The notes beneath the pieces were generated by a model. It had not been told where the DNA came from. It worked only from the letters and a program-made list of their open reading frames with translations, and searched no databases. Below, one piece after another: positions 1 through 64,000 of a stretch of 64,000 nucleotides of DNA (position 1 is the stretch's first letter; every line of letters begins with the position of its first letter). A program made the translations under genes and the position numbers. Origin of the DNA: Methanolobus vulcani (GTDB lineage Archaea; Halobacteriota; Methanosarcinia; Methanosarcinales; Methanosarcinaceae); the NCBI RefSeq assembly GCF_006546655.1, contig NZ_VIAQ01000012.1, forward strand, positions 124,001 through 188,000, read 5' to 3'.

Positions 1-129
1 GGAATTGAGGATATGAAGGAATTCATAAACGAATTGCCACAGGAATTGCTTAATAAAAGACCTGAGAACCTTGAACCGGAACAATTCGCAGAACTTGCAA
101 ATATGATGTTCAGGCATAAACAGAAATAA
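1..129 (+). CDS. ksgA: C-terminal end of a probable KsgA/Dim1 rRNA dimethyladenosine transferase (partial)
   Basis: The window opens inside a reading frame that runs 42 codons to a TAA at 127-129. The tail (ELPQELLNKRPENLEPEQF, then an L/M-rich helix and a basic end) resembles the C-terminal helical domain of archaeal 16S rRNA A-dimethyltransferases. The next gene, a HemK-type methylase 9 bp downstream, is a common neighbour of ksgA in archaea. The catalytic domain lies outside the window, so the name rests on a short tail plus context. Confidence 0.6.
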   Translation, partial: GIEDMKEFINELPQELLNKRPENLEPEQFAELANMMFRHKQK

Positions 130-138
130 CATTTATCC

Positions 139-732
139 ATGGTTACAATTGAACACCGAAGTGCAAAGGTCACACTGACCGATCAGGTTTACGAACCCGC
201 AGAAGATTCTTATTTACTTGCAGACACAGCTCTGGACCTGACCAAAGATGGCATGAAAGTTCTGGAGATTGGAACCGGGACTGGTTTTGTCTCTGCTGTG
301 CTTAAAGCCAATAGGAACATATACCTCATTGCTACCGAAATAAGTCCTATAGCTGCGAAATGCGCAAAGTCCAACGGAATAGACGTAATAAGAACTGACA
401 TGTTCGCCGGTCTGAAAGAAGAAAAGCAGTATGATGCTATTATTTTTAATCCACCTTACCTCCCTACAGCAGAAGATGAGAAAGTACCCGGCTGGCTAAA
501 CTACGCATTCGATGGCGGTGTGGACGGACGAAAGGATGTGGAGCCTTTTATGCAGCAGGTTAGCAATTATCTCAAACCTCATGGATTTATTCTTATGCTG
601 ATCTCATCACTTACAGGCATAGAGAAAGTGATTGAGGAAATGAGTAAATACTCGTTCGAAGCACAGGTGATCGCCAGCGAGAAATGCTCTTTTGAAAAAC
701 TTGTTGTCATTAAAGCCCATTATTCCTATTGA
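139..732 (+). CDS. HemK/PrmC-type N5-glutamine methyltransferase
   Basis: A 197-residue SAM-dependent methylase, probably cytoplasmic. The SAM loop LEIGTGTGF lies near residues 42-50 and the catalytic NPPYLP motif near 104-109; NPPY marks enzymes that methylate amide or exocyclic amino nitrogens. The short form without the N-terminal helical domain of bacterial PrmC matches the archaeal/eukaryal Mtq2-like group, which methylates the GGQ glutamine of the release factor. That substrate is inferred from the family. It starts 9 bp after the upstream stop, so the two genes are likely co-transcribed. Confidence 0.85.
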   Translation: MVTIEHRSAKVTLTDQVYEPAEDSYLLADTALDLTKDGMKVLEIGTGTGFVSAVLKANRNIYLIATEISPIAAKCAKSNGIDVIRTDMFAGLKEEKQYDAIIFNPPYLPTAEDEKVPGWLNYAFDGGVDGRKDVEPFMQQVSNYLKPHGFILMLISSLTGIEKVIEEMSKYSFEAQVIASEKCSFEKLVVIKAHYSY

Positions 733-865
733 AACCTATGCAATTATATTTATATTTGGGGTTTATTAATATATAATAGATCATATGGAATCATAAATAT
801 CAATATGGACTTACGCCCATTTTGACAATAATTGACAATAGAACACATAGAAATGCGGTAAACTT

Positions 866-3535
866 ATGTATGAAATAGTTATCCTCAACACAAAAAATGA
901 AGAATCACTTAAGCTGAAGAACAAAATTGAGGATATTTGCAGTAATGTATCAATTTACAATCCGGAGCAAAAAACGGATTATAGAATACAAACAGCAGAA
1001 AACTATACTATATACATCTGTAAACTTGAATTATCAGATTCAGATACTTGGGAAAATTCAATAGAAATAGCTTCTTCGAAAAGCAGCCCTATTATACTTA
1101 TAGTATCTGAAGTCAATGATGATTTTCTGAACAGGATCTCTAAATCAGATACCATCTGGTACATAAAAGAGCCATATACACAAAGTGAGCTTAACTACCT
1201 GATAGAAAAAGTTTCAGGTAGCCAACATGCCATTATGGAAAGCTTTAGCATGTTTTCAGAAAATGTACATGATTTTGCTTTTACAATGGCTGCCAATGGA
1301 AACTTGATCTATGTAAGCCCTTCTGTAGAAAGAGTAACTGGCTTCACGCAGAAAGAAACTTTGGAGAAAGGTCTGAAAGAACTGGTACCTGAAGAAACTT
1401 TTAATTTTATCGGTGGCATGATGGGAACTTTTTTTGCGAAGCTGAAAAAAGGAGAAACTGCCAAAGCATCTGTTTTTGAAATTGAAATACTGTGCAAAGA
1501 CAATTCAACACTATGGATGGAATTATCAATTAACCCTGTTTTTGATTCTGAAAGAAATTTCAGGTATTTTTCAGGAGTCATGCACAATATCACAGACCGA
1601 AAAAAGGCAGAAGAACGCTTTGATGCTGCTGTGAAATCATCAAATGATCTGATTTATGAATGGAACATGCAAACTGACGAATTAGAATGGTTTGGCAACA
1701 TAGAAAAGACGCTTGGCTATGAATACGGTGAGATTAACAGAAGTATAGATGGATGGTCTGAAATTGTACATCCTGACGACCTGCCTGTTGTCACGGATAT
1801 AATAGACAACTATCGCAAAGAAGGAGATGACTTTGAGGCTGAGTATCGCGTCCTTACAAAAGATGGAAATGTGCGATACTGGAAAGAGCATGGTACACCC
1901 GTATTCGACAAAATTACAAAAGAATTTGTGAAAACCATTGGCGTATGTTCCGATATCACCGACGAGATAAAGACTAAAAAAGAACTGGAAGAAAAAGATG
2001 AGCTGTTTCGCCTGATTGCCGAAAATGCAAACGATGTGATTTGGGTCCTCAATGAAAATGGAGAACTGCTCTATATCAGCCCTTCTATTCGGAAACTCAG
2101 AGGTTATGACCCAGAGGAAGTACAGGCTACACCTATTGAAAAGAGAATCATAAATGAATCCAGTATCCGGGCAATGGAAACGTGGAATGATTTTTTCCGG
2201 AAATTCAAAAATGGCATGCTTCCCGATACATCACAAATACTGGAAGTAGAGCAGTCATGTAAGGATGGATCAACTGTCTGGACCGAAATGCACGTCAATC
2301 CTATACTGGATGATAAAGGCAATTTCAGGTATTTCCTGGGGATTACCCGTGACATCAGTGAGCGGAAAAAGAGTGAACAGGAACTAATAAAACAAAAGAA
2401 TATGCTTGACAGCATTTTTGAACATGCGCCAATACCAATGATACTGCTTAATGAAGAAGCAATTGTTGAGAATATAAATTATGCATGTACAGACATGCTG
2501 CAGCGAAAAAAGAAAAACATGCTTGGACTCAAAGCAGGAGAAGTATTCAATTGTATTAATTCAGTAAAAGGAGATGGTTGTGGAACTAATAGAGAATGTG
2601 TCAAATGCATTTTTAGAAACTCTGCCATTGAAACGTTCCTGACTAAAAAGAATATCCTCAAAAGAGAAGGTAAAACCACCATACTTACCCCTGATGGGAA
2701 GGCTATTGATCTCAATGTGCTTGTTTCAACTGCTTATATAGATTTTTCTGAGGCACCAAAGATAGTTGTCAGCGTGGAAGATATAACCTCAAGGAAAAAA
2801 GTAGAGGAAACTATCATAAAATCAAAACTTGAAGCCGAAGAGGCAAATCGTACAAAGAGTGAGTTCCTTGCAACCATGAGCCATGAACTGAGAACTCCAC
2901 TCAATGCAATCATAGGTTATTCCCAGATGCTGCAGGATAGCAATTTTGGTAGCCTGAACTCCAAACAGGAAAAGTTCACCGGGCATATATATACAAGTGG
3001 AAAACACCTGCTTGAACTTATAAATGATATTCTTGACCTTTCAAAAGTGGAAGCTGGAAAAATGGATTTACATCTTGAAACATTTGATGTGAAAAATGTG
3101 CTCAATACTATTTCCATCATAATAAAACCACTTGCTGAGAATAAGAAGATAGAAGTTGATTTCCTGATCGACCAGGATATTAGCATATATGCTGACAAAA
3201 TAAGATATAAGCAGATACTCTATAACCTCCTGAGCAATGCAGTAAAGTTCACACCCAGAGATGGACATGTTACCGTAAAAATAAGTACCAATGGAAATGT
3301 TTTGACAACATCAGTCATTGATGATGGAATAGGAATCTCCCGGGAAGAACAGAAGAAACTCTTTGATCCATTCTACCAGACAGATTCGTCAACTGCGAGA
3401 AAATATCAGGGTACTGGACTTGGATTATCCATTGTGAAAAAAATGATAGAACTTCATGGAGGCACTATTGGTGTGAAAAGTGAACCTGGAAAAGGAAGCA
3501 CATTTACTTTCACATTACCAATAAAAGAAGAATAA
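866..3535 (+). CDS. Soluble multi-PAS sensor histidine kinase
   Basis: An 889-residue sensor kinase with no membrane span, so it probably senses a cytoplasmic signal. A ~125-residue N-terminal region is followed by four PAS-like units (about 130-245, 250-370, 376-510 and 512-650), two of which end in the typical IT-RKK linker. The fourth PAS carries a four-cysteine cluster ([10 protein letters not shown] then CVKC). The HisKA domain has [19 protein letters not shown] with the phospho-accepting His near residue 673. The ATPase domain shows the N box (NLLSNAVKF), G1 (DDGIGIS) and G2 (GTGLGLS). No response regulator is fused; two receiver proteins are encoded elsewhere in the window. It ends 17 bp from the convergent kor genes. 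Confidence 0.93.
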
Positions 3536-3552
3536 GAAAAAAGAAAAGCGGC

Positions 3553-4407
3553 TCATATAAAGCTGTCTATAAGATCATTCACTTTTTCTGTTGCAGGCGG
3601 GTTCCTGTAAAGCGGCCCGGATTTAAGAACATCAAGATAATCCTCAAAACAGGGTTTTTCATTGACATAGAAAACACCCAGAGGAATCTTTTCTCCCCAC
3701 TCCATTGACTTTTCAAATGCCCTCACACGATCATTTAGTTCATATCCAGTATCATCCATCTCGTATACTCTTTCAGAATACCACTTGAACGTATTCAGTT
3801 TGTTGAAAGACACACATGGCTGGAGCACATCAACAAGTGAAAGACCTTTGTGCTCAATGGCCTTCTCAATCAGGGATGTCAGATGTGAGACTTTTCCGGC
3901 ATATCCACGGGCCACAAAAGAACAATCCAGGGATATTGCCAGTGATAAAGGATTTAGCGGCATGTTGAAAACACCATGAGTCTGCACTTTTGTCTTCATA
4001 CCGATTTCACTGGTAGGTGAAGCCTGACCTTTTGTGAGTCCGTATATCTGATTGTCGTGAACGATCATGGTTATATCCGGATTTCTCCTGACAGTATGCA
4101 GGAAATGATTGCCGCCTTCGCCATAGCAATCTCCATCACCTGTCACTGCAATAACAGTAAGTTCATGGTTGGCTATCTTGGCACCTGTTGCAGGCGGCAG
4201 TGATCGGCCATGAAGTCCGTTAAAACTATTGCAGTTGAGATAATGTGGAGTCTTGCTTGACTGACCGATACCTGATGCCACAAGTACTTCATGGGGTGAA
4301 CGTCCAAGGTTTACAAGTGCCTGTTTAATAGCTTTCAGAATTCCAAAATTTCCACATCCAGGACACCATGCAGTCTCAAACTCACCGTAATCCTCTATGC
4401 TTACCAT
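3553..4407 (-). CDS. korB: 2-oxoacid:ferredoxin oxidoreductase, beta (TPP) subunit
   Basis: A 284-residue thiamine-pyrophosphate subunit of a ferredoxin-dependent 2-oxoacid oxidoreductase. CPGCG lies at residues 15-19, and the TPP/Mg motif runs from GDGDCYGEGGNH at about 90-101 to NQIYGLTKGQ at about 119-128. The sequence is closest in style to the 2-oxoglutarate (KorB) group. The ATG follows directly on the TGA of the alpha subunit gene, and its ribosome binding site (GGAGGTGATC) lies inside the end of that gene, so translation is probably coupled. The substrate (2-oxoglutarate or another 2-oxoacid) cannot be fixed from sequence alone. In methanogens this enzyme usually serves biosynthesis. 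Confidence 0.9.
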   Translation of the reverse strand: MVSIEDYGEFETAWCPGCGNFGILKAIKQALVNLGRSPHEVLVASGIGQSSKTPHYLNCNSFNGLHGRSLPPATGAKIANHELTVIAVTGDGDCYGEGGNHFLHTVRRNPDITMIVHDNQIYGLTKGQASPTSEIGMKTKVQTHGVFNMPLNPLSLAISLDCSFVARGYAGKVSHLTSLIEKAIEHKGLSLVDVLQPCVSFNKLNTFKWYSERVYEMDDTGYELNDRVRAFEKSMEWGEKIPLGVFYVNEKPCFEDYLDVLKSGPLYRNPPATEKVNDLIDSFI

Positions 4408-6147
4408 TCAGATCACCTCCTTTTCCTTAAGGGCAGCAATTATGAACTCCGGACTGAAGGGTTCACCATCATACCGAAGAATAGTTTCAGTTACTTTCAC
4501 ATCCGTCTCAAGCTTGAGATGCCGGGCAAACTGCCCTGTAGAATTATTCTCAACACATACCGTCTTTTTGGCTTTTGAGAATAATTTTCTGGTTGCTTCT
4601 ACGGGTATCGGATGAATATGAGTGAAATGGACAAGATTTACAGACTTGCCCTGAGCTTTTAGAATATCCACCACCTCGGCAAGAGGACCATAAGTTGAGC
4701 CCCAGCCAATGAGCGATATTGCAGCATCGGGATTCCCATAGATTTTAGCAACAGAGATCTCATCACGGAGGACTTCCATTTTCTTCATGCGCTTATCATT
4801 CATCTTTATGCGGTTTTCCGCATCCTCGCAGATGTGACCGAACTCATCATGCTCGTCGCTGTCTGATAGAACAAGTACACCCTTCTGACCGGGAAGAGCA
4901 CGCGGAGAAATTCCAAGAGGCGTTAGTTTATAGCGTTTATATTTCTCTTTTTTAGTTCTTAATTCGGAATCTGAAAGAAGGTAGCGCTTCACAGTAATTG
5001 TGGACGGGTCAAACCTCTTTGATGTGAAAAGTGAATCTGCAAGATATTGGTCGCTCAACACAAAAACAGGAATCTGGTACTTGTCTGCAATATTAAAAGC
5101 TTCAGCAGTCAGATAAAAGCATTCTTCCGGAGTTCCGGGTGCAAGTATACATCTGGGGAACTCTCCCTGAGCAGCAGTCAGGACAAACTGAAGGTCTCCC
5201 TGCTCGGTCATAGTTGGAAGACCTGTTGCAGGCCCCGGACGCTGGCAGAGGAATATTACGATGGGGGTTTCGGTAATACCGGCAAGTCCGAGAGCCTCAG
5301 TCATAAGGGCAAATCCACCACCGGAAGTAGTAGTCATGGAACGCGCTCCTGCATAGGAAGCACCAAGAACCATATTCAGTGCTGCAATCTCATCTTCTGC
5401 CTGTTCCACAACAACATTGAATTTATCGGCATTTGCAGCCACATATGTCATGACACCAGTAGACGGAGTCATAGGATAAGCAGCAAGGAACTGCACTCCG
5501 GCAGCAAGTGCACCGAGACCCACTGCATCGTTGCCGCTAATAAGCATCATTTTTTCCTTTTTACCGGGATCACTGACAGCGAACTTGCAACCACCGGGAT
5601 AATTTGTTTTCACGTAATCATATCCTGCCCTTGCAGCACTGATATTCTTCTGTATGATCTCTTCGCCTTTCTTCTTGAAAGACGCTTTCAGAATTTCCTC
5701 AAGGTAAGATATGTCAAGACACAGAAGACCAATCACAGCACCCATAGATACTGAATTGGAATAGATCTTATCACCGCACACATCCTTTGCGATTTTAAGC
5801 ATTGGAACATGGAATATGGATTCTGATGAACTGTTGACTTTGACAACATCAGCATCAACTACTACAACACCATCGTCTACCTCAGAGAGGTGCTTGTCAA
5901 TAGACTGCGAATCCAGCGCAAGTAGCAGATCCACACTTTCTGTCATTGCAGCAATAGGAGAATCACTTATGCGTATATTGAATGTGTTGTGGCCGCCACG
6001 TACCCTGGAAAGATAATACTGAGTTGCAAAAACATGGAAACCACTTTTCTTTAGCGTCTTGGAGAGGGCCATGCCAGTTGTCTGAAGACCCTGTCCGGCT
6101 GCACCCCCTACTTTGATATTAAGATCAATTTTCACGATAATCCCCAT
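4408..6147 (-). CDS. korA: 2-oxoacid:ferredoxin oxidoreductase, fused gamma-alpha subunit
   Basis: A 579-residue fusion. Residues ~1-190 form the gamma domain (VGGAAGQGLQ near 13-22, then LSRVRGGHN). Residues ~200-579 form the alpha/pyrimidine domain (ISGNDAVGLGAL, AYPMTPSTG, VEQAEDEIAALN and the RPGPATGLPT loop). It is encoded directly upstream of the beta subunit. No separate delta (2[4Fe-4S] ferredoxin) gene is present in the operon, and neither this protein nor the beta subunit has a ferredoxin CxxCxxCxxxC motif. A two-gene gamma-alpha plus beta enzyme of this kind is a known archaeal architecture. Confidence 0.92.
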   Translation of the reverse strand: MGIIVKIDLNIKVGGAAGQGLQTTGMALSKTLKKSGFHVFATQYYLSRVRGGHNTFNIRISDSPIAAMTESVDLLLALDSQSIDKHLSEVDDGVVVVDADVVKVNSSSESIFHVPMLKIAKDVCGDKIYSNSVSMGAVIGLLCLDISYLEEILKASFKKKGEEIIQKNISAARAGYDYVKTNYPGGCKFAVSDPGKKEKMMLISGNDAVGLGALAAGVQFLAAYPMTPSTGVMTYVAANADKFNVVVEQAEDEIAALNMVLGASYAGARSMTTTSGGGFALMTEALGLAGITETPIVIFLCQRPGPATGLPTMTEQGDLQFVLTAAQGEFPRCILAPGTPEECFYLTAEAFNIADKYQIPVFVLSDQYLADSLFTSKRFDPSTITVKRYLLSDSELRTKKEKYKRYKLTPLGISPRALPGQKGVLVLSDSDEHDEFGHICEDAENRIKMNDKRMKKMEVLRDEISVAKIYGNPDAAISLIGWGSTYGPLAEVVDILKAQGKSVNLVHFTHIHPIPVEATRKLFSKAKKTVCVENNSTGQFARHLKLETDVKVTETILRYDGEPFSPEFIIAALKEKEVI

Positions 6148-6213
6148 TTATAATTTTATTTTAAAGTGCTGGTAAAAACCTTTATTAGAGATTTTTAAGC
6201 CATCACCTGACAT

Positions 6214-6225
6214 TTTAAATATATA
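6214..6225 (-). promoter_or_regulatory. Probable TATA box of korAB
   Basis: On the minus strand a TATATATTTAAA element lies about 70 bp upstream of the korA ATG, which predicts a leader of about 45 nt. The rest of the 350-bp gap (6148-6497) is AT-rich. It holds a short hairpin-like element near 6241-6264 (AACTG / CAGTT) and no supported gene. Confidence 0.5.
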
Positions 6226-6420
6226 CTAAACACCAATTGGAAACTGCCTGTTAAGACAGTTTTTCTTATTAACTCCCAACTTATTTTCGGAGGCTAATCT
6301 ATAAAAACATTCGCAAAAACTGCATGTAGCTGTTCAGAAATTCGCATCAAAATCTTCAATTACACGTTTAAATTGTAGTGGCCAGTAATCACCAAAAAAT
6401 AATACTGCAAACCGACCAAG

Positions 6421-6459
6421 AATATATTTATATAATATATATTGCATAATAATATATAA
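6421..6459 (+). promoter_or_regulatory. AT-rich promoter of the KaiC-like gene
   Basis: A run of overlapping TATA-like elements (TATTTATATAATATATATTG) lies 40-75 bp before the ATG at 6498. The downstream GGCGTGAT is a plausible ribosome binding site 4 bp before that ATG. Another ATG at 6464 is out of frame. Confidence 0.5.
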
Positions 6460-6497
6460 TTCAATGGAAGTAGATCATATAGTCTGGCGTGATATAA

Positions 6498-7295
6498 ATG
6501 GAAAGAATGCCCACAGGAATAGCAAATCTTGACAAAAAAATTAGTGGCGGTTATCCGAAAGGTAAAGGAATTCTTATCACAGGAGTTCCCGGTGCCGGGA
6601 AAACCATATTTGGATTACACTTTCTGCATAAATCATGCATGGATGGTAAGAAGTGCGTAATGGTTGCAACCGAAGAAACACCTGAAGATGTGCTTGAACA
6701 GGCTGCAATGCTGGGCATTGGTTTAGAATCTTTTATTGAGAAAGGGCAGCTTGTAATTAAACAGGTTATTGAGTTCAGAACAAAATCAATCGCCAGAGAA
6801 GCTCATCTTGTTGATGATTACAGTGACACAGAGATAGACATTATTGAAGAAGCACATCTTGACAGGTATCTCAAGCCTGATCAGGAAGGTTTTAACATTG
6901 AGGAAATTGACCTTATTGACCTTGTAAGGTTGATACCTGAAGGAACAGATGTAGCTGTCATTGATAATATTGGAGTCCTTTCTTTTGGGCTGAAGCCAAA
7001 GAAATTCAGGGATAAGTTTGATACTATTAATCGAATGCTTGCAAAGCAAAAGACAACAACCCTCTACATAATGGATGAAGCCGCATATGAGATGACGTAT
7101 AAGATTGCAGATTATTCCACTTATGGTTCTATCAAGCTCATGGTCAAAGAGAATCCATACACCGGCAAGAACGAACGTTTCCTGAGCATTCCAAAAATGA
7201 GAAGCACAAAAATATCCCTGGATATTACGATATTTGACATTACTTCTGCCGGAATAAGTTTGAAAGGCTCAAAGGCTAAGCTTGTTGAGCTCTGA
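6498..7295 (+). CDS. KaiC-like RecA-superfamily ATPase (single domain)
   Basis: A 265-residue cytoplasmic ATPase of the KaiC/RadA-like (Rad55) group. It shows the KaiC-type opening MPTGIANLDKKISGGYPKG, a Walker A motif GVPGAGKT at residues 29-36 and a Walker B-like hydrophobic run ending in Asp (VAVIDNIG near 152-159). It has one domain, whereas cyanobacterial KaiC has two. Single-domain archaeal members are usually assigned to signalling, not a clock; the exact role is unknown. A receiver protein follows on the same strand after a gap with its own TATA-like sequence. Confidence 0.82.
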   Translation: MERMPTGIANLDKKISGGYPKGKGILITGVPGAGKTIFGLHFLHKSCMDGKKCVMVATEETPEDVLEQAAMLGIGLESFIEKGQLVIKQVIEFRTKSIAREAHLVDDYSDTEIDIIEEAHLDRYLKPDQEGFNIEEIDLIDLVRLIPEGTDVAVIDNIGVLSFGLKPKKFRDKFDTINRMLAKQKTTTLYIMDEAAYEMTYKIADYSTYGSIKLMVKENPYTGKNERFLSIPKMRSTKISLDITIFDITSAGISLKGSKAKLVEL

Positions 7296-7351
7296 TATAA
7301 CATCTTTTTTGAAATTTGCGGATAGGATTTTTAGCAAATATCTCAGGAATC

Positions 7352-7374
7352 ATACCTGAAAAACCATCAGGTAT
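7352..7374. promoter_or_regulatory. 8-bp inverted repeat between the KaiC-like gene and the response regulator
   Basis: ATACCTGA (7352-7359) and TCAGGTAT (7367-7374) are perfect inverted repeats around a 7-nt spacer. They lie just upstream of an AT-rich TATA-like stretch (about 7375-7410). The element could be an operator for the response regulator gene or a transcript-end hairpin for the ATPase gene. There is no T-run right after it, which favours an operator. Confidence 0.45.
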
Positions 7375-7453
7375 ATATAATAAAAATTAAAATATATAAT
7401 TAAATTATAAACTAGTCGCTACTACCAAAGAAAACGCACCAGGGGTCCTTACC

Positions 7454-8314
7454 ATTACGCTTACAGAGAATCCAAAAATACTCATTGTTGACGATGAGAT
7501 CATGAATATAGAGTTACTTAAGGCATATCTAGAGAATGATTACTCTACAGTGTCAGCTACGAATGGCAGAGATGCACTGGAATTGGTACCTGTGGAAAAG
7601 CCTGATGTTATTCTTCTTGACGTCATGATGCCGGAACTTAATGGATATCAGGTATGTGAAACATTAAAAAAGAACCCTGAAACCCAGTTCATACCTGTGA
7701 TCATGGTCACTGCACTTTCCGGAAGAGATGACTGGATAGCAGGTATTGAGGCGGGTGCGGATGAGTTTCTCACAAAACCAGTAAACAAAATGGAACTTCT
7801 GACACGTATTACTTCACTGCTAAAACTAAAAAAGATGCACTATGACCTATTGGATGAAAGGAACAAACTTAATCTTCAGAACAAGATACGATCAGTGCTA
7901 ACACAGATAATTCCTACATTGCTGCGCACACTTCCGACAGAACAAAAAAGTGTTGTTATACACCAGATGATTAACATGGTGGTAGAATCTATTCTTGAGA
8001 ATACCGACTCCGACGAACATGGAGATGAATGTGAAGGAATAGGCGAAATATGTTGCAATATCATAAATCAGCTGGGTGCAAATTTTGAAAATGAAACGGG
8101 AGAAAATGGAGATAAAGAATTACTTCTAAAAGGGAACGTGTGTCCATGGGGAAGAGAAGAAGCACAGCTTAACCCCATATTGTGTACACTTACAAGAGGA
8201 ATTTTCTCAAGGATTATTGACATTTATGAACAGGACCTTGAGGTTGATGTGCTTGAAACCATAGGAAATGGTGACGAGCAGTGCCTGTTCCAGTTAAATA
8301 AAATAGAATATTAG
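7454..8314 (+). CDS. Response regulator: receiver domain plus methanogen-type output domain
   Basis: The in-frame sequence before the first ATG (7502) encodes the essential start of a receiver domain, PKILIVDDE, including the acidic pair of the phosphorylation pocket. The gene must therefore begin upstream, yet no ATG, GTG or TTG exists in this frame back into the promoter. ATT at 7454, a few bases after AGGGGT, is the best-placed candidate and would give 286 residues. Receiver features are clear: [12 protein letters not shown] with the phospho-Asp, then VTALSG and the FLTKP lysine. The C-terminal ~150 residues contain GNVCPWG and [15 protein letters not shown] and resemble the methanogen output domain found in other Methanomicrobia regulators. 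The stop overlaps the convergent purE stop. Confidence 0.8.
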
Positions 8315-8697
8315 ATCAAATCCAATATTCTTATTGCCAGATGGGCAGCGTTTGCACCATTATCGACACCAACACTTGCTACAGGTACGCCCGGTGGCAT
8401 CTGTGCTGTTGAAAGCAAGGCATCAAGGCCCATCATTTTTGCACTTACAGGAACACCGATAACCGGCTTTTTTGTCTTTGAGGCTATGACGCCCGGAAGG
8501 GCTGCAGACAGTCCTGCTATGGCTATGTAGACTTTTGAATCACTTTGAGAAATATACTCATCCAGTTTGTCCGGGTTACGGTGAGCGGAAATCACCTGGA
8601 CATCATATAAATAATCCGTACCGTCAAGCACCCCGGTAACTCTGTTTGCCACAGAACGATCGGATTCGGAACCCATTATTATTGCAATATCAACCAT
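8311..8697 (-). CDS. purE: PurE, N5-CAIR mutase / AIR carboxylase
   Basis: A 128-residue purine-biosynthesis enzyme that makes 4-carboxy-5-aminoimidazole ribonucleotide in the cytoplasm. [13 protein letters not shown] near residues 8-20 and [12 protein letters not shown] carry the PurE active-site Ser-Asp and His-Arg. [20 protein letters not shown] and GVPV follow, as expected for the family. It is slightly shorter than typical bacterial PurE (~160). It starts 10 bp after the stop of the chorismate mutase gene, so both probably share a transcript. Class I versus class II chemistry cannot be decided here. Confidence 0.92.
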
Positions 8698-8707
8698 TTC
8701 TTTCCTC

Positions 8708-8995
8708 CTAAGGAAGATTACCTTCGCCTCTCAGCTCATGCTGACGCTCTATATTCATCCTTATCAATATATCGAATATTTCTTTTACAGCAGAAACATC
8801 AAGATTCAATTCGATTGCAGCATCGGCAGCACGATCCAGAACCACATCATTCTGCGTGGGATCGTTAATATTGATCTTTTCCTGTTTCTTGGCCTCAAGT
8901 ACCTTAGCAGCCATACCTACCCGCTTATGAATAAGCTGCATGATCTCGCTATCAATCTGTTCTATTTCTGTGCGTACTTCTTTGATAGTGGACAT
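8708..8995 (-). CDS. aroQ: Chorismate mutase, AroQ class
   Basis: A 95-residue all-helical protein that converts chorismate to prephenate for Phe/Tyr synthesis. The N-terminal helix pattern [30 protein letters not shown] matches the AroQ family with its conserved Arg and Lys, and the C-terminal helix ([15 protein letters not shown]) completes the fold. It is free-standing, not fused to prephenate dehydratase or dehydrogenase. It lies between shikimate kinase and purE in the same direction, 98 bp after the former, which fits an aromatic amino-acid operon. Confidence 0.9.
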
Positions 8996-9093
8996 GTATA
9001 CCCCGCATGTAAAAACATCTATTTATTACTACAACTTAAGAATGTGATTTTTGATTTGATTACATCAAATTGATACTTTTTGACATATTAGAG

Positions 9094-9975
9094 CTATGCT
9101 GTATCATAGCACTCTCCATTATGAGCACCTTCATTATTTACTTTAGTCTTTATCACGTTTCCGCTGGAATTATAGTCTTTCCAGACATCCTCAAGCAAAC
9201 CTGCCTGCTCGTCATTAACAAGCGCAACATATGAAGGGCCTGTTCCTGAAAGTGTTACACCTTCAACACCAATCTCAAGGGCACGCATCAGGAATTCTGT
9301 GTCAAAACCAAGGGCTCCGCAGTAAAGAAAACCGTTAAGTGTCATTGCCTTTTCAAAATTACCTTCCATCGAAAGGTCAAATGCCATGTCAACCCAGGGA
9401 GCTATCAGCCTTGAACGGCCTACATCAGTACCTGAGCTGAATGATTTTTTGTCAGGTGCAAATATCAGTACCTCATACTCGTGCTCTGTCCTTTTTAATA
9501 GTTCCATTGCCTTGTTGTCGGTTACTACAAAACCTCCATAAAAAGAAGCACATGCATCATCCAGAGCACCGGTTATTGTCACTTTTGAGTCAAGGGCAGC
9601 CCTTACACCCATTTTCACAATATCAAAAGGATCAAGTTCTTCACCTATAGCATCAAGAGTTGCAAGAATAGAAGAGTTTGCTGCTGCACTACTGCTTTTA
9701 AGGCCTCTTGCAAGAGGAACCTCTGATCTGGTAGTTACTGTACCACCCATTTCAATGCCAAAATGTTCAAGCACATATGATACAGATCTTTCAATAAGCT
9801 GAGTATCCGCATCAGGCATTCCCTGAATGGTACCATTTACAGAAGTAATATCATCCGTAAGCTCCACATCAGCAAATGTTTTCAGATCGACACCAAAAGC
9901 CGCACCTTTCCATGTGGCTATTGCGTTGATTACCGTACCTGCACCGAGTGCATAAGCACTTCCTTTTGCTACCAT
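9094..9975 (-). CDS. aroK: Archaeal shikimate kinase (GHMP superfamily)
   Basis: A 293-residue GHMP-type kinase that phosphorylates shikimate; archaea use this family in place of bacterial AroK/AroL. The start at 9975 gives MVAKGSAYALGAGTV, which aligns with the family N terminus. An upstream in-frame ATG would add 15 unrelated residues. The phosphate-binding motif PLARGLKSSSAAANS lies near residues 89-103, and VTLSGTGPSYVAL is the C-terminal GHMP motif. Chorismate mutase follows on the same strand. Confidence 0.92.
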   Translation of the reverse strand: MVAKGSAYALGAGTVINAIATWKGAAFGVDLKTFADVELTDDITSVNGTIQGMPDADTQLIERSVSYVLEHFGIEMGGTVTTRSEVPLARGLKSSSAAANSSILATLDAIGEELDPFDIVKMGVRAALDSKVTITGALDDACASFYGGFVVTDNKAMELLKRTEHEYEVLIFAPDKKSFSSGTDVGRSRLIAPWVDMAFDLSMEGNFEKAMTLNGFLYCGALGFDTEFLMRALEIGVEGVTLSGTGPSYVALVNDEQAGLLEDVWKDYNSSGNVIKTKVNNEGAHNGECYDTA

Positions 9976-10121
9976 AATGTGATTCCTGTTATTCTTAAAA
10001 AATCCAGAATGCAGAATCAAATATTATAACTCTGCAAAAGTCTGTATTTTACCCATACCAGTACTGTAAACTATTAAAGAATACTGTTTACAGGAATGAA
10101 AACAAAAATATTAGACATTAC

Positions 10122-10697
10122 TTAGGAATTGTTCTTTAGCCTTAGGATTGTGTCTTTTAGTCTATTGTAGCAAACCCTGTGTTTTTCTTCTAATTCCAGA
10201 GAATGATTCCCAGTTTTAAAGTCACTTTTCTTTGGTGCACCGCAAAGGCATTCGCCAAGTTTCTCTTTCATGTGTGCAGTACTACTATCATCTTCAGGCA
10301 ACAATTTCAGAATGAATTTACTGTTGTGTAAATCAGTTTCATCTTCTTTTAATAATTCTCCGCAGGAGTTAGAATACATCAGGACACCATTAGAGACCGG
10401 TCCATAGAACTTTATCTTCTCACAGGTCTCATTTTTGAGATGTTGAGGAGACTTGTAAACATTGTCATCCTGAAGTGTGACAAGCACCCTGAAATCTTTA
10501 CTTTTCTTGAGTCCTGGTGGAATTGTATCCGGATACAATACCCTTGGTTTCACGCCCATATGCTCAAGATCAGAAACAAGTTCTGATGATCTGGAATCAT
10601 CAACAACGATGATATCTTCTATCGCCTCATCTTCGGCCAGAATTCTGGCAATTTCTTTTTCGTATTCAATACATCCGATTATACTCATCAAAGGCAC
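10122..10697 (-). CDS. Uncharacterised protein, possibly DUF1638-like
   Basis: A 191-residue soluble protein. Its N-terminal half (SIIGCIEYEKEIARIL, then LVSDLEHMGVKPRVLYP) and a central GPVSNGVLMYSNSCGELL segment resemble DUF1638-type methanogen proteins, but I am not certain. It has Cys residues in IIGC, NSC and the pair in GECLCG. The likely start is GTG at 10697, 8 nt after GAGGAG; an in-frame ATG lies three codons later. Part of that ribosome binding site sits in a perfect inverted repeat (10708-10721). Confidence 0.5.
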   Translation of the reverse strand: MPLMSIIGCIEYEKEIARILAEDEAIEDIIVVDDSRSSELVSDLEHMGVKPRVLYPDTIPPGLKKSKDFRVLVTLQDDNVYKSPQHLKNETCEKIKFYGPVSNGVLMYSNSCGELLKEDETDLHNSKFILKLLPEDDSSTAHMKEKLGECLCGAPKKSDFKTGNHSLELEEKHRVCYNRLKDTILRLKNNS

Positions 10698-10707
10698 ATT
10701 CCCATCT

Positions 10708-10721
10708 CCTCATAAATGAGG
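10708..10721 (-). promoter_or_regulatory. Hairpin overlapping the ribosome binding site of the 10122-10697 gene
   Basis: CCTCAT and ATGAGG form a perfect 6-bp inverted repeat with a 2-nt spacer. In the minus-strand mRNA, the GAGG of the Shine-Dalgarno sequence is one arm of the hairpin, so folding could limit ribosome access. Confidence 0.4.
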
Positions 10722-10744
10722 GTATCACAAAAATATTGCAAAAA

Positions 10745-10759
10745 GATCGATGATCGATC
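10745..10759. promoter_or_regulatory. 15-bp inverted repeat, operator-like
   Basis: GATCGAT and ATCGATC are perfect 7-bp arms around a single G. The element lies about 48 bp upstream of the leftward gene at 10697 and on the far upstream side of the fmd operon. It is a candidate protein-binding site; nothing shows which gene it serves. Confidence 0.4.
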
Positions 10760-10801
10760 ACATAAGCTAAAAGCAAAAAATTTCGCAGACCAAATATATA
10801 C

Positions 10802-10838
10802 CCCATATATTATGGGATAGCTAGTAGTATATAAATCC
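10802..10838 (+). promoter_or_regulatory. Inverted repeat plus TATA box upstream of the fmd operon
   Basis: CCCATA and TATGGG (10802-10816, 3-nt spacer) form a perfect inverted repeat about 11 bp before a TATA-like GTATATAAAT (10829-10838). Transcription would start near 10862, which makes a leader of nearly 390 nt before fmdF. A second TATA-like CTTTTATAAC lies at about 10939-10948. The position of the repeat suits a regulator acting on the first promoter. Confidence 0.45.
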
Positions 10839-10907
10839 TGCGAAAAGTATGAAATTTATTAAAATATTTAGTATGAGTCAGAACCTATTGGCAGGTATAG
10901 TTGAAAA

Positions 10908-10938
10908 ATACAAACGATAACAACAGATACAAACGATA
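10908..10938 (+). repeat. Two direct copies of ATACAAACGATA before fmdF
   Basis: Exact 12-bp copies at 10908-10919 and 10927-10938 are spaced 19 bp start to start, and AAATACGAG follows nearby. They immediately precede the TATA-like element at 10939-10948, as activator or repressor sites would. Confidence 0.5.
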
Positions 10939-10948
10939 CTTTTATAAC

Positions 10949-11249
10949 AAATACGAGTCACTATATTTTACAATTCTCGACCCTATGGGCTGAGACATAA
11001 GTTAAGTGACACGATCATTGAGAATCAAGATTGTTAGCAAGTTTTCCGGAAGGCACTGTGCCTGACGGTACTTGTTGAAAAAGGCGTATTCATGCCCGCA
11101 AACACAAAAAGTGCTTGATTGAGAAATGTTCTTTAGTAGCCTCAGTAATACTGATATCTGCAGTCTTTTTTTGCAGAACCGCTGCAATCTTTCACAAGAC
11201 ATGACCTGGAAGCATTTGTACCTATAGGCAGGATTACGGAGAAGATCAA
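10949..11249 (+). promoter_or_regulatory. Long untranslated leader of the fmd operon with alternative hairpins and a T-run
   Basis: No convincing gene lies here. The RNA would contain several small hairpins: GGCA/TGCC near 11053-11063, CAGT/ACTG at 11143-11153, and TCTGCA/TGCAGA at 11157-11177. ACTG at 11150-11153 can pair either with CAGT at 11143-11146 or with CAGT at 11161-11164. The second pairing is followed at once by seven T residues (11166-11172), which would act as a terminator. This arrangement looks like attenuation. GGAGAAGATCAA before the ATG at 11250 is the fmdF ribosome binding site. Confidence 0.4.
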
Positions 11250-12269
11250 ATGAACGAAGTAGTGTTTGGAGTAAAAGACGACAAGCAACTTGAATACACT
11301 CCTGAGAAGTGTATCGGTTGCGGAACGTGCGTTATGGCATGTCCTAAAGGTTCATTAGTTATCGGTTCAGTAGGAGCCGTTACCAGAGGACTTATCGACA
11401 AAGATTTCCTTGAGAACCAGACAGATCTCTGCATATTATGCGGTATCTGTGCAAAGACATGCCCTACAGGTGCACTCGAACTGAAACAGGCCGGAGAGTC
11501 TGTAAATGACAATGCTCACATAAGCGTTGCACTTAAGGACACAACAGTCAATGACAACTGTGTACACTGCGGACTCTGTGAACAGATCTGTCCTCAGGGT
11601 TGCATTGAAGTCAAACAGTGGCTTTCCAACGATGGAACTGCCAGTGTTGGCGGTGAAACTATTATTGACACAGAATGTTGCATACACTGTGGATGGTGTG
11701 CAGAAGTCTGTCCTGCTGAAGCTATCAGCGTTGAAAAACCATTTGAAGGCACATGGGTTCAGGACGAAGACAAATGTACTGCTTGCCGCAGCTGTGTAGA
11801 TGTATGTCCATGCAATGCACTGTACAACCCGGACTGGGAAGCTGGTGAGAGAGTAAACAAGGTTGCACAGCGTGCAGATGCATGTATTTACTGTGGTGCA
11901 TGTGACATGGCATGCCCTGTTGAAGCTATTACTGTTACTAAGACAGCAATCCTTCCGGAAGTTGACAAGAAGACACTTCTTGAGAAGAAACTGCTAAATA
12001 AAGAAATGAAGAGACCTACACTTACATCAACACTTGTCATTGATGAAGATTCATGTCTTGGATGCGGAAACTGTGTAATTGTCTGTCCTGTAAATGCAAC
12101 CGACGATGAAGTTGGAGCAGGTTACCTTAATGAAGTCGATGCCAAGAAAGTCCTTGAAGTAAGAAATGGTGTGGCAAAGGTTGTCAACCAGGACCTCTGT
12201 GGTTCAGATGGTGCATGTGCTATGATCTGCCCGGTAGGTGCCATTACACTTGAGAAAAGGGAGGAATAA
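11250..12269 (+). CDS. fmdF: Formylmethanofuran dehydrogenase polyferredoxin subunit F
   Basis: A 339-residue polyferredoxin that carries electrons to or from the formylmethanofuran dehydrogenase core. Seven complete CxxCxxCxxxCP motifs are visible (CIGCGTC, CILCGIC, CVHCGLC, CIHCGWC, CTACRSC, CIYCGAC, CLGCGNC). An eighth reads CGSDGACAMICP, where Asp replaces the second Cys. Clusters pair as in 2[4Fe-4S] ferredoxins, so eight clusters are expected if Asp is a ligand. It is the first gene of a tight operon F-A-C-D-B, with fmdA starting 2 bp after its stop. The order matches the fmd (molybdenum-type) operons of Methanosarcina, but fmdE is not in front. Confidence 0.93.
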   Translation: MNEVVFGVKDDKQLEYTPEKCIGCGTCVMACPKGSLVIGSVGAVTRGLIDKDFLENQTDLCILCGICAKTCPTGALELKQAGESVNDNAHISVALKDTTVNDNCVHCGLCEQICPQGCIEVKQWLSNDGTASVGGETIIDTECCIHCGWCAEVCPAEAISVEKPFEGTWVQDEDKCTACRSCVDVCPCNALYNPDWEAGERVNKVAQRADACIYCGACDMACPVEAITVTKTAILPEVDKKTLLEKKLLNKEMKRPTLTSTLVIDEDSCLGCGNCVIVCPVNATDDEVGAGYLNEVDAKKVLEVRNGVAKVVNQDLCGSDGACAMICPVGAITLEKREE

Positions 12270-12271
12270 AA

Positions 12272-14026
12272 ATGGCAGGAACTATTGCAATCAAGAACGG
12301 TTATGTTTACGACCCGCTCAACGACATTAACGGCGAAATGATGGACATCTTCATCAAGGACGGAAAGGTTGTCACAGAACTTTCCGGCGCTGACATGAAA
12401 GATGTTAAGGAAATTGATGCAAAGGGCAAGACCGTTATGCCTGGTGGTGTTGACTCACACTCTCACGTAGCAGGAGCAAAGGTTAACGGCGGTAGAATGA
12501 TGAGGCCAGAGGACCATTACAAGTTCTACCAGAAGAAAACACCAATTACACACTCCGGTTGCGGATATACTGTACCATCAGTATATCTCGGAGGATATGA
12601 GTATTCCAAGATGGGATACACAACCGTCTTCGAGGCAGCTGTCCCACCAATGGAAGCACGCCACACACACGAGGAAATGCGCTCAACCCCTATGCTTGAC
12701 ATGGGTGGATATCTTGTACTGGGTAACAACTGGTTCCTTATGAGATACCTCAAGGAAGGAGATATCGACAAGGCAGCAGCATATATCGCATGGATGATGA
12801 AGACACACAAAACCTATGGTATAAAATGTGTCAACCCTGCCGGTGTAGAGAACTGGGGATGGGGAGAGAACATAGGTGCTCTTGATCAGGCAAACATTCA
12901 CTTTGAAACCACACCAGAGGACATGATTAAGGGACTCACAGAGCTTAACGAGAAGCTCGGTATCCCAATGCCAGTGCATCTGCACGCAAACAACCTTGGT
13001 CACCCTGGATGCTGGGAAATCACAAGGGACTCACTCAAGATACCAAAGAACGTCAAGGCAAAGCCAAATATGGATGTTGAGTGGGCAGAGACAAAGAAGA
13101 ACGCTAAGAGACACGAATCTGTCTACCTTACACACTGCCAGTTCAACGCTTTTGGCGGTACATCCTGGAGAGACTTTGAGTCCGGTGTAAAGGGAATCAC
13201 TGATTACGTCAACAGCAATGATCACGTTGTATTTGACAGTGGATGTGTACCATTTGGTGACGCAACAGTAATGACTGGTGACGGTCCTGCAATCCACGAC
13301 CTCTACGTACTCACAGGCCACAAGTGGTCAAACACAGATGTAGAGTGTGAGTGTGGTTCCGGTGTACTTCCATTCCTTTATCTGAAGGGTAACCCTGTAC
13401 ACAGTGTACAGTGGGCTATGGGTCTTGAATCACTTCTCTACGTCAAGGACGCATGGAAGACCATCATGACAACTGACAGTCCAAATGGTGGACCATTCAT
13501 CAAATACCCACAGGTAATTGCATGGCTCATGTCTAACAAAGCAAGACAGGACACATTTGCAGAATGTCACAAGTGGGCACAAGACAGAACTGGCCTGGGT
13601 GCAGAGACAAGGGAAATGGATCTCTTTGAGATCGCAACCATCACCCGTGCAAACCCTGCAAGAACAATCGGTATGTCATACAGAAAAGGTACCCTTGGTA
13701 TCGGTGCAGACGGTGACGTTGCAATTTATGACATTGATCCAAAGAGCCTCGAAGTTAACGACTACGAGAGTATCATAAGAGCATTCGAGAATGCTGCATA
13801 CACCATCAAGGCAGGAGAAGTTGTCTCCCAGATGGGTGAGATCGTAGCAATTCCGGAGAAGAACACATTCTACTCTGATATCGCAACAGATGAAGATGCA
13901 GAGAAGAGCATGCTTGCGGATGTAAAGAAGTGGTTCAAGTACTACACACTTGGTTTCGACAGATATCCAACACCTGAAAAGTACCTGGCAAACCCAACAC
14001 CGATTCAGGTCAAAGCGGAGAAGTGA
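12272..14026 (+). CDS. fmdA: Formylmethanofuran dehydrogenase subunit A (metallo-amidohydrolase)
   Basis: A 584-residue amidohydrolase-fold subunit that interconverts formate plus methanofuran and formylmethanofuran at a dinuclear metal site. It has the HxH motif DSHSHVAGAK near residues 62-70, the candidate carboxylated Lys in GIKCVNP, later metal-ligand His residues (VHLHANN, THCQ) and the catalytic Asp in TTDSPNGG. Full length for the family. It sits between fmdF (2 bp upstream) and fmdC. Codon use is richer in G/C-ending codons than in most flanking genes, as expected for a highly expressed enzyme. Confidence 0.96.
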   Translation: MAGTIAIKNGYVYDPLNDINGEMMDIFIKDGKVVTELSGADMKDVKEIDAKGKTVMPGGVDSHSHVAGAKVNGGRMMRPEDHYKFYQKKTPITHSGCGYTVPSVYLGGYEYSKMGYTTVFEAAVPPMEARHTHEEMRSTPMLDMGGYLVLGNNWFLMRYLKEGDIDKAAAYIAWMMKTHKTYGIKCVNPAGVENWGWGENIGALDQANIHFETTPEDMIKGLTELNEKLGIPMPVHLHANNLGHPGCWEITRDSLKIPKNVKAKPNMDVEWAETKKNAKRHESVYLTHCQFNAFGGTSWRDFESGVKGITDYVNSNDHVVFDSGCVPFGDATVMTGDGPAIHDLYVLTGHKWSNTDVECECGSGVLPFLYLKGNPVHSVQWAMGLESLLYVKDAWKTIMTTDSPNGGPFIKYPQVIAWLMSNKARQDTFAECHKWAQDRTGLGAETREMDLFEIATITRANPARTIGMSYRKGTLGIGADGDVAIYDIDPKSLEVNDYESIIRAFENAAYTIKAGEVVSQMGEIVAIPEKNTFYSDIATDEDAEKSMLADVKKWFKYYTLGFDRYPTPEKYLANPTPIQVKAEK

Positions 14027-14031
14027 TTTTA

Positions 14032-14841
14032 ATGGCAGACGTAATTCTTAAACCAACGGGAAATTTTGACCTTACCGTTGAGGCAGAGGTCATCACACCT
14101 GACAACTTTGCCGGTAAAAGTGCCGATGAGATTGGAAAATTGCTCGTCTGGCAGGGTCCTGAAGAGTTACCACTTGCAAACTTCTTTTCAGTAGAAGGCA
14201 ATGGTGGAAACTCAGCAGAAGACACAACCATCATCATAGACGGGGATGTCTCAAGGGTCAAGCGTATAGGACAGGAAATGACTGCCGGAAAGATCCTTGT
14301 AAAAGGCAGCGTAGGCATGCACACAGGATCCACAATGAGCGGCGGAGAGATCGTTGTTGAAGGCGACTCCGAATCATGGGCAGGCATGGACATGACAGGC
14401 GGTTCCATCCACATTAAAGGAAATGCAAAGGACCATATTGGCAGTGCATATCGTGGAAGCTGGGAAGGAATGACCGGCGGACGTATCACAATAGATGGTG
14501 ACGCAGTCAGCCAGATCGGTGGCGGCCTTAGTGGTGGAGAGATCATAATCGGCGGCAGTGTAAAACACTTCTGCGGAATCCGCATCAACGGTGGTCTCAT
14601 CTATGTAAAAGGAAACGCTTTCAGAACTGTCGGAGCTGAGATGACCGGCGGTACCATTGTTATCGGAGGCTGCATTGAGAGATTCTTGCCAGGATTTACA
14701 ATGGAAGGCGTAGAATCCGACCTCAAGTTCAACGATATCGAGTGTCCCGGAGAATACAAGAAGTTCACAGGCGACTATGCCATCCCACAGAAAGGAAAAG
14801 GCACAATGTACGTATCCTGTGACAACAACGAGTGTCTGTGA
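14032..14841 (+). CDS. fmdC: Formylmethanofuran dehydrogenase subunit C
   Basis: A 269-residue subunit made largely of Gly-rich repeats (MSGGEIVVEG, MTGGSIHIKG, MTGGRITIDG, LSGGEIIIGG, INGGLIYVKG, MTGGTIVIGG). These form the right-handed beta-helix shared with the GltB C-terminal domain, which in the known enzyme packs against subunits A and B/D. The start is placed at ATG 14032, after the GGAGAAGTGAT that overlaps the fmdA stop. An in-frame codon 9 bp earlier overlaps fmdA and is less likely. Confidence 0.94.
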   Translation: MADVILKPTGNFDLTVEAEVITPDNFAGKSADEIGKLLVWQGPEELPLANFFSVEGNGGNSAEDTTIIIDGDVSRVKRIGQEMTAGKILVKGSVGMHTGSTMSGGEIVVEGDSESWAGMDMTGGSIHIKGNAKDHIGSAYRGSWEGMTGGRITIDGDAVSQIGGGLSGGEIIIGGSVKHFCGIRINGGLIYVKGNAFRTVGAEMTGGTIVIGGCIERFLPGFTMEGVESDLKFNDIECPGEYKKFTGDYAIPQKGKGTMYVSCDNNECL

Positions 14842-14851
14842 GGTGATATTC

Positions 14852-15241
14852 ATGGAAGCATTACTCAATACAGGTAGTACAATCGATGAAGGAAGACTTG
14901 CAAAAGGCGGAAGCAAGTACACCGATGACTACACAAAGGAATGTGCAGTCTGCTGGATGTGTGCAGAAGACTTTACATCCCTTGGCTGCCCGGAGAAAGT
15001 GGCAGTTATATCAAGAGATAGAAAATATTCAGTTGCACTTAGCACAAAAGTAACTGAAGCAATGAGATCAGGTCAGGTATTCATACCAAGGTCCATCTGG
15101 GCAAATGTAGTTGTTGAGCCTGACACATTCTCAACCGGTTCACCACGTTACAAGGGAAGCCCTGTTTTTGTTGAACCTACTGACGACGTAATCCTCAGCG
15201 CTGAGGAACTTGTCACAAAGATGTACATGGGAGGTAAATAA
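14852..15241 (+). CDS. fmdD: Formylmethanofuran dehydrogenase subunit D
   Basis: A 129-residue subunit equivalent to the C-terminal molybdopterin-dinucleotide-binding domain of formate-dehydrogenase-type enzymes, encoded separately. The start at 14852 follows GAGGTGAT, which overlaps the fmdC stop; the open frame extends further upstream into fmdC but those codons are not family sequence. The central part (CAVCWMCAED, then IPRSIWANVVVEPDTFSTGSPRYKG) is typical. It ends immediately before fmdB. Confidence 0.92.
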   Translation: MEALLNTGSTIDEGRLAKGGSKYTDDYTKECAVCWMCAEDFTSLGCPEKVAVISRDRKYSVALSTKVTEAMRSGQVFIPRSIWANVVVEPDTFSTGSPRYKGSPVFVEPTDDVILSAEELVTKMYMGGK

Positions 15242-15242
15242 A

Positions 15243-16556
15243 ATGGTCTACAAGAACATTATCTGCCCGGTTTGCGGAGGTTCATGTGACGATGTTCAGG
15301 TGAATCTGGATAAGGAAAACGGTACGATAGATGTCCAGAATGCATGTAAAATGGGTTCTGCCAAGTTCAAGGAAGTCGTAAGCTCACACAGACTCCTGAA
15401 ACCAACCATCAGAGAAAATGGTAAGGTAAAGGACGTAAGCTGGGATGAAGCACTTGAAATGGCAGCAGATATCCTTGTAAATGCAAAGAAGCCATTCTTC
15501 TTCCTTGGAAGCGAAACAGCATGTGAAGCACAGGAAGTAGGACTTCATATTGCTGAATACCTTGGTGGACTTGCAGATTCAAATGCAACTATCTGCCATG
15601 GACCAACTGTCATGGGTATTCAGGAATCCGGTATGGTCGGAGCTACAGCCGGTCAGGCAAAGAACAGAGCCGACATGATAGTATACTGGGGTGTCAATGC
15701 ACTGGAATCCATGCCAAGACACATGTCAAGGTACGGTGTGTTCCCAAGAGGATACTGGACTAAGAGAGGAAGATTCGACAGAACCATGATGACAGTGGAC
15801 CCAAGGGTAACACCTACAGCCGCTGCATCTGACCTGCATCTTCAGCTTAATCCTAACACAGACTACGAGCTTCTCAGCGCACTGTTCACAATCCTGAACG
15901 GCAAAGAGCCACATCCATCTGTTGAAGAGATCACAGGAATCCCAATTTCAGTGATGAAGCAGACAGTTGAGATGATGAAGGAATCAAACTTCGTAGCTAT
16001 CTACGTAGGTCTTGGTGTTTCATCCTCATACGGTAAACACAGAAACATTGAGATTGCACTGAACTTCGTCAAGGAAATGAATAACTACACCAAGTGTAAC
16101 ATCGGTGCTCTTAGAGGTCACTGTAACGTAGCAGGATTCAACCAGCTTGCATCCTATCTCTATGGTTACCCATTCGGTCTTGACTTCACAAAGGGATACC
16201 CAAGGTACAACCCTGGGGAGACAACCTGTGTGGACCTGCTCAGGGAAAAGGATGTTGACGCAGCATTTGTTATGTGTGCAGACCTGATGGACCATATTCC
16301 TGCAGACAGTGCACAGTACCTCGCAGATATTCCAATGATCTGCCTGGACATTGCACCATGTCCATCAACCACAGCAGCAGACGTAGTTCTGCCTGGTGTA
16401 ATTGATGCTATGGAATGTGATGGTACATTCTACAGGCTTGACAATGTGCCTGTATACTTCGAGCCATTCACAGATTCCCCATTCACCGAAACAAAGAGCA
16501 ATGAGGACACCCTTAAGCAGCTCTTTGCAAAGGTAAAGGCTAAAAAGGAAGCATGA
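15243..16556 (+). CDS. fmdB: Formylmethanofuran dehydrogenase subunit B (molybdopterin catalytic subunit)
   Basis: A 437-residue catalytic subunit carrying the pterin-metal centre that reduces CO2 to formate. The start at 15243 gives MVYKNIICPVCGGSCDDVQV, with a short Cys cluster for the [4Fe-4S] centre. ATICHGPTVMG holds the expected metal-ligand Cys as a normal Cys codon, not selenocysteine. LVNAKKPFFFLGSET and later AALRGHCNVAG-type segments fit molybdopterin oxidoreductases. Metal preference (Mo or W) cannot be read from sequence; operon order suggests the Mo type. The stop overlaps fdhD by 4 bp (ATGA). Confidence 0.94.
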   Translation: MVYKNIICPVCGGSCDDVQVNLDKENGTIDVQNACKMGSAKFKEVVSSHRLLKPTIRENGKVKDVSWDEALEMAADILVNAKKPFFFLGSETACEAQEVGLHIAEYLGGLADSNATICHGPTVMGIQESGMVGATAGQAKNRADMIVYWGVNALESMPRHMSRYGVFPRGYWTKRGRFDRTMMTVDPRVTPTAAASDLHLQLNPNTDYELLSALFTILNGKEPHPSVEEITGIPISVMKQTVEMMKESNFVAIYVGLGVSSSYGKHRNIEIALNFVKEMNNYTKCNIGALRGHCNVAGFNQLASYLYGYPFGLDFTKGYPRYNPGETTCVDLLREKDVDAAFVMCADLMDHIPADSAQYLADIPMICLDIAPCPSTTAADVVLPGVIDAMECDGTFYRLDNVPVYFEPFTDSPFTETKSNEDTLKQLFAKVKAKKEA

Positions 16557-17380
16557 GTGAACACTGGTACTCAGAAAGGAAAGGGAAGGATGAAACCTTC
16601 CGAACGGACGAGGAAAGTATTTCCACTCCATTTTATGTCCCGATAGAGTGCCTGGAGATCACTGAGAACAGTAAACAACACATTACTGTGGACGTTATTG
16701 TCGAAGAAAAGTTCGAACTTTTCGTGAATAACGTTCACGTAACTACTTTTTTTGCAAGCCCCTATGAACTTGAAGAGCTTGCACTGGGATTTCTCGTCTG
16801 CGAGGGATTCATTGAACCTGACACGGCGGTTGATTCCATAAAGATTGAAAATAAGTCTATTTTCTGTGAAATTAAAATTAACACTCCTGAACTGGAGGAA
16901 CTCACCCATCTAGAACGATGCGGAACAACATCATACCGCAAAGATGTCATCAAACACATTAATTCTGATACTAAATTCACTACTGATGCAATTTCTCATG
17001 CTGTTGGCCAGTTGAAAGAACTTGGAAGAGCATGGCACAGTACCGGCGGTGCACACACATCTATTATCTACAACAACCAGGGAGAAGTGCTCTTTTTCTG
17101 TGAGGACGTGGGGCGAGCATGCTCTGTGGACAAGGTTGTTGGAAAAGCCCTGATGAATGGTGTTAATCTTTCTGAATGCGCTCTGGCGACCACCGGCAGG
17201 CTGGCATCTACCATGGTGTCAAAGGCTATGAATGCTGGAATTCCTCTTATTTCAAGTAAGGGTGCCACGGTTCGTGAGTCTGTTGAACTGGCTGATAAGG
17301 CAGGTATGACACTTGTGGCTTTTGTGAGGGGGAAGAATTTGTACGTGTATGCCGGAGAAGAAAGAGTGATTATTGATTAA
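16553..17380 (+). CDS. fdhD: FdhD-family sulfurtransferase for molybdopterin enzyme maturation
   Basis: A 275-residue FdhD homologue, which passes sulfur to the Mo/W-bis(pterin) cofactor before insertion into formate-dehydrogenase-type enzymes. ELEELALGFLVCEGFI, HLERCGTTSY, HSTGGAHTS and FCEDVGRACSVDKVVGKAL are characteristic. The region matching the E. coli CxxC persulfide loop has only one Cys (ERCGTTS). Coupling to fmdB by an ATGA overlap strongly suggests that it matures the formylmethanofuran dehydrogenase. Confidence 0.92.
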   Translation: MSEHWYSERKGKDETFRTDEESISTPFYVPIECLEITENSKQHITVDVIVEEKFELFVNNVHVTTFFASPYELEELALGFLVCEGFIEPDTAVDSIKIENKSIFCEIKINTPELEELTHLERCGTTSYRKDVIKHINSDTKFTTDAISHAVGQLKELGRAWHSTGGAHTSIIYNNQGEVLFFCEDVGRACSVDKVVGKALMNGVNLSECALATTGRLASTMVSKAMNAGIPLISSKGATVRESVELADKAGMTLVAFVRGKNLYVYAGEERVIID

Positions 17381-17468
17381 TCACCCTGCTGCCACTTTAC
17401 TGTTTGATTGATTTGTTTATTTTTCAGCAGACGGTTAAGTTTTCTGGTTCCGTGGAAACTTATTCATC

Positions 17469-18815
17469 TTATAGGAAGTGCTTTTTTATAACATAATAAA
17501 AAAGACCAAGAGCTAAAATCCCAACTACTGCTTGTACAATAAGCGGAATTATCCATACAGAATCAGGACGTTTATACGTCTTTATAGCCGGCCCTTCTCT
17601 GAATATATCGCTTGGGACTGAATAGTTACTTCCAAGCTTGACGAGCCAGACCTGCTGGCCATAATAGTCTACTGAGTCGGTAGTACCAACTACAATATAC
17701 CCGCCATCAGAAGTTTCCTGAGCGGAATATGCCATCTCGTTGGAATCATTCCAGCCAAGTATCCTGTTCCATTGACGGTTACCTTCCGAATCAATTTTGA
17801 TTACCAATGCATCTGATCCTGCAATATCAAAGAAAGTGCTCACGCCTGCAACAATATAACCACCATCAGATGTTTCCTGTATAGATAATCCTACATCTCC
17901 GCACTCTTCCCAGCCAAATATCATATCCCACTGTTGCTCACCCAGATAATCCGTCTTTACTACCCAGGCATCACCAAATTCCGTATCCGAAGAATCTGTT
18001 AACCCTGTGAGAACATATCCACCATCACCGGTTACCTGAATAGAGGTCACTGCATCAATGACTTTACTTCCAAAGGTTTCGACCCATTGTTGCTCACCTT
18101 GTGAATCGATTTTGATAAGGCAAATATCTGGCGATTCATCCAGAGACTGACCTGCAACTACATAGCCACCATCGGAAGCCTCACGGGCAAAAAGCAATTT
18201 GTAATTGGAATCGCCGCTAAAAGTTCTATTCCACTGTAGATCGCCCTGGGAGTCAATCCTGATCAACCAGGCATCAGATGATGCTGAATCTGAAGATGAA
18301 CCTGCTACAGTGTAGCCACCATTCAGAGCCTCACTGGCATAAAGTGCCATATCCTCCATATCACCACCATAGGTGAGGTTCCATTGATGTTCTCCCTGCA
18401 AATCGGTCTTGATGATCCAGGCAAGGCTTGAACCGGAATCAAACAGAGATGTATATCCTGATATCAGGTATCCTTCGTCAGATGTTTGAAGAACAGAATA
18501 TACACCGTCATCATATTCCCCGCCAAAAGTACGGTTCCACTGCATATAACCCTGAGAGTCTGTCCTGATCAGTCGAATATCATCATTAAAAGTATCATCT
18601 GAAGTAGTACTTGCAACGATATAGCCACCATCAGAGGTCTCCTGAACAAAGGCACCTATATCTTCGTAATCATCCCAGCCAAATATCCTGCTCCATTCTT
18701 CTGCAGGTGCATCAGCTGCAAAAGAGGTGGGTGTAAGACAAACTAGTGAAATAATGAAGATTGTTATGCAAATGAATATTCTCAATTCTAGCGATGAAAT
18801 TAATCTGGTTATCAT
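17469..18815 (-). CDS. Membrane-anchored surface protein with seven beta-propeller-like repeats
   Basis: A 448-residue extracellular protein. It has an N-terminal hydrophobic segment (LRIFICITIFIISLVCL, ending SFAADAP) and a C-terminal membrane span (WIIPLIVQAVVGILALGLFY) before a short basic tail. In between, seven repeats of about 50 residues each carry W(N/S)R-F-G at the start and a (S/G)DGGYIVAG-type strand. Seven such units suggest a seven-bladed propeller. No catalytic motif was found; a role in the cell envelope or in binding is inferred. AGGGAGAAAAT precedes the ATG. Confidence 0.75.
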   Translation of the reverse strand: MITRLISSLELRIFICITIFIISLVCLTPTSFAADAPAEEWSRIFGWDDYEDIGAFVQETSDGGYIVASTTSDDTFNDDIRLIRTDSQGYMQWNRTFGGEYDDGVYSVLQTSDEGYLISGYTSLFDSGSSLAWIIKTDLQGEHQWNLTYGGDMEDMALYASEALNGGYTVAGSSSDSASSDAWLIRIDSQGDLQWNRTFSGDSNYKLLFAREASDGGYVVAGQSLDESPDICLIKIDSQGEQQWVETFGSKVIDAVTSIQVTGDGGYVLTGLTDSSDTEFGDAWVVKTDYLGEQQWDMIFGWEECGDVGLSIQETSDGGYIVAGVSTFFDIAGSDALVIKIDSEGNRQWNRILGWNDSNEMAYSAQETSDGGYIVVGTTDSVDYYGQQVWLVKLGSNYSVPSDIFREGPAIKTYKRPDSVWIIPLIVQAVVGILALGLFYYVIKKHFL

Positions 18816-19042
18816 ATTTTCTCCCTGTAGACCGATTATGAAAAGCTAACAACCATCATGAGAAAAACAAAATATGCTATATATGTTTCTATTTGTTCTC
18901 CCGGAATCAAACACATCATTTATTCATAGGAACAAATACTGAAAAATCAAAACTATTATATCCAATAACTACCCTTCTACTCCTGCAACGTAACACAAAT
19001 ACTGTTGAGAATATTACTTCATATAAAAAAGAAGGTTATATC

Positions 19043-19438
19043 ATGAGTGAAAAAATAGGAATTTTAGCTATTGGACACGGCAGCAGATTACCATACAACA
19101 ATCAGGTAGTAACTGAGATCGCAAACATGATCGCAGAGAACAATCCTGAATATGTAGTAAAGGCAGGATTCATGGAGAACAGTGAGCCTACAGTAGAAGA
19201 GGCACTCACGTCATTTGAAGGCACAGGTGTAACAACAATCGCTGCTGCACCAGTATTCCTTGCTTCAGGCATCCACATCACAAAAGATATTCCTGGAATC
19301 CTCAAACTCGACCCGGAGACAAATGAGGGTGAACTCGAACTTGACGGAAAGAAGGTTAGAATTGTATACGCAAAGCCTCTTGGAAGCGACAAGCTCATTG
19401 CAGACCTCATCTTCAAGAGAGCACAGGAAGTCCTTTAA
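19043..19438 (+). CDS. cbiX: CbiX/CfbA small-type sirohydrochlorin chelatase, copy 1
   Basis: A 131-residue chelatase that inserts Co (cobamide branch) or Ni (F430 branch) into sirohydrochlorin. The N terminus [15 protein letters not shown] carries the conserved GHGSR with its metal-site His, and [15 protein letters not shown] holds the second His. The start is placed at 19043 because the ~50 preceding codons lack family sequence and the second copy begins identically. A TATA-like element near 18872-18880 implies a ~140-nt leader. It is a single-domain archaeal form that works as a dimer. Confidence 0.92.
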
Positions 19439-19466
19439 ACTGTGTCACTGACACAGTACTCTTTTT
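19439..19466 (+). terminator. Hairpin plus T-run after chelatase copy 1
   Basis: ACTGTGTC and GACACAGT form a perfect 8-bp stem with a 3-nt loop immediately after the stop codon. A run of six T follows. It would separate the two chelatase transcripts. Confidence 0.7.
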
Positions 19467-19692
19467 TCTTTTCACTTCAGTCTTTTACGACTCTTTTTTG
19501 ATTATAGCAAGCAATCCATTCTTTTATTCATAGTCTGGCTTAGAACAAACCGTTATTTCAAATTTGTATATCAATTCAAAATATCTATCATTTGCAGAAT
19601 CAAAACATATTAATAAAAACTTACAAACGTATTAGATTTAGCAAGTAATATATACTTCATTGATTCTAATAATTAGAACAGAAGGTTACATT

Positions 19693-20088
19693 ATGAGTGA
19701 AAAAATAGGAATTTTAGTCATAGGACACGGCAGCAGGTTACCATATAACAATCAGGTTGTTACTGAAATCTCAAACATGATCGCAGAAAATAACCCTGAA
19801 TACGTTATAAAAACAGGCTTTGTAGAACACAGTGATCCTAAAGTAAAAGAAGCGCTGATGTCATTTGAAGGCACAGGTGTGACAAAAATCGCTGCAACAC
19901 CAGTATTTATGGCATCCGGAGTCCACCTTACAGAGGACATTCCTGAGTTCATTAACCTTGATCCAGAGACTAATGAAGGAGAGGTTGAATTGGATGGACA
20001 GAAAGTGAAAATCGTCTATGCAAAACCTCTTGGCAGTGACAGGCTCATTGCAGATCTTATCTTTAAGAGAGTACAGGAAGCACTTTAA
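19693..20088 (+). CDS. cbiX: CbiX/CfbA small-type sirohydrochlorin chelatase, copy 2
   Basis: A 131-residue paralogue of the upstream gene with the same length and about 26 substitutions by eye (roughly 80% identical). It keeps GHGSR and the second metal-site His ([14 protein letters not shown]). The 254-bp gap contains the copy 1 terminator and an AT-rich region able to hold a separate promoter, so the copies may be regulated independently. Several changes near the second His ([14 protein letters not shown] versus [14 protein letters not shown]) could alter metal choice. Which copy serves Ni or Co is unknown. Confidence 0.92.
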
Positions 20089-20113
20089 GCTGTGTTTTTA
20101 CACTGCTCTTTTT
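20088..20113 (+). terminator. Hairpin plus T-rich tract after chelatase copy 2
   Basis: AGC-T-GTGT and ACAC-T-GCT form a stem with one mismatch right after the stop codon. CTCTTTTT and a long pyrimidine tract follow. Confidence 0.5.
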
Positions 20114-20199
20114 CTTCTTTTTTCTTTTTTATGTATCGAAACCAGTAAATAGCCAGCTCACCAAATATAATTCATAAAGGTTTATGAAGAGTTGTAAAC

Positions 20200-20898
20200 A
20201 TGGAAAATGCCGAGATATCAGACAAACTTGTAAAGCTCCTTGATCTCAGATATGAACCGGTTGCCGTAAAAGTAATAAAAAAAGGCGAAAAGATTCCGGA
20301 AGGATTCACAGAACCTGAGAAAAACATCCGACACTGTCAGTCAATAATGAGGGCAAGGAAAGGGGAATCTTTTGTAATTCCTGCAGACAAACATGCGTGC
20401 ATGGTTGGAGCTTCAAGTCTTGGACTTGTGCCATTGCCTCCAAAAGTAAAAGAAGGGGATTTCCATGCTAATCTTGGAATGTTTGATTGTTCTGATGCTG
20501 CAGCAAATATGATAGATCAGCGCTCAGCATTTGAAGAAGAGAGCACTATTGCCACAATAGTCGGGCCTTTGAAAGACTTCAAGATTGAACCTGATGCGGT
20601 CATCCTTGTCGATCTTCCTGAAACACTATACTGGCTTATCCCTGCAGCTACATTTTTTGAAGGCGGAAGACAGGCTTTTAGCACTGCTGCGTTCCAGGCG
20701 ACCTGCGTTGATTCCACCATAATACCAATTACCAGTGGTAAAATGAATATGAGCCTTGGTTGCTATGGATGCCGCCGGTCTACAGACATCCAGAATGATG
20801 AGATGATAGCAGGAATCCCATATAAGAATCTTGGAAAGATGATAGAGGCTCTTGAAAAGATAAGCGATGGACCAATGCAAAAAGCAAGACAAAAATAA
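20200..20898 (+). CDS. DUF169 family protein, copy A
   Basis: A 232-residue soluble protein of the DUF169 (COG2043) family, function unknown. Conserved points are RYEPVAVKV near the N terminus, NIRHCQSI, CMVGASSLGL, and near the C terminus MSLGCYGCRRSTDIQNDEM. Its Cys residues (HC, AC, GC-GC) could bind metal or a cofactor. It heads a same-strand run with DUF1847, a metallo-beta-lactamase and a radical-SAM gene. A second DUF169 protein is encoded at 23339-24034. Confidence 0.8.
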   Translation: MENAEISDKLVKLLDLRYEPVAVKVIKKGEKIPEGFTEPEKNIRHCQSIMRARKGESFVIPADKHACMVGASSLGLVPLPPKVKEGDFHANLGMFDCSDAAANMIDQRSAFEEESTIATIVGPLKDFKIEPDAVILVDLPETLYWLIPAATFFEGGRQAFSTAAFQATCVDSTIIPITSGKMNMSLGCYGCRRSTDIQNDEMIAGIPYKNLGKMIEALEKISDGPMQKARQK

Positions 20899-21002
20899 AA
20901 TTCTAAGCTTTGAGCAGAATGTTGCGCCACCACATATTTTATCTCATATGATGGAATATCATCCCTCATAATATCTGACCTAGGTCACCTGGTGATTTCT
21001 GA

Positions 21003-21575
21003 ATGAAATGCGCACACTGCGATGATAAAATGTGCCGTGAAGGCAAGGATTGTGCAGGCATAACCGATGATATCAGTTATGAAGGGAACGAACTTGAATC
21101 AATGAAAACCTCTGCTGCCATTGAAGCCCAGTATTATATGCAGAAAACAAGGCTTGAAGAAATAATCCTTTATGCACAGAACATGGGCTACAAAAAACTC
21201 GGGCTTGCATTTTGTGTTGGCATGGAAAGAGAAGCAGAGATCATAGAAAGAATACTGGAGAAATATTTTGAAGTATTCTCTGTATGCTGCAAAGTTTCCA
21301 GTATCAGTAAAGAAGAATACGATCTTGAAAAACTTCACCCGGAATCATTTGACCCTACTTGTAACCCCATTGGACAGGCAATGATGCTTGAAAAGAAAGG
21401 AACGGAGCTCAATATAATCATTGGCCTTTGTATAGGACATGACATACTTTTCACACAGCATTCAGCCGCCCCGGTAACCACATTCATTGTAAAAGACCGT
21501 GTTCTTGCCCACAATCCGGCAGGAGCCATATACTCAGGCTATTACCTGAAGAAAGTTTTCGGAATTACAGACTGA
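21003..21575 (+). CDS. DUF1847 family protein with N-terminal Cys cluster
   Basis: A 190-residue soluble protein of the DUF1847 type, function unknown. The N terminus MKCAHCDDKMCREGKDC holds four Cys and a His in a short span, suggesting a zinc or Fe-S site. Later segments (LGLAFCVGMEREAEII, ESFDPTCNPIGQA, GLCIGHDILFTQHSAAP) give further Cys/His positions. It ends 9 bp before the metallo-beta-lactamase gene, so co-transcription is likely. Confidence 0.8.
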   Translation: MKCAHCDDKMCREGKDCAGITDDISYEGNELESMKTSAAIEAQYYMQKTRLEEIILYAQNMGYKKLGLAFCVGMEREAEIIERILEKYFEVFSVCCKVSSISKEEYDLEKLHPESFDPTCNPIGQAMMLEKKGTELNIIIGLCIGHDILFTQHSAAPVTTFIVKDRVLAHNPAGAIYSGYYLKKVFGITD

Positions 21576-21584
21576 GGAACACGT

Positions 21585-22256
21585 ATGAAAATTACCATTG
21601 TTTATGACAATAATGCACAGGAAGGTCTGAAATGCGGATGGGGATTTGCCTGCCTTATCCAAACCGGGACCAATAATATATTGTTCGATACCGGCTGGGA
21701 TGGACACCTGCTTCTTGAAAACATGGAGAAATTATCAATTGACCCACAGAACATTGATACACTTGTACTCTCTCATCAGCACTGGGATCACATCGGAGGA
21801 GTTACAACTTTCCTTAACATAAATCCGAATGTTGACGTTTTTGTGCCATCTGGATTTTCCCCACGTCTTAAAAAAGAGATTACCTCACGGATAAACAAAA
21901 AATTATATGGTGTCAGTTCTCCCCGGGAAATCTGCAACTGGGTATACTCAACAGGGGAATTAGAGAAAAAAGGCACCGGCATAAAAGAACAATCATTGAT
22001 ACTGGAATGTGAATCTGGAAATTATGTTCTCACGGGTTGTGCACATCCGGGTCTGCTCTTAATTTTAGAAGCTGCATCTTCTTTTGGCAAAATAACCGGA
22101 ATAATCGGAGGTTTGCATGACAGCCAGGAATATGGCTCGTTCAAAGATATGCAATTGATTGGAGCTGGACATTGCACTTCACACAAAGACGTGATCAGAA
22201 AAATGTATCCGGATAAATTCCAGAAAATATTTGCCGGATATAAAATTGAGTTATGA
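21585..22256 (+). CDS. Metallo-beta-lactamase fold hydrolase (COG1237-like)
   Basis: A 223-residue MBL-fold protein. The metal site LSHQHWDHIGG near residues 63-73 is the HxHxDH motif with Gln in the second position. TGCAHPG and the closing GAGHCTSH supply the later His ligands. The family includes proteins annotated as dihydropterin-linked ribofuranosylaminobenzene phosphate synthases, which would link it to methanopterin chemistry, but the true substrate is unknown. It lies between DUF1847 and a radical-SAM gene. Confidence 0.82.
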   Translation: MKITIVYDNNAQEGLKCGWGFACLIQTGTNNILFDTGWDGHLLLENMEKLSIDPQNIDTLVLSHQHWDHIGGVTTFLNINPNVDVFVPSGFSPRLKKEITSRINKKLYGVSSPREICNWVYSTGELEKKGTGIKEQSLILECESGNYVLTGCAHPGLLLILEAASSFGKITGIIGGLHDSQEYGSFKDMQLIGAGHCTSHKDVIRKMYPDKFQKIFAGYKIEL

Positions 22257-22290
22257 ACCAGTAAGAAAATAACGAACTGAGAAGACCTGC

Positions 22291-23271
22291 ATGACAAAAA
22301 GAATCATTTACGGCCCAATACTCTCCAGAAGACTTGGAAGATCCCTTGGTATTGATGTAATCAAAACATCTGATACTAAGAAAAACTGTAATTTTGATTG
22401 TGTATATTGCCAGCTTGGACATGTTCCAAAAAAAATAACAGGAACTGAAAGTGTAAAAGGTACTGTAACACCTGAAGAAGTCGTTGAAGGCTTACGTTCT
22501 TACCATAAAAATATCGAAGATCTTGACTACATAACTTTTTCCGGTACTTGTGAACCTACATTAAACCCTGCACTTGGAGAGATGATCAGAGGGATTAAGG
22601 AAATTAGTCCTCATCCGATTTGTGTTATCACTAATTCATCACTTGTTGACAAAGAAACTGTACGTGAGAGTCTATCAGAAGCTGATCTTGTAGTAGCAAC
22701 TCTTGTTTCAGGTTACCAGAAAACGTTCATGGCCATCAACAGACCTGCTGAAGGTATTGAGCTTCAGAACATCATCAATGGACTTAAAGAGATCAGAAGA
22801 ATGGACAAACGTCCGATTCTTGGTATTGAAGTGATGCTGGTTGATGCCAACATTGATTTTCCCGTAAATCACACAGAAAGAGAGATTGAGAGATTAAAAG
22901 AAATATTAATAGAGATTGATCCTGATGAGATAGAGATACTCACAGTAAGCAGACCTCCTGCGGAGGATTACATTGTTCCGGTTTCTGAAGACAGATTAAA
23001 ACAGATTGCTGCGGAATTTGAAAAGATGTTTGGAAAAGAGCGTGTGAAGCTGGTGATTAAAGGAATTAAAAAATCTCGCTCAAAAATGAAACATGGCAAC
23101 GTCGAAGAAGAAGTTTATGATCTTGTAATGCGAAGACCCTGTACATTCAGACAGATATCTGCTTCTCTTGGAATAAATGAGAAAGAACTTAAACCAATTG
23201 TTGACAGGATGCTCTCATCCAAAAAGATAACGGAAACAGCTGGCGAAACGAAATACTATAAAATAGTCTGA
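22291..23271 (+). CDS. Radical SAM protein with C-terminal winged-helix region
   Basis: A 326-residue radical SAM enzyme. The CxxxCxxC motif CNFDCVYC near residues 33-40 binds the [4Fe-4S] cluster. TFSGTCEPTLNP is the GE-like SAM-binding strand, with Gly-Thr-Cys-Glu. The C-terminal ~65 residues (VYDLVMRRPCTFRQISASLG, then IVDRMLSSKKI) look like a winged helix. Its style is COG0731-like without the flavodoxin domain of TYW1. Substrate unknown; it is the last gene of the DUF169-DUF1847-MBL run. Confidence 0.82.
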   Translation: MTKRIIYGPILSRRLGRSLGIDVIKTSDTKKNCNFDCVYCQLGHVPKKITGTESVKGTVTPEEVVEGLRSYHKNIEDLDYITFSGTCEPTLNPALGEMIRGIKEISPHPICVITNSSLVDKETVRESLSEADLVVATLVSGYQKTFMAINRPAEGIELQNIINGLKEIRRMDKRPILGIEVMLVDANIDFPVNHTEREIERLKEILIEIDPDEIEILTVSRPPAEDYIVPVSEDRLKQIAAEFEKMFGKERVKLVIKGIKKSRSKMKHGNVEEEVYDLVMRRPCTFRQISASLGINEKELKPIVDRMLSSKKITETAGETKYYKIV

Positions 23272-23288
23272 TAGCTGGAAAAATAAGG

Positions 23289-23312
23289 ATTCAGTACATA
23301 ATTGTACTGAAT
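23289..23312. terminator. Perfect inverted repeat between convergent genes
   Basis: ATTCAGTACA and TGTACTGAAT form 10-bp arms around a 4-nt loop. The element lies between the convergent radical-SAM and DUF169 genes with AT-rich sequence on the right, so it may terminate both transcripts. Confidence 0.6.
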
Positions 23313-23338
23313 GAAAATATATATTTTTAAAAAATTAT

Positions 23339-24034
23339 TTAACAGGCGTAGCTGCCAAACATTGCCTTTGCAGATTCTACAAGAGCAGGCAACATGTCCA
23401 CAGGTACGCTCATGATCATTTCTTCGTCCTGTATCTCAGTGTACTTTCTGCTGCCACTGCAACCGATTGTGACACCTGCCTCACCTGTAAGATATGGATA
23501 TGAAACACCATCTGCGCATACACTCTGTTTGCCAGCAAATGCTGCATTCACACGTCCACCATCCTTTTGGAGCAGTGCCTGTGAAAGTTGCATCACGATC
23601 TTAGGCTTTGTAATGACAAGAATTACATCAGGCATAAAGGTTGTTTCCTCAAGTGGTGCATAGAGTACAGCCTTTACGGAATTTGCTTCCACCATTGGAA
23701 CCTTGTCCATAGTTGCTTTTGCAGCTTCAATAGAAGCAAAGTGATTAAGATTGTAATAGACCTCACCAGACTTGAGCTTTGGACTCATCTCAGCCAGTCC
23801 CATAACAGATGCACCACCCTTACACATTTGATCATCAAATGTTGCATAGAAGTGAGTGCCCAATCGCCTTACATTATCAACCATCTGGCAGTGCCTGATT
23901 GTTTCACCAACGTGTGGGATTCCTTCAGGGATCTCCTCGTCAGCTTTGACAAGGTGAACTGCCACCGGAGAGGTAGTGATTTGAAGTACTTCTTTGAGCT
24001 CTTTACCATATTTCTGGATATCTTCGTTGTTCAT
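23339..24034 (-). CDS. DUF169 family protein, copy B
   Basis: A 231-residue paralogue of the DUF169 protein at 20200. Matching points are TSPVAVHLV, TIRHCQMV, MCKGGASVMGL and VTIGCSGSRKYTEIQDEEM. The last pair of Cys in copy A (GCYGC) is GCSGS here, so one Cys is lost. The start at 24034 follows AGGAGATTCC; the open frame extends 16 codons upstream without family sequence. It is convergent to the radical-SAM gene and not part of the rightward run. Confidence 0.8.
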   Translation of the reverse strand: MNNEDIQKYGKELKEVLQITTSPVAVHLVKADEEIPEGIPHVGETIRHCQMVDNVRRLGTHFYATFDDQMCKGGASVMGLAEMSPKLKSGEVYYNLNHFASIEAAKATMDKVPMVEANSVKAVLYAPLEETTFMPDVILVITKPKIVMQLSQALLQKDGGRVNAAFAGKQSVCADGVSYPYLTGEAGVTIGCSGSRKYTEIQDEEMIMSVPVDMLPALVESAKAMFGSYAC

Positions 24035-24213
24035 TATGGAATCTCCTATAAAAGAAAAAGTTCTTGTTTTTCGGATGTGCATGTATTATGCACAACTGGT
24101 ATATCAAGCTTACCATTTGAAGCAAAAATCGTATGTAAGAGACACTAAATATTAACGCCTGTGAACACAATGAAAAAGAGAATAATGTTCATGCGAATAA
24201 GCAAAAAACATCA

Positions 24214-25362
24214 TCAAGCATCATAGTCATCAGGATATATTTTTCTTAGTTCATTGTAGAATTCAGTCAATACTACTTTATAAATAATATACACCGGAAT
24301 TGCAAGAATCATACCTAAAGCACCAAGCATGTCTGCAAATATCAAAGTCAGCAAAATACTCAACAATGGATTTACATTCACTTTACCTGAGATCATGTAA
24401 GGTATCAGATACAGATTATCCACAAGTTGCGCTATTACAACTGTTATTATCGCATAAAGTGCAGTCGTCGGGCTTACAATAAAAGCTATTATCACAGCAG
24501 GAATTGCACCGACAACAGGACCAATATAAGGAACTATGTTCAGCAAACCTGCAAGCGCACCAAGGAAAAACCATCCGTTAACGCCTGCCAGATAAAAACC
24601 GATGCAACAAATAAGTCCCACAATCACGCTTTCAAGAATCTTTGCAGAGAAGTAGTCCCTGAGGCGCTTTCCAATATCCAGCATTGAAGAAGAGACACAA
24701 TCCTGATACTTTACAGGGAAGATGCTAACGATCTCAGAGACTATTACGTTCTTCCTGGCAAAATAAAGACGGAACATCATTGGTATTATCAACAGGCCTG
24801 TGAATATATAATAAGATAATTTTGAAATCAGAGATGAGAAGAAATTGAAGATGTAATCACCAATTGACTGCATGTCCTCACTGGAAATCAACGGAGATGC
24901 AGCCATATCACCATCAACACCTACACTCATATTTCCACTTATATTCCCAGAAGGAATTCCTGACGGACTTTCGCCCATCATTGGACCTATATTAACATTA
25001 TTTTGTGAAGAAAAGAGATAACCATAAGTAGAAACAATATTAGAAATTCCTGTTTCATACTCTTCCTGAGAGTTCACAAGAGAGGTCATATCTGACAACT
25101 GACCAACCAGTAATAGAGATACCAGCAATATGCCTATGACAACAAGAGATACAGCATAAAGTCTTCTGGCCCATAAAGACTTATGACCAAAATACCGATC
25201 AAATTCTATAATGACGCTATCAGTAAGAAGTATGAGTAAGGTCCCAACTATCAAGACGATGAATATGTCCTCAAAGTAAAATAGTACAGCAAAAAAAATA
25301 GAAATGAATATTGATACTATGAGCATTATGCTCCATACCTTAGAATTAGTTGTCAGTGCCAT
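24214..25362 (-). CDS. AI-2E/PerM-type membrane permease
   Basis: A 382-residue integral membrane protein with about eight spans: a pair at the N terminus, one near 70-90, then a soluble loop (~95-170), and the rest in the C-terminal half (VGLICCIGFYLAGV, LLNIVPYIGPVVGAIPAVIIAF, LIPYMISGKVNVNPLLS). The PYIGP motif is typical of the AI-2E/YdgG/PerM family. The large outside loop with ISGNMSVGVDG-type sequence is longer than usual. The substrate is unknown. It is the last gene of the leftward exporter operon, 18 bp after the PGF-pre-PGF gene. Confidence 0.85.
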   Translation of the reverse strand: MALTTNSKVWSIMLIVSIFISIFFAVLFYFEDIFIVLIVGTLLILLTDSVIIEFDRYFGHKSLWARRLYAVSLVVIGILLVSLLLVGQLSDMTSLVNSQEEYETGISNIVSTYGYLFSSQNNVNIGPMMGESPSGIPSGNISGNMSVGVDGDMAASPLISSEDMQSIGDYIFNFFSSLISKLSYYIFTGLLIIPMMFRLYFARKNVIVSEIVSIFPVKYQDCVSSSMLDIGKRLRDYFSAKILESVIVGLICCIGFYLAGVNGWFFLGALAGLLNIVPYIGPVVGAIPAVIIAFIVSPTTALYAIITVVIAQLVDNLYLIPYMISGKVNVNPLLSILLTLIFADMLGALGMILAIPVYIIYKVVLTEFYNELRKIYPDDYDA

Positions 25363-25380
25363 TTTTTCCCCTGTAAAATC

Positions 25381-26448
25381 TTAAGTATTTACAGGATTTC
25401 TTTTTATAAATAATTCTTTCATGGATTTAAGCACAGTATCCAGAACATTTTCTGAATTAGAACCATCTTCACTTTTCCCGGAACCAGAGTCTGAGCCTGA
25501 AGATTTCTTTGAAGAATCATCACCCATATCAATAACTACCACTTCATCATCTGAACTTGCATTTACCTTTCCGGTTATCGCAAAATTACCAAAGCCAATT
25601 GTTGTTGAAACGAAAGTAACGTTTGAATGGGAATTCTCTGATGCATTGTCTCCTGACATAATCTTTACAGGGAAGGTTTTCCAGCCATAGCTGCTGAACA
25701 GATTCAGACGTACAGAATCGGCATCAATATTATTTTCATCAAGCCACTTCTGACTGACACTAAAGAAAATCCGGGAATCGCTGATCTTGTTATCAAGACC
25801 GGTTTTGTCAGGATTGATATTTACATAACAGTAAACCTTATCATCCGGGTCTTCAGACACAAAGGATGAACGGTCATTTAATACTTCAAGTGACATGCGC
25901 ACATAACCTGCATTTACAGATGAAGTGAATTCAAGAGAACTTATAGGATTTTCCTCTTCATTAAATGAGAACTCAGTAAGCACATTTTTGTTGAGTATCT
26001 GCATACTCACTTCTTTCACAAGAATCTTTTTGGAATCTTCACCGGAAGAAACAGAACCAGATGAACTGCTGCCTCCGCTTCCGCCGGACATAATCTGGGA
26101 AGGGGTCGGAGTAGCTACCCAATACCACTGGTTTTCTATACTTCCATTTGGATTTGAAACATTGACCATTATACTGTAATTTCCCGTTTCTGAAACATCA
26201 GGAACATAACTGCTGTTGCAAATATCAGTATAACTTGCCACTTGATAATTATCGAGGAACCAGACCACATCGGAATCCTCACTTACATTTGCCCAGAAGA
26301 CAGGTTCACGGTCAAGTCTTGAACTGACAACTGCATCATCCGGTGAAAATGTAGCATTGACGGTTGCAGATGCAGGAACAATTACCAATATAAGGAAAAT
26401 AATGGAAATTATAAGCTGAGCCTTAATATCATGTTTAGTGAGAAGCAA
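25381..26448 (-). CDS. PGF-pre-PGF domain surface protein
   Basis: A 355-residue secreted protein. A signal peptide (LIISIIFLILVIVPASATV) leads into a short Ig-like segment with DVVWFLDN. A Ser/Gly-rich linker comes next, then the PGF-pre-PGF domain (NPISSLEFTSSVNAGYVRMSLEVL, WLDENNI and IGFGNFAITGK). The tail is Ser/Gly/Asp-rich and lacks an obvious PGF sorting motif or membrane span, so it may be loosely bound to the envelope or shed. It lies 10 bp after a TrmB regulator in the leftward operon. Confidence 0.8.
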   Translation of the reverse strand: MLLTKHDIKAQLIISIIFLILVIVPASATVNATFSPDDAVVSSRLDREPVFWANVSEDSDVVWFLDNYQVASYTDICNSSYVPDVSETGNYSIMVNVSNPNGSIENQWYWVATPTPSQIMSGGSGGSSSSGSVSSGEDSKKILVKEVSMQILNKNVLTEFSFNEEENPISSLEFTSSVNAGYVRMSLEVLNDRSSFVSEDPDDKVYCYVNINPDKTGLDNKISDSRIFFSVSQKWLDENNIDADSVRLNLFSSYGWKTFPVKIMSGDNASENSHSNVTFVSTTIGFGNFAITGKVNASSDDEVVVIDMGDDSSKKSSGSDSGSGKSEDGSNSENVLDTVLKSMKELFIKRNPVNT

Positions 26449-26457
26449 GATAAAACC

Positions 26458-27255
26458 TCATATCGTATATCTTTCCGATGTGTCCCATTTTGCACTTAAC
26501 AGATGAGAAATAACAGAAGAGAAATCTGCACCATTAGTCCATACAGCAGACAGATCAGTGTACCCATCCCCATCTTTTAGTATATCAACAAGCATTTCCG
26601 AATTATCAATAACAATAACAAAACTCTTGAGCTCTGAATCAGCCTCTTCAATTGAGTTTACACGTACTGTTGCCAGAGGAACAAGATTCTTGATCTTCTT
26701 TGCTTCATCCTCACATGAACTTATAACCCTCACATTAATGCCTTCTTCACTGGCTTTTTTATTCATAATGCCGATAATAGTAGTATAATCTTTTTTGAGG
26801 GATGAATGGTTTTCTGCAATTGTCCCGAAAGGAGTTGATGAAGCCAGTATGAGAATATCCTTTTTTGCACCTTCCAGCATCTGGATCACTTTACAGGTTA
26901 CATTTCTTACACCATTAATATTCCAGATATGCTCCTCATTTGTTTCACTTGCAGATTCGCCATATATTTCATTTAGTTTTTCAAAGACAATATCACATTC
27001 TTCTGCATAGTCTTTCTTTAACTTGGAAATGGCATCTTCAGGAGAGATGCACCTGTAACGCATTGGTTTTGTGTTCTGGAATTCAATAATTCCCCTTTTT
27101 TCCAACTTTTTCAAAGCACCGTAAATAGCCGAATTCGGAACTCCTGAATCGTCATGTAATGTTGAAACTGTTGCTGTTTCATTCCTGACAAGAGCCACGT
27201 AAACCTTTGCTTCGTAAGAAGTAAAACCAAGATTCTGAAGAGATGTGATGATCAT
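26458..27255 (-). CDS. TrmB-family transcription regulator within the exporter operon
   Basis: A 265-residue TrmB-type regulator. The N-terminal winged helix (LQNLGFTSYEAKVYVALV, then VPNSAIYGALKKLEKRG) spans residues ~5-70. A coiled-coil linker comes next, then a C-terminal effector-like domain with ILILASSTPFG and VIDNSEMLVDI. It is encoded between the COG1361 genes and the PGF-pre-PGF gene with short gaps, so it is probably autoregulated and controls this operon. The effector is unknown; no sugar-binding motif can be read from sequence. Confidence 0.85.
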   Translation of the reverse strand: MIITSLQNLGFTSYEAKVYVALVRNETATVSTLHDDSGVPNSAIYGALKKLEKRGIIEFQNTKPMRYRCISPEDAISKLKKDYAEECDIVFEKLNEIYGESASETNEEHIWNINGVRNVTCKVIQMLEGAKKDILILASSTPFGTIAENHSSLKKDYTTIIGIMNKKASEEGINVRVISSCEDEAKKIKNLVPLATVRVNSIEEADSELKSFVIVIDNSEMLVDILKDGDGYTDLSAVWTNGADFSSVISHLLSAKWDTSERYTI

Positions 27256-27291
27256 AATTATTGCCCCTGAAAACTAAAGATAAGAAGAAGA

Positions 27292-28395
27292 TCACTTATC
27301 TTCTTCTTTTTTTGCTAGGAATTTCTTAGCACCTATTGCAGCCACAACTACAATGATAAGTACTACAACAATACCTACATATACCCCTGAATTGGAGCCA
27401 GAGGAACCTGTTGGAAGAACTTCGGTTGTTATTTTCACAGTATCGGATGTCTGGCTGTGACCATCAGTATCTTCATATTTTACTTCACTGTTGATAGCAT
27501 AGGTCTTTGCAACACCAGTCTCATCTACCTTCAGCTTGAAAATTGCTTCTGCAGATTCCCCTGGTTCGAGTGAACCTATAAATGACTGGTCATCGGTTGT
27601 GCTGAAAGGATCAGCAGAACTTATTCTTACAGTTGCATCTTTTACAGCTTCTTCACCAACATTCTTGTAGATAACATGAATTATGCCTTCTTCTCCAAGA
27701 ACAAGCTCACCGGTGACATTTGTGACTTCAAAGTCAGCTTCCTTGTCAACAATAACACTTACCTCATCCATCTGCTGGCCTACTGCATACCAGAGACCAA
27801 CTTCCATGTTAGTAATACCAAGGTCTGTTTCGTTGTCTCCGTTGATCTGTACATTTTCCTGATAACCATAGTAGAGTGTCAGGTTAAGTGGATATTCACC
27901 GGCAGGTGCATTATTTGATATTTCGATGTTAAATTCCAGCGGATCAGATGTCTGTTCACCGGATGCAAGAGTTCCTGCTTCCTGTTGACCTGACTTTACC
28001 CTGATATTTGGATCATCAGAGGTCAGGATTGCAACAATACCAATTGCTGTTGTCCTCTGTGCCTCATAGCCCATCTCAGTAGACTGGATCTTCTGGTCAA
28101 GTTCTGATACAGGATCATCATCTTCTTCTGACTTAAAACCGGTAATCACACCTTTATTCATGAGGTTGATCTTAAGGGTAACCTCATCGCCTCTTGAATA
28201 TTCATTATCTCCTACAAGGGTGGCAGATACATCAGGACCACCGTAAACTGTGTAATAGTTCTCATCAAAATTGAAGAAATCCGGAAGTTCCAGATCCATT
28301 GTAGACATGGAGTCAGCACTCACAGGAACTACAAATAGCAGACTGAGGATCAATGATACTGAAACCAGCGTTTTAAAGTTAATATTTTTAATCAT
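27292..28395 (-). CDS. COG1361-type S-layer-related membrane protein, second copy
   Basis: A 367-residue envelope protein. The start at 28395 (MIKNINFKTLVSVSLIL) gives a proper signal peptide ending VPVSADS and follows AGAGGGATG; further in-frame ATGs lie upstream. The outside part contains NEW3/CARDB-like beta domains (VTLKINLMNKGVI, EGIIHVIYKNVGEEAVKDATV, SLEPGESAEAIFKLKV). A C-terminal membrane span (VYVGIVVVLIIVVVAAIGAKKF) precedes a short charged tail. It is paralogous to the gene directly upstream and starts 11 bp after that gene's stop. Confidence 0.82.
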   Translation of the reverse strand: MIKNINFKTLVSVSLILSLLFVVPVSADSMSTMDLELPDFFNFDENYYTVYGGPDVSATLVGDNEYSRGDEVTLKINLMNKGVITGFKSEEDDDPVSELDQKIQSTEMGYEAQRTTAIGIVAILTSDDPNIRVKSGQQEAGTLASGEQTSDPLEFNIEISNNAPAGEYPLNLTLYYGYQENVQINGDNETDLGITNMEVGLWYAVGQQMDEVSVIVDKEADFEVTNVTGELVLGEEGIIHVIYKNVGEEAVKDATVRISSADPFSTTDDQSFIGSLEPGESAEAIFKLKVDETGVAKTYAINSEVKYEDTDGHSQTSDTVKITTEVLPTGSSGSNSGVYVGIVVVLIIVVVAAIGAKKFLAKKEEDK

Positions 28396-28405
28396 AAGCA
28401 TCCCT

Positions 28406-29512
28406 CTAATTGTCATTAGACACGTTTTTCCTTTTATTTTTAACAATCAATACTATTATTATTACAAAAATACCAGCAAGAGCAATACCAACTACATTGA
28501 TCTCTCTTTCAGGTTCCTCAAGTGGCAGGGTCACTTTCATGCCTGTAGAGAAAGCATCTTCACCATCTTCATCGATGTATTTGATCTCGCTGTCAATACC
28601 ATAGTTCTTTGCGAGTGTACCAACATCAGAACTGATTGTGAAACTAGCTGTCCTGCTTTCACCTGGTTCCATTGCTCCAAGAACCCTGGTTGAACGTTCA
28701 GTACTCAGTGGCTTCATTGCAATAATTCTTGCAATGGCATCTTCGGCGGTGAGTTCACCAGTATTTGTGTATGTAACATTCACAACACTTGTACCGCCTG
28801 ACACCAGGGACCCTGTAATATTTGTTATCTCAAATTTTGCTGCAGGTTTTACAATAATAGGAATCTGAAGAGTTGTTTCCACATTAGTGTAAATACTTGT
28901 ATGATCGAGATTCGGCTCACCAAGTATTATGGATTCACCTGCTGTCATCCTGACCTCACTCTGATACTCATAGCTTAAAGGTAATTCCAGCATGTAGACA
29001 CCTGCAGGAATATCCTCTGACAGAGTTATGGTAAATCTCATCGGATCATCGGGCAAAACTCCAGGATATAATTCTTCCAAAGTCTGACCGTTTGTTTCAG
29101 GATCGATATCTATCAGATCCGTAGAAGATACAAGACTTGCCTTGATACCGTATGCAGTTGTCCTCATGGTTTCATACTGCAACTCATCAAGTGAAAGCTC
29201 ATGTAATGTTTCTGAAGTCCCCACACCTTTGTCTGCTTTAAAACCATAGATTACGCCACGGTTTGCAAGAACAACTTCAAGGGTTGCGGTTTCACCTCGT
29301 TCGAATTCCGTATCACCAAGTACGGAAGCCGAAATTGAAGGCTCACCATACGAGTTATAGAAATTATTTGTATATTCATATGTAGGAGGCAGGTATTCTT
29401 TTGCAGCCACAGAAGGTACTGCTGCTGCAAAAGCAATAGAAAGCAGAATACATACCACCATAAGACTGGTATATTTTTTAAGACCATTTATATTACTATA
29501 TCTCACATTCAT
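28406..29512 (-). CDS. COG1361-type S-layer-related membrane protein, first copy
   Basis: A 368-residue envelope protein built like its neighbour. It has a signal segment (TSLMVVCILLSIAFAAAVPSV), beta domains of NEW3/CARDB type (ATLEVVLANRGVIYGFKADKG, TSVVNVTYTNTGELTAEDA, AMEPGESRTASFTI) and a C-terminal span (INVVGIALAGIFVIIIVLIV) with a basic tail. NRGVIYGFKADK here and NKGVITGFKSEE in the paralogue show a recent common ancestor. The start overlaps the end of the RND gene by 4 bp, so translation is coupled to the transporter. Confidence 0.82.
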   Translation of the reverse strand: MNVRYSNINGLKKYTSLMVVCILLSIAFAAAVPSVAAKEYLPPTYEYTNNFYNSYGEPSISASVLGDTEFERGETATLEVVLANRGVIYGFKADKGVGTSETLHELSLDELQYETMRTTAYGIKASLVSSTDLIDIDPETNGQTLEELYPGVLPDDPMRFTITLSEDIPAGVYMLELPLSYEYQSEVRMTAGESIILGEPNLDHTSIYTNVETTLQIPIIVKPAAKFEITNITGSLVSGGTSVVNVTYTNTGELTAEDAIARIIAMKPLSTERSTRVLGAMEPGESRTASFTISSDVGTLAKNYGIDSEIKYIDEDGEDAFSTGMKVTLPLEEPEREINVVGIALAGIFVIIIVLIVKNKRKNVSNDN

Positions 29513-31887
29513 TGGGTAATTGCCTCCTGAATGCTTTTTAATATATTACTTCCACCTGAACCGGACTTGTTATGCGATTGGTGCAAGTGTCTCCTCTTTT
29601 CCCTGAATTTATCCAGTGTAACTATGATTGGAGGGAATATCACAAATGTTGCAAGTAATGCAAGTACTACATCCATTACCGTGATAACTCCAAAGTTACT
29701 GGTAATTGAGAATGGTGAAGCTATAAGAGCAGAGAAACCAAACACCGTTGTAAGACCTGATGTTACAATGGCTTTTCCAATCTTGACACTTGCTTCCTGC
29801 ATTGCTTCTTCAGGATCAGCACCTTTGTCCCTTTCTTCAAAATAGCGTTCCATCATAAGGATGGCATATTCCGAACCAACACCAAGGATCAATGCCCCAA
29901 GTGTCGCAGTCATCGGTGTATATTCCATTCCTGTATAATACATGAATCCGCCGGACCAGCCTACAACCATAACCATGGTCAGAACCGGAGTGAGAGCTTT
30001 GAGAATATCCCTATAGATTACCAACAAACCTGCAAATACCAACACAATACCAAGCATTGTCATAAAGACCCTGCCTGAGGTCAAAGCAGAAATTACAGCA
30101 ACATAAACCATTGAATTGCCTGTCATCGTTATATGTACGCCTGGAGGAGGAGTCATCCAATAAATATCTTCTTCCACAATGTTTGAAAGAGATTCTATGC
30201 CTTCCAGACCAATATCCGTCATTGCATTACCTATGTTTAAGTTCAGCAGGATTATTGTAGACCCTTCCAGATAGGCATCTCGTTCCCTGTCAGAAAGCTG
30301 ATCATATATATCCTGTATCTTCTCTGAACTATCAGGAATCTCACCAGAATTTGCCGCTTTTACGACGTCAACAATACTTGAAGAACCCTGTATATGGCTT
30401 CTGCCGTCGACTTCATGTTCAGAGAATTCATCAATCCATTTCAGAAGTTCCGGATCAGCATTATCTCCCGATTTTATTATCAGGTTTAACTGGTCGTCTC
30501 CACCCAGGATATTACCCATATGTTTCAACTCCAGTAGAGAAGGCATATCCTGCGGGACGAAAGTCTGGGTGTCAGTCTGAATACCTACAAGATTGTCTGC
30601 ATAGAGACCACCAACACACAGGGAACCTGCAATAAACAATACAAGAAACGCATTTCTCATTGAAAATGTAGAAATCCCTTTTAGGGCTTTTTCAAGGAAA
30701 TCGGCTTCATGTTCTTCATCAATAATAATATGAGTTTCATGGTGTGCTGATTTCTTCTTCAAACCAAGTCTGCCAGGTATATTTAATTTAGATATCTTAT
30801 CGAATCCATAGAGAACAGTGACTCCCAGAAACAGAGAGGAAAGGAAACACATTGCTATTCCTATCATCAGCAGTTTTCCGAAATCCTGGATCATCGGGAC
30901 TGTGGATGTGAACAATGAGAAGAAACCAAGAGCTGTGATGATAAGTGCTATTAATACTGCAGGACCGGTATGCTTGATAGTATCAATAACGGCCTCTTCA
31001 TCACTTACACCACGCGCAAGTTCTTCTTCTATCCTGTTATGGAACTGGATGGCATAATCAATACCCAACCCGATAAGAACAGGGAATGCTGACATTGAAA
31101 CCATTGACATTGGGATATCAAGGAAGCCCATTGCACCAAACGTGAATATTATACCCACAAGAACAATTGGCAGAGGAAGCAGTCTCCATCTGACATGCTT
31201 GAACACCAGATACAGCACTATTATCATCAAAAGAACAGATAAGGAAAGAAGCATACCCATGCTTGTAGTCATTTCATCATTCATCGCTATCATGAATGCC
31301 GGATCGCCGGTAACGATAATATTATAATCTGCAGGGAAGTTTGCAAGTTCAATGGAAGATTCTGTTTCCCTGAGAATGTCTTCCTGGGTGGCATCCGATG
31401 TAGTACCTTCCATGACAACAGACATTATGGCATGTGTGTCGTCAGGCATAAGGGCACTGGGCATTGCTGAGGTTATTATTCCATCGATCGTTTCCGGATC
31501 ATCGGGGATAATACTTCTGCCCGTCATCTGATAATTAACTTCTTTAATAACAGTAGAAGGCGAAGTTACTTCCACAACACCTGGTATTTTCTGAATTGAC
31601 AGGTATGCCCTGTCAAGGGCTTTCAGAAGCTCCGGATCTGTAACATCACTACCTTCAACCATTACAACAATGGACTCAGTGCCAAAGAGATTCAGGTACA
31701 GATGATCATAATCCTGATACAGCTTTGAGTTTTTATCAACAAAGGTATCCGTACCTGAAGCCATTCCAATTAACTGAGCACCCTGAAAAGAGATAATTAT
31801 CAGAAGTAGTGCTATCATTATAATCGGAATGGTATTGTTCTCTACGAAAACACCCAGCTTTTGAAAGATGTTTTTTATGATAAACAC
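29509..31887 (-). CDS. RND-superfamily exporter of the HAE3/MMPL type
   Basis: A 792-residue membrane transporter with the repeated RND layout: one N-terminal span, an outside domain, then five spans (about 200-370), and the same again in the second half. The spans after each loop carry the conserved proton-relay style motifs GLGIDYAIQFHNRIEEEL and GVGSEYAILMMERYFEER. It is the first gene of the leftward operon, with AAGGAGTGTTTATC before the ATG. HAE3 members in archaea are thought to export lipids, hopanoid-like or hydrophobic compounds; the substrate here is not known. No outer-membrane factor is needed in an archaeon. Confidence 0.88.
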   Translation of the reverse strand: MFIIKNIFQKLGVFVENNTIPIIMIALLLIIISFQGAQLIGMASGTDTFVDKNSKLYQDYDHLYLNLFGTESIVVMVEGSDVTDPELLKALDRAYLSIQKIPGVVEVTSPSTVIKEVNYQMTGRSIIPDDPETIDGIITSAMPSALMPDDTHAIMSVVMEGTTSDATQEDILRETESSIELANFPADYNIIVTGDPAFMIAMNDEMTTSMGMLLSLSVLLMIIVLYLVFKHVRWRLLPLPIVLVGIIFTFGAMGFLDIPMSMVSMSAFPVLIGLGIDYAIQFHNRIEEELARGVSDEEAVIDTIKHTGPAVLIALIITALGFFSLFTSTVPMIQDFGKLLMIGIAMCFLSSLFLGVTVLYGFDKISKLNIPGRLGLKKKSAHHETHIIIDEEHEADFLEKALKGISTFSMRNAFLVLFIAGSLCVGGLYADNLVGIQTDTQTFVPQDMPSLLELKHMGNILGGDDQLNLIIKSGDNADPELLKWIDEFSEHEVDGRSHIQGSSSIVDVVKAANSGEIPDSSEKIQDIYDQLSDRERDAYLEGSTIILLNLNIGNAMTDIGLEGIESLSNIVEEDIYWMTPPPGVHITMTGNSMVYVAVISALTSGRVFMTMLGIVLVFAGLLVIYRDILKALTPVLTMVMVVGWSGGFMYYTGMEYTPMTATLGALILGVGSEYAILMMERYFEERDKGADPEEAMQEASVKIGKAIVTSGLTTVFGFSALIASPFSITSNFGVITVMDVVLALLATFVIFPPIIVTLDKFREKRRHLHQSHNKSGSGGSNILKSIQEAITQ

Positions 31888-31957
31888 TCCTTGTGATTTA
31901 TTATTATTACTAAAAAACTCTGTGCGAGTTGTTTTAACATGACGACAAATAGCTAGT

Positions 31958-31968
31958 TTAATATATAA
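31958..31968. promoter_or_regulatory. TATA box of the RND operon, readable in both directions
   Basis: AATATATAA lies about 73 bp upstream of the RND start codon and predicts a leftward transcript start near 31938. The same element could serve a rightward transcript starting near 31993, into the structured stretch described next. A TGACGA half-site (31940-31945) overlaps the predicted leftward start. Confidence 0.5.
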
Positions 31969-31994
31969 GGGTTTTACCCTAAAATAAACTCATC

Positions 31995-32180
31995 AGAAGT
32001 GTATTTGGTTACAATTTGCCGCGCCAGCACGTCGATTAGTCATTTATATCAAATATTAAAACAGGGTAGAGACATCCCGGAAAGGATGCCTCGTTGGGGG
32101 TTGGATAGGGTGGTACTAACATACACGCATTGCGTGCTGTTGATGGTACACAAAACTATGTACAGCATTATTAGTAAATA
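31995..32180 (+). ncRNA. Possible structured non-coding RNA
   Basis: A locally GC-richer stretch lies inside AT-rich DNA with no convincing reading frame. Hairpins visible on the plus strand are GAG-a-CATCC / GGATG-c-CTC with loop CGGAAA (32069-32092), CACGC / GCGTG with a 3-nt loop (about 32124-32136), and GTACA / TGTAC further on (about 32147-32164). It follows a TATA-like element at 31958-31968. A decayed gene fragment is the alternative. The remaining sequence to 32409 is AT-rich with nothing I can name. Confidence 0.3.
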
Positions 32181-32409
32181 AACCTTGCGATAAATAGACA
32201 AACTGTAATTTATAAGATAGATCTTAGAATGCTAAAATGCGTGTTTGAAAATATAAAAATTAACTTCAATATCTAACGAAATGATGTATGAGAATAAATA
32301 ACCGTTCAACAAGAAGAAAAACAAAGAAATTAAAACATTGTATATACATGTGTATATATAAGAATTTCACTCTTAAAAAAACATATAAAAAGGTACATTA
32401 AAATAATAT

Positions 32410-32613
32410 TTAATAGCGATTGTCGCAAAAATGTCTGGAAGATACTTTAAAACCAGCGTAAGAATGAGTATCTTCCATTAATAAATTCAGATCAATCTTC
32501 TTTTCCTGAATCCAATCATTATTAAGGTTTTTTACAGAAATATCTTCAATATATTCTCTTAATATGTCAACTGAAGATTTTGTATTGGGAAATACACCTA
32601 ATTTTTGTTTCAT
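32410..32613 (-). CDS. Small hypothetical protein
   Basis: A 67-residue open frame beginning MKQKLGVFPNTKSS. The start is supported by AAAAGGTG 6 bp before the ATG at 32613. The sequence is polar with no membrane span or clear motif; it ends RHFCDNRY. The open frame continues 55 codons further upstream, but that part is hydrophobic and Phe/Ile-rich, has no ribosome binding site, and overlaps the promoter of the rightward TrmB gene. I do not recognise a family, and it may be a remnant. Confidence 0.35.
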   Translation of the reverse strand: MKQKLGVFPNTKSSVDILREYIEDISVKNLNNDWIQEKKIDLNLLMEDTHSYAGFKVSSRHFCDNRY

Positions 32614-32650
32614 TTTGAAACACCTTTTAATAAGTAGTTTGATGCTACGA

Positions 32651-32676
32651 ATACCTGACGATGTATCGTCAAGTAT
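32651..32676. promoter_or_regulatory. Long inverted repeat upstream of the second TrmB gene
   Basis: TGACGAT and ATCGTCA (32656-32671, 2-nt spacer) are perfect. ATAC and GTAT extend the arms after one mismatch, giving 12 bp per arm. It lies about 105 bp before the TrmB start at 32777 and about 40 bp before the leftward small gene. It looks like a regulator-binding site. Confidence 0.55.
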
Positions 32677-32776
32677 GAATACGTCAGAATAGAATATAAA
32701 TCTTATCAGCAAAAACATCTTTATAGTTGTTTTGACAAAGGAATTATAAGTATAAATGCTTACAAAACGTGATAAC

Positions 32777-33628
32777 ATGAACCATGAAGGATCACTAAGA
32801 GATCTGGGGCTTACTAAATACGAAGCTTCTGCCTACTCAACATTACTAAAAGAAGGAGTAACCGGAGCACAGGAACTGTCACGTAAATCTGACATACCTG
32901 TCGGGAAGGTCTATGAAGTCCTTTCAAATCTGAATAATATGGGACTGGTTGAATTCCAGAGATCAAGACCCCGAAAATACAAGGCTGTTAAACCATCTAT
33001 TGCTCTGAACAACCTTTATACTAAAAAAGAAGAAGAAACAAAGAACGAACTGGAAAATTTTAAACTGAAAGTGACAGAACTTGAATCGAAATTCTCCGAT
33101 ATAGCACAGCCAGATCATACGGAACTGCAGTTCTGGGCCACTTCTATTGGTGAAGAAGATATCATTAAGAATATCAAGAATCTGCTTGATGAAGTTGAAA
33201 ATGAGATATTGCATGTTAAGCCAGCAAAAATGTCAAAATTCATTCATAAAGAGAATAACATTGATCCAAATAAATTCATGCCGAATGTCATTGATGAATT
33301 TGTCAAGGCTGCAAAAAAAGGAGTTAAGATCAAAATAATCCTTCCAGAAAATGTCTTTAATTACGTAATGATAAACAGGTTTGGACATATAAAAGATCCA
33401 CATGACAAAGAAATGATCAAAATGAACATAGATGCAAGGGCCCTAAATTGTGATTTTGATTTCAGGCTCATTGATGAATACATTACATATATAACAATTC
33501 CAGATCCCTTAAATCCAGATGATTTATTCGGCGAACTTAAAGTATACGACAAAGAATATGCAGCAAAACTGAAAGATAAGTTTGATGAACTCTGGATTAA
33601 AGCAAAAAAGATGGACTTCAACTTTTGA
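32777..33628 (+). CDS. TrmB-family transcription regulator, stand-alone copy
   Basis: A 283-residue TrmB-type regulator. The winged helix (LRDLGLTKYEASAYSTLL, then IPVGKVYEVLSNLNNMG) spans residues ~5-75. A coiled-coil linker (EEETKNELENFKLKVTELE) is followed by a C-terminal effector-like domain. The start is set at 32777: a TATAAGTATA at about 32746-32755 would begin transcription after the earlier in-frame ATG at 32756. Domain order matches the regulator at 26458, but the two are clearly diverged. A strong inverted repeat upstream suggests autoregulation. Confidence 0.82.
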   Translation: MNHEGSLRDLGLTKYEASAYSTLLKEGVTGAQELSRKSDIPVGKVYEVLSNLNNMGLVEFQRSRPRKYKAVKPSIALNNLYTKKEEETKNELENFKLKVTELESKFSDIAQPDHTELQFWATSIGEEDIIKNIKNLLDEVENEILHVKPAKMSKFIHKENNIDPNKFMPNVIDEFVKAAKKGVKIKIILPENVFNYVMINRFGHIKDPHDKEMIKMNIDARALNCDFDFRLIDEYITYITIPDPLNPDDLFGELKVYDKEYAAKLKDKFDELWIKAKKMDFNF

Positions 33629-33742
33629 TTTATGAAGATACTTAAAATACGGTTATTTTTCTATACTGGCGCAGGTTTAGTACATAATTGTGACGCTTAA
33701 GTATATATTAATACACAACTTATTGCAATTCGGTGATAATTC

Positions 33743-33943
33743 ATGGAATTAGAAGACATCAACAACTACGTACAGAATGCCAGTGCAGAAGAACTCAAAG
33801 CCTTTGGCTTCCTCGGCCAGTGGATGATGGAAAACGCACCAAAATATTGCACATGTGAGTGCAAATGCAACGAAAACTGTGAGCTTGCAAAAGCCCTTGG
33901 TGGAGCACTTCAGGCAGCTGGGCAGAAGTTACAGGGACAGTAA
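33743..33943 (+). CDS. Small Cys-rich protein
   Basis: A 66-residue soluble protein. An acidic helical N terminus is followed by CTCECKCNENC at residues 36-46, five Cys in eleven residues, and a helical C-terminal tail (LAKALGGALQAAGQKLQGQ). The Cys spacing (CxCxCxCxxxC) suggests metal or Fe-S binding. GGTGAT 6 bp before the ATG is a good ribosome binding site, a TATA-like TATATATTAATAC lies near 33701-33713, and a perfect palindrome plus T-run follows the stop. These signals support a real monocistronic gene. I do not recognise the family. Confidence 0.7.
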   Translation: MELEDINNYVQNASAEELKAFGFLGQWMMENAPKYCTCECKCNENCELAKALGGALQAAGQKLQGQ

Positions 33944-33972
33944 GTAGAATTCATATGAATTCTACTACTTTT
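33943..33972 (+). terminator. Perfect 24-bp palindrome plus T-run
   Basis: Each arm is AGTAGAATTCAT, giving a perfect palindrome at 33943-33966 that begins at the last base of the small protein gene. Six T residues follow within 3 bases. It probably ends the small-protein transcript and may also serve the convergent clpB transcript. Confidence 0.7.
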
Positions 33973-34008
33973 TTACCTCTGTGATTTTGTTACTTTCGTT
34001 TTGTTAAT

Positions 34009-36624
34009 TTATTCTGCAGGTCTAACGCCCACAGTAAGCTCTGCACCATTGCTGTCAACAATTACTGTTGAACCTTCCGGCACCTCGCCTGCAACAATAA
34101 GCTTTGCAATCCTCGTCTCAACCTCGTTCTGAATAACTCTCTTAAGCGGCCTTGCACCGAAGGTTTCGCTGTATCCTGCCTTTGACAAATATGCCTTTGC
34201 AGCATCTGTAAGTTCAAGGCTGATACGCTTATCCTTAAGCCTCTCTACAAGGTCAGCTGCCTTGATGTCAACGATCTTTACAAGCTCTTCCGGCTTGAGT
34301 GCATGGAATAGAGCAATCTCATCAACACGGTTGAGGAACTCCGGCCTGAAATACTTTCCAAGCTCAGTCATTGCACGCATCTGCAGTATATTGTAATCCA
34401 CATCCTGTGCATCCTCATCAGACTTCAGGAGTTCGGTAAGATCACCTGCGAAGATGTTGGATGTCATGATTATCAGCGTGTTCTTGAAGTCCACAGTCCT
34501 GCCCTTGGAATCGGTCAGGCGACCATCATCAAGAATCTGCAGCATGACGTTGAACACATCCGGATGTGCCTTCTCAATCTCATCGAAGAGTACAACGGAA
34601 TAAGGTCTTCTGCGTACAGCCTCTGTGAGTTGGCCACCTTCATCATGTCCTACATAACCAGGAGGTGCACCGATCATCCTTGCAACTGTGTGCTTTTCCA
34701 TATACTCGGACATGTCAATACGCACCATGTTATTCTCATCATCGAACAACTCGGCTGCAAGTGCCTTTACAAGCTCAGTCTTACCAACACCTGTCGGACC
34801 AAGGAAGATGAAACTTCCAATCGGACGCCTCGGGTCCTTGATACCTGCGTAGTTGCGTATGACCGCATCAGCAACAGCCCTAACAGCTTCACTCTGACCG
34901 ATGATACGGTTGTGAAGGTTGTCCTCAAAGTGTACTAGCTTCTCACGCTGCCCTTCCATGAGTTTTGTTACAGGTATGTGAGTCCACTGGCTGACAACAT
35001 CGGCAATATCCTCTTCACCCACCTCCTCATTCAGAAGCATCTCACCCTGCATTTCCTGAAGCAACTTTTCCTCTTCAGCATACTGGTGTTGCAATGGGAT
35101 GAGTGTTCCGTACTTCAATTTGGATGCAAGTTCAAGGTTGTTATCATTCTCAGCAAGTTCAAGCTGAACCTTTGTGTCCTCTATCTCCTGCTTCAGTGAA
35201 CCAAGCTTTGAAATAGCTTCCTTTTCACGATCCCATCTCGCCCTCATAGCATCGGATTCAGCCCTGATATCTGCAAGTTCCTTTTCAAGGACTTCAAGAC
35301 GCTCCTTTGAAGCAGCATCCTTTTCCTTCTTCAGTGCCTCGCGCTCGATCTCAAGCTGCATGATCTTACGGTCTGCCTCATCAAGTTCAGCAGGCTTGCT
35401 GTCAATTGCAGTTCTCTTCTTTGCAGCGGCCTCGTCCACAAGGTCGATCGCCTTGTCAGGCAGGAACCTGTCTGCAATGTAGCGATGACTCATGATCGCA
35501 GCAGCCACAAGTGCGGAGTCCTTAAGACGTACACCGTGGTGTACCTCATACTTCTCCTTCAGTCCACGAAGGATGGATATGGTGTCCTCTACAGTTGGCT
35601 CCTCAACGAATACTGGCAGGAACCTGCGTTCAAGTGCAGCATCCTTTTCGATGTACTTGCGGTACTCATCAACAGTTGTTGCACCGATACAGTGAAGCTC
35701 TCCACGTGCAAGCATTGGCTTCAGGAGGTTTCCTGCATCCATTGCACCTTCAGTTGCACCTGCACCCACAATGGTGTGAATCTCATCAATAAAGAGAATG
35801 ATCTGGCCCTCAGAATCTGCAACTTCCTTAAGTACAGCCTTGAGTCTCTCTTCAAATTCACCACGGAACTTGGCACCTGCAATAAGTGCACCCATATCAA
35901 GAGCAATGATACGCTTGTCCTTCATGGCATCAGGAACATCCTTCTTGGCAATACGCTGTGCAAGACCCTCAACAATTGCTGTCTTACCGACACCTGCTTC
36001 ACCAATAAGTACAGGATTGTTCTTTCTGCGGCGTGAAAGGATCTCAACTGAGTGTCTAATTTCCTGATCCCTTCCAATTACAGGGTCAAGCTTACCCTGA
36101 GCTGCAAGTTCTGTGAAATCAATTCCATACTTCTTCAGTGGTTCCATTGTGTCTTCCGGATTTTCTGAGGTTATTCTTCTATTCCCCCTTACCTGCTTTA
36201 TTGCTTCAAGTATCCTGTCACGTGTAACGCCTTCACTTGAGAGTGTCTTACCACACGAGCTGTCCTTTTCCTCGACCATTGCAAGCAGGAGATGCTCAAC
36301 ACTTACGTATTCATCCTTCATCTTGCCTGCTTCCTGTGAAGCAGCATCAAGGACACGTCTCATAGTCTGGGTCATGTAGACCTGATCACCACCAGGCCCT
36401 GAGACCTGTGGAAGGGTTGCAAGCTGGGCTTCGACTTTTTCTTTTACGCGGTCCACCGGCACTTCCATGTTCTGAAGTAAGGTTGTTACCAGTCCTCCGC
36501 TCTGCTCCAGCAATGAAAGAAGCATGTGCTCGCAATCTATCTGCTGATTTCTGTATCTTGCAGCAATTGTACTTGAACCCTGAATAGATTCCTGGGCTTT
36601 TTGTGTGAAACGATTAAGATCCAT
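34009..36624 (-). CDS. clpB: ClpB protein disaggregase
   Basis: An 871-residue AAA+ disaggregase that rescues aggregated proteins with Hsp70 or small heat-shock proteins. Layout: N domain (~1-150, beginning [15 protein letters not shown] like bacterial ClpB), NBD1 with GEAGVGKT and [10 protein letters not shown], the coiled-coil middle domain (~400-525), and NBD2 with [15 protein letters not shown] and the sensor/arginine-finger region LNRVDEI. The start at 36624 is chosen for the family N terminus; an upstream in-frame ATG adds 11 residues. It is most like bacterial ClpB, so it was probably acquired by transfer. It lies beside hsp20 and groEL. Confidence 0.95.
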
Positions 36625-36757
36625 AATTATAAACTCCCCGGGATTGACATTTCCCATTTATTGTTTTTTGATTTTAACATAAATCACTTTTGACACTTGA
36701 CACGTTTTTCAGGGTCATGCCTGAACCCGGAATGAGTAAATAAATATCCGATAGCAA

Positions 36758-36771
36758 GCGGCTATAGCCGC
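36758..36771. promoter_or_regulatory. 14-bp palindrome between hsp20 and clpB
   Basis: GCGGCTATAGCCGC is a perfect palindrome, flanked by AGC and GCT that extend the symmetry after short gaps. It lies downstream of the hsp20 stop and upstream of clpB, both leftward. It could be the hsp20 transcript end or an operator for clpB. No T-run follows on the minus strand. Confidence 0.4.
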
Positions 36772-36803
36772 AGCTATACAGGATTACTCATGCATGGACC
36801 CAT

Positions 36804-37265
36804 CTATTCGATGAGTATCTTTTTGTTTTCTTCTATCTGCATCTTTGGCAAAGTAACGGTAAGCACACCGTTTTCGAGTTTTGCCTTTGCACCCTCTACA
36901 GAGACTGTATTTGGTAATGTAACAGTTCTTGAGAATGAACTGTAAGTCCTTTCTCTGCGCAAGTAGCCTTCGTCCTTTTCTTCTTTGTCTGAACTGCGCT
37001 TTGCAGATATAGTCAGCATATTGTCACTGACATCAAGGTCAACGTCACCTTTCTCTACTCCCGGGAGATCGGTGGTCACAAGTAATTCGGAACCTTCGTC
37101 CTTGACATCCACAAGTGGTGCGAGTATTCCGGCTTCCGACCATCTTTCCCCGAAACTCCTCTCTTTGAACATGTTGTTCAGCATTTCCTGCATCTGCACG
37201 ATCTCGTCCATAGGGTTCCATAATCCTCCTTTTGCAGGTGTTACTTTTGTCAGACCAAATCTCAT
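36804..37265 (-). CDS. hsp20: Small heat-shock protein, Hsp20 / alpha-crystallin family
   Basis: A 153-residue holdase chaperone. The alpha-crystallin domain spans about residues 50-145 (LVTTDLPGVEKGDVDLDVSDN, then RTYSSFSRTVTLPNTV and the closing AKLENGVLTVTLPK). The C-terminal ILIE is a degenerate I-x-I-type tail used in oligomer contacts. AAAGGAGTGATAGT gives a strong ribosome binding site. It lies between groEL and clpB and has its own leader, so it can be transcribed separately in heat shock. Confidence 0.95.
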   Translation of the reverse strand: MRFGLTKVTPAKGGLWNPMDEIVQMQEMLNNMFKERSFGERWSEAGILAPLVDVKDEGSELLVTTDLPGVEKGDVDLDVSDNMLTISAKRSSDKEEKDEGYLRRERTYSSFSRTVTLPNTVSVEGAKAKLENGVLTVTLPKMQIEENKKILIE

Positions 37266-37424
37266 ACTATCACTCCTTTTATCTCATGGATATTTTGTTG
37301 TTCTTTGCTTATCAGGCTGTACAATTTTACTTTTGAATTTCTGTGGATTTCTGCTGATTTTGAAACGTCTATTCTTCACCTCGTTACGTTTTCTGAATAT
37401 TGGTTGAATAAATAAAGATAAGAG

Positions 37425-39067
<1,643 letters not shown>

Positions 39068-39343
39068 TTATTCTTCAACTACTGCTAAGACGTCCTTGAA
39101 ATCAATGAACATGTGAAGTTCACCGTCAATGTCGATCTCGTCACTTTTGTAACCGCCGTAAATCACGTGTTCACCGGCTTTTAATGGAAGTTCTTTGCCA
39201 TCCTCATAGGTTCCCACAGCAACTATAATTCCTTCTTTCTTCTCTTCCTGTGCGGAGTCAGGGATGTAAATTCCACTTTCAGTGACTTCTGCCTTTTTGA
39301 CAGATTTAATTAAGACTCTCTCACCAATTGGTCTGATAATCAT
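39068..39343 (-). CDS. groES: Bacterial-type co-chaperonin GroES
   Basis: A 91-residue co-chaperonin that caps the GroEL cavity. It starts MIIRPIGERVLIKSV, has a mobile loop around AEVTESGIYIPDSAQEEKKEG, and a closing GEHVIYGGYKSDEIDIDGE segment. Normal length is ~95. TTGGAGGAAAATAAACG precedes the ATG. A TATA box (39416-39423 on the minus strand) and an inverted repeat just after the predicted transcript start lie upstream, facing a divergent regulator gene. Confidence 0.95.
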   Translation of the reverse strand: MIIRPIGERVLIKSVKKAEVTESGIYIPDSAQEEKKEGIIVAVGTYEDGKELPLKAGEHVIYGGYKSDEIDIDGELHMFIDFKDVLAVVEE

Positions 39344-39372
39344 CGTTTATTTTCCTCCAATTATCACTTGAC

Positions 39373-39501
39373 CGGAAAAGTTCCGATCAACTGAGCAATA
39401 ATATTGTAGAACTCGTATATATACCTTTTGCAAAAAATAGCGTTTTTATCGGTTTTGTCGATATCATGTCGATATTGTACAGATATATTTATATATATAC
39501 T
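39373..39501. promoter_or_regulatory. Divergent groESL / regulator promoter with repeats
   Basis: The leftward TATA box TATATATA (39416-39423) serves groES, and the rightward TATATTTATATATATAC (about 39483-39499) serves the regulator. CGGAA/TTCCG (39373-39385, 3-nt spacer) falls just downstream of the predicted groES start, where a bound protein would block transcription. Two direct copies of GTCGATAT (39457-39464, 39468-39475) lie between the two TATA boxes, next to the regulator promoter. They are candidate sites for the heat-shock regulator. Confidence 0.5.
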
Positions 39502-39519
39502 GCAAGATAGAGGAATCTT

Positions 39520-39930
39520 ATGCCACAACAGATAATCCTGATAAATCTGGAAAAGCCCAGGGAAAAGATACTGGAAGAAGATATTCGCTGGTTTTGTAAC
39601 AGTTTTGGATTATCTTCAGGCCGAGATACGGAAAATCTTGCTACACAGATAGTTCATGATCTACTTCAGCAGCTGGCAGAAAACCAGAATAGAATATCAT
39701 CAGATATCATAGCCAAGAGTATAGAGGTCAACCAGTCAAGAGTAAATCATCACATAAGGAACCTGATCAACTCAGGACTTATTTACAGAGAAAAAAGAGG
39801 ACTGTACCTTCGTGGAGGAAGTCTTAAGGCTGCAGTACAGGAAATGAGAAAAGATTCCGAGCGCATATTCCAGGAACTGGAAGAAATTGCAGAAGAAATA
39901 GATGAGCAGATGGGACTGAAGAACAGATAA
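39520..39930 (+). CDS. Winged-helix regulator, probably of the heat-shock genes
   Basis: A 136-residue DNA-binding protein. A helix-rich N terminus leads to a winged helix at about residues 60-105 (RISSDIIAKSIEVNQSRVNHHI, then SGLIYREKRGLYLRGG). A C-terminal acidic coiled-coil helix (AVQEMRKDSERIFQELEEIAEEIDEQM) could mediate dimerisation. AGAGGAATCTT precedes the ATG. Its divergent position to groESL in a heat-shock block suggests it controls these genes, in the manner of the archaeal HSR1-type regulator; this is inferred from position and domain. Confidence 0.75.
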   Translation: MPQQIILINLEKPREKILEEDIRWFCNSFGLSSGRDTENLATQIVHDLLQQLAENQNRISSDIIAKSIEVNQSRVNHHIRNLINSGLIYREKRGLYLRGGSLKAAVQEMRKDSERIFQELEEIAEEIDEQMGLKNR

Positions 39931-39963
39931 ACCATCTACACCTTTTTTTCGAATTGTTTTGAC

Positions 39964-40794
39964 TCATAGCTTGTCATGAACCCAGAAATCACCTTCAATG
40001 GTGTACTCTTTTTTCCAGATAGGGACGTCTTCCTTTATATGCTCAAGTGTATCCGCAAGTGTCTGGAAAAGCTCCTGCCTGTGAGCGGCGGCCACGACTA
40101 TGTAAACAATATCTTCTCCTGATTTTATCAGTCCGGTCTTGTGATGAATTAAGACATCAATGATGTTATCTTTTTGTTTCATGTCAAAGCATATCTTTTC
40201 AATAGCCCTGTCGGCAACACCTTCATATTTTTCAAAATCTATGGCAGTTGTTTCCACATTGTCATTGATACGTCGGACTATACCTGTAAATGTTGCAATT
40301 CCGCCTGAAAGACAGAGATCAGGATTGGAACGCACTTTCATGATGAGAGAATCCAGTGTGACCCATTCAGGCTGATCATGCATAAGTTCCACAATAGCGG
40401 CTATATCCCAGTCTGATTTTACAGGCAGTTTAACAAGTATATTAGATACTTCATCGGAACCTTCTGGTTCACCCAGAAATATCTTTGGCAGGTCACTGCT
40501 CTTAGCACCTTCAACTATTGCAAAGTCTGCGCCGTTGTCTGCAAGAGAGTTCAGGGCATCCTCCAGAGATGGATTACGCTTTATGGTTACAAGCTCAGTG
40601 TCCGTTATTGCTGCAACCAGATCAGCACCTGCATCGAAATGCTTACCGGTATCGGTGTTCTCTGGATTGAAACGATGATGCAGCATTTGTTTTACAGTTC
40701 CAACTTTCCCATGTTCGGAAAGAGCTTCTACAAGGCGAGTAACCAGCGTTGTTTTGCCTGAATTCTTATATCCTGCAACACAAATGACTTTCAT
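39964..40794 (-). CDS. MobB-MoaE fusion, molybdopterin cofactor biosynthesis
   Basis: A 276-residue fusion. Residues ~1-135 form a MobB-type P-loop domain (VAGYKNSGKTTLVTRL near 5-20, DTGKHFDAGAD), linked to guanylation of molybdopterin. Residues ~140-276 form MoaE, the large subunit of molybdopterin synthase (ATFTGIVRRINDN, and IWKKEYTIEGDFWVHD with the catalytic Lys region). Fusing an early and a late step in one chain suggests that both act in the same cofactor assembly. MoaD and MoeA-type genes are not in the window. The likely customer is the fmd enzyme. Confidence 0.9.
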   Translation of the reverse strand: MKVICVAGYKNSGKTTLVTRLVEALSEHGKVGTVKQMLHHRFNPENTDTGKHFDAGADLVAAITDTELVTIKRNPSLEDALNSLADNGADFAIVEGAKSSDLPKIFLGEPEGSDEVSNILVKLPVKSDWDIAAIVELMHDQPEWVTLDSLIMKVRSNPDLCLSGGIATFTGIVRRINDNVETTAIDFEKYEGVADRAIEKICFDMKQKDNIIDVLIHHKTGLIKSGEDIVYIVVAAAHRQELFQTLADTLEHIKEDVPIWKKEYTIEGDFWVHDKL

Positions 40795-40938
40795 ACAGGA
40801 AGCTATGCAAGTTCATTCTATAAGTACACAGCGCAAACAGTATCCAGTCAATTCATATTAATTATTTTTTAGATAAAGAGTAAATTATAATAGACAAATT
40901 ACGATTAATTTATATTCTACTATTTTATAGCCATTGCA

Positions 40939-41628
40939 ATGAGTGAGTACAAGATTAGCATCCATGACATGCCAATGGACGAAAGACCCAGGGAAAGACT
41001 GCTGAAATACGGCCCAGAGGCACTTTCAAATGCAGAACTGCTGGCAATAATCCTGAGAACAGGATCACAGAAAGAAAATGTAATCAACATGTGCAGCCGT
41101 ATTTTTTCGGAATATAATATCAAGCAGCTCAGCCAAGCCAATATTGCAAGTCTGACTAAAATTCACGGCATTGGTACTGCAAAAGCTGCACAGATAGCTG
41201 CTATCTTTGAACTTGCCCGCAAACTGGAAGGATTCTCCGATAAACCAAAAAGAAAGATAAGATCACCAGCTGACGTATATTCAATTCTTTATCCCGGTAT
41301 GCGTGAACATAAGAAAGAAAGACTTGTGGCACTTCTGCTTGACACAAAAAACCAGGTTATACGCGAAGAACTAATTTCCATCGGCAGTCTGAATGCAAAT
41401 ATTGTTCATCCAAGAGAAGTTTTCAAGGCAGCACTCATGGAATCCTGTGCTTCAGTCATCCTCTCACACAATCATCCTTCAGGCGACCCCACACCCAGCA
41501 AAGAAGATATTGCGGTTACCGAGAAACTTGTGGAAGGCGGTAAGTTGCTTGGCATTGATGTGCTGGATCATGTGGTTATCGGGGATGGTAGGTATGTCAG
41601 CTTGAAGGACGAAGGGTATGTGAGATAA
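40939..41628 (+). CDS. radC: RadC family protein (JAB/MPN metalloprotease-like)
   Basis: A 229-residue RadC homologue. The N-terminal helix-hairpin-helix region (LLAIILRTGSQKENVI, then LTKIHGIGTAKAAQI) is followed by the JAMM motif ILSHNHPSGDPTPSKED, His-x-His followed by a distal Asp. RadC was once called a repair protein but its function is unclear. It is common in bacteria and sporadic in archaea, so transfer is plausible. It is divergent from the mobB-moaE fusion and 50 bp upstream of marker protein 11. Confidence 0.93.
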   Translation: MSEYKISIHDMPMDERPRERLLKYGPEALSNAELLAIILRTGSQKENVINMCSRIFSEYNIKQLSQANIASLTKIHGIGTAKAAQIAAIFELARKLEGFSDKPKRKIRSPADVYSILYPGMREHKKERLVALLLDTKNQVIREELISIGSLNANIVHPREVFKAALMESCASVILSHNHPSGDPTPSKEDIAVTEKLVEGGKLLGIDVLDHVVIGDGRYVSLKDEGYVR

Positions 41629-41678
41629 TACTACGACAAACAAAACATTTAAAGTATTGACTTGCATTTAAGTCCCAA

Positions 41679-42590
41679 ATGAAAGAGATTGAACTTAGTG
41701 ACCCCTATATCACTCCATACAGGGGCATATACGCAATATGCGACAGTAAAAACGAATATGCTGAGATCATCGAGCATTCGAACTGTTATGGCGGTGCTGC
41801 ATGGTCCAAGTTCCATTATTCTCACTCGCCGCTCATCCAGAATACACGTTCCATAGGGAACATGGTCAGATATACCGTAAAGACCGGTACTTCTGCCCTT
41901 GAACTTAAACCATCCACAGCTGCTGCAGGCATAGAGTCAGTGATTGTGGAAGGAGACGAGGTCCACATTACCTATGCAGGACTTGGAGGCGGAGGAGTAG
42001 GGGCCACCAAATGCAGGGCATTCGCTGAAGGTGTGCTTCGCTGTAACTACACCGAATCCGGCGGTGGCCGTGCTGCAAAAGGTACTATTGTAGTTCCAAG
42101 AAGAGAAAGAGTGCTCATCGGAATTGATGACACCGACACCAAGGAAGAAGGTGCAACCTGGACACTTACTCACAATATGGCAAATGCACTGGATTGTAAC
42201 GAGTCTATTTATTTGTCACACTCTCTTGTACAGCTTTTCCCGGTATCCGCAAGAACCCAGAACTGTGTTTCCACAGTACTTGAATTCGGATGCGTGGATG
42301 AGAATGCAAAACAGGAACTGCTTGAAAGTGTTAAAGCAGCTCTCCTGAAATATAGCGTATCCGATGAGACCGGAATGGTCGTACTCTCTGATTATGATGC
42401 AAAGAAGATCAACGAATACAGCACAAAATGTCGCAGTGGAGAACTTACAAAGGAATACGCTCTGCAATATGCTAAAGACAACGGCATTGACATCTGGCTT
42501 GATGGCAATGGCATCATAGGTGCTCTTGCATCACTGGCATGGTTTGCCCAACCAGATGATTCAGTTAAACTCAAAGCTCAAATCGAATAA
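41679..42590 (+). CDS. Methanogenesis marker protein 11
   Basis: A 303-residue protein found almost only in methanogens. Recognisable parts are YITPYRGIYAICD at the start, YAGLGGGGVGATKCRAFAEGV in the middle and GIDDTDTKEEGATWTL. The last resembles the Asp-rich ATP-binding strand of TiaS-type (DUF1743) enzymes and suggests nucleotide-dependent chemistry. The function is unknown. It ends 7 bp before an IorA-like gene, so the two are probably one operon. Confidence 0.88.
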   Translation: MKEIELSDPYITPYRGIYAICDSKNEYAEIIEHSNCYGGAAWSKFHYSHSPLIQNTRSIGNMVRYTVKTGTSALELKPSTAAAGIESVIVEGDEVHITYAGLGGGGVGATKCRAFAEGVLRCNYTESGGGRAAKGTIVVPRRERVLIGIDDTDTKEEGATWTLTHNMANALDCNESIYLSHSLVQLFPVSARTQNCVSTVLEFGCVDENAKQELLESVKAALLKYSVSDETGMVVLSDYDAKKINEYSTKCRSGELTKEYALQYAKDNGIDIWLDGNGIIGALASLAWFAQPDDSVKLKAQIE

Positions 42591-42597
42591 TCAAATT

Positions 42598-44142
42598 ATG
42601 ACTAACACAGAGGATATAACCGGCCTTGAAGCAATTCATCTTGCAGCACTTGACAGCAATGTCAGGTTCATTACTGCCGTAGCCGGATATCCCATGACTG
42701 CAGTTGCAGACTACTTTTTTGAGAATAAGGAATCCATAGATTACGATATCCATTGGTTCACCAATGAGAAAGCAGCCATGGAAGCTGCGCTTGGTGCATC
42801 AGTAACAGGCCGTCGTTCAATTGTAATGGTCAAGCATGTGGGCATGAACGTGCTTTCCGACCCGCTCATGACAGCAATGATGCACACCATAGGGTCAGGA
42901 CTTGTAATACTTGCAGGCGATGATCCGGCGGCAAAAGCATCGCAGAACGAGCAGGATTCCAGATTCTACGGGGCAATTTCAGAGACTGCCACTTTTGATC
43001 CTTCAACACCGCAGGATGCATACGATTCACTAAACAGGGCTTTTGAGCTTTCTGAAGAAGCGAAGGTTCCCATAATTATGAGAATAACTGACCGGCTGGA
43101 AAAGGAAATACAGAAGGTCAGCAGGCTACAGGCGAACTCAAAAACAAAAACTGAAGAGATGGTTTTAGACAGGAATATCTGGAAACTGACAATGCACGGT
43201 AAACACCAGAGATTCCACATTGAATCCGAACCTCTCCTCATTCATGAAGCTGAAAACTCAAGGTTCAATCATATTTCCATAAAGGAAGGAAACGTTGGAA
43301 TAATCTCATCCGGTTATCCTTCATTAATTGTGGACGAAATCCTTTCCACTCAATTAGTTTATTCTTCTTATTCACATCTGAGTCTTGGAATGGTTTCACC
43401 ATTTCCTGAGAAACTTGTTAAGCGCTTCATAGACCAACATGAACGCATACTTGTTGTAGAAGAAAGCGAACCTTTTATCGAGTCACACATAAGCACATGT
43501 TGTGAAAAGGTTCTTGGAAAAAGAACCTGTCACCTTCCTTTCAGCATGGTTGAAAAGGAGCATGTTGATTTTGCTTTTGAAAACATCGATAATGATACTG
43601 TATCAAAATATACTGAGATCCAAACCATTCTCAGCAGAGGTTCAAGACCCATGTGCAGTGATTGCCCATTCATGCCACTCTATAATGTGTTGCATGATAT
43701 CCGGCCGGTTGCAGGAGATATGGGATGCTCCATTCGTACAGCGCCCGACCCATTAAACGCAGTTGATACCGGATTTGCACTTGGTGGCGCAATATCAACA
43801 GCCTGTGGTTTTCCAGGAAAGGGCATAGCTGTGATTGGAGATTTCGGACTTGCACATTCAGGCATAATTGGACTGATAAATGCAGTTGAAGGCGGTTTTG
43901 ATATCCTTGCAATCATACTTCAGAATGATGTGGCTGCAATGACAGGCGGACAGAGTGCACCCGACCTGAAAAATGTTGTAAAAGCACTTGTACCTGATAC
44001 AACTTGCGTTAACATAGATGAGATGCAGGATTTAGAAGGAAAAGAAACTTGCTCAGAGATTATTAAAGGGATGATACAGAAAAAACTGGACACAAAAGGT
44101 GTTTCTGTAATCTACATCGAAGGCAAATGTACGAAACAGTAA
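42598..44142 (+). CDS. IorA-like TPP enzyme lacking the ferredoxin domain
   Basis: A 514-residue protein related to the alpha subunit of indolepyruvate:ferredoxin oxidoreductase. The N-terminal pyrimidine domain has AVAGYPMTAVADYF and NEKAAMEAALGAS. The C-terminal TPP domain has CSDCPFMPLY, GDMGCSIRT, and GDFGLAHSGIIGLINAVEGG with NDVAAMTGGQ. IorA normally ends with two [4Fe-4S] ferredoxin motifs; here the chain stops ~30 residues after VIYIEGKCTKQ-type sequence with none. The start at 42598 avoids 26 out-of-family residues that overlap marker 11. A partner IorB is not in the window. Confidence 0.8.
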   Translation: MTNTEDITGLEAIHLAALDSNVRFITAVAGYPMTAVADYFFENKESIDYDIHWFTNEKAAMEAALGASVTGRRSIVMVKHVGMNVLSDPLMTAMMHTIGSGLVILAGDDPAAKASQNEQDSRFYGAISETATFDPSTPQDAYDSLNRAFELSEEAKVPIIMRITDRLEKEIQKVSRLQANSKTKTEEMVLDRNIWKLTMHGKHQRFHIESEPLLIHEAENSRFNHISIKEGNVGIISSGYPSLIVDEILSTQLVYSSYSHLSLGMVSPFPEKLVKRFIDQHERILVVEESEPFIESHISTCCEKVLGKRTCHLPFSMVEKEHVDFAFENIDNDTVSKYTEIQTILSRGSRPMCSDCPFMPLYNVLHDIRPVAGDMGCSIRTAPDPLNAVDTGFALGGAISTACGFPGKGIAVIGDFGLAHSGIIGLINAVEGGFDILAIILQNDVAAMTGGQSAPDLKNVVKALVPDTTCVNIDEMQDLEGKETCSEIIKGMIQKKLDTKGVSVIYIEGKCTKQ

Positions 44143-44207
44143 ATGTTTGATGTTTCAAATTAATTGTTTCAAATTTATAATTTATAATTTCAAACAATAA
44201 CTGCATT

Positions 44208-45191
44208 TCACTTTTTCTTGAAATTAACCTTCAAACCCAGAATTTCACCTGAACCTGAGTGAATATCCCTTGCAATCTCAGCACAGCCGATGGCTGCACT
44301 CCATCTGTCCAGAACATGAGCCCGGATACCAAGATGAGCTTCTATCTTCTTTACAACCTCAGGAACTTCTCCAACAGAACCTTCGATGATAACTTCACCT
44401 GCAGAACCATAATCTTTCATCAGAAGTTGCATACCTGCAATCTCCATGGCAGCAAAAAGTGCAACACTATCCAGAGCCAGCAAAGCCTGAGAATCTCCGC
44501 CTTCTGCCGCTTTAATGAGTTCATGCCTGTCTGAGAATGAAGTGCGTTTAAGAACACCTGAATTTACAAATGCCTCATTAGCGCTCATCTTTCCTGCATC
44601 CACGTCCCTGAGAGCCTGTACATCCAGTGGACCGTGTTGAAGTCCGGGAGCAAAGATGCAGGCATCTATGGCACCGATGAGTTTTCCGTTGGCAACGGCA
44701 ACTGTAACAGTGTTAGAACTTATATCAGAAAGAACAAAATCAGTGAAACCAAGCGCAAATGCATGATAAGCGATACCTATTTTTTCAGGACTTGTAGAAT
44801 GTGAGAAAATATTTAGACGGGGATCTGTGTCACTGCCTTCATGGATACCAGGAATTACAACAGCAGGAATCCCTGATAATCTGATTGAATCAAAAACAAG
44901 CCCACCACCACCTGTTTTCTTGCCAGCACCTTCAATACTTTTAACACCACGGTTTTCAACAGCACGTATGTCCTCAATATCCTTTATACCATCACCCATG
45001 GAATATGTCACAGCCATGAGATGAATATCTGAAGAAGAGATTCCAAAAGCAGCTTCTATTGAGGATAAAAGATGGGACTGTGTCATCACGGCAGCTTCTA
45101 TCCTTGGAATTTCAAGTTTCAGCACATTACCATCTGGAAAAAGTGCAGCAAAACGCATTGCAGTTGTACCATGATCTATTCCAATGAACAT
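44208..45191 (-). CDS. Methanogenesis marker protein 12
   Basis: A 327-residue methanogen-specific protein. MFIGIDHGTTAMRFAAL is an ASKHA-type phosphate-binding strand, and VTYSMGDGIKDIEDI, GGGGLVFDSI and LSDISSNTVTVAVANGKLIG follow in order as in sugar-kinase/Hsp70-like folds. A nucleotide-binding role is likely; the substrate is unknown. It faces the marker 11 / IorA-like operon tail to tail and is followed 10 bp upstream by DUF2103, with which it probably forms an operon. Confidence 0.88.
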   Translation of the reverse strand: MFIGIDHGTTAMRFAALFPDGNVLKLEIPRIEAAVMTQSHLLSSIEAAFGISSSDIHLMAVTYSMGDGIKDIEDIRAVENRGVKSIEGAGKKTGGGGLVFDSIRLSGIPAVVIPGIHEGSDTDPRLNIFSHSTSPEKIGIAYHAFALGFTDFVLSDISSNTVTVAVANGKLIGAIDACIFAPGLQHGPLDVQALRDVDAGKMSANEAFVNSGVLKRTSFSDRHELIKAAEGGDSQALLALDSVALFAAMEIAGMQLLMKDYGSAGEVIIEGSVGEVPEVVKKIEAHLGIRAHVLDRWSAAIGCAEIARDIHSGSGEILGLKVNFKKK

Positions 45192-45201
45192 AAATTACAC
45201 C

Positions 45202-45549
45202 TTAGATATCAGATAATAATGAATTAAGCTCATCCATCACACGTTCACCCTCCTCAAAACTGCCCACATTCGTGATAATACGCAGTTCCTGGAAAGATGT
45301 ACCGTGTGAAAGAAGAAGTCGCACGTTTCCCCTGTCATCAGGCCTCTGTACCCTGGCAGCCAGTTTTCCACCGGAATTGCCTTTTCCTTTTACGGTTATC
45401 ACAGAAGGGATCATTTTTTTGACAGAAGGATGCTGACTCAGCAAGGACACTATCTTTTTACCTGCACGTCCGCCAATAATAGTAGTATGTGAACCACCGA
45501 GTTTACACTCGGGCTTGCGAACTCTTTTTGAATTGATAGCATCCGTCAT
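45202..45549 (-). CDS. DUF2103-like small protein
   Basis: A 115-residue basic protein. CKLGGSHTTIIGGRAGKKIV, then VSLLSQHPSVKKMIPSVITV and a C-terminal LRIITNVGSFEEGERVMDEL agree with archaeal DUF2103 proteins, which are annotated only as predicted metal-binding. Only one Cys is present, so I do not see a clear metal site. It is the first gene of the pair with marker protein 12. Confidence 0.6.
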   Translation of the reverse strand: MTDAINSKRVRKPECKLGGSHTTIIGGRAGKKIVSLLSQHPSVKKMIPSVITVKGKGNSGGKLAARVQRPDDRGNVRLLLSHGTSFQELRIITNVGSFEEGERVMDELNSLLSDI

Positions 45550-45720
45550 TTCAATTGGAATGACAACAGGTCATATAAATTATTAGTGGTTCAATTCAGT
45601 TGTTCGATTCTGCATCGCCTGCAAAAACCAGAAGATAATATGAAAATGACAAAGAATAACAAAGCCCTGATCAAAAAAAGTAAATGACTATTTAGAGAAA
45701 AGAAAATAATATTCAGAAAA

Positions 45721-46158
45721 TCAGATTTCCTGAATATCTGCCATATCGATGAGCTTTACGCCTTCACTGTTAAGGACCTTAATGGCTCCTTCGATGTCAT
45801 TTACCCTGAGGATAAGAAGTGCTTTCTCAGTCTTTGTGACAAAAGCATATGCATAATCAATGTTGATGTTCTGGTCACCAAGCACATCAGCAATCTTACC
45901 AAGACCACCCGGCACATCTTCCATTTCAACACCAAGAACACTGGTTTCGGAAACAGTGAATCCTGCATCATGAAGAACTTCGTGGGCAAGGTCCGGCTTG
46001 TCAACTACCATCCTGATGATACCGAAATCTCCGGCTTCAGCGATTGTAAAAGCCCTTATGTTAATACCAGCATTTCTGAAATTAGTTGCAATGTTAGCAA
46101 GGCGACCTGGCTTGTTCTCTGCGAAAAGTGATATCTGCTTGATTATCTTTTCTTCCAT
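45721..46158 (-). CDS. Tandem ACT domain protein
   Basis: A 145-residue protein made of two ACT domains (about residues 5-70 and 72-142). Each opens with the ligand-binding loop style FAENKPGRLANIATNFRNAGINIRAF and GVEMEDVPGGLGKIADVLGDQN. Stand-alone ACT pairs bind amino acids and act as regulators. It follows the phenylacetate-CoA ligase gene by 43 bp, a pairing seen widely, so it likely senses aromatic amino acids or related compounds for that enzyme. Confidence 0.88.
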   Translation of the reverse strand: MEEKIIKQISLFAENKPGRLANIATNFRNAGINIRAFTIAEAGDFGIIRMVVDKPDLAHEVLHDAGFTVSETSVLGVEMEDVPGGLGKIADVLGDQNINIDYAYAFVTKTEKALLILRVNDIEGAIKVLNSEGVKLIDMADIQEI

Positions 46159-46201
46159 ATTAACACCTGCATTTTTATTAGAAGTTATGTTGCATAAGCG
46201 T

Positions 46202-47506
46202 TTATAGCTTTCTGTTGTCTATCACTTTCTTAGATTTACCCATCGAGCGTGGGATTGTTCCGCTCTCAACAAGCTCGACCTTGACTGCCAAGTTAAGCAC
46301 ATTCTTAAGTGCAGCCTGAACCTTCTTCTCAAGAGAGATAATATCATTGACCTTGTCACTGAATGCTTCATCGGTCATCTCTATCTGGATGGTCATAGTA
46401 TCAAGCTCATTTATCCTGTCCACAATTATCATAAAGTGTTCGCCAACTTCAGGTATAGTCATCAGTACAGACTCTACCTGTCCGGGGAACACATTGATTC
46501 CACGTACGATAAGCATGTCATCTGCACGGCCAAGTATCCTCATGATACGTGGATGTGTACGACCACATTTACATGGCTCCTTGTTAATGATAGTGATATC
46601 ACCAATACGATACCTTATAAGCGGGAGTGCTTCCTTGGCAAGAGTTGTGATTACAAGTTCACCACGTTCACCATCAGGAAGCTGCTCACCTGTTTCGGGA
46701 TCAATTACTTCGAGAAGGAACATGTCGGCCCACATATGGATACCTTCCTGGAACTGGCAGTCAGTACAAAGAGGACCACTGAGTTCTGAAGTACCGTAGA
46801 TATCATAGGCTTTGATACCGGTTGACTCCTCTATTCTTGCCCTCATTTCTTCAGACCATGCTTCTGCACCGAATACACCGACTTTAAGCTTAGTGTCATT
46901 CTGTATGCTGATGCCATGCTGATTTGCAACCTCGTTCATGAAAAGGAAATAGGACGGAGTACAGGCAATCGCAGTAGTGCCCAAATCCTGCATCAGTTCT
47001 ATCTGCTTTTCGGTGTTACCCGAGCTTGTAGGAAGAACAGTGGCACCTGCTTCCTCAGCACCATAGTGAAGCCCGAGACCGCCTGTGAAAAGACCATATC
47101 CATAGCTTACCTGCATAATATCCCCACGACCCACACCGATTGAAGTGAGAGCTCTTGCAAGGGATGTATTCCATGCCTGGATGTCACTTTTTGTGTAACC
47201 TACAACAGTTGGCTTTCCGGTGGTTCCGGAAGAAACATGGAAACGCACAAGCTGTTCGTTAGGAACACAGAACATTCCTGTAGGATATGTATCTCTTAAA
47301 TCGGATTTGTAGGTAAAAGGTAATTTCTTCAGGTCATCAAGTGTATGGATGTCTTCAGGTTTGACACCTGCTTCATCAAATCTTTTTTTGTAGAAATCTG
47401 AGTGCTGGTAGACATAGTTAACCAGACTTTTGAGTTTCTTCTCCTGCATCTTTTCCAGTTCATCAACTGGCATCCTTTCCATCAATGGGTTCCAGTATTC
47501 TAGCAT
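46202..47506 (-). CDS. paaK: Phenylacetate-CoA ligase (PaaK-like)
   Basis: A 434-residue adenylate-forming ligase that activates phenylacetate or another aryl acid with CoA. VSSGTTGKPTVVGYT is the P-loop-like motif near residue 93, YGTSELSGPLC the A5-type motif, and GELVITTLAKEALPLIRYRIGD the hinge region. Length is normal. In methanogens it is usually tied to aromatic amino-acid synthesis from aryl acids through indolepyruvate oxidoreductase in reverse. The downstream ACT gene supports that link. Confidence 0.9.
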   Translation of the reverse strand: MLEYWNPLMERMPVDELEKMQEKKLKSLVNYVYQHSDFYKKRFDEAGVKPEDIHTLDDLKKLPFTYKSDLRDTYPTGMFCVPNEQLVRFHVSSGTTGKPTVVGYTKSDIQAWNTSLARALTSIGVGRGDIMQVSYGYGLFTGGLGLHYGAEEAGATVLPTSSGNTEKQIELMQDLGTTAIACTPSYFLFMNEVANQHGISIQNDTKLKVGVFGAEAWSEEMRARIEESTGIKAYDIYGTSELSGPLCTDCQFQEGIHMWADMFLLEVIDPETGEQLPDGERGELVITTLAKEALPLIRYRIGDITIINKEPCKCGRTHPRIMRILGRADDMLIVRGINVFPGQVESVLMTIPEVGEHFMIIVDRINELDTMTIQIEMTDEAFSDKVNDIISLEKKVQAALKNVLNLAVKVELVESGTIPRSMGKSKKVIDNRKL

Positions 47507-47523
47507 CTAATTGCCCCTTTAAA

Positions 47524-48522
47524 TTATTCAGATTCGTGACATTCATCATTCAATGAATCACATATAGAAGGATTGGGTTTACCTTTGAGGATATCACGTA
47601 TCCTGTCTTTGCATTCACCTAGAATGGTATCCATGTCGGCAACTACATCAATTCCGGCAGCTCCCGCATGACCTCCTCCGGTACCATCATAATTATGGCT
47701 AATATCTTCCATTATCTTCCCAAGATTTACACCTGCAGCGACAGCTTCACGCTTGGCCCTTCCACTTACCCTGATATTGGCATCACGGGAAGTTCCTATG
47801 AGAGCTACATCAGCACCAATGTTAAGGAACATGGATGAAGCTGCACCACCAAAAGAATTCACATGAGAATCCACCAATAACCAGTCATCAACCCTCTCAA
47901 TGTTTGCACGGGTAGCACATTTTAACATGGCTATACGCATGGATATATCCTGTGGGGTTGCTGCCATCATCTCCAATACTTCTGCATACTCTACACCACT
48001 ACATGCGATTATTTCAGAAACCGTCCTGAATGTTTCCTGTGTGGCATGTTTAAAATGACCGGTATCAGTGATGATTCCTGTGAGCAAACCCATTGCAGTA
48101 CGGCGCATTACAGGTGCACCCAGGGACTTAAGAATATCAAAGACCATCTCAGCAGTGGATGTTGCATGGCGATGCAGATAAAACTCTGCATTTTCGATAA
48201 GAGCAGTTGTTGCGTGATGGTCGATCACACAGTATTTGCCAAGTTTGATGTCATTGAGCTGAGAACTGGTTGAAGTGTCAACTACAAGAGTAATGTCATA
48301 TTCTGACGGATCGGGTTTCTCGACCACGTCAATGCTAAGTTTATCAATAAGAAGAGAAGCAACCCTGTTACATCCATCAACAAGCCCTATTGTCCCTCCA
48401 ATGGCTTCTGATAATGCAAAGGCACTGCTTACCGCATCCGGATCGGCGTTCCGATGACAAAGATAAAGGATATTGTTATAATCCAGAAGCTTATTGTAAA
48501 ACTCCGTTTCTTCAACTTGCAT
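47524..48522 (-). CDS. DHH-family phosphoesterase (RecJ/NrnA-like)
   Basis: A 332-residue DHH/DHHA1 phosphoesterase. HRNADPDAVSSAFALSEAIGG is motif I, VVDTS motif II, VIDHHATT motif III, and GTGGGHAGAAGI the DHHA1 motif. The start at 48522 follows AGAGGTTTCC; 14 upstream in-frame residues lack family sequence. Substrate could be short RNA/DNA or a nucleotide such as pAp. It lies downstream of prefoldin beta on the same strand, with a 60-bp gap, and may end the superoperon. Confidence 0.88.
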   Translation of the reverse strand: MQVEETEFYNKLLDYNNILYLCHRNADPDAVSSAFALSEAIGGTIGLVDGCNRVASLLIDKLSIDVVEKPDPSEYDITLVVDTSTSSQLNDIKLGKYCVIDHHATTALIENAEFYLHRHATSTAEMVFDILKSLGAPVMRRTAMGLLTGIITDTGHFKHATQETFRTVSEIIACSGVEYAEVLEMMAATPQDISMRIAMLKCATRANIERVDDWLLVDSHVNSFGGAASSMFLNIGADVALIGTSRDANIRVSGRAKREAVAAGVNLGKIMEDISHNYDGTGGGHAGAAGIDVVADMDTILGECKDRIRDILKGKPNPSICDSLNDECHESE

Positions 48523-48582
48523 GGAAACCTCTGAACATAGCCGGTGCTTATACCGACATGTCATCAGAAATAGAGAACAGGC

Positions 48583-48936
48583 TTATTGTGCCTGGTTCCC
48601 CATAGACTGTTCAATCTGTTCCTGAAGTTGTGTGAAACGTTTTGATATCCTTTCTTCCTGTCTGGAAATGGATTGTAACCTGAGTGAAAGTGTTTCCACC
48701 TTTTCATTCAGCTTGGACACAGATTCTTCCTTGTTTGATTTTATCTGCAGTTCACCGACACTGCGGTAAATTACAACATCTTCAGGCAGTTTATCCAGCT
48801 CTTCAAGTGCCATTTCAGCTTCTTTCTGCATGGACTCGATCTGGGATTTCTGCATGGCAAGGGACTGCGCCTGCTGCTGAACCTGTTGCAACTGCGCAAG
48901 CTGGTTCTGTATCTGTGGGGGTATTTGCGTACTCAT
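48583..48936 (-). CDS. pfdB: Prefoldin beta subunit
   Basis: A 117-residue coiled-coil chaperone subunit. Two long Gln/Glu-rich helices flank the beta hairpin VVIYRSVGELQIKSN; together with alpha subunits it forms the hexamer that passes unfolded proteins to the thermosome. A TATATAG element about 50 bp upstream (near 48985 on the minus strand) suggests an internal promoter, since the gap to Pcc1 is 127 bp. Confidence 0.93.
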   Translation of the reverse strand: MSTQIPPQIQNQLAQLQQVQQQAQSLAMQKSQIESMQKEAEMALEELDKLPEDVVIYRSVGELQIKSNKEESVSKLNEKVETLSLRLQSISRQEERISKRFTQLQEQIEQSMGNQAQ

Positions 48937-49063
48937 TTGGTTTCACCTGGCATACCAATAAACCTGAAGTGATTTTAATGTTTCTATATATGTTAGTGCA
49001 AAAACAGGGATGGAAAGAGAGAATAAGCTGCAGAGATGTTGTTGAAAAAACAAACATTGTGTA

Positions 49064-49300
49064 TTAAGCGAGACAGTCTGCAGTCTCGGATGCAACCTGA
49101 ATTAGACGCAGCCAGGTATTAAGAGTTGAACGCATGGCAACAAGGTCATCCGACCGGATTTCCAGATAAAGAGTTGAGTTGTCAACTTTTATTTCAACAG
49201 AAGAACGATCTGTTACCTGACTTTCAAGTTCAGGTTTGAGTGATCTGTAAATGCGTGAAGCTACAGGGGTTTCAAAAACAGAATGCGAAGTTAAGAGCAC
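49064..49300 (-). CDS. pcc1: KEOPS complex subunit Pcc1
   Basis: A 78-residue protein of the CTAG/Pcc1 family, the dimerising subunit of KEOPS, which makes t6A37 on ANN-decoding tRNAs. It has the N-terminal beta strand HSVFETPVASRIYRSLKPEL, a second strand SVEIKVDNSTLYLEIRSDDLVAMRSTLNTWLRL, and a short tail. It overlaps the Brix gene end by 10 bp, and this position after Brix is conserved in archaea. Confidence 0.9.
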   Translation of the reverse strand: MLLTSHSVFETPVASRIYRSLKPELESQVTDRSSVEIKVDNSTLYLEIRSDDLVAMRSTLNTWLRLIQVASETADCLA

Positions 49301-49761
49301 TCTTCATCAACCTCAAATACTTTGTAGCTCTTCATTCTGAGACTGAAAAGTTCGTTTTCACCTTCTTTGAAATCCAGCTGATTTCCTGATATTGTAAGAG
49401 ATAACACCTTTGAAAATGTTGAGTCATCAGGAACTATCAGATCTTTGATCACTAGTACTAATTCATTGTCACCAATAATTAAAGGAAATGAATTAGATTT
49501 CTTTGGATAATTAGAAGGAGCTTCCAATACGGAAATATAAATTGAAAGAGTACAGAACCCTTCCCCGTCATAAAAAGCTAAACTACCGGGGTTACCATGA
49601 TATTCACCGACAATAAGAAGAGGATTTCCATGAGAGAGGCTTAATACCTCACCCATGCTCATCTTACCTCGGTTAAAGTACTCGAAACCGAAAAATGATG
49701 CCAGATGCTTACATAAAGTACGCGTACCGGCAGATGGTTTGCGAGAAGAAGTGATATACAT
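49291..49761 (-). CDS. Archaeal Brix-domain ribosome biogenesis protein
   Basis: A 156-residue Imp4/Brix-like protein that takes part in rRNA processing. It opens MYITSSRKPSAGTRTLCKHLASF, as in archaeal Brix proteins, and has NPLLIVGEYHGNPGSLAFYDG. It is shorter than eukaryal Brix and lacks their extensions. It starts 6 bp after the rpoP stop and overlaps pcc1 at its end, so it belongs to the superoperon. Confidence 0.88.
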   Translation of the reverse strand: MYITSSRKPSAGTRTLCKHLASFFGFEYFNRGKMSMGEVLSLSHGNPLLIVGEYHGNPGSLAFYDGEGFCTLSIYISVLEAPSNYPKKSNSFPLIIGDNELVLVIKDLIVPDDSTFSKVLSLTISGNQLDFKEGENELFSLRMKSYKVFEVDEECS

Positions 49762-49767
49762 CGCTTC

Positions 49768-49905
49768 TTACTCTGCTTTGATGCGTTTGATAGTTGTTGG
49801 ACGTTCTTTTACAAGGATACGGTGTCCGCAGTAAGGACAGCGAATACCTGTGTACTCGTAGTCGATCTCAACATTTCTCTTGCATCTTGTACATTTATAG
49901 GCCAT
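49768..49905 (-). CDS. rpoP: DNA-directed RNA polymerase subunit P (Rpb12-like)
   Basis: A 45-residue zinc-ribbon subunit of archaeal RNA polymerase. The frame reads [14 protein letters not shown], then [16 protein letters not shown] and ends IKRIKAE, so CxxC pairs at about residues 5-8 and 23-26 bind one zinc. It lies between L37Ae and the Brix gene, which is its conserved archaeal position, with GGTGAGT ahead of the ATG. It is too short for routine gene finding. Confidence 0.93.
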
Positions 49906-49912
49906 ACTCACC

Positions 49913-50206
49913 TTACTCGATTGCTGCTGCTTCCTTTGCTTTCTTTACAGAACGTGCAACTGTCTTACCGACGTTGGTCTGAGGCAGGAATGTGCCACCT
50001 GCAAAAGTGTAATCACATTTGGTACATTTCCAGATACCTGTACCTGCTCTCTTAACATTAGGACGTGCACATTGTGGGCACTTGTGTGGCATGCGCATCT
50101 TTTCTTCAAGATCTGCCACAAGTTTACGGTCCCTTCTACCATAGCGGGTACCGAATCTACCGGCTGATCTGGATACTCGGCCTTTTCGTGTATATTTTTT
50201 TGCCAT
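49913..50206 (-). CDS. rpl37ae: Ribosomal protein L37Ae (eL43)
   Basis: A 97-residue zinc-ribbon ribosomal protein. [21 protein letters not shown] is the basic N terminus, and [15 protein letters not shown] with [13 protein letters not shown] forms the CxxC...CxxC zinc site. Length and layout match archaeal L37Ae. It starts 52 bp after the Rrp42 stop, with AAGGAGATAAG before the ATG. Confidence 0.95.
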
Positions 50207-50258
50207 GAATCTTATCTCCTTGAAATGGTGTAAATATTATATGATATTGAATTTCCGA

Positions 50259-51041
50259 TCAGATATTCAACAGGTGAGCTTCCCTGAGCTCTGATGCTTT
50301 CTGGCAGGCAAGTGACACAGCCTTTAACAGCTTTTCCTCAGTAAGTGCGCCATCGCCGCTCTTCTGCATTCCTGATATAGAGCCATCCTGATTTGAAACA
50401 ATGGTTATGCGGGTGTCGCAAACAGTTTCTTCATCAAGGTCAGGGTCAACCATCATCTCACCGCCGATGTCGACCAGCGTAACTGCGATAGGCATATCCC
50501 TGATAGGCATTGGCATATCCTCACCGCGACCTTCTCGTTCACCAGGAACAACAGCGGTCAGAAGGGCAGCTATTGCGCCCAGAGAGGATACATCCTGAAT
50601 ATTCCCTTCATTGTTGAGAACATGGATATCTATGAATACCATCCAGACTTCTTCTCCCTCCGTAATACACAACTTGTTTAAATCAATTGCGCCTGATTCA
50701 CGGATTCCCCTGTCAGTGACACGGGCCATCTCAATAGCATTCTCCCTTGGAGGACCAGCTTCAAAATCAGGAGAAGCTATTGGATTAAGTTCCATACTTG
50801 TGATAATGACACCTTGATCTGCAGAATCGGGGAAAGGCGTTCCTACCTGCAGTTTTACTCCTACAAGAATTTCGGTACCACCCATCTTAATCCAGGCGGA
50901 ACCTTCAGCCTTTTCTATAACATTGGTTCTGATCTCAATATCCCTCATCTCGTCAAAAGCACGTCCATCAGCACGCTGACCTTTGAGCATAAGGTTGTAA
51001 ATGTAATCTTTCTTAAGTACTGACATTACTTCGTTGCCCAT
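50259..51041 (-). CDS. rrp42: Exosome subunit Rrp42
   Basis: A 260-residue RNase PH-fold subunit; archaeal Rrp42 forms the hexameric ring with Rrp41 but is itself inactive. It shows LKGQRADGRAFDEMRDIEI near the N terminus, GGTEILVGVKLQVGTPFPD, and a C-terminal TISGMQKSG-type segment. It starts 9 bp after the Rrp41 stop. The catalytic Asp pair of Rrp41 is not conserved in the expected position. Confidence 0.95.
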   Translation of the reverse strand: MGNEVMSVLKKDYIYNLMLKGQRADGRAFDEMRDIEIRTNVIEKAEGSAWIKMGGTEILVGVKLQVGTPFPDSADQGVIITSMELNPIASPDFEAGPPRENAIEMARVTDRGIRESGAIDLNKLCITEGEEVWMVFIDIHVLNNEGNIQDVSSLGAIAALLTAVVPGEREGRGEDMPMPIRDMPIAVTLVDIGGEMMVDPDLDEETVCDTRITIVSNQDGSISGMQKSGDGALTEEKLLKAVSLACQKASELREAHLLNI

Positions 51042-51050
51042 GATCTCACC

Positions 51051-52070
51051 TCAGGCCTTCTCGTCTTCGTCTTCATCATCAGTGGCATCCTCTTCATCCA
51101 CATCAGTGAAAGACTCTTCTAAATCCTCTACAAGCTCTACAGAATCAAGGTCTTCGGCATCCTCAGATTCAGACTCATCTTCATCAACTGAATCCTCGTC
51201 ACCACCTTCAACCTCTTCTTCCTGGTCAGTATCATCCTCAGATTCGACTTCAGCCTCTTCCTCATCTTCAACATCGTCCTCGGATGATTCAAGAGTAGAT
51301 TCCACGAGGGCAGAAACATCAACGTCTTCATCCTCGTCAGGAACCTCTACATCATCAAGTTTTGTGAACTTGTTTCTGAGAGTCTCCTTCTGTATCTCCA
51401 TAATCTGGCGACATCCTTCTTTGCACATCTCAATTGCCTGTTTGAACTCTTCCTGAGTAACATCCCCATCCATCTGAACGAGAGTAATCTCGCCATCAGA
51501 TGTCATAGCCATTGGGATATCAGCATCACCATAATTGTCTTCAGGCTTGTTAAGGTCAAGTACAAGCTGTCCGTCAACCTTTCCTACTGCACATGCAGAA
51601 ACAAGTCCCTTCATAGGAATTCCTGCATCAGCCAATGCTACAGAAGCTGCATTAATAGCTGCAGTCCTTGTACCAGCATCTGCCTGAAGGACTTCTGCAA
51701 AAACATCAATAACTGCACCAGGATAAAGGTGGGTCAGCACGACAGGCTCAAATGCCTCACGACTTACTTTTGATATTTCGGTACTTCTTCTGCTTGGACC
51801 TGGTCTGATACGATCCTCTACAGAAAAAGCAGCCATATTATAACGATATCTTATCAATACAGAATCAGCTTTCTGCATTCTTCGTGGGTGAAGCTCCCTT
51901 GGACCATAGACAGCCGCAAGTACCTTGTTCTTACCCCATTCTAAATAGCATGAACCATCAGCCCTGGAGAGTACACCGATCTCCATTTTCATTGGCCTGA
52001 TCTCATCAACACGTCTGCCATCCAGACGTAATCCATTTTCATCAATGAACTTTTCAGGTTTATCACTCAT
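51051..52070 (-). CDS. rrp41: Exosome subunit Rrp41 with a long acidic C-terminal tail
   Basis: A 339-residue protein. The first ~240 residues are the catalytic RNase PH-type exosome subunit, a phosphorolytic 3'-5' exoribonuclease: RLDGRRVDEIRPMKMEIGVL, ELHPRRMQKADS, PGPSRRSTEISKV and DLNKPEDNYGDADIPMAM. About 95 residues follow that are mostly Asp, Glu and Ser, an unusually long extension for this family (typical total ~245). The start at 52070 follows GGAGAATTAAT. The Rrp41 core motifs are complete, so activity is expected. Rrp4 lies 52 bp upstream. Confidence 0.94.
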   Translation of the reverse strand: MSDKPEKFIDENGLRLDGRRVDEIRPMKMEIGVLSRADGSCYLEWGKNKVLAAVYGPRELHPRRMQKADSVLIRYRYNMAAFSVEDRIRPGPSRRSTEISKVSREAFEPVVLTHLYPGAVIDVFAEVLQADAGTRTAAINAASVALADAGIPMKGLVSACAVGKVDGQLVLDLNKPEDNYGDADIPMAMTSDGEITLVQMDGDVTQEEFKQAIEMCKEGCRQIMEIQKETLRNKFTKLDDVEVPDEDEDVDVSALVESTLESSEDDVEDEEEAEVESEDDTDQEEEVEGGDEDSVDEDESESEDAEDLDSVELVEDLEESFTDVDEEDATDDEDEDEKA

Positions 52071-52122
52071 ATTAATTCTCCAATGTTCGCACATTCTCCC
52101 TTATCAAAAAGAATCACTCTGG

Positions 52123-52908
52123 TCAATCATCATCTTCCAGAAGAGCATCCACTTTTCGATAGGTATCTTCCCTTATCTCGCTTTCATCCTCAGAGTCTTT
52201 TGTATCTTCAGTGAGATCTTCTTCTAAAACAGTTTCATCCTTCTCAGAAACATGTTCTTCGTCACCTTTCAAAAAAAGAGAGATCCTATCTGTCAATCCT
52301 GATGTGTGAGAATGTTTAATAATAAGCTCAATAGCCTCCGTGAGAAGGTCCATTTCACTATCTTTGCCTTTTATCCATATTCTTCCGTTCTGGCCTACGA
52401 ATATCTCACAGTTTGTCTCTTTCTTAAGCATTGATACCATAGAACCACCATGTCCTATGATACGAGGGACCTTCGTAGGAGTTATTTCAATTACACGGCC
52501 AGCACTGAGAGCTCTCAGACCGCGTTCTCTCATGGTCAATTCGACCTTCATGGATGAACTTACATCTTTTACACGAAGCAAGACTGGTGTGCCTATGCCC
52601 ATGTACTCCGCCATCATTACCTGTTCAACACGCCTTGGATATTCAGACACGTGCAACAATCCGTCATATGGCGATCCAATATTAAATATCCAGTTAGAGG
52701 GAGTTACCTCTATAACTGTACCAATAACGTAATCCCTGGCAGAAGGAATATACTTTCCAGAAAAAGGAATGACTGAGATCTTTTTCTTGGCATTCTTAAC
52801 TCCGTATAAAAGAGAATAGACTTTTCCGTCCTTTACATATGTACCGGGACCGGAATCTGCCTTATTTTCAGACAAAAGTTGTCCAGGAATTACTATTTCA
52901 CGTTCCAT
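52123..52908 (-). CDS. rrp4: Exosome RNA-binding cap subunit Rrp4
   Basis: A 261-residue cap protein that binds RNA on top of the Rrp41-Rrp42 ring. The N-terminal domain (IVIPGQLLSENKADSGPGTYV) is followed by an S1 domain (VIGTVIEVTPSNWIFNIGSPYDGLLH) and a KH domain (TPTKVPRIIGHGGSMVSMLKK). A C-terminal tail of about 45 residues is strongly acidic (LEEDLTEDTKDSEDESEIRED). It starts 9 bp after the SBDS gene stop. Confidence 0.94.
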   Translation of the reverse strand: MEREIVIPGQLLSENKADSGPGTYVKDGKVYSLLYGVKNAKKKISVIPFSGKYIPSARDYVIGTVIEVTPSNWIFNIGSPYDGLLHVSEYPRRVEQVMMAEYMGIGTPVLLRVKDVSSSMKVELTMRERGLRALSAGRVIEITPTKVPRIIGHGGSMVSMLKKETNCEIFVGQNGRIWIKGKDSEMDLLTEAIELIIKHSHTSGLTDRISLFLKGDEEHVSEKDETVLEEDLTEDTKDSEDESEIREDTYRKVDALLEDDD

Positions 52909-52917
52909 TATGGGGCC

Positions 52918-53610
52918 TCATAATAATTTAGTTTCAGCATCCCCTTTCGTAAGATGATTCACAAGGCCGTAGAAATCATTCTGCAGGCCGGCAGGCATTT
53001 TGACAACGGCTACCCATGAGCCGTCATTTTGCCATTCATTCTTTATAAGGGTAGCAAAGTTGGCAATGTCCCCATAGGACTTTGCCGCATATTCAGCCGG
53101 AATCTTTACAGCTACATCGACCTCTTCAAACCTGATAGGAATTATCGGACGAATAGCTTTCATTACAATGTTTACCTGCTCATCGACACCTTTCAAAGGA
53201 TCGATGCGAATCTTTGCCTCTTCCATTGCCTTTTCAATCCTGGCAGGAGGATGAGGTGTCCTTGTCTGGGGGTTTATAGCATTCTGTGCAATAATTGTTA
53301 TGACCTGTCTGGTCTTCTCTTCGAGAATCTGCTTTCTCTGCTCTTTTGTAAGCTGGAGTTCACCATGCAATATAATCTGCCTGGCGATATCCATGACATT
53401 ATCAGTTTCAAAAGTACTTACAAGCTCAGATTCTCCTGCATGGTCTCCCTGCGCAGCGTCAGAAAAAACTGATTCTACAGCAATGATGTCTTCTATATTG
53501 ACATCTTCGCCCCTTTTCAGAGAAAAAGCACCTTCCGGTTCAACTAAAACCTCAAACTGATGCTTACCTTTCTTGAGCCTTGCAATAACAGACTCATCAA
53601 GAGATACCAT
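52918..53610 (-). CDS. Ribosome maturation protein SBDS (Sdo1)
   Basis: A 230-residue SBDS homologue. The N-terminal FYSH domain (VIARLKKGKHQFEVLVEPEGA, then TKEQRKQILEEKTRQVITIIAQNAINPQTRTPHPPARIEKAM) and the following three-helix and ferredoxin-like domains (IRPIIPIRFEEVDVAVKIPAEYAAK) are clear. The eukaryal homologue releases eIF6/Tif6 from the large subunit. Its place between PsmA and Rrp4 in the superoperon is conserved in archaea. Confidence 0.94.
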   Translation of the reverse strand: MVSLDESVIARLKKGKHQFEVLVEPEGAFSLKRGEDVNIEDIIAVESVFSDAAQGDHAGESELVSTFETDNVMDIARQIILHGELQLTKEQRKQILEEKTRQVITIIAQNAINPQTRTPHPPARIEKAMEEAKIRIDPLKGVDEQVNIVMKAIRPIIPIRFEEVDVAVKIPAEYAAKSYGDIANFATLIKNEWQNDGSWVAVVKMPAGLQNDFYGLVNHLTKGDAETKLL

Positions 53611-53637
53611 GTTAGTTCACCCCAATGATTGCTTAAA

Positions 53638-54420
53638 TTATTCCTCTGATTCCTCGCTTTCAGAGTCTTCACTTTCTTCTTTCACATCGTCCTTAAGCTC
53701 TTCGCGAACCCTGGAAACAAAACCAGCAACTTCCTCTTCAGAAAGCTTTCTGAACTGGCGGTCTTCAAGAGTTACAACACCAAGCTCAAGGGTAGCTGCA
53801 TCAACCTTTCCTTCTGTTGATTTGTAAAGGGCTTTCATACCAAGCATGATTGCAGCATCAATGTCCATATCATCCTGATAATCTGCCTCAAAGAGCTCCA
53901 TGAAAGCGTTCCTTCCAGCACCGATTGCAGTTGCTTTGTATTCAAGCAATGCACCGCTTGGGTCACTCTCAAAGAGACGTGGGCGTGAATCGTCCACACC
54001 TGCAATAAGAAGGGCTGTACCATATGGGCGGACACCACCGTACTGTGTGTATGTCTGCTTGTGGTCACATATCTTCTTGGCAATAACTTCGACACCAATT
54101 GGTTCGTCATATGATACCATGTTGACCTGAGCTTCGACTCTTGCTCTGTCAACAAGAGCACGGGCATCGGCTACAAGTCCTGAAGTGGCAACACCTATGT
54201 GGTCATCTATCTGGAAGATCTTCTCTATTGATTCTGCTTCTATTAATCTGCTTGTAATTCTTTTGTCTACAAGCAATACCACACCATTCTTTGCTTTTAC
54301 ACCGGCTGCGGTTGTGCCTCTCTTGACTGCTTCTCTTGCATATTCTACCTGGAAGAGACGTCCGTCAGGACTAAAAACTGTGATGGCTCGATCATACCCC
54401 ATCTGTGGCGTCATTTGCAT
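53638..54420 (-). CDS. psmA: Proteasome alpha subunit
   Basis: A 260-residue subunit of the 20S proteasome alpha ring. [21 protein letters not shown] is the gate-forming N terminus with its YDR motif, and [15 protein letters not shown] is the usual helix. The C terminus after residue ~235 ([19 protein letters not shown]) is acidic and longer than in many archaea. The start is set at the ATG giving MQMTPQ; a GTG two codons upstream, 5 nt after AGGAG, is also possible. The beta subunit is not in the window. Confidence 0.94.
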
Positions 54421-54488
54421 CTTCACTTCATCTCCTGATTTATTTATAAATAACAGAATATATACGATAATTAACTGAAATACGCTTT

Positions 54489-54869
54489 CTACTCATTTAT
54501 ATGTGACTGTTCTTCGGGATTAAATACATCGACACCCTCTAAATACTTTTTTGTTGCACCAAGAACAGTACCTGATACTCCAAGAACATGGAATAAAACT
54601 CGTTTTCCTTTTACATTTGTGATAGTGGCCATAACAGCCCTTGCCTGTGATACATGTTCACGATTGCAACTTATTACTCCTTTATTATTATCAAAAGCAA
54701 AAAGCCATATATTGCATTCGCTTGAACCAAAATCACCAAGAAGGCTTCCTGAAGCTGAAAATATCTCCCGGATAAGTTCATCCCTGCTTATAATTGAATT
54801 TCCTTCCGCTATGAGCTCAAAGGCAAGGTAACGCTTATTTTCCCGCATGGTTGGTGGAAGTACTTTCAT
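54489..54869 (-). CDS. rnp2: RNase P protein component 2 (Pop5/Rpp14)
   Basis: A 126-residue Pop5-type protein of RNase P, the ribonucleoprotein that removes tRNA 5' leaders. [22 protein letters not shown] is the usual start, and [38 protein letters not shown] fits the family core. It overlaps the Rpp30 gene by 4 bp, so translation of the two is coupled. Confidence 0.93.
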
Positions 54870-55603
54870 TGGCCATCACCTTCAACCGTAGCATCTCCGG
54901 GCATACCGTCTACAATCTCCACTCCCTCAAACACATATTTTGAAGAAGGACGGTTTCTTGAAATAATACTTTCAGGAATGGTGGACAGGCCATAAACAGC
55001 CTCCTCTTTTGTCATTCCAAAAAGTCCTGCAAGAGCTATCAATTCCCTTGGAGCTCGCAGATCATAGCAGGATCTTGCATTGGATGTCAGAATAAATGGA
55101 ACATTGTATTTGCGGACAAGTGCCAGATCTTTTCTGAAATTAGACAATGTCCTGACCCTTTTGCCCCCGCGATGGACGATAACTTCACCGAGATCGAATG
55201 AAATTGCAACATTGTTGTCGCTTGCAGACTTTGCAAGGACATGATTTAAACCATTATCTTTCATTGACCCGAAACCACAGAGAATGTCCACATTGGAATT
55301 CTCTACAGCTGCACGATTGATATTCTCACTACCACCACGTACAACTATAATATCAGTGTTCTTACGATACTTTCCCACCATGCCATGTAAACGGGAAGGA
55401 TTATCGACCCTGACCTCAACACCACTGAAAACTTCAAAACCGTGTACTTTCTTCGCCTTTACAGGTTGAGAGCTACCGGAAGGATTGATAATGGCAATTC
55501 CACCAAATTCTAATCTGGAAGAAAAAGCGGCCAATTCTTCGATCGTGTTTTTACCTTCTGGTGCAGAGTAAACGTTCAGATCATAAAAAACAGGTCTAGC
55601 CAA
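54866..55603 (-). CDS. rnp3: RNase P protein component 3 (Rpp30)
   Basis: A 245-residue TIM-barrel RNase P subunit that partners with Pop5. FYDLNVYSAPEGKNTIEELA at the N terminus, VHGFEVFSGVEVRVDNPSRLHG, and AISFDLGEVIVHRGGKRVRTL are family features; FILTSNARSCYDLRAPRELIAL follows. It overlaps the COG1325 gene by 8 bp and the Pop5 gene by 4 bp. Confidence 0.93.
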   Translation of the reverse strand: MARPVFYDLNVYSAPEGKNTIEELAAFSSRLEFGGIAIINPSGSSQPVKAKKVHGFEVFSGVEVRVDNPSRLHGMVGKYRKNTDIIVVRGGSENINRAAVENSNVDILCGFGSMKDNGLNHVLAKSASDNNVAISFDLGEVIVHRGGKRVRTLSNFRKDLALVRKYNVPFILTSNARSCYDLRAPRELIALAGLFGMTKEEAVYGLSTIPESIISRNRPSSKYVFEGVEIVDGMPGDATVEGDGQ

Positions 55604-56051
55604 ACAATTCCTCCACTATCAGCCCCGCCTGAAGACGGTTCTTCGGATATGTGGCTATTTTTACTTTGACAGTAATGGCATCGGATGATGAACTCAGTAC
55701 CAGCTTCCCCTGGAAAGCCGCCTGTTTGTCAAACCTCATATGGAATAACTGGTCATCATCAAGCCTATCAGGCATTTCACTGCGCAGGATTTCTACATCT
55801 TCAGGGCTCATGTTTTCCCTGATAAACCTGGCAAGTCTTACTGAATCCGATTTGCGAGAGATCTGCGAACTGAGCATCACAGACGGATTACCATAGTGAC
55901 CTTCAATATCAGTTACTTCTACAAGTTCATCGGTAACGTCATTGTCGGACATACCAGTGGCATTCCGTAAAAAGAAGTCCAGGGCACCACGTACCCTGGA
56001 AAGATCCTCAGTAGAGTGCGCGATCACGCGCAAGTTGATATAGTGGATCAC
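55596..56051 (-). CDS. COG1325 exosome-associated RNA-binding protein
   Basis: A 151-residue protein of the archaeal COG1325 group. [23 protein letters not shown] and the C-terminal [23 protein letters not shown] match the family; the middle is variable. These proteins are always found next to Rpp30 and L15e and are assumed to act in RNA processing, but no function is proven. It overlaps L15e by 4 bp and Rpp30 by 8 bp. Confidence 0.85.
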
Positions 56052-56638
56052 TTACCTCTGTTAAGGTTAGATCTCAGGCTTGGCCTAGTCTTTTCAGTAC
56101 CAGTTCCACGGGTCATCATACCTCTGCCCTTGCGACCTGCACTGGTCTTACCGCGGTGTGCACGTCCTTTGTGAGTGTTATCACAAATCCAGTTAAGGTT
56201 CTTGTCACTCTTGATTACAGGGTGATTTGGATCTACAAGGATAACCTCGTACCACTTGGATTTACCGTCGTCACCTACCCAGTAGGAGTTGAGAACTTCC
56301 ATGTTAGGGAATTTCCTGTCAGCACGCTGTTCGGCGATTCTCTGAATACTCATGCCACCAGTGATCTTGTTCTTACCCATACGCTGTGTACGTCTTCCAC
56401 GGATGTATCTTGGCTTTCTGAGACCTCCTCTGCGTACCTTTACACGAGCCACAACGATACCCTGCTTTGCCTTGTATCCAAGGGAGCGGGCACGGTCAAT
56501 ACGAGTTGGACGTCTGATCTTAGTTACAGATCCTTCCTTCCTCCATTCCTGGAGTCTTTCCCATCTAAGTTCACGGACATATGTGTTGTCCGGGTCTTTC
56601 CATGCGTCCCTTACGTATGCATAATATGATTTTGACAA
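56048..56638 (-). CDS. rpl15e: Ribosomal protein L15e (eL15)
   Basis: A 196-residue large-subunit ribosomal protein and first gene of the superoperon. [21 protein letters not shown] is the conserved start, and [23 protein letters not shown] with the closing [19 protein letters not shown] are typical. The ~190-bp gap to the right-hand small membrane protein gene holds its promoter. Confidence 0.96.
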
Positions 56639-56876
56639 ATTTATTCACCTAAGTTTCATTTCTAGTTTCACGGTTCAGCTCTTGTATGCTTTTACATTAC
56701 AAAAACTACATTCCCACGGGACTAATCCCGGCAATGAAACAGGACTACTACTTAACCCTATTGAATTTAAACCTTTGCACAATTTAGAGATAAAAATACA
56801 AAAATCAAACAGATAAATGTAAATTTATATAATGTTGGCACTGTATTCTAGTAAAGAGAATTTCCAGAGGAAAAAG

Positions 56877-57185
56877 ATGAACAGATCAAAACTAAACTAC
56901 TATATCGACATCTTGCTGACAGTATTATTCATTGTAGTTGCCATTACAGGTTTTGTATTATACCTTGCCATCCCTACAGGAGTACGACAGGGCAGATACC
57001 AGGAGTTTTTAGGAATTACAAAAACAACATGGACACTCATCCACAATAGATTATCCATTCTGCTGACTTTATTCACAGGTTTACATTTCGTCCTTCACAA
57101 AAAGTGGATGAGTTGCATGACAAGGAATTTGTTTAAAAGTGAAGGAAAGCAGGAAAGCACCGAGTGTGATATTATAAATACTTAA
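56877..57185 (+). CDS. Small DUF4405-like membrane protein
   Basis: A 102-residue integral membrane protein with three probable spans: IDILLTVLFIVVAITGFVLYL, a second around TLIHNRLSILLTLFTGLHFVL, and a weaker one. His residues in IHNRLS, GLHFVL and LHKKW are placed as heme or quinone ligands would be in cytochrome b-like DUF4405 proteins; this is suggestive only. The start at 56877 follows CCAGAGG and lies after the predicted transcript start, whereas an in-frame ATG at 56832 would not. It stands alone between L15e and a convergent response regulator. Confidence 0.65.
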   Translation: MNRSKLNYYIDILLTVLFIVVAITGFVLYLAIPTGVRQGRYQEFLGITKTTWTLIHNRLSILLTLFTGLHFVLHKKWMSCMTRNLFKSEGKQESTECDIINT

Positions 57186-57220
57186 GCTAAAAATGCAGGC
57201 TTCGAATTATTTAGTTCAAA

Positions 57221-57982
57221 TCACTCAAATTTACTCAGATCTTCCCCTGAGCGCATGATACCGGTAATTTTACCATCATCGTCCTTAAGGACAACATCAT
57301 ACCAGCGCATAGGGATTTCTTTTCCATCTTTTGCAAGAACAACGTGCTCTGCAAATTCCTGTGGTTCAGATTCACCGGAGATAATCTTTGTAAACTCGTC
57401 CTGAAGTTCTGCACCTTTCATCTCAGGTACAAGGAATTTGACGAAATCATGGCCAATAAGCTCGAACTCATCATAACCCAATACTTCGTTACCTTTACGG
57501 TTCACAAGATTGATCTTCATATCAGTATCAAGTACAAAAACAACAAAACCGGCAACATCAAGATAGTTCATTGCCTCGTTCCTCTCTGCAAGAACCTTGT
57601 CCTGAAGGCGTTTTATACGCAGAAGGGATTTTACCCTTGTCACAAGCTCAAGACGGTTAACAGGTTTTCCAAGAAACTCATCTGCACCAACCTCAATACC
57701 TTTAATGCGGTCATCCTTGCCTGATAATGCAGTAACCATAACCACGGGCAGGAACTGAGTTTCCACAGATGTTTTTAAGACTCTGCATACCTCATACCCA
57801 TTCATATCAGGCATCATCACATCAAGCAGAATAATATCCGGCTTTTCGGATTTTACCTTATCCAGTGCCTCCTGCCCACTATATGCAGGAATAACATCAT
57901 AATCTGATTTAAGGTAAAGTCCCATTAGTTCTACTATGGCCTGCTCGTCGTCAACAATGAGTACTTTATCCCTGTGGTGCAT
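57221..57982 (-). CDS. Response regulator: receiver plus PAS domain
   Basis: A 253-residue protein. The receiver domain (residues ~5-122) is complete: VLIVDDEQAIVEL with the acidic pair, LLDVMMPDMNGY with the phospho-Asp, VTALSG and FLGKP with the conserved Lys. A PAS domain follows (about 130-250: YLDVAGFVVFVLDTDMKINLVNRKG, ending ITGIMRSGEDLSKFE). It has no DNA-binding or enzymatic output, so it may relay signals to another protein. A TATA-like TTTATATT (58030-58039 on the minus strand) precedes a short leader. Confidence 0.9.
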   Translation of the reverse strand: MHHRDKVLIVDDEQAIVELMGLYLKSDYDVIPAYSGQEALDKVKSEKPDIILLDVMMPDMNGYEVCRVLKTSVETQFLPVVMVTALSGKDDRIKGIEVGADEFLGKPVNRLELVTRVKSLLRIKRLQDKVLAERNEAMNYLDVAGFVVFVLDTDMKINLVNRKGNEVLGYDEFELIGHDFVKFLVPEMKGAELQDEFTKIISGESEPQEFAEHVVLAKDGKEIPMRWYDVVLKDDDGKITGIMRSGEDLSKFE

Positions 57983-58183
57983 GAATCATAGGCTCCCTTT
58001 TTACACGTGAATTAAATAAATACATTGCAATATAAATTTAATGGTAACCGTCCATCTTGTTACATTATATAAGTAAAATTATTTTAAACTTTACTGTTAA
58101 TTATATAGTTCTATCTACATATATAGTTTAGGCATAGAAAGAGTTACTCGCTCTGTTTTAGAACCACTAAAAATGAAAATAGA

Positions 58184-58380
58184 TGGGGTTGGTGAGATTC
58201 GAACTCACGATCGACGGGTCTCTCCGAACAGCTGTAAAAAACAGCTATAGTTCTCATGAGCACACATCAGTGCTCCAACGGCTCCTCACAAACCAACCCC
58301 GTCGGGTTAGTCTCAGTAGACCCGTTGTTCATCATTTATCCGCTGGAGCCCATCGCCATGCCGGGCTAGGCCACAACCCC
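58184..58380 (-). tRNA. tRNA-Trp(CCA) with a 123-nt intron
   Basis: Exon 1 is 58380-58343 and exon 2 is 58219-58184. The acceptor pairs GGGGTTG with CAACCCC with discriminator A; the D arm is GCC/GGC; the anticodon stem is ATGGG/CCCGT; the T arm is GTGAG/CTCAC with loop TTCGAAT. The loop CTCCAGA gives anticodon CCA (58346-58344). The intron is removed at a bulge-helix-bulge: 4-bp helix CTCC/GGAG with 3-nt bulges AGC and AGA, each cut after AG. CCA is not encoded. A TATA-like CTAAATATAT (58421-58430, minus strand) lies upstream. Confidence 0.95.
58220..58342 (-). ncRNA. Box C/D guide RNA within the tRNA-Trp intron
   Basis: The intron holds box C ATGATGA (58335-58329), D' CTGA (58316-58313), C' GTGAGGA (58289-58283) and D CTGA (58270-58267). 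Counting five nucleotides upstream of D' gives nucleotide C39 of the tRNA, and the same rule at D gives C34. Methylation at 34 and 39 is the known function of this intron in Haloferax and other Euryarchaeota. An extra hairpin AGCTG/CAGCT near the 3' end lies outside the C/D core. Confidence 0.88.
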
Positions 58381-58449
58381 ATAAATTCGGGTAGTATCCC
58401 CTGAATACATCTTATCTAAGATATATTTAGCGGTACTACGCGCCTATGC

Positions 58450-59526
58450 TTATATATCTTCACCGGCAACCCGGGCCAGATCCCCGAATTTACACAGCTC
58501 ATCACAGAGTTGCTCTATTTTTGAGCGCAACTCTTCCATTGAATGACCATACATGGCCGTGAGGTAGATAGCTCCACCTGCACCTACACCTTCTTTCACA
58601 AAACCGACTTCATATTGCTGCAGACCCTTGAAGGAAGATTTACCAAATTCGGGATCAGCTCCTTCATAATCAGCACCAATCTCCTTGGCAAGTTCCACAA
58701 AGTTTGCAGATTCATCACTAACCACATAACTTGTAGTAACTAACTTTATGTTATCTGTTGGATAGCCCATGTGTTTTATGGCGGCAAATATCGATGCCAT
58801 CTGTGTACCGCCTGCAAGAATCACAGGAATATCACCCAGACCTGCAGTAATTCCCGCAACTGCAACCATCATAGGATCACCTACGGAAGCTATTGCTTTA
58901 AGAGGATCATCACGCAGAGAACCAAATGTGATTCCTGAAGAGGACAAAGCCTCTTTCACAACCTCTTTTTTAAGGGTAAGAGGATTTGCATCAGAACTGC
59001 TGCTAACATTTCCATCATAACCGAGTGCCTGCAATAATGCATTTGCAGTAGTGGTTCCTGCAGGGATACTCTCACCGATCATGATGAAGTCATGTTCCTT
59101 TGCAAGTTTCTCCCCAAGCTTAAAAGCATTATCAAAAGCCTCCTGTACATTGTGTACAGCAACAGGTTTTCTGATATCATCACCTGGCTTCCCCCCTATA
59201 TCAACAAGAGAAACCTGTTTAGCCGGAAGAATCTTCAGACCTGAATTAACGAATATATGAGGAACACCTGTCATCGAAAGTGCCGCACGTGTAATGAGTG
59301 CAGGCGTAGGCGTATCATATGGAGGAGTCATCGGTAAGATAGGAATATCGATGATAGCTCCTGTCTCAAGAACCTCTGCATCACCGGCAGGCGTGTAGTC
59401 TGTCAGTTTTGCAGTCTTCCCTGCTGCGGAAAGACCCTCGATATATGCAGTCTCCGTATTTCCAAGAACGCAGACGAACAACGGCTTTTCAGGTAAAGGG
59501 ATTTTTTCAGGTGATATTGTTTCCAT
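58450..59526 (-). CDS. cobT: CobT-family protein (UPF0284), nicotinate-nucleotide phosphoribosyltransferase-like
   Basis: A 358-residue protein of the archaeal UPF0284/CobT group. KPLFVCVLGNTETAYIEGLSAAG opens the family core; GESIPAGTTTANALLQALGYDG and VAVAGITAGLGDIPVILAGGTQM carry the phosphate-binding glycines. Members are proposed to activate the lower-ligand base of cobamides. The start at 59526 (MISPEK-type METISP) is chosen over a GTG 9 bp upstream, although AAGTGATTGGC fits either. Archaea often use adenine-type lower ligands, so the base specificity is open. Confidence 0.85.
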   Translation of the reverse strand: METISPEKIPLPEKPLFVCVLGNTETAYIEGLSAAGKTAKLTDYTPAGDAEVLETGAIIDIPILPMTPPYDTPTPALITRAALSMTGVPHIFVNSGLKILPAKQVSLVDIGGKPGDDIRKPVAVHNVQEAFDNAFKLGEKLAKEHDFIMIGESIPAGTTTANALLQALGYDGNVSSSSDANPLTLKKEVVKEALSSSGITFGSLRDDPLKAIASVGDPMMVAVAGITAGLGDIPVILAGGTQMASIFAAIKHMGYPTDNIKLVTTSYVVSDESANFVELAKEIGADYEGADPEFGKSSFKGLQQYEVGFVKEGVGAGGAIYLTAMYGHSMEELRSKIEQLCDELCKFGDLARVAGEDI

Positions 59527-59578
59527 GCCAATCACTTAGATGTATTTTACAGGGTGTATATGTCTTTTTCCTGATAAC

Positions 59579-61012
59579 TCAGTATGTCCTTGCAACGTAT
59601 ACTTTGGTATCAGCATCTGCACCACATACAGGACACTTGCCCTTACACTCTTCCTGGTCAGTTGGTATTCCAAGTATTCCTGCACCGATGTCATCTTCGA
59701 GTTTCAGGCCGCATTCTTTGTTGCCACACCAGAAGATCTTTGCAATACCTTTTGGAAGATTTTCCCTGACATCATCCAGGCTCTCGCAGTCAAATACACG
59801 TGAGTAGATACTTTCCTTTGCCTTTTCGTAAAGTGAATCATGAATATCATCCAGCATGGAAGAAACATCATCAACAATAGTATCCAGGGATACCTGCTGC
59901 TTTTCTCCAGTATCGCGGCGTGCAAGCATAGCTGCATTGTTCTTAAGATCCCTTGGACCAAGCTCCAGTCTTACAGGCACACCTTTCATTTCCCACTTGT
60001 AATACTTTGCACCCGGACGCTCATCACTTGCATCCATTTTAACGCGTATTCCCTTTGCCTCAAGTTTATTCATTACTTCCTCACAGGCTTCAAGAACACC
60101 TTCTGCCTTCTTGAAAATGATAGGAATAATAACAACCTGAACAGGAGCAACTGCCGGCGGAAGCACAAGACCCTTGTCATCCCCATGGATGGAAATGAGA
60201 GCAGCTATGGAACGTTCGGAAACTCCGTAACATGTCTGATGAGCATAGACCTGCTCCCCTTCTGCATCCTCATAGGTAATATCAAAGGTCTTTGCAAAAT
60301 TATCACCAAGGTGGTGTGCAGTACCTACCTGAAGAGTCTTTCCATCAGGCATCAGTGCATCGGTTGCGATTGTATAATCTGCACCAGGGAATTTATCCCA
60401 GTCAGGTCTTTTGGACGCAAGTACAGGTACAGCAAGCTGGCGATAGAAATCAGTATAGATCCTGATAGCTTCATCAACCTGGGCTGCCGCATCATCCCAT
60501 GTAGCATGTACTGTATGAGCCTCTTTAAATGAAGTGATCTCACGGAGTCTGATAAGAGGACGTGTATGTTTTGTCTCGTACCTGAAGGTGTTGACTATCT
60601 GGTATAGTTTGAGTGGCAGGTCCGCATGTGACCTTATCCAGAGCTTGTACATTGGATAGATAGCAGTCTCACTGGTAGGACGGAGTGCAAGCTTCACATC
60701 AAGCGGAGTCAGACCTCCATGTGTTACCCAGTAAACTTCATCTTCAAATCCTTTAATGTGCTCTGCCTCTTTCATGAACTCATTTTCAGGAATAAGGAGT
60801 GGGAACATAGTTTCCTGATGATCCTTGTCAAGCAGCCTGCGCATGATATCGTAAACATTTCTTCTGATGTTGAATCCAAATGGGAACCATACATACAGTC
60901 CCTTTACAGGATAACGTACATCCATGATCTCGCCTTTTAAGAGCAGATCGTTATACCATTCACTGAAATTCTCTTTAGAAGGAAGTGCAGCATCTTTTTC
61001 TTGCTCTGCCAT
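59579..61012 (-). CDS. proS: Prolyl-tRNA synthetase, archaeal/eukaryal type
   Basis: A 477-residue class II aminoacyl-tRNA synthetase. Motif 2 and 3 regions are clear ([20 protein letters not shown], and [28 protein letters not shown]); the C-terminal domain has a zinc site with [10 protein letters not shown] and [11 protein letters not shown]. It ends with YVARTY, the C-terminal Tyr that reaches the active site in this type. Length is normal (~480). It stands alone, with the ZPR1-type gene about 210 bp away. Confidence 0.96.
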
Positions 61013-61223
61013 TTATTCACCTTATAAGTTTCATAGTTGATTTGGCTACAATAACTAATACATTGCTTATAGCCATTTCCTTTCATAGCCAAACAGAGAC
61101 AGATGTGGCTCTACTTACATGAAATTGGAAGAAAAACAGAAAAATAACTACCTGATTTAATTGAATTTTCCAGATAGACAAGAATTAAAAAAATGTAAAG
61201 TAGAATCTTTGACAAAACAGACT

Positions 61224-61862
61224 TCAGTCAGTTAAACTGTGCTCTGAATCGCTTGCATCTAATTCCATTTCTGAGGAATTTGTATCGAAGACAATCATAC
61301 CGGTCTTAAGACAGCCAGCTTCCTCCGGAGCAAGCACAGATGACTTGACCTTTTCTGAAATGATCGCACTGTTGCCAAAAGGATCCTCTATGACAACGGT
61401 AATTGATCTTTGTCCCTCAATTGCGCCTTTAAGGACTTCCTGGACTTCAAGGCCACGCAATCGTTTTTCTTCATCATCCTCACACCATTTGGTTGCAGTG
61501 ATAACCACATTGAGAATCCTGTCAAGTATACCTTCAATATTGGTTATGTATGATTCGGATATTGAACCCGGTTCAACATCAATTCCAAGCTCAGGTATCC
61601 TTATAGTTCCTGAGGTAGAGCGTACCACTCTGCTGTTGAGATCTTCAAGACCTTCCACCAGCAGTTCATAACGCATTGGCTCTTTCTGGGTAAGAATAAG
61701 AGTGTCAGCAAACCTGAAACTGCAACTGCATGAAGCGGTGATGTACATTACCTCGCCAAAATAAGGAATTTCATCACTCTGCCAGCTGATAATCAGCTCT
61801 TCACGGCAGAGTGGACATGAAGTCCGGGTTACAAATTTCTGACAGGAATCGTTTTCGCTCAA
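61224..61862 (-). CDS. ZPR1-type zinc finger protein
   Basis: A 212-residue protein with one ZPR1 module. The N-terminal zinc finger is CPLCREELIISWQSDEIPYFGEVMYITASCSCSF, CxxC followed by CxC about 30 residues on. The A/B beta domain contains RVVRSTSGTIRIPELGIDVEPGS and GILDRILNVVITA. Archaeal ZPR1 homologues are short, single-module and uncharacterised. The ATG overlaps the SepF gene stop by 4 bp, so the two are translated together. Confidence 0.85.
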   Translation of the reverse strand: MSENDSCQKFVTRTSCPLCREELIISWQSDEIPYFGEVMYITASCSCSFRFADTLILTQKEPMRYELLVEGLEDLNSRVVRSTSGTIRIPELGIDVEPGSISESYITNIEGILDRILNVVITATKWCEDDEEKRLRGLEVQEVLKGAIEGQRSITVVIEDPFGNSAIISEKVKSSVLAPEEAGCLKTGMIVFDTNSSEMELDASDSEHSLTD

Positions 61863-62239
61863 TATCTGCCACCAATGATCTTTGACCTGTCTATCTTGAT
61901 ACCGGTTGGAGTTACAAGAACCTGGTCTTCCTTAATACCGGCGATATCGCCATGAACATCCATTACTACTTCCTTGAGATCCTTCAAAGCACGGTCAAGT
62001 AATAACTTATCAACCTTGATGTTTGAGATGTCTATCATTACGATGTTACCGTCATATATCTCTTTTTTGAGTGCGGTCAGCTCATTGAGGTTTGTGAGTT
62101 CTGCAACGCGGATGTAAGTCTCTGCTGGCTCGTCATCCATTACCTCTTCGTACTTAGTAAGGTCAAGTTCAGTATACTCATCCTCAGTGGTTGAGCTTTT
62201 GCTGCTGCCACCAAACAATTTGTTAACAATATTTGCCAT
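61859..62239 (-). CDS. sepF: SepF-type cell division protein
   Basis: A 126-residue SepF (DUF552) protein that anchors FtsZ to the membrane in many archaea. The N terminus MANIVNKLFGGSSK is the short membrane-targeting helix. After a linker, the SepF domain (YIRVAELTNLNELTALKKEIY, then GNIVMIDISNIKVDKLLLDRALKDLKEVV, ending KIDRSKIIGGRY) is clear. It starts the pair with the ZPR1-type gene; no ftsZ is in the window. Confidence 0.92.
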   Translation of the reverse strand: MANIVNKLFGGSSKSSTTEDEYTELDLTKYEEVMDDEPAETYIRVAELTNLNELTALKKEIYDGNIVMIDISNIKVDKLLLDRALKDLKEVVMDVHGDIAGIKEDQVLVTPTGIKIDRSKIIGGRY

Positions 62240-62409
62240 AATTCGCCCTCATGTATTCAAAAACACTGTTATATTAATAGCACTAATACTTAAAACGTTA
62301 CCGGAATAGATTGCGTATACCGGACATGATCAGTATTATCTACGTGATATTTAATTACTGATATTTACTGGTATTTATATTCAATCTCATCCTATTTTAA
62401 TGATTTCTT

Positions 62410-62892
62410 TTAGATGTCAAGATTCCAGAGCTTATCGCCTACGTAATGAATGGATTTTACACCTTTACCAGTATTTCCATTCATCTCAGCACCCGGCATC
62501 AATGCAGTCCCTATTGCAAGAGGTTTGCTGTGGGCTTCCTCTATAATGATCACCGGATCACCTTCCTGAATATTGTCATCTGCAGCAACTATGCCAGGAC
62601 ACATGATGTCAGCGCCATTTACCACAAAACGAACGGCACCGGAATCCACAGTTACCACGTTCTTCAACAAGCCAAGCTTCAGTACTCCCTTTACAGTAGG
62701 GAAGTAGAATTCATTAATCTGGAAAAGCAAAGGTTCACCGTCAACCAGTATAAGAGACAAGTCATCTATGTTTGCTGTTTCAAACTTGCTCTTTTCCAGT
62801 TGCTTTACAGCATCACCAAAAACGGATGTAATATCACTTAAAAGCTGATTCTTTGCAGATTTCCTTAACTGTACCCTGGACTTTATTTTCAA
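62410..62892 (-). CDS. PUA-domain RNA-binding protein (MCT-1/Tma20-like)
   Basis: A 160-residue protein. A helical N-terminal part (QLRKSAKNQLLSDITSVFGDAV) is followed by a pre-PUA strand region and a C-terminal PUA domain (TVDSGAVRFVVNGADIMCPGIVAADDNIQEGD, then VIIIEEAHSKPLAIGTALM). This layout matches the archaeal MCT-1/Tma20-like group, related to the ribosome-recycling factor MCTS1. The exact target is unknown. It is separated from valS by 165 bp. Confidence 0.85.
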   Translation of the reverse strand: MKIKSRVQLRKSAKNQLLSDITSVFGDAVKQLEKSKFETANIDDLSLILVDGEPLLFQINEFYFPTVKGVLKLGLLKNVVTVDSGAVRFVVNGADIMCPGIVAADDNIQEGDPVIIIEEAHSKPLAIGTALMPGAEMNGNTGKGVKSIHYVGDKLWNLDI

Positions 62893-63057
62893 CTGATCAC
62901 CTGTCAGATAAGATAGATTGTGATTTGAATGATTGTCTAATTAATAATCCTGCTAAAATAAGTGATGGATGCTTTTAAAGTTTATGTGAAAACACACAAA
63001 GCATCCCTATATAAATTTGCAGTAATATATTCAGTTGACTACAGAATTTCCTGTTGT

Positions 63058-64000
63058 TTATCTAATAATTACAACAGGAACTCCGCTGATGTCAAGAACA
63101 TCCACAGCCCTTCCTGCGGAAACTACCTCTTTCTCTATTTCAACACATTCAGGTTCAAGCTCAATTGTCTGGCCGTCTACTTCAACAACAACCTTGCCAG
63201 TTGCAAGTTCATCTGCGATCTTCTTTGGATTTGCTTCTGTAAGTGCATTGATAATTGCCTTGGCCTGTCCCCTGAATTTAGGACCAATCATACCCATGTT
63301 TGGCTTGACATTAACAGGAACATGCTCGAAGTCAGGTTCACCGTCGATCATCTCAACCGGGGAATTGGTAGCTCCAAGTACATCAGTCAGATCATCAAGA
63401 CTTCCGTAGATCTCAATCTTCTCAAGAGGAGCATTCAGTGCCATTCCGTGCTCGGACTTGTAGCGCCTGACATTACTTGCGATTTCCTTGATGAACTCTC
63501 CGGATTTCTCCACATCTTCATCGATAAGTGAGTCACAAACTTCAGGCCATGCCTGAACGTGAACACTGCCATCACCGATACGTGAGAACATTTCCTCTGC
63601 AAAGAACGGAGCGAATGGTGCGAGCATGCGTGAAAGCGCATCAATAGCCACATACAAAGTGTACCTTGATGCCTTCTTTCCTGCTTCATCTTCACCATAA
63701 AGACGTGCCTTGACGAGCTCAATATAGTTGTCTGCAAGGACATCCCATGTGAAACCTCTTACAGCTTTGAAAGCCTCATCGAACTGGTATTTTTCCATTG
63801 AATCGGTAACTGAAGCTATGAGCCTGTTAAGGTTGCTCAGGAGCCATTTGTCAACGACCTTAAGCTCTGAAGCATCAATTTCGCTGTGCTCGTATTCCTC
63901 AAGATGGGACATGCTGAACCTGTAAATGCTCCACATCTTTGCGAAGAATCTTGATGCTGATACAACATCTTTCCAGCGGAACATTACATCTGAACCCGGT
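63058..64000 (-). CDS. valS: Valyl-tRNA synthetase, C-terminal part (cut by window edge)
   Basis: The last 313 residues and stop of a class I aminoacyl-tRNA synthetase; the start lies beyond the right edge. GSDVMFRWKDVVSASRFFAKMW follows the KMSKS region that is outside the window. The anticodon-binding helical domain (LLSNLNRLIASVTDSMEKYQFDEAFKAVRGF, then LAPFAPFFAEEM) and a short C-terminal tail ending VLDISGVPVVIIR match archaeal ValRS. The catalytic Rossmann domain is not seen, so the call rests on this C-terminal part. Confidence 0.9.
   Translation of the reverse strand, partial: PGSDVMFRWKDVVSASRFFAKMWSIYRFSMSHLEEYEHSEIDASELKVVDKWLLSNLNRLIASVTDSMEKYQFDEAFKAVRGFTWDVLADNYIELVKARLYGEDEAGKKASRYTLYVAIDALSRMLAPFAPFFAEEMFSRIGDGSVHVQAWPEVCDSLIDEDVEKSGEFIKEIASNVRRYKSEHGMALNAPLEKIEIYGSLDDLTDVLGATNSPVEMIDGEPDFEHVPVNVKPNMGMIGPKFRGQAKAIINALTEANPKKIADELATGKVVVEVDGQTIELEPECVEIEKEVVSAGRAVDVLDISGVPVVIIR

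Follow-up and report, generated by a model that had tools for sequence, protein, structure and literature searches.

To our knowledge, few natural cis-regulatory RNAs have been characterised in archaea. In the translational riboswitches SAM-II, SMK/SAM-III and preQ1-II, the closing helix uses bases of the Shine-Dalgarno sequence, while the Moco RNA motif is located upstream of bacterial molybdenum-cofactor genes. The methanosarcinal CODH/ACS operon, a C1-pathway operon like fmd, has a likewise long, untranslated leader and is reported to be regulated through its 5′ UTR (PMC3600222). In Methanolobus psychrophilus, 24% of the mRNAs with mapped starts carry a 5′ UTR of more than 150 nt, and the long 5′ UTRs of mtaA and mtaC in a cold-adaptive methanogen are stated in the introduction of the same paper to contribute to their transcripts (PMC5378194), the main text of which does not mention fmd. 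Expression of fmd is substrate-dependent in Methanosarcina acetivorans, for which leaders of 51-137 nt have been described in other operons, the passages on transcript starts including none for fmd (PMC2838876). Among titles and abstract openings in the open-licence literature, no paper was found that concerns this fmd leader. Here, we focus on this leader, which is apparently a real, structured and so far undescribed RNA.

Locus organisation and promoter regions

The window analysed in this study is a 64-kb stretch of a Methanolobus genome, whose same-genus relatives include M. bombayensis, M. vulcani and M. profundi. In this window, fmdF (11250-12269, plus strand) leads the operon fmdFACDB-fdhD (11250-17380), with fmdA, fmdC, fmdD, fmdB and fdhD following in that order, and this operon is the one for formylmethanofuran dehydrogenase, a key enzyme of the methane pathway. 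A second fmdB-type gene is present on contig C9 of the same genome, which means that at least one further isoenzyme exists beside the one served by the leader. Comparisons were made across 111 genomes of the family, including 27 of Methanolobus and six of a sister genus (g11; L028-L030 and L035-L037) that is probably Methanomethylovorans, one member of which is labelled Methanococcoides sp.

In all 27 Methanolobus and all six sister-genus genomes, fmdF is preceded by an untranslated leader about 280 nt long. The predicted fmd promoter (10927-10948, plus strand) consists of a 12-mer containing the BRE-like AAACGATA and the TATA element TTTTATAAC (10940-10948), and its conserved form, TTTATAACA, recurs in every Methanolobus (27/27) and every sister-genus (6/6) locus, with 252-352 nt from TATA to ATG. 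This block ranks among the most conserved stretches of the alignment, and AAACGATA is exact ahead of TATA in 26 of the 27 Methanolobus loci, the exception being L014 with GAACGATA. Transcription is predicted to start at 10966-10970 (plus strand), about 25-29 nt past the TATA start and shortly before a hairpin, Ha, that begins at 10975, and the leader is probably transcribed into RNA. The long leader from a far-upstream promoter proposed in the initial annotation is retained. A helix GUCACU/AGUGAC (10957-10962/11005-11010) was set aside as probably lying upstream of the transcript start.

The 12-mer ATACAAACGATA occurs in two exact copies, at 10908-10919 and 10927-10938 (plus strand), with no further copy in the 64 kb when one mismatch is allowed, 0.37 copies being expected and at least two being seen in 7 of 100 shuffles. 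Both of the repeats previously noted before the second TATA element thus exist, but the upstream copy is confined to close relatives and not conserved across the genus, two exact copies being found in just 2 of 30 loci. The downstream copy, which alone of the two is general, is the BRE-like part of the predicted fmd promoter.

A divergent orphan gene (10122-10697, minus strand; 191 aa), whose product has no match in Pfam or NCBIfam, is matched by a homologue in the corresponding position of each of the 27 Methanolobus loci, whereas the three sister-genus loci scanned have none. In those three loci, the GHMP kinase gene (window 9094-10020) seems by eye to be the next gene directly, without the divergent gene. 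The divergent gene is fast-evolving, with at least 32% identity across the 27 Methanolobus loci. An operator-like inverted repeat at a TATA box upstream of fmdF, as reported earlier, does exist: CCCATA..TATGGG (10799-10819, assigned to the minus strand), with arms at 10799-10807 and 10811-10819 (9 nt, 89%), located 7 nt ahead of a first TATA element, GTATATAAA (10827-10835; TTTATATAC on the minus strand, its presumed orientation). In a scan of 30 loci (27 Methanolobus and three of the six sister-genus loci), however, the strict repeat pattern tracked the divergent gene, being present in 24/27 and 0/3, respectively, and the first TATA element is distributed like the repeat and the gene. The minus-strand block at this element reads TCGGTGATTTTATATAC in many species and resembles the fmd promoter ACGATACTTTTATAAC, while the repeat would lie over the predicted start of the divergent gene. 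Given the shared distribution, the likeness to the fmd promoter and this position, the repeat and the first TATA element most probably serve the divergent gene and not fmd.

A conserved leader and its paired core

A DNA search of the 111 family genomes returned leader matches in all 27 Methanolobus genomes and 13 others, mostly short. In the alignment, conservation is concentrated in islands comprising the promoter, GGCGUAUUCAUGCC (11083-11096), the arms of a helix termed P2, and AGGCAGGAUUACGGAG ahead of the ATG. A covariance model of the core, built from 15 leaders, gave exactly one match per genome in 27/27 Methanolobus, with scores of at least 52.9 bits and always before fmdF, whereas the other 84 genomes yielded three weak matches, two in sister-genus fmdF leaders (E =.034 and.050) and one at an unrelated place (E =.08). 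A leader without conservation had been named beforehand as evidence against the proposal; the DNA search, the alignment and the covariance model all find the leader conserved, and the proposal withstands this check. The leader is probably a functional RNA element in Methanolobus.

Neither in the window nor at the 12 loci run did the fmd leader match a family of Rfam, and the Moco RNA motif gave no hit in window 10100-12000 with E allowed up to 5, or in the 12 loci with E allowed up to 1. Elsewhere in the window, an eL15-Euryarchaeota ribosomal protein leader scores over its gathering threshold at 56667-56730 (minus strand), and a tRNA match at 58184-58380 (minus strand), presumably tRNA-Trp, encloses a C/D-box sR3 match at 58265-58339, which places a box C/D RNA within the intron of a tRNA. 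An N-terminal extension or conserved upstream ORF starting from the ATG in GUAUUCAUGCC was considered and rejected because its spacing from fmdF falls into all three reading frames among the leaders, the peptides differ in length and the ATG is missing in L026.

Whole-leader folding energy in the window is unremarkable (z = -1.48 and -1.65). Hairpin Ha (10975-10995, plus strand), at the 5′ end of the leader, was identified from shuffles and from its recurrence across leaders: its core stem lies inside TATA+31 to +60 in all 27 Methanolobus leaders, with differing stem sequences, and falls below 0.05 against dinucleotide shuffles in 24 of them (exceptions L002, L017 and L027), while it was found in 0/6 sister-genus leaders. 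A second hairpin, Hc (11034-11078, plus strand), recognised by its folding against shuffles, lies just 5′ of the conserved core and is below 0.05 in 18/27 Methanolobus leaders.

The core contains three nested helices, all on the plus strand. P2 pairs AAGUGCUU (11109-11116) with AAGCAUUU (11210-11217). P3 pairs AUGU (11126-11129) with ACAU (11199-11202) and, depending on the lineage, appears as AUGU/ACAU, CGUU/AACG or UUUC/GAAA. P4 pairs AGUAG (11135-11139) with CCGCU (11179-11183), with one A.C mismatch in the window genome, and takes the forms AGUGG/CCGCU or AGCAG/CUGCU, ACGGAU/AUCCGU and GUGGAC/GUCCAC in different lineages. It is topped by an apical hairpin CUGCA/UGCAG (11158-11176), the loop of which is not conserved. 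All counts for P2-P4 refer to 26 of the 27 Methanolobus leaders and to no sister-genus leaders, L026 being left out for its shorter leader without these helices. L026 (genome G053) is a natural deletion variant with 252 nt from TATA to ATG, which retains Ha, an Hc-like hairpin and both elements of the long-range helix P1 described below.

Both-side changes occur at 4/4 pairs of P3, which shows standard pairing in 26/26 leaders, and at 5/5 pairs of P4, which is 89% paired. As a null, the observed substitutions were re-placed randomly on a tree of fmdF coding DNA in 2000 replicates; two lineages had their registers fixed manually after inspection, a step that concerns about one lineage each and that the null does not cover. 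The observed paired fractions of 1.00 for P3 and 0.89 for P4 compare with null values of 0.67 and 0.61, and 0/2000 replicates were as high in either case. For P2, the paired fraction is ordinary (667/2000 replicates), and the number of both-side changed cells is unusual (22/2000). Unguided duplex tests of P3/P4, run on 12 of the 26 leaders, are a fairer but weaker support than the tree null: p was.006 in L015,.014 in L027,.02 in L020,.021 in L023 and.029 in L016, followed by.053 in L025,.068 in L008,.078 in L019 and.082 in L011, with no unguided support in L013 (.12), L017 (.24) or L001, the window leader (.56). In L015, L016 and L020, which belong to separate lineages, P3/P4 is the best duplex even without guidance. 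Within the closest group, covariation was not above shuffles (90/500), and whole-leader ensembles often lack P2-P4, the P2 probability exceeding 0.5 in 3/26 leaders. As predicted helices, P3 and P4 stay paired through lineage sequence changes, and P2 does so more weakly; covariation-backed structure in the leader accordingly comprises P3 and P4, in hand-set registers, and Ha. Within L020-L025, invariance extends to the core's 3′ half (GAAACAACCTTACAAAGCATGTGGA) and goes further than the helices require. A pairing of GGCAGG with the apical UCUGC, seen by eye, is lost in several leaders and is not claimed.

A candidate exchange at the ribosome site and its rivals

Two near-invariant, complementary sequences, CGUAUUCAUGCC (11085-11096) and GGCAGGAUUACG (11227-11238), flank the core domain. 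The former is part of the 5′ element GGCGUAUUCAUGCC (11083-11096, plus strand), which can form either the local hairpin GGCGU/AUGCC or the 5′ arm of P1; the latter is the 3′ arm of P1 within the 3′ element GGCAGGAUUACGGAG (11227-11241, plus strand) and ends in the first G of the Shine-Dalgarno sequence GGAG (11238-11241). GGCAGGAUUACG is unchanged in 31/33 leaders of the two genera, the sole change being T to C in L023 and L024. The complementarity has p = 0.026 for the 14-mer against base-shuffled versions, and CGUAUUCAUGCC is the best duplex partner of GGCAGGAUUACG in 25/27 Methanolobus leaders (exceptions L004 and L024), forming a duplex of 10 pairs with U.U and A.G mismatches and one pair fewer in L026. 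In four of the six sister-genus leaders, the best partner of GGCAGGAUUACG is another 5′ sequence (UCUGU..GCC), which is similarly spaced and reaches the GGA of the Shine-Dalgarno sequence. The local hairpin GGCGU-AUUC-AUGCC has -4.2 kcal/mol in 24/27 Methanolobus leaders; it is absent in L017 and weaker in L026 and L027.

As the local hairpin and P1 are mutually exclusive, the layout is switch-like, and since this conserved pairing adjoins the ribosome-binding site, it points to translation rather than termination. We therefore propose a cis-acting structured leader RNA, expressed from the promoter at 10927-10948, that may control fmdF translation by exchange between P1 and the local hairpin, and we put the probability of this reading at about 0.45. 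In the first state, the P2-P4 domain would draw CGUAUUCAUGCC onto GGCAGGAUUACG, so that P1 adjoins and partly covers the GGAG; in the second, the 5′ element would fold on itself (GGCGU-AUUC-AUGCC) and leave the ribosome site freer. A metabolite or protein might tip the balance between the two, candidate effectors being the Mo/W-pterin cofactor, molybdate or tungstate, a C1 carrier, or the enzyme itself. If the leader does switch, the matching of the enzyme to metal, cofactor or carbon supply could be tested at one RNA, which is short enough for direct reporter-fusion work.

A translational switch is the best reading but an undemonstrated one, because P1 lacks covariation, is often equalled in strength in shuffled leaders and is mostly disfavoured by computed ensembles. 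Among 260 cells of P1, the only change is C-G to U-G (L017 and L027). Tested against shuffled leaders in four of the 27 Methanolobus and four of the six sister-genus leaders, the strength of P1 gave p =.34,.11,.21 and.70 in the former and.33,.034,.044 and.67 in the latter. Ensembles mostly favour the local hairpin, with P1 probability above 0.5 in 3/27 leaders and below 0.15 in 22/27, and the Shine-Dalgarno sequence is not clearly masked (unpaired 0.11-0.91).

These results could be accommodated, though on balance we find this somewhat unlikely, if the leader merely set mRNA stability or basal translation through a 5′ hairpin shield and a long UTR, with no switch. Ha, at the extreme 5′ end, is indeed the most uniformly kept helix, and long 5′ UTRs are usual in M. 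psychrophilus (PMC5378194); a passive leader of this kind would, however, leave unexplained the kept P3/P4 domain as well as a pair of near-invariant, mutually complementary elements separated by 130 nt, of which one sits at the Shine-Dalgarno sequence. Conserved letters beside helices and the single-locus distribution would fit equally well a binding site for a protein, either an Fmd subunit acting autogenously or another RNA-binding protein, in place of a small-molecule switch or a passive leader, but no candidate protein emerged, and we regard this as improbable. Control at the DNA level only, with the conserved blocks as operators and an incidental leader, might draw on the highly conserved promoter block and on palindromes upstream of fmdE in Methanosarcina-type loci; it is very unlikely, since the conserved core lies about 115-270 nt 3′ of the predicted start and P3/P4 preserve pairing rather than sequence.

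Runs of T can terminate archaeal transcription, and the window leader does contain seven T (11166-11172), but these lie in and at the loop end of the apical hairpin CUGCA/UGCAG rather than after a stem. Runs of at least six T occur in this variable loop in 6/27 Methanolobus leaders, the others having 3-4, and runs of at least seven are common, with 18 on both strands of the 64-kb window. ACTG is present at 11150-11153 with a CAGT partner in CTGCAGTC, and this partner is found in 1/27 Methanolobus leaders. A terminator scan of the plus strand of the leader found none. A transcription attenuator in which the U7 run would act as terminator and ACTG would supply the alternative pairing thus deserves almost no credence and was rejected, even though early termination is one of the two mechanisms suggested for the CODH/ACS leader (PMC3600222), because the run sits in the loop and neither it nor the CAGT partner is conserved. 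Of the roughly 300 nt that the initial annotation saw as foldable into alternative hairpins with a switch-like layout, the conserved structure and the mutually exclusive foldings remain, located at 11083-11096 versus 11227-11238 and not at the T-run and ACTG pairings it had named.

FmdE and comparison with known systems

The distribution of the leader shows a clear evolutionary contrast, as it stands where FmdE is missing. When FmdE from L040, a member of genus g10 (probably Methanohalophilus), served as query with E up to 1e-20, an FmdE-like protein was found in 53/111 family genomes from eight genera, in each of which at least one fetched locus has fmdE directly upstream of fmdF. At the same threshold, none was found in the 27 Methanolobus and six sister-genus genomes, and the FmdE paralogues of the window genome are just 28-29% identical. 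For FmdE-family proteins with a zinc finger, roles in regulation, RNA binding or metal sensing have been proposed. The conserved folding of the leader as far as the ribosome-binding site suggests a so far undescribed RNA-based control element at a place that a protein-coding gene occupies in related genera, and one may speculate that the leader took over regulation once exerted by FmdE. A stronger version, in which an archaeal riboswitch class in Methanolobus and perhaps the sister genus would sense the Mo/W-pterin cofactor, the metal or a C1 intermediate, stop Fmd translation by a helix at the ribosome-binding site and take the regulatory place of the lost FmdE, seems to us distinctly improbable.

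In Methanosarcina, Methanococcoides and related genera, the same operon has the form fmdE-fmdFACDB, with the same ACGGAG context before fmdF in several genera, but fmdE takes the place of the Methanolobus leader there, and leader and fmdE share no significant nucleotide similarity. A profile search against fmdE loci for a leader derived from decayed fmdE gave nothing below E = 2.9, reversed controls behaving alike, and such an origin is not claimed, since the likeness is limited to the last bases before the Shine-Dalgarno sequence. Most of the FmdE-bearing loci L053, L056 and L058-L074, mainly of Methanosarcina type, have palindromes of the form GTTATGTT-N5/6-AACATA upstream of fmdE, several with two copies about 85 bp apart; we take these to resemble ModE operators. 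No clear palindrome like those of the FmdE-bearing genera is present in the Methanolobus fmd promoter.

Compared with described leader RNAs, the fmd leader resembles the Moco RNA motif in being associated with a Mo/W-pterin enzyme operon but has no Moco match. It differs from the methanosarcinal CODH/ACS leader in the operon served and in the likely mechanism, early termination or endonuclease action being suggested there (PMC3600222) and pairing at the Shine-Dalgarno sequence being proposed here. Although, unlike SAM-II, SMK/SAM-III and preQ1-II, it is without a known ligand, an Rfam match or P1 covariation, its predicted architecture has in common with these riboswitches a closing helix whose 3′ strand abuts the Shine-Dalgarno sequence and a local hairpin that competes with it.
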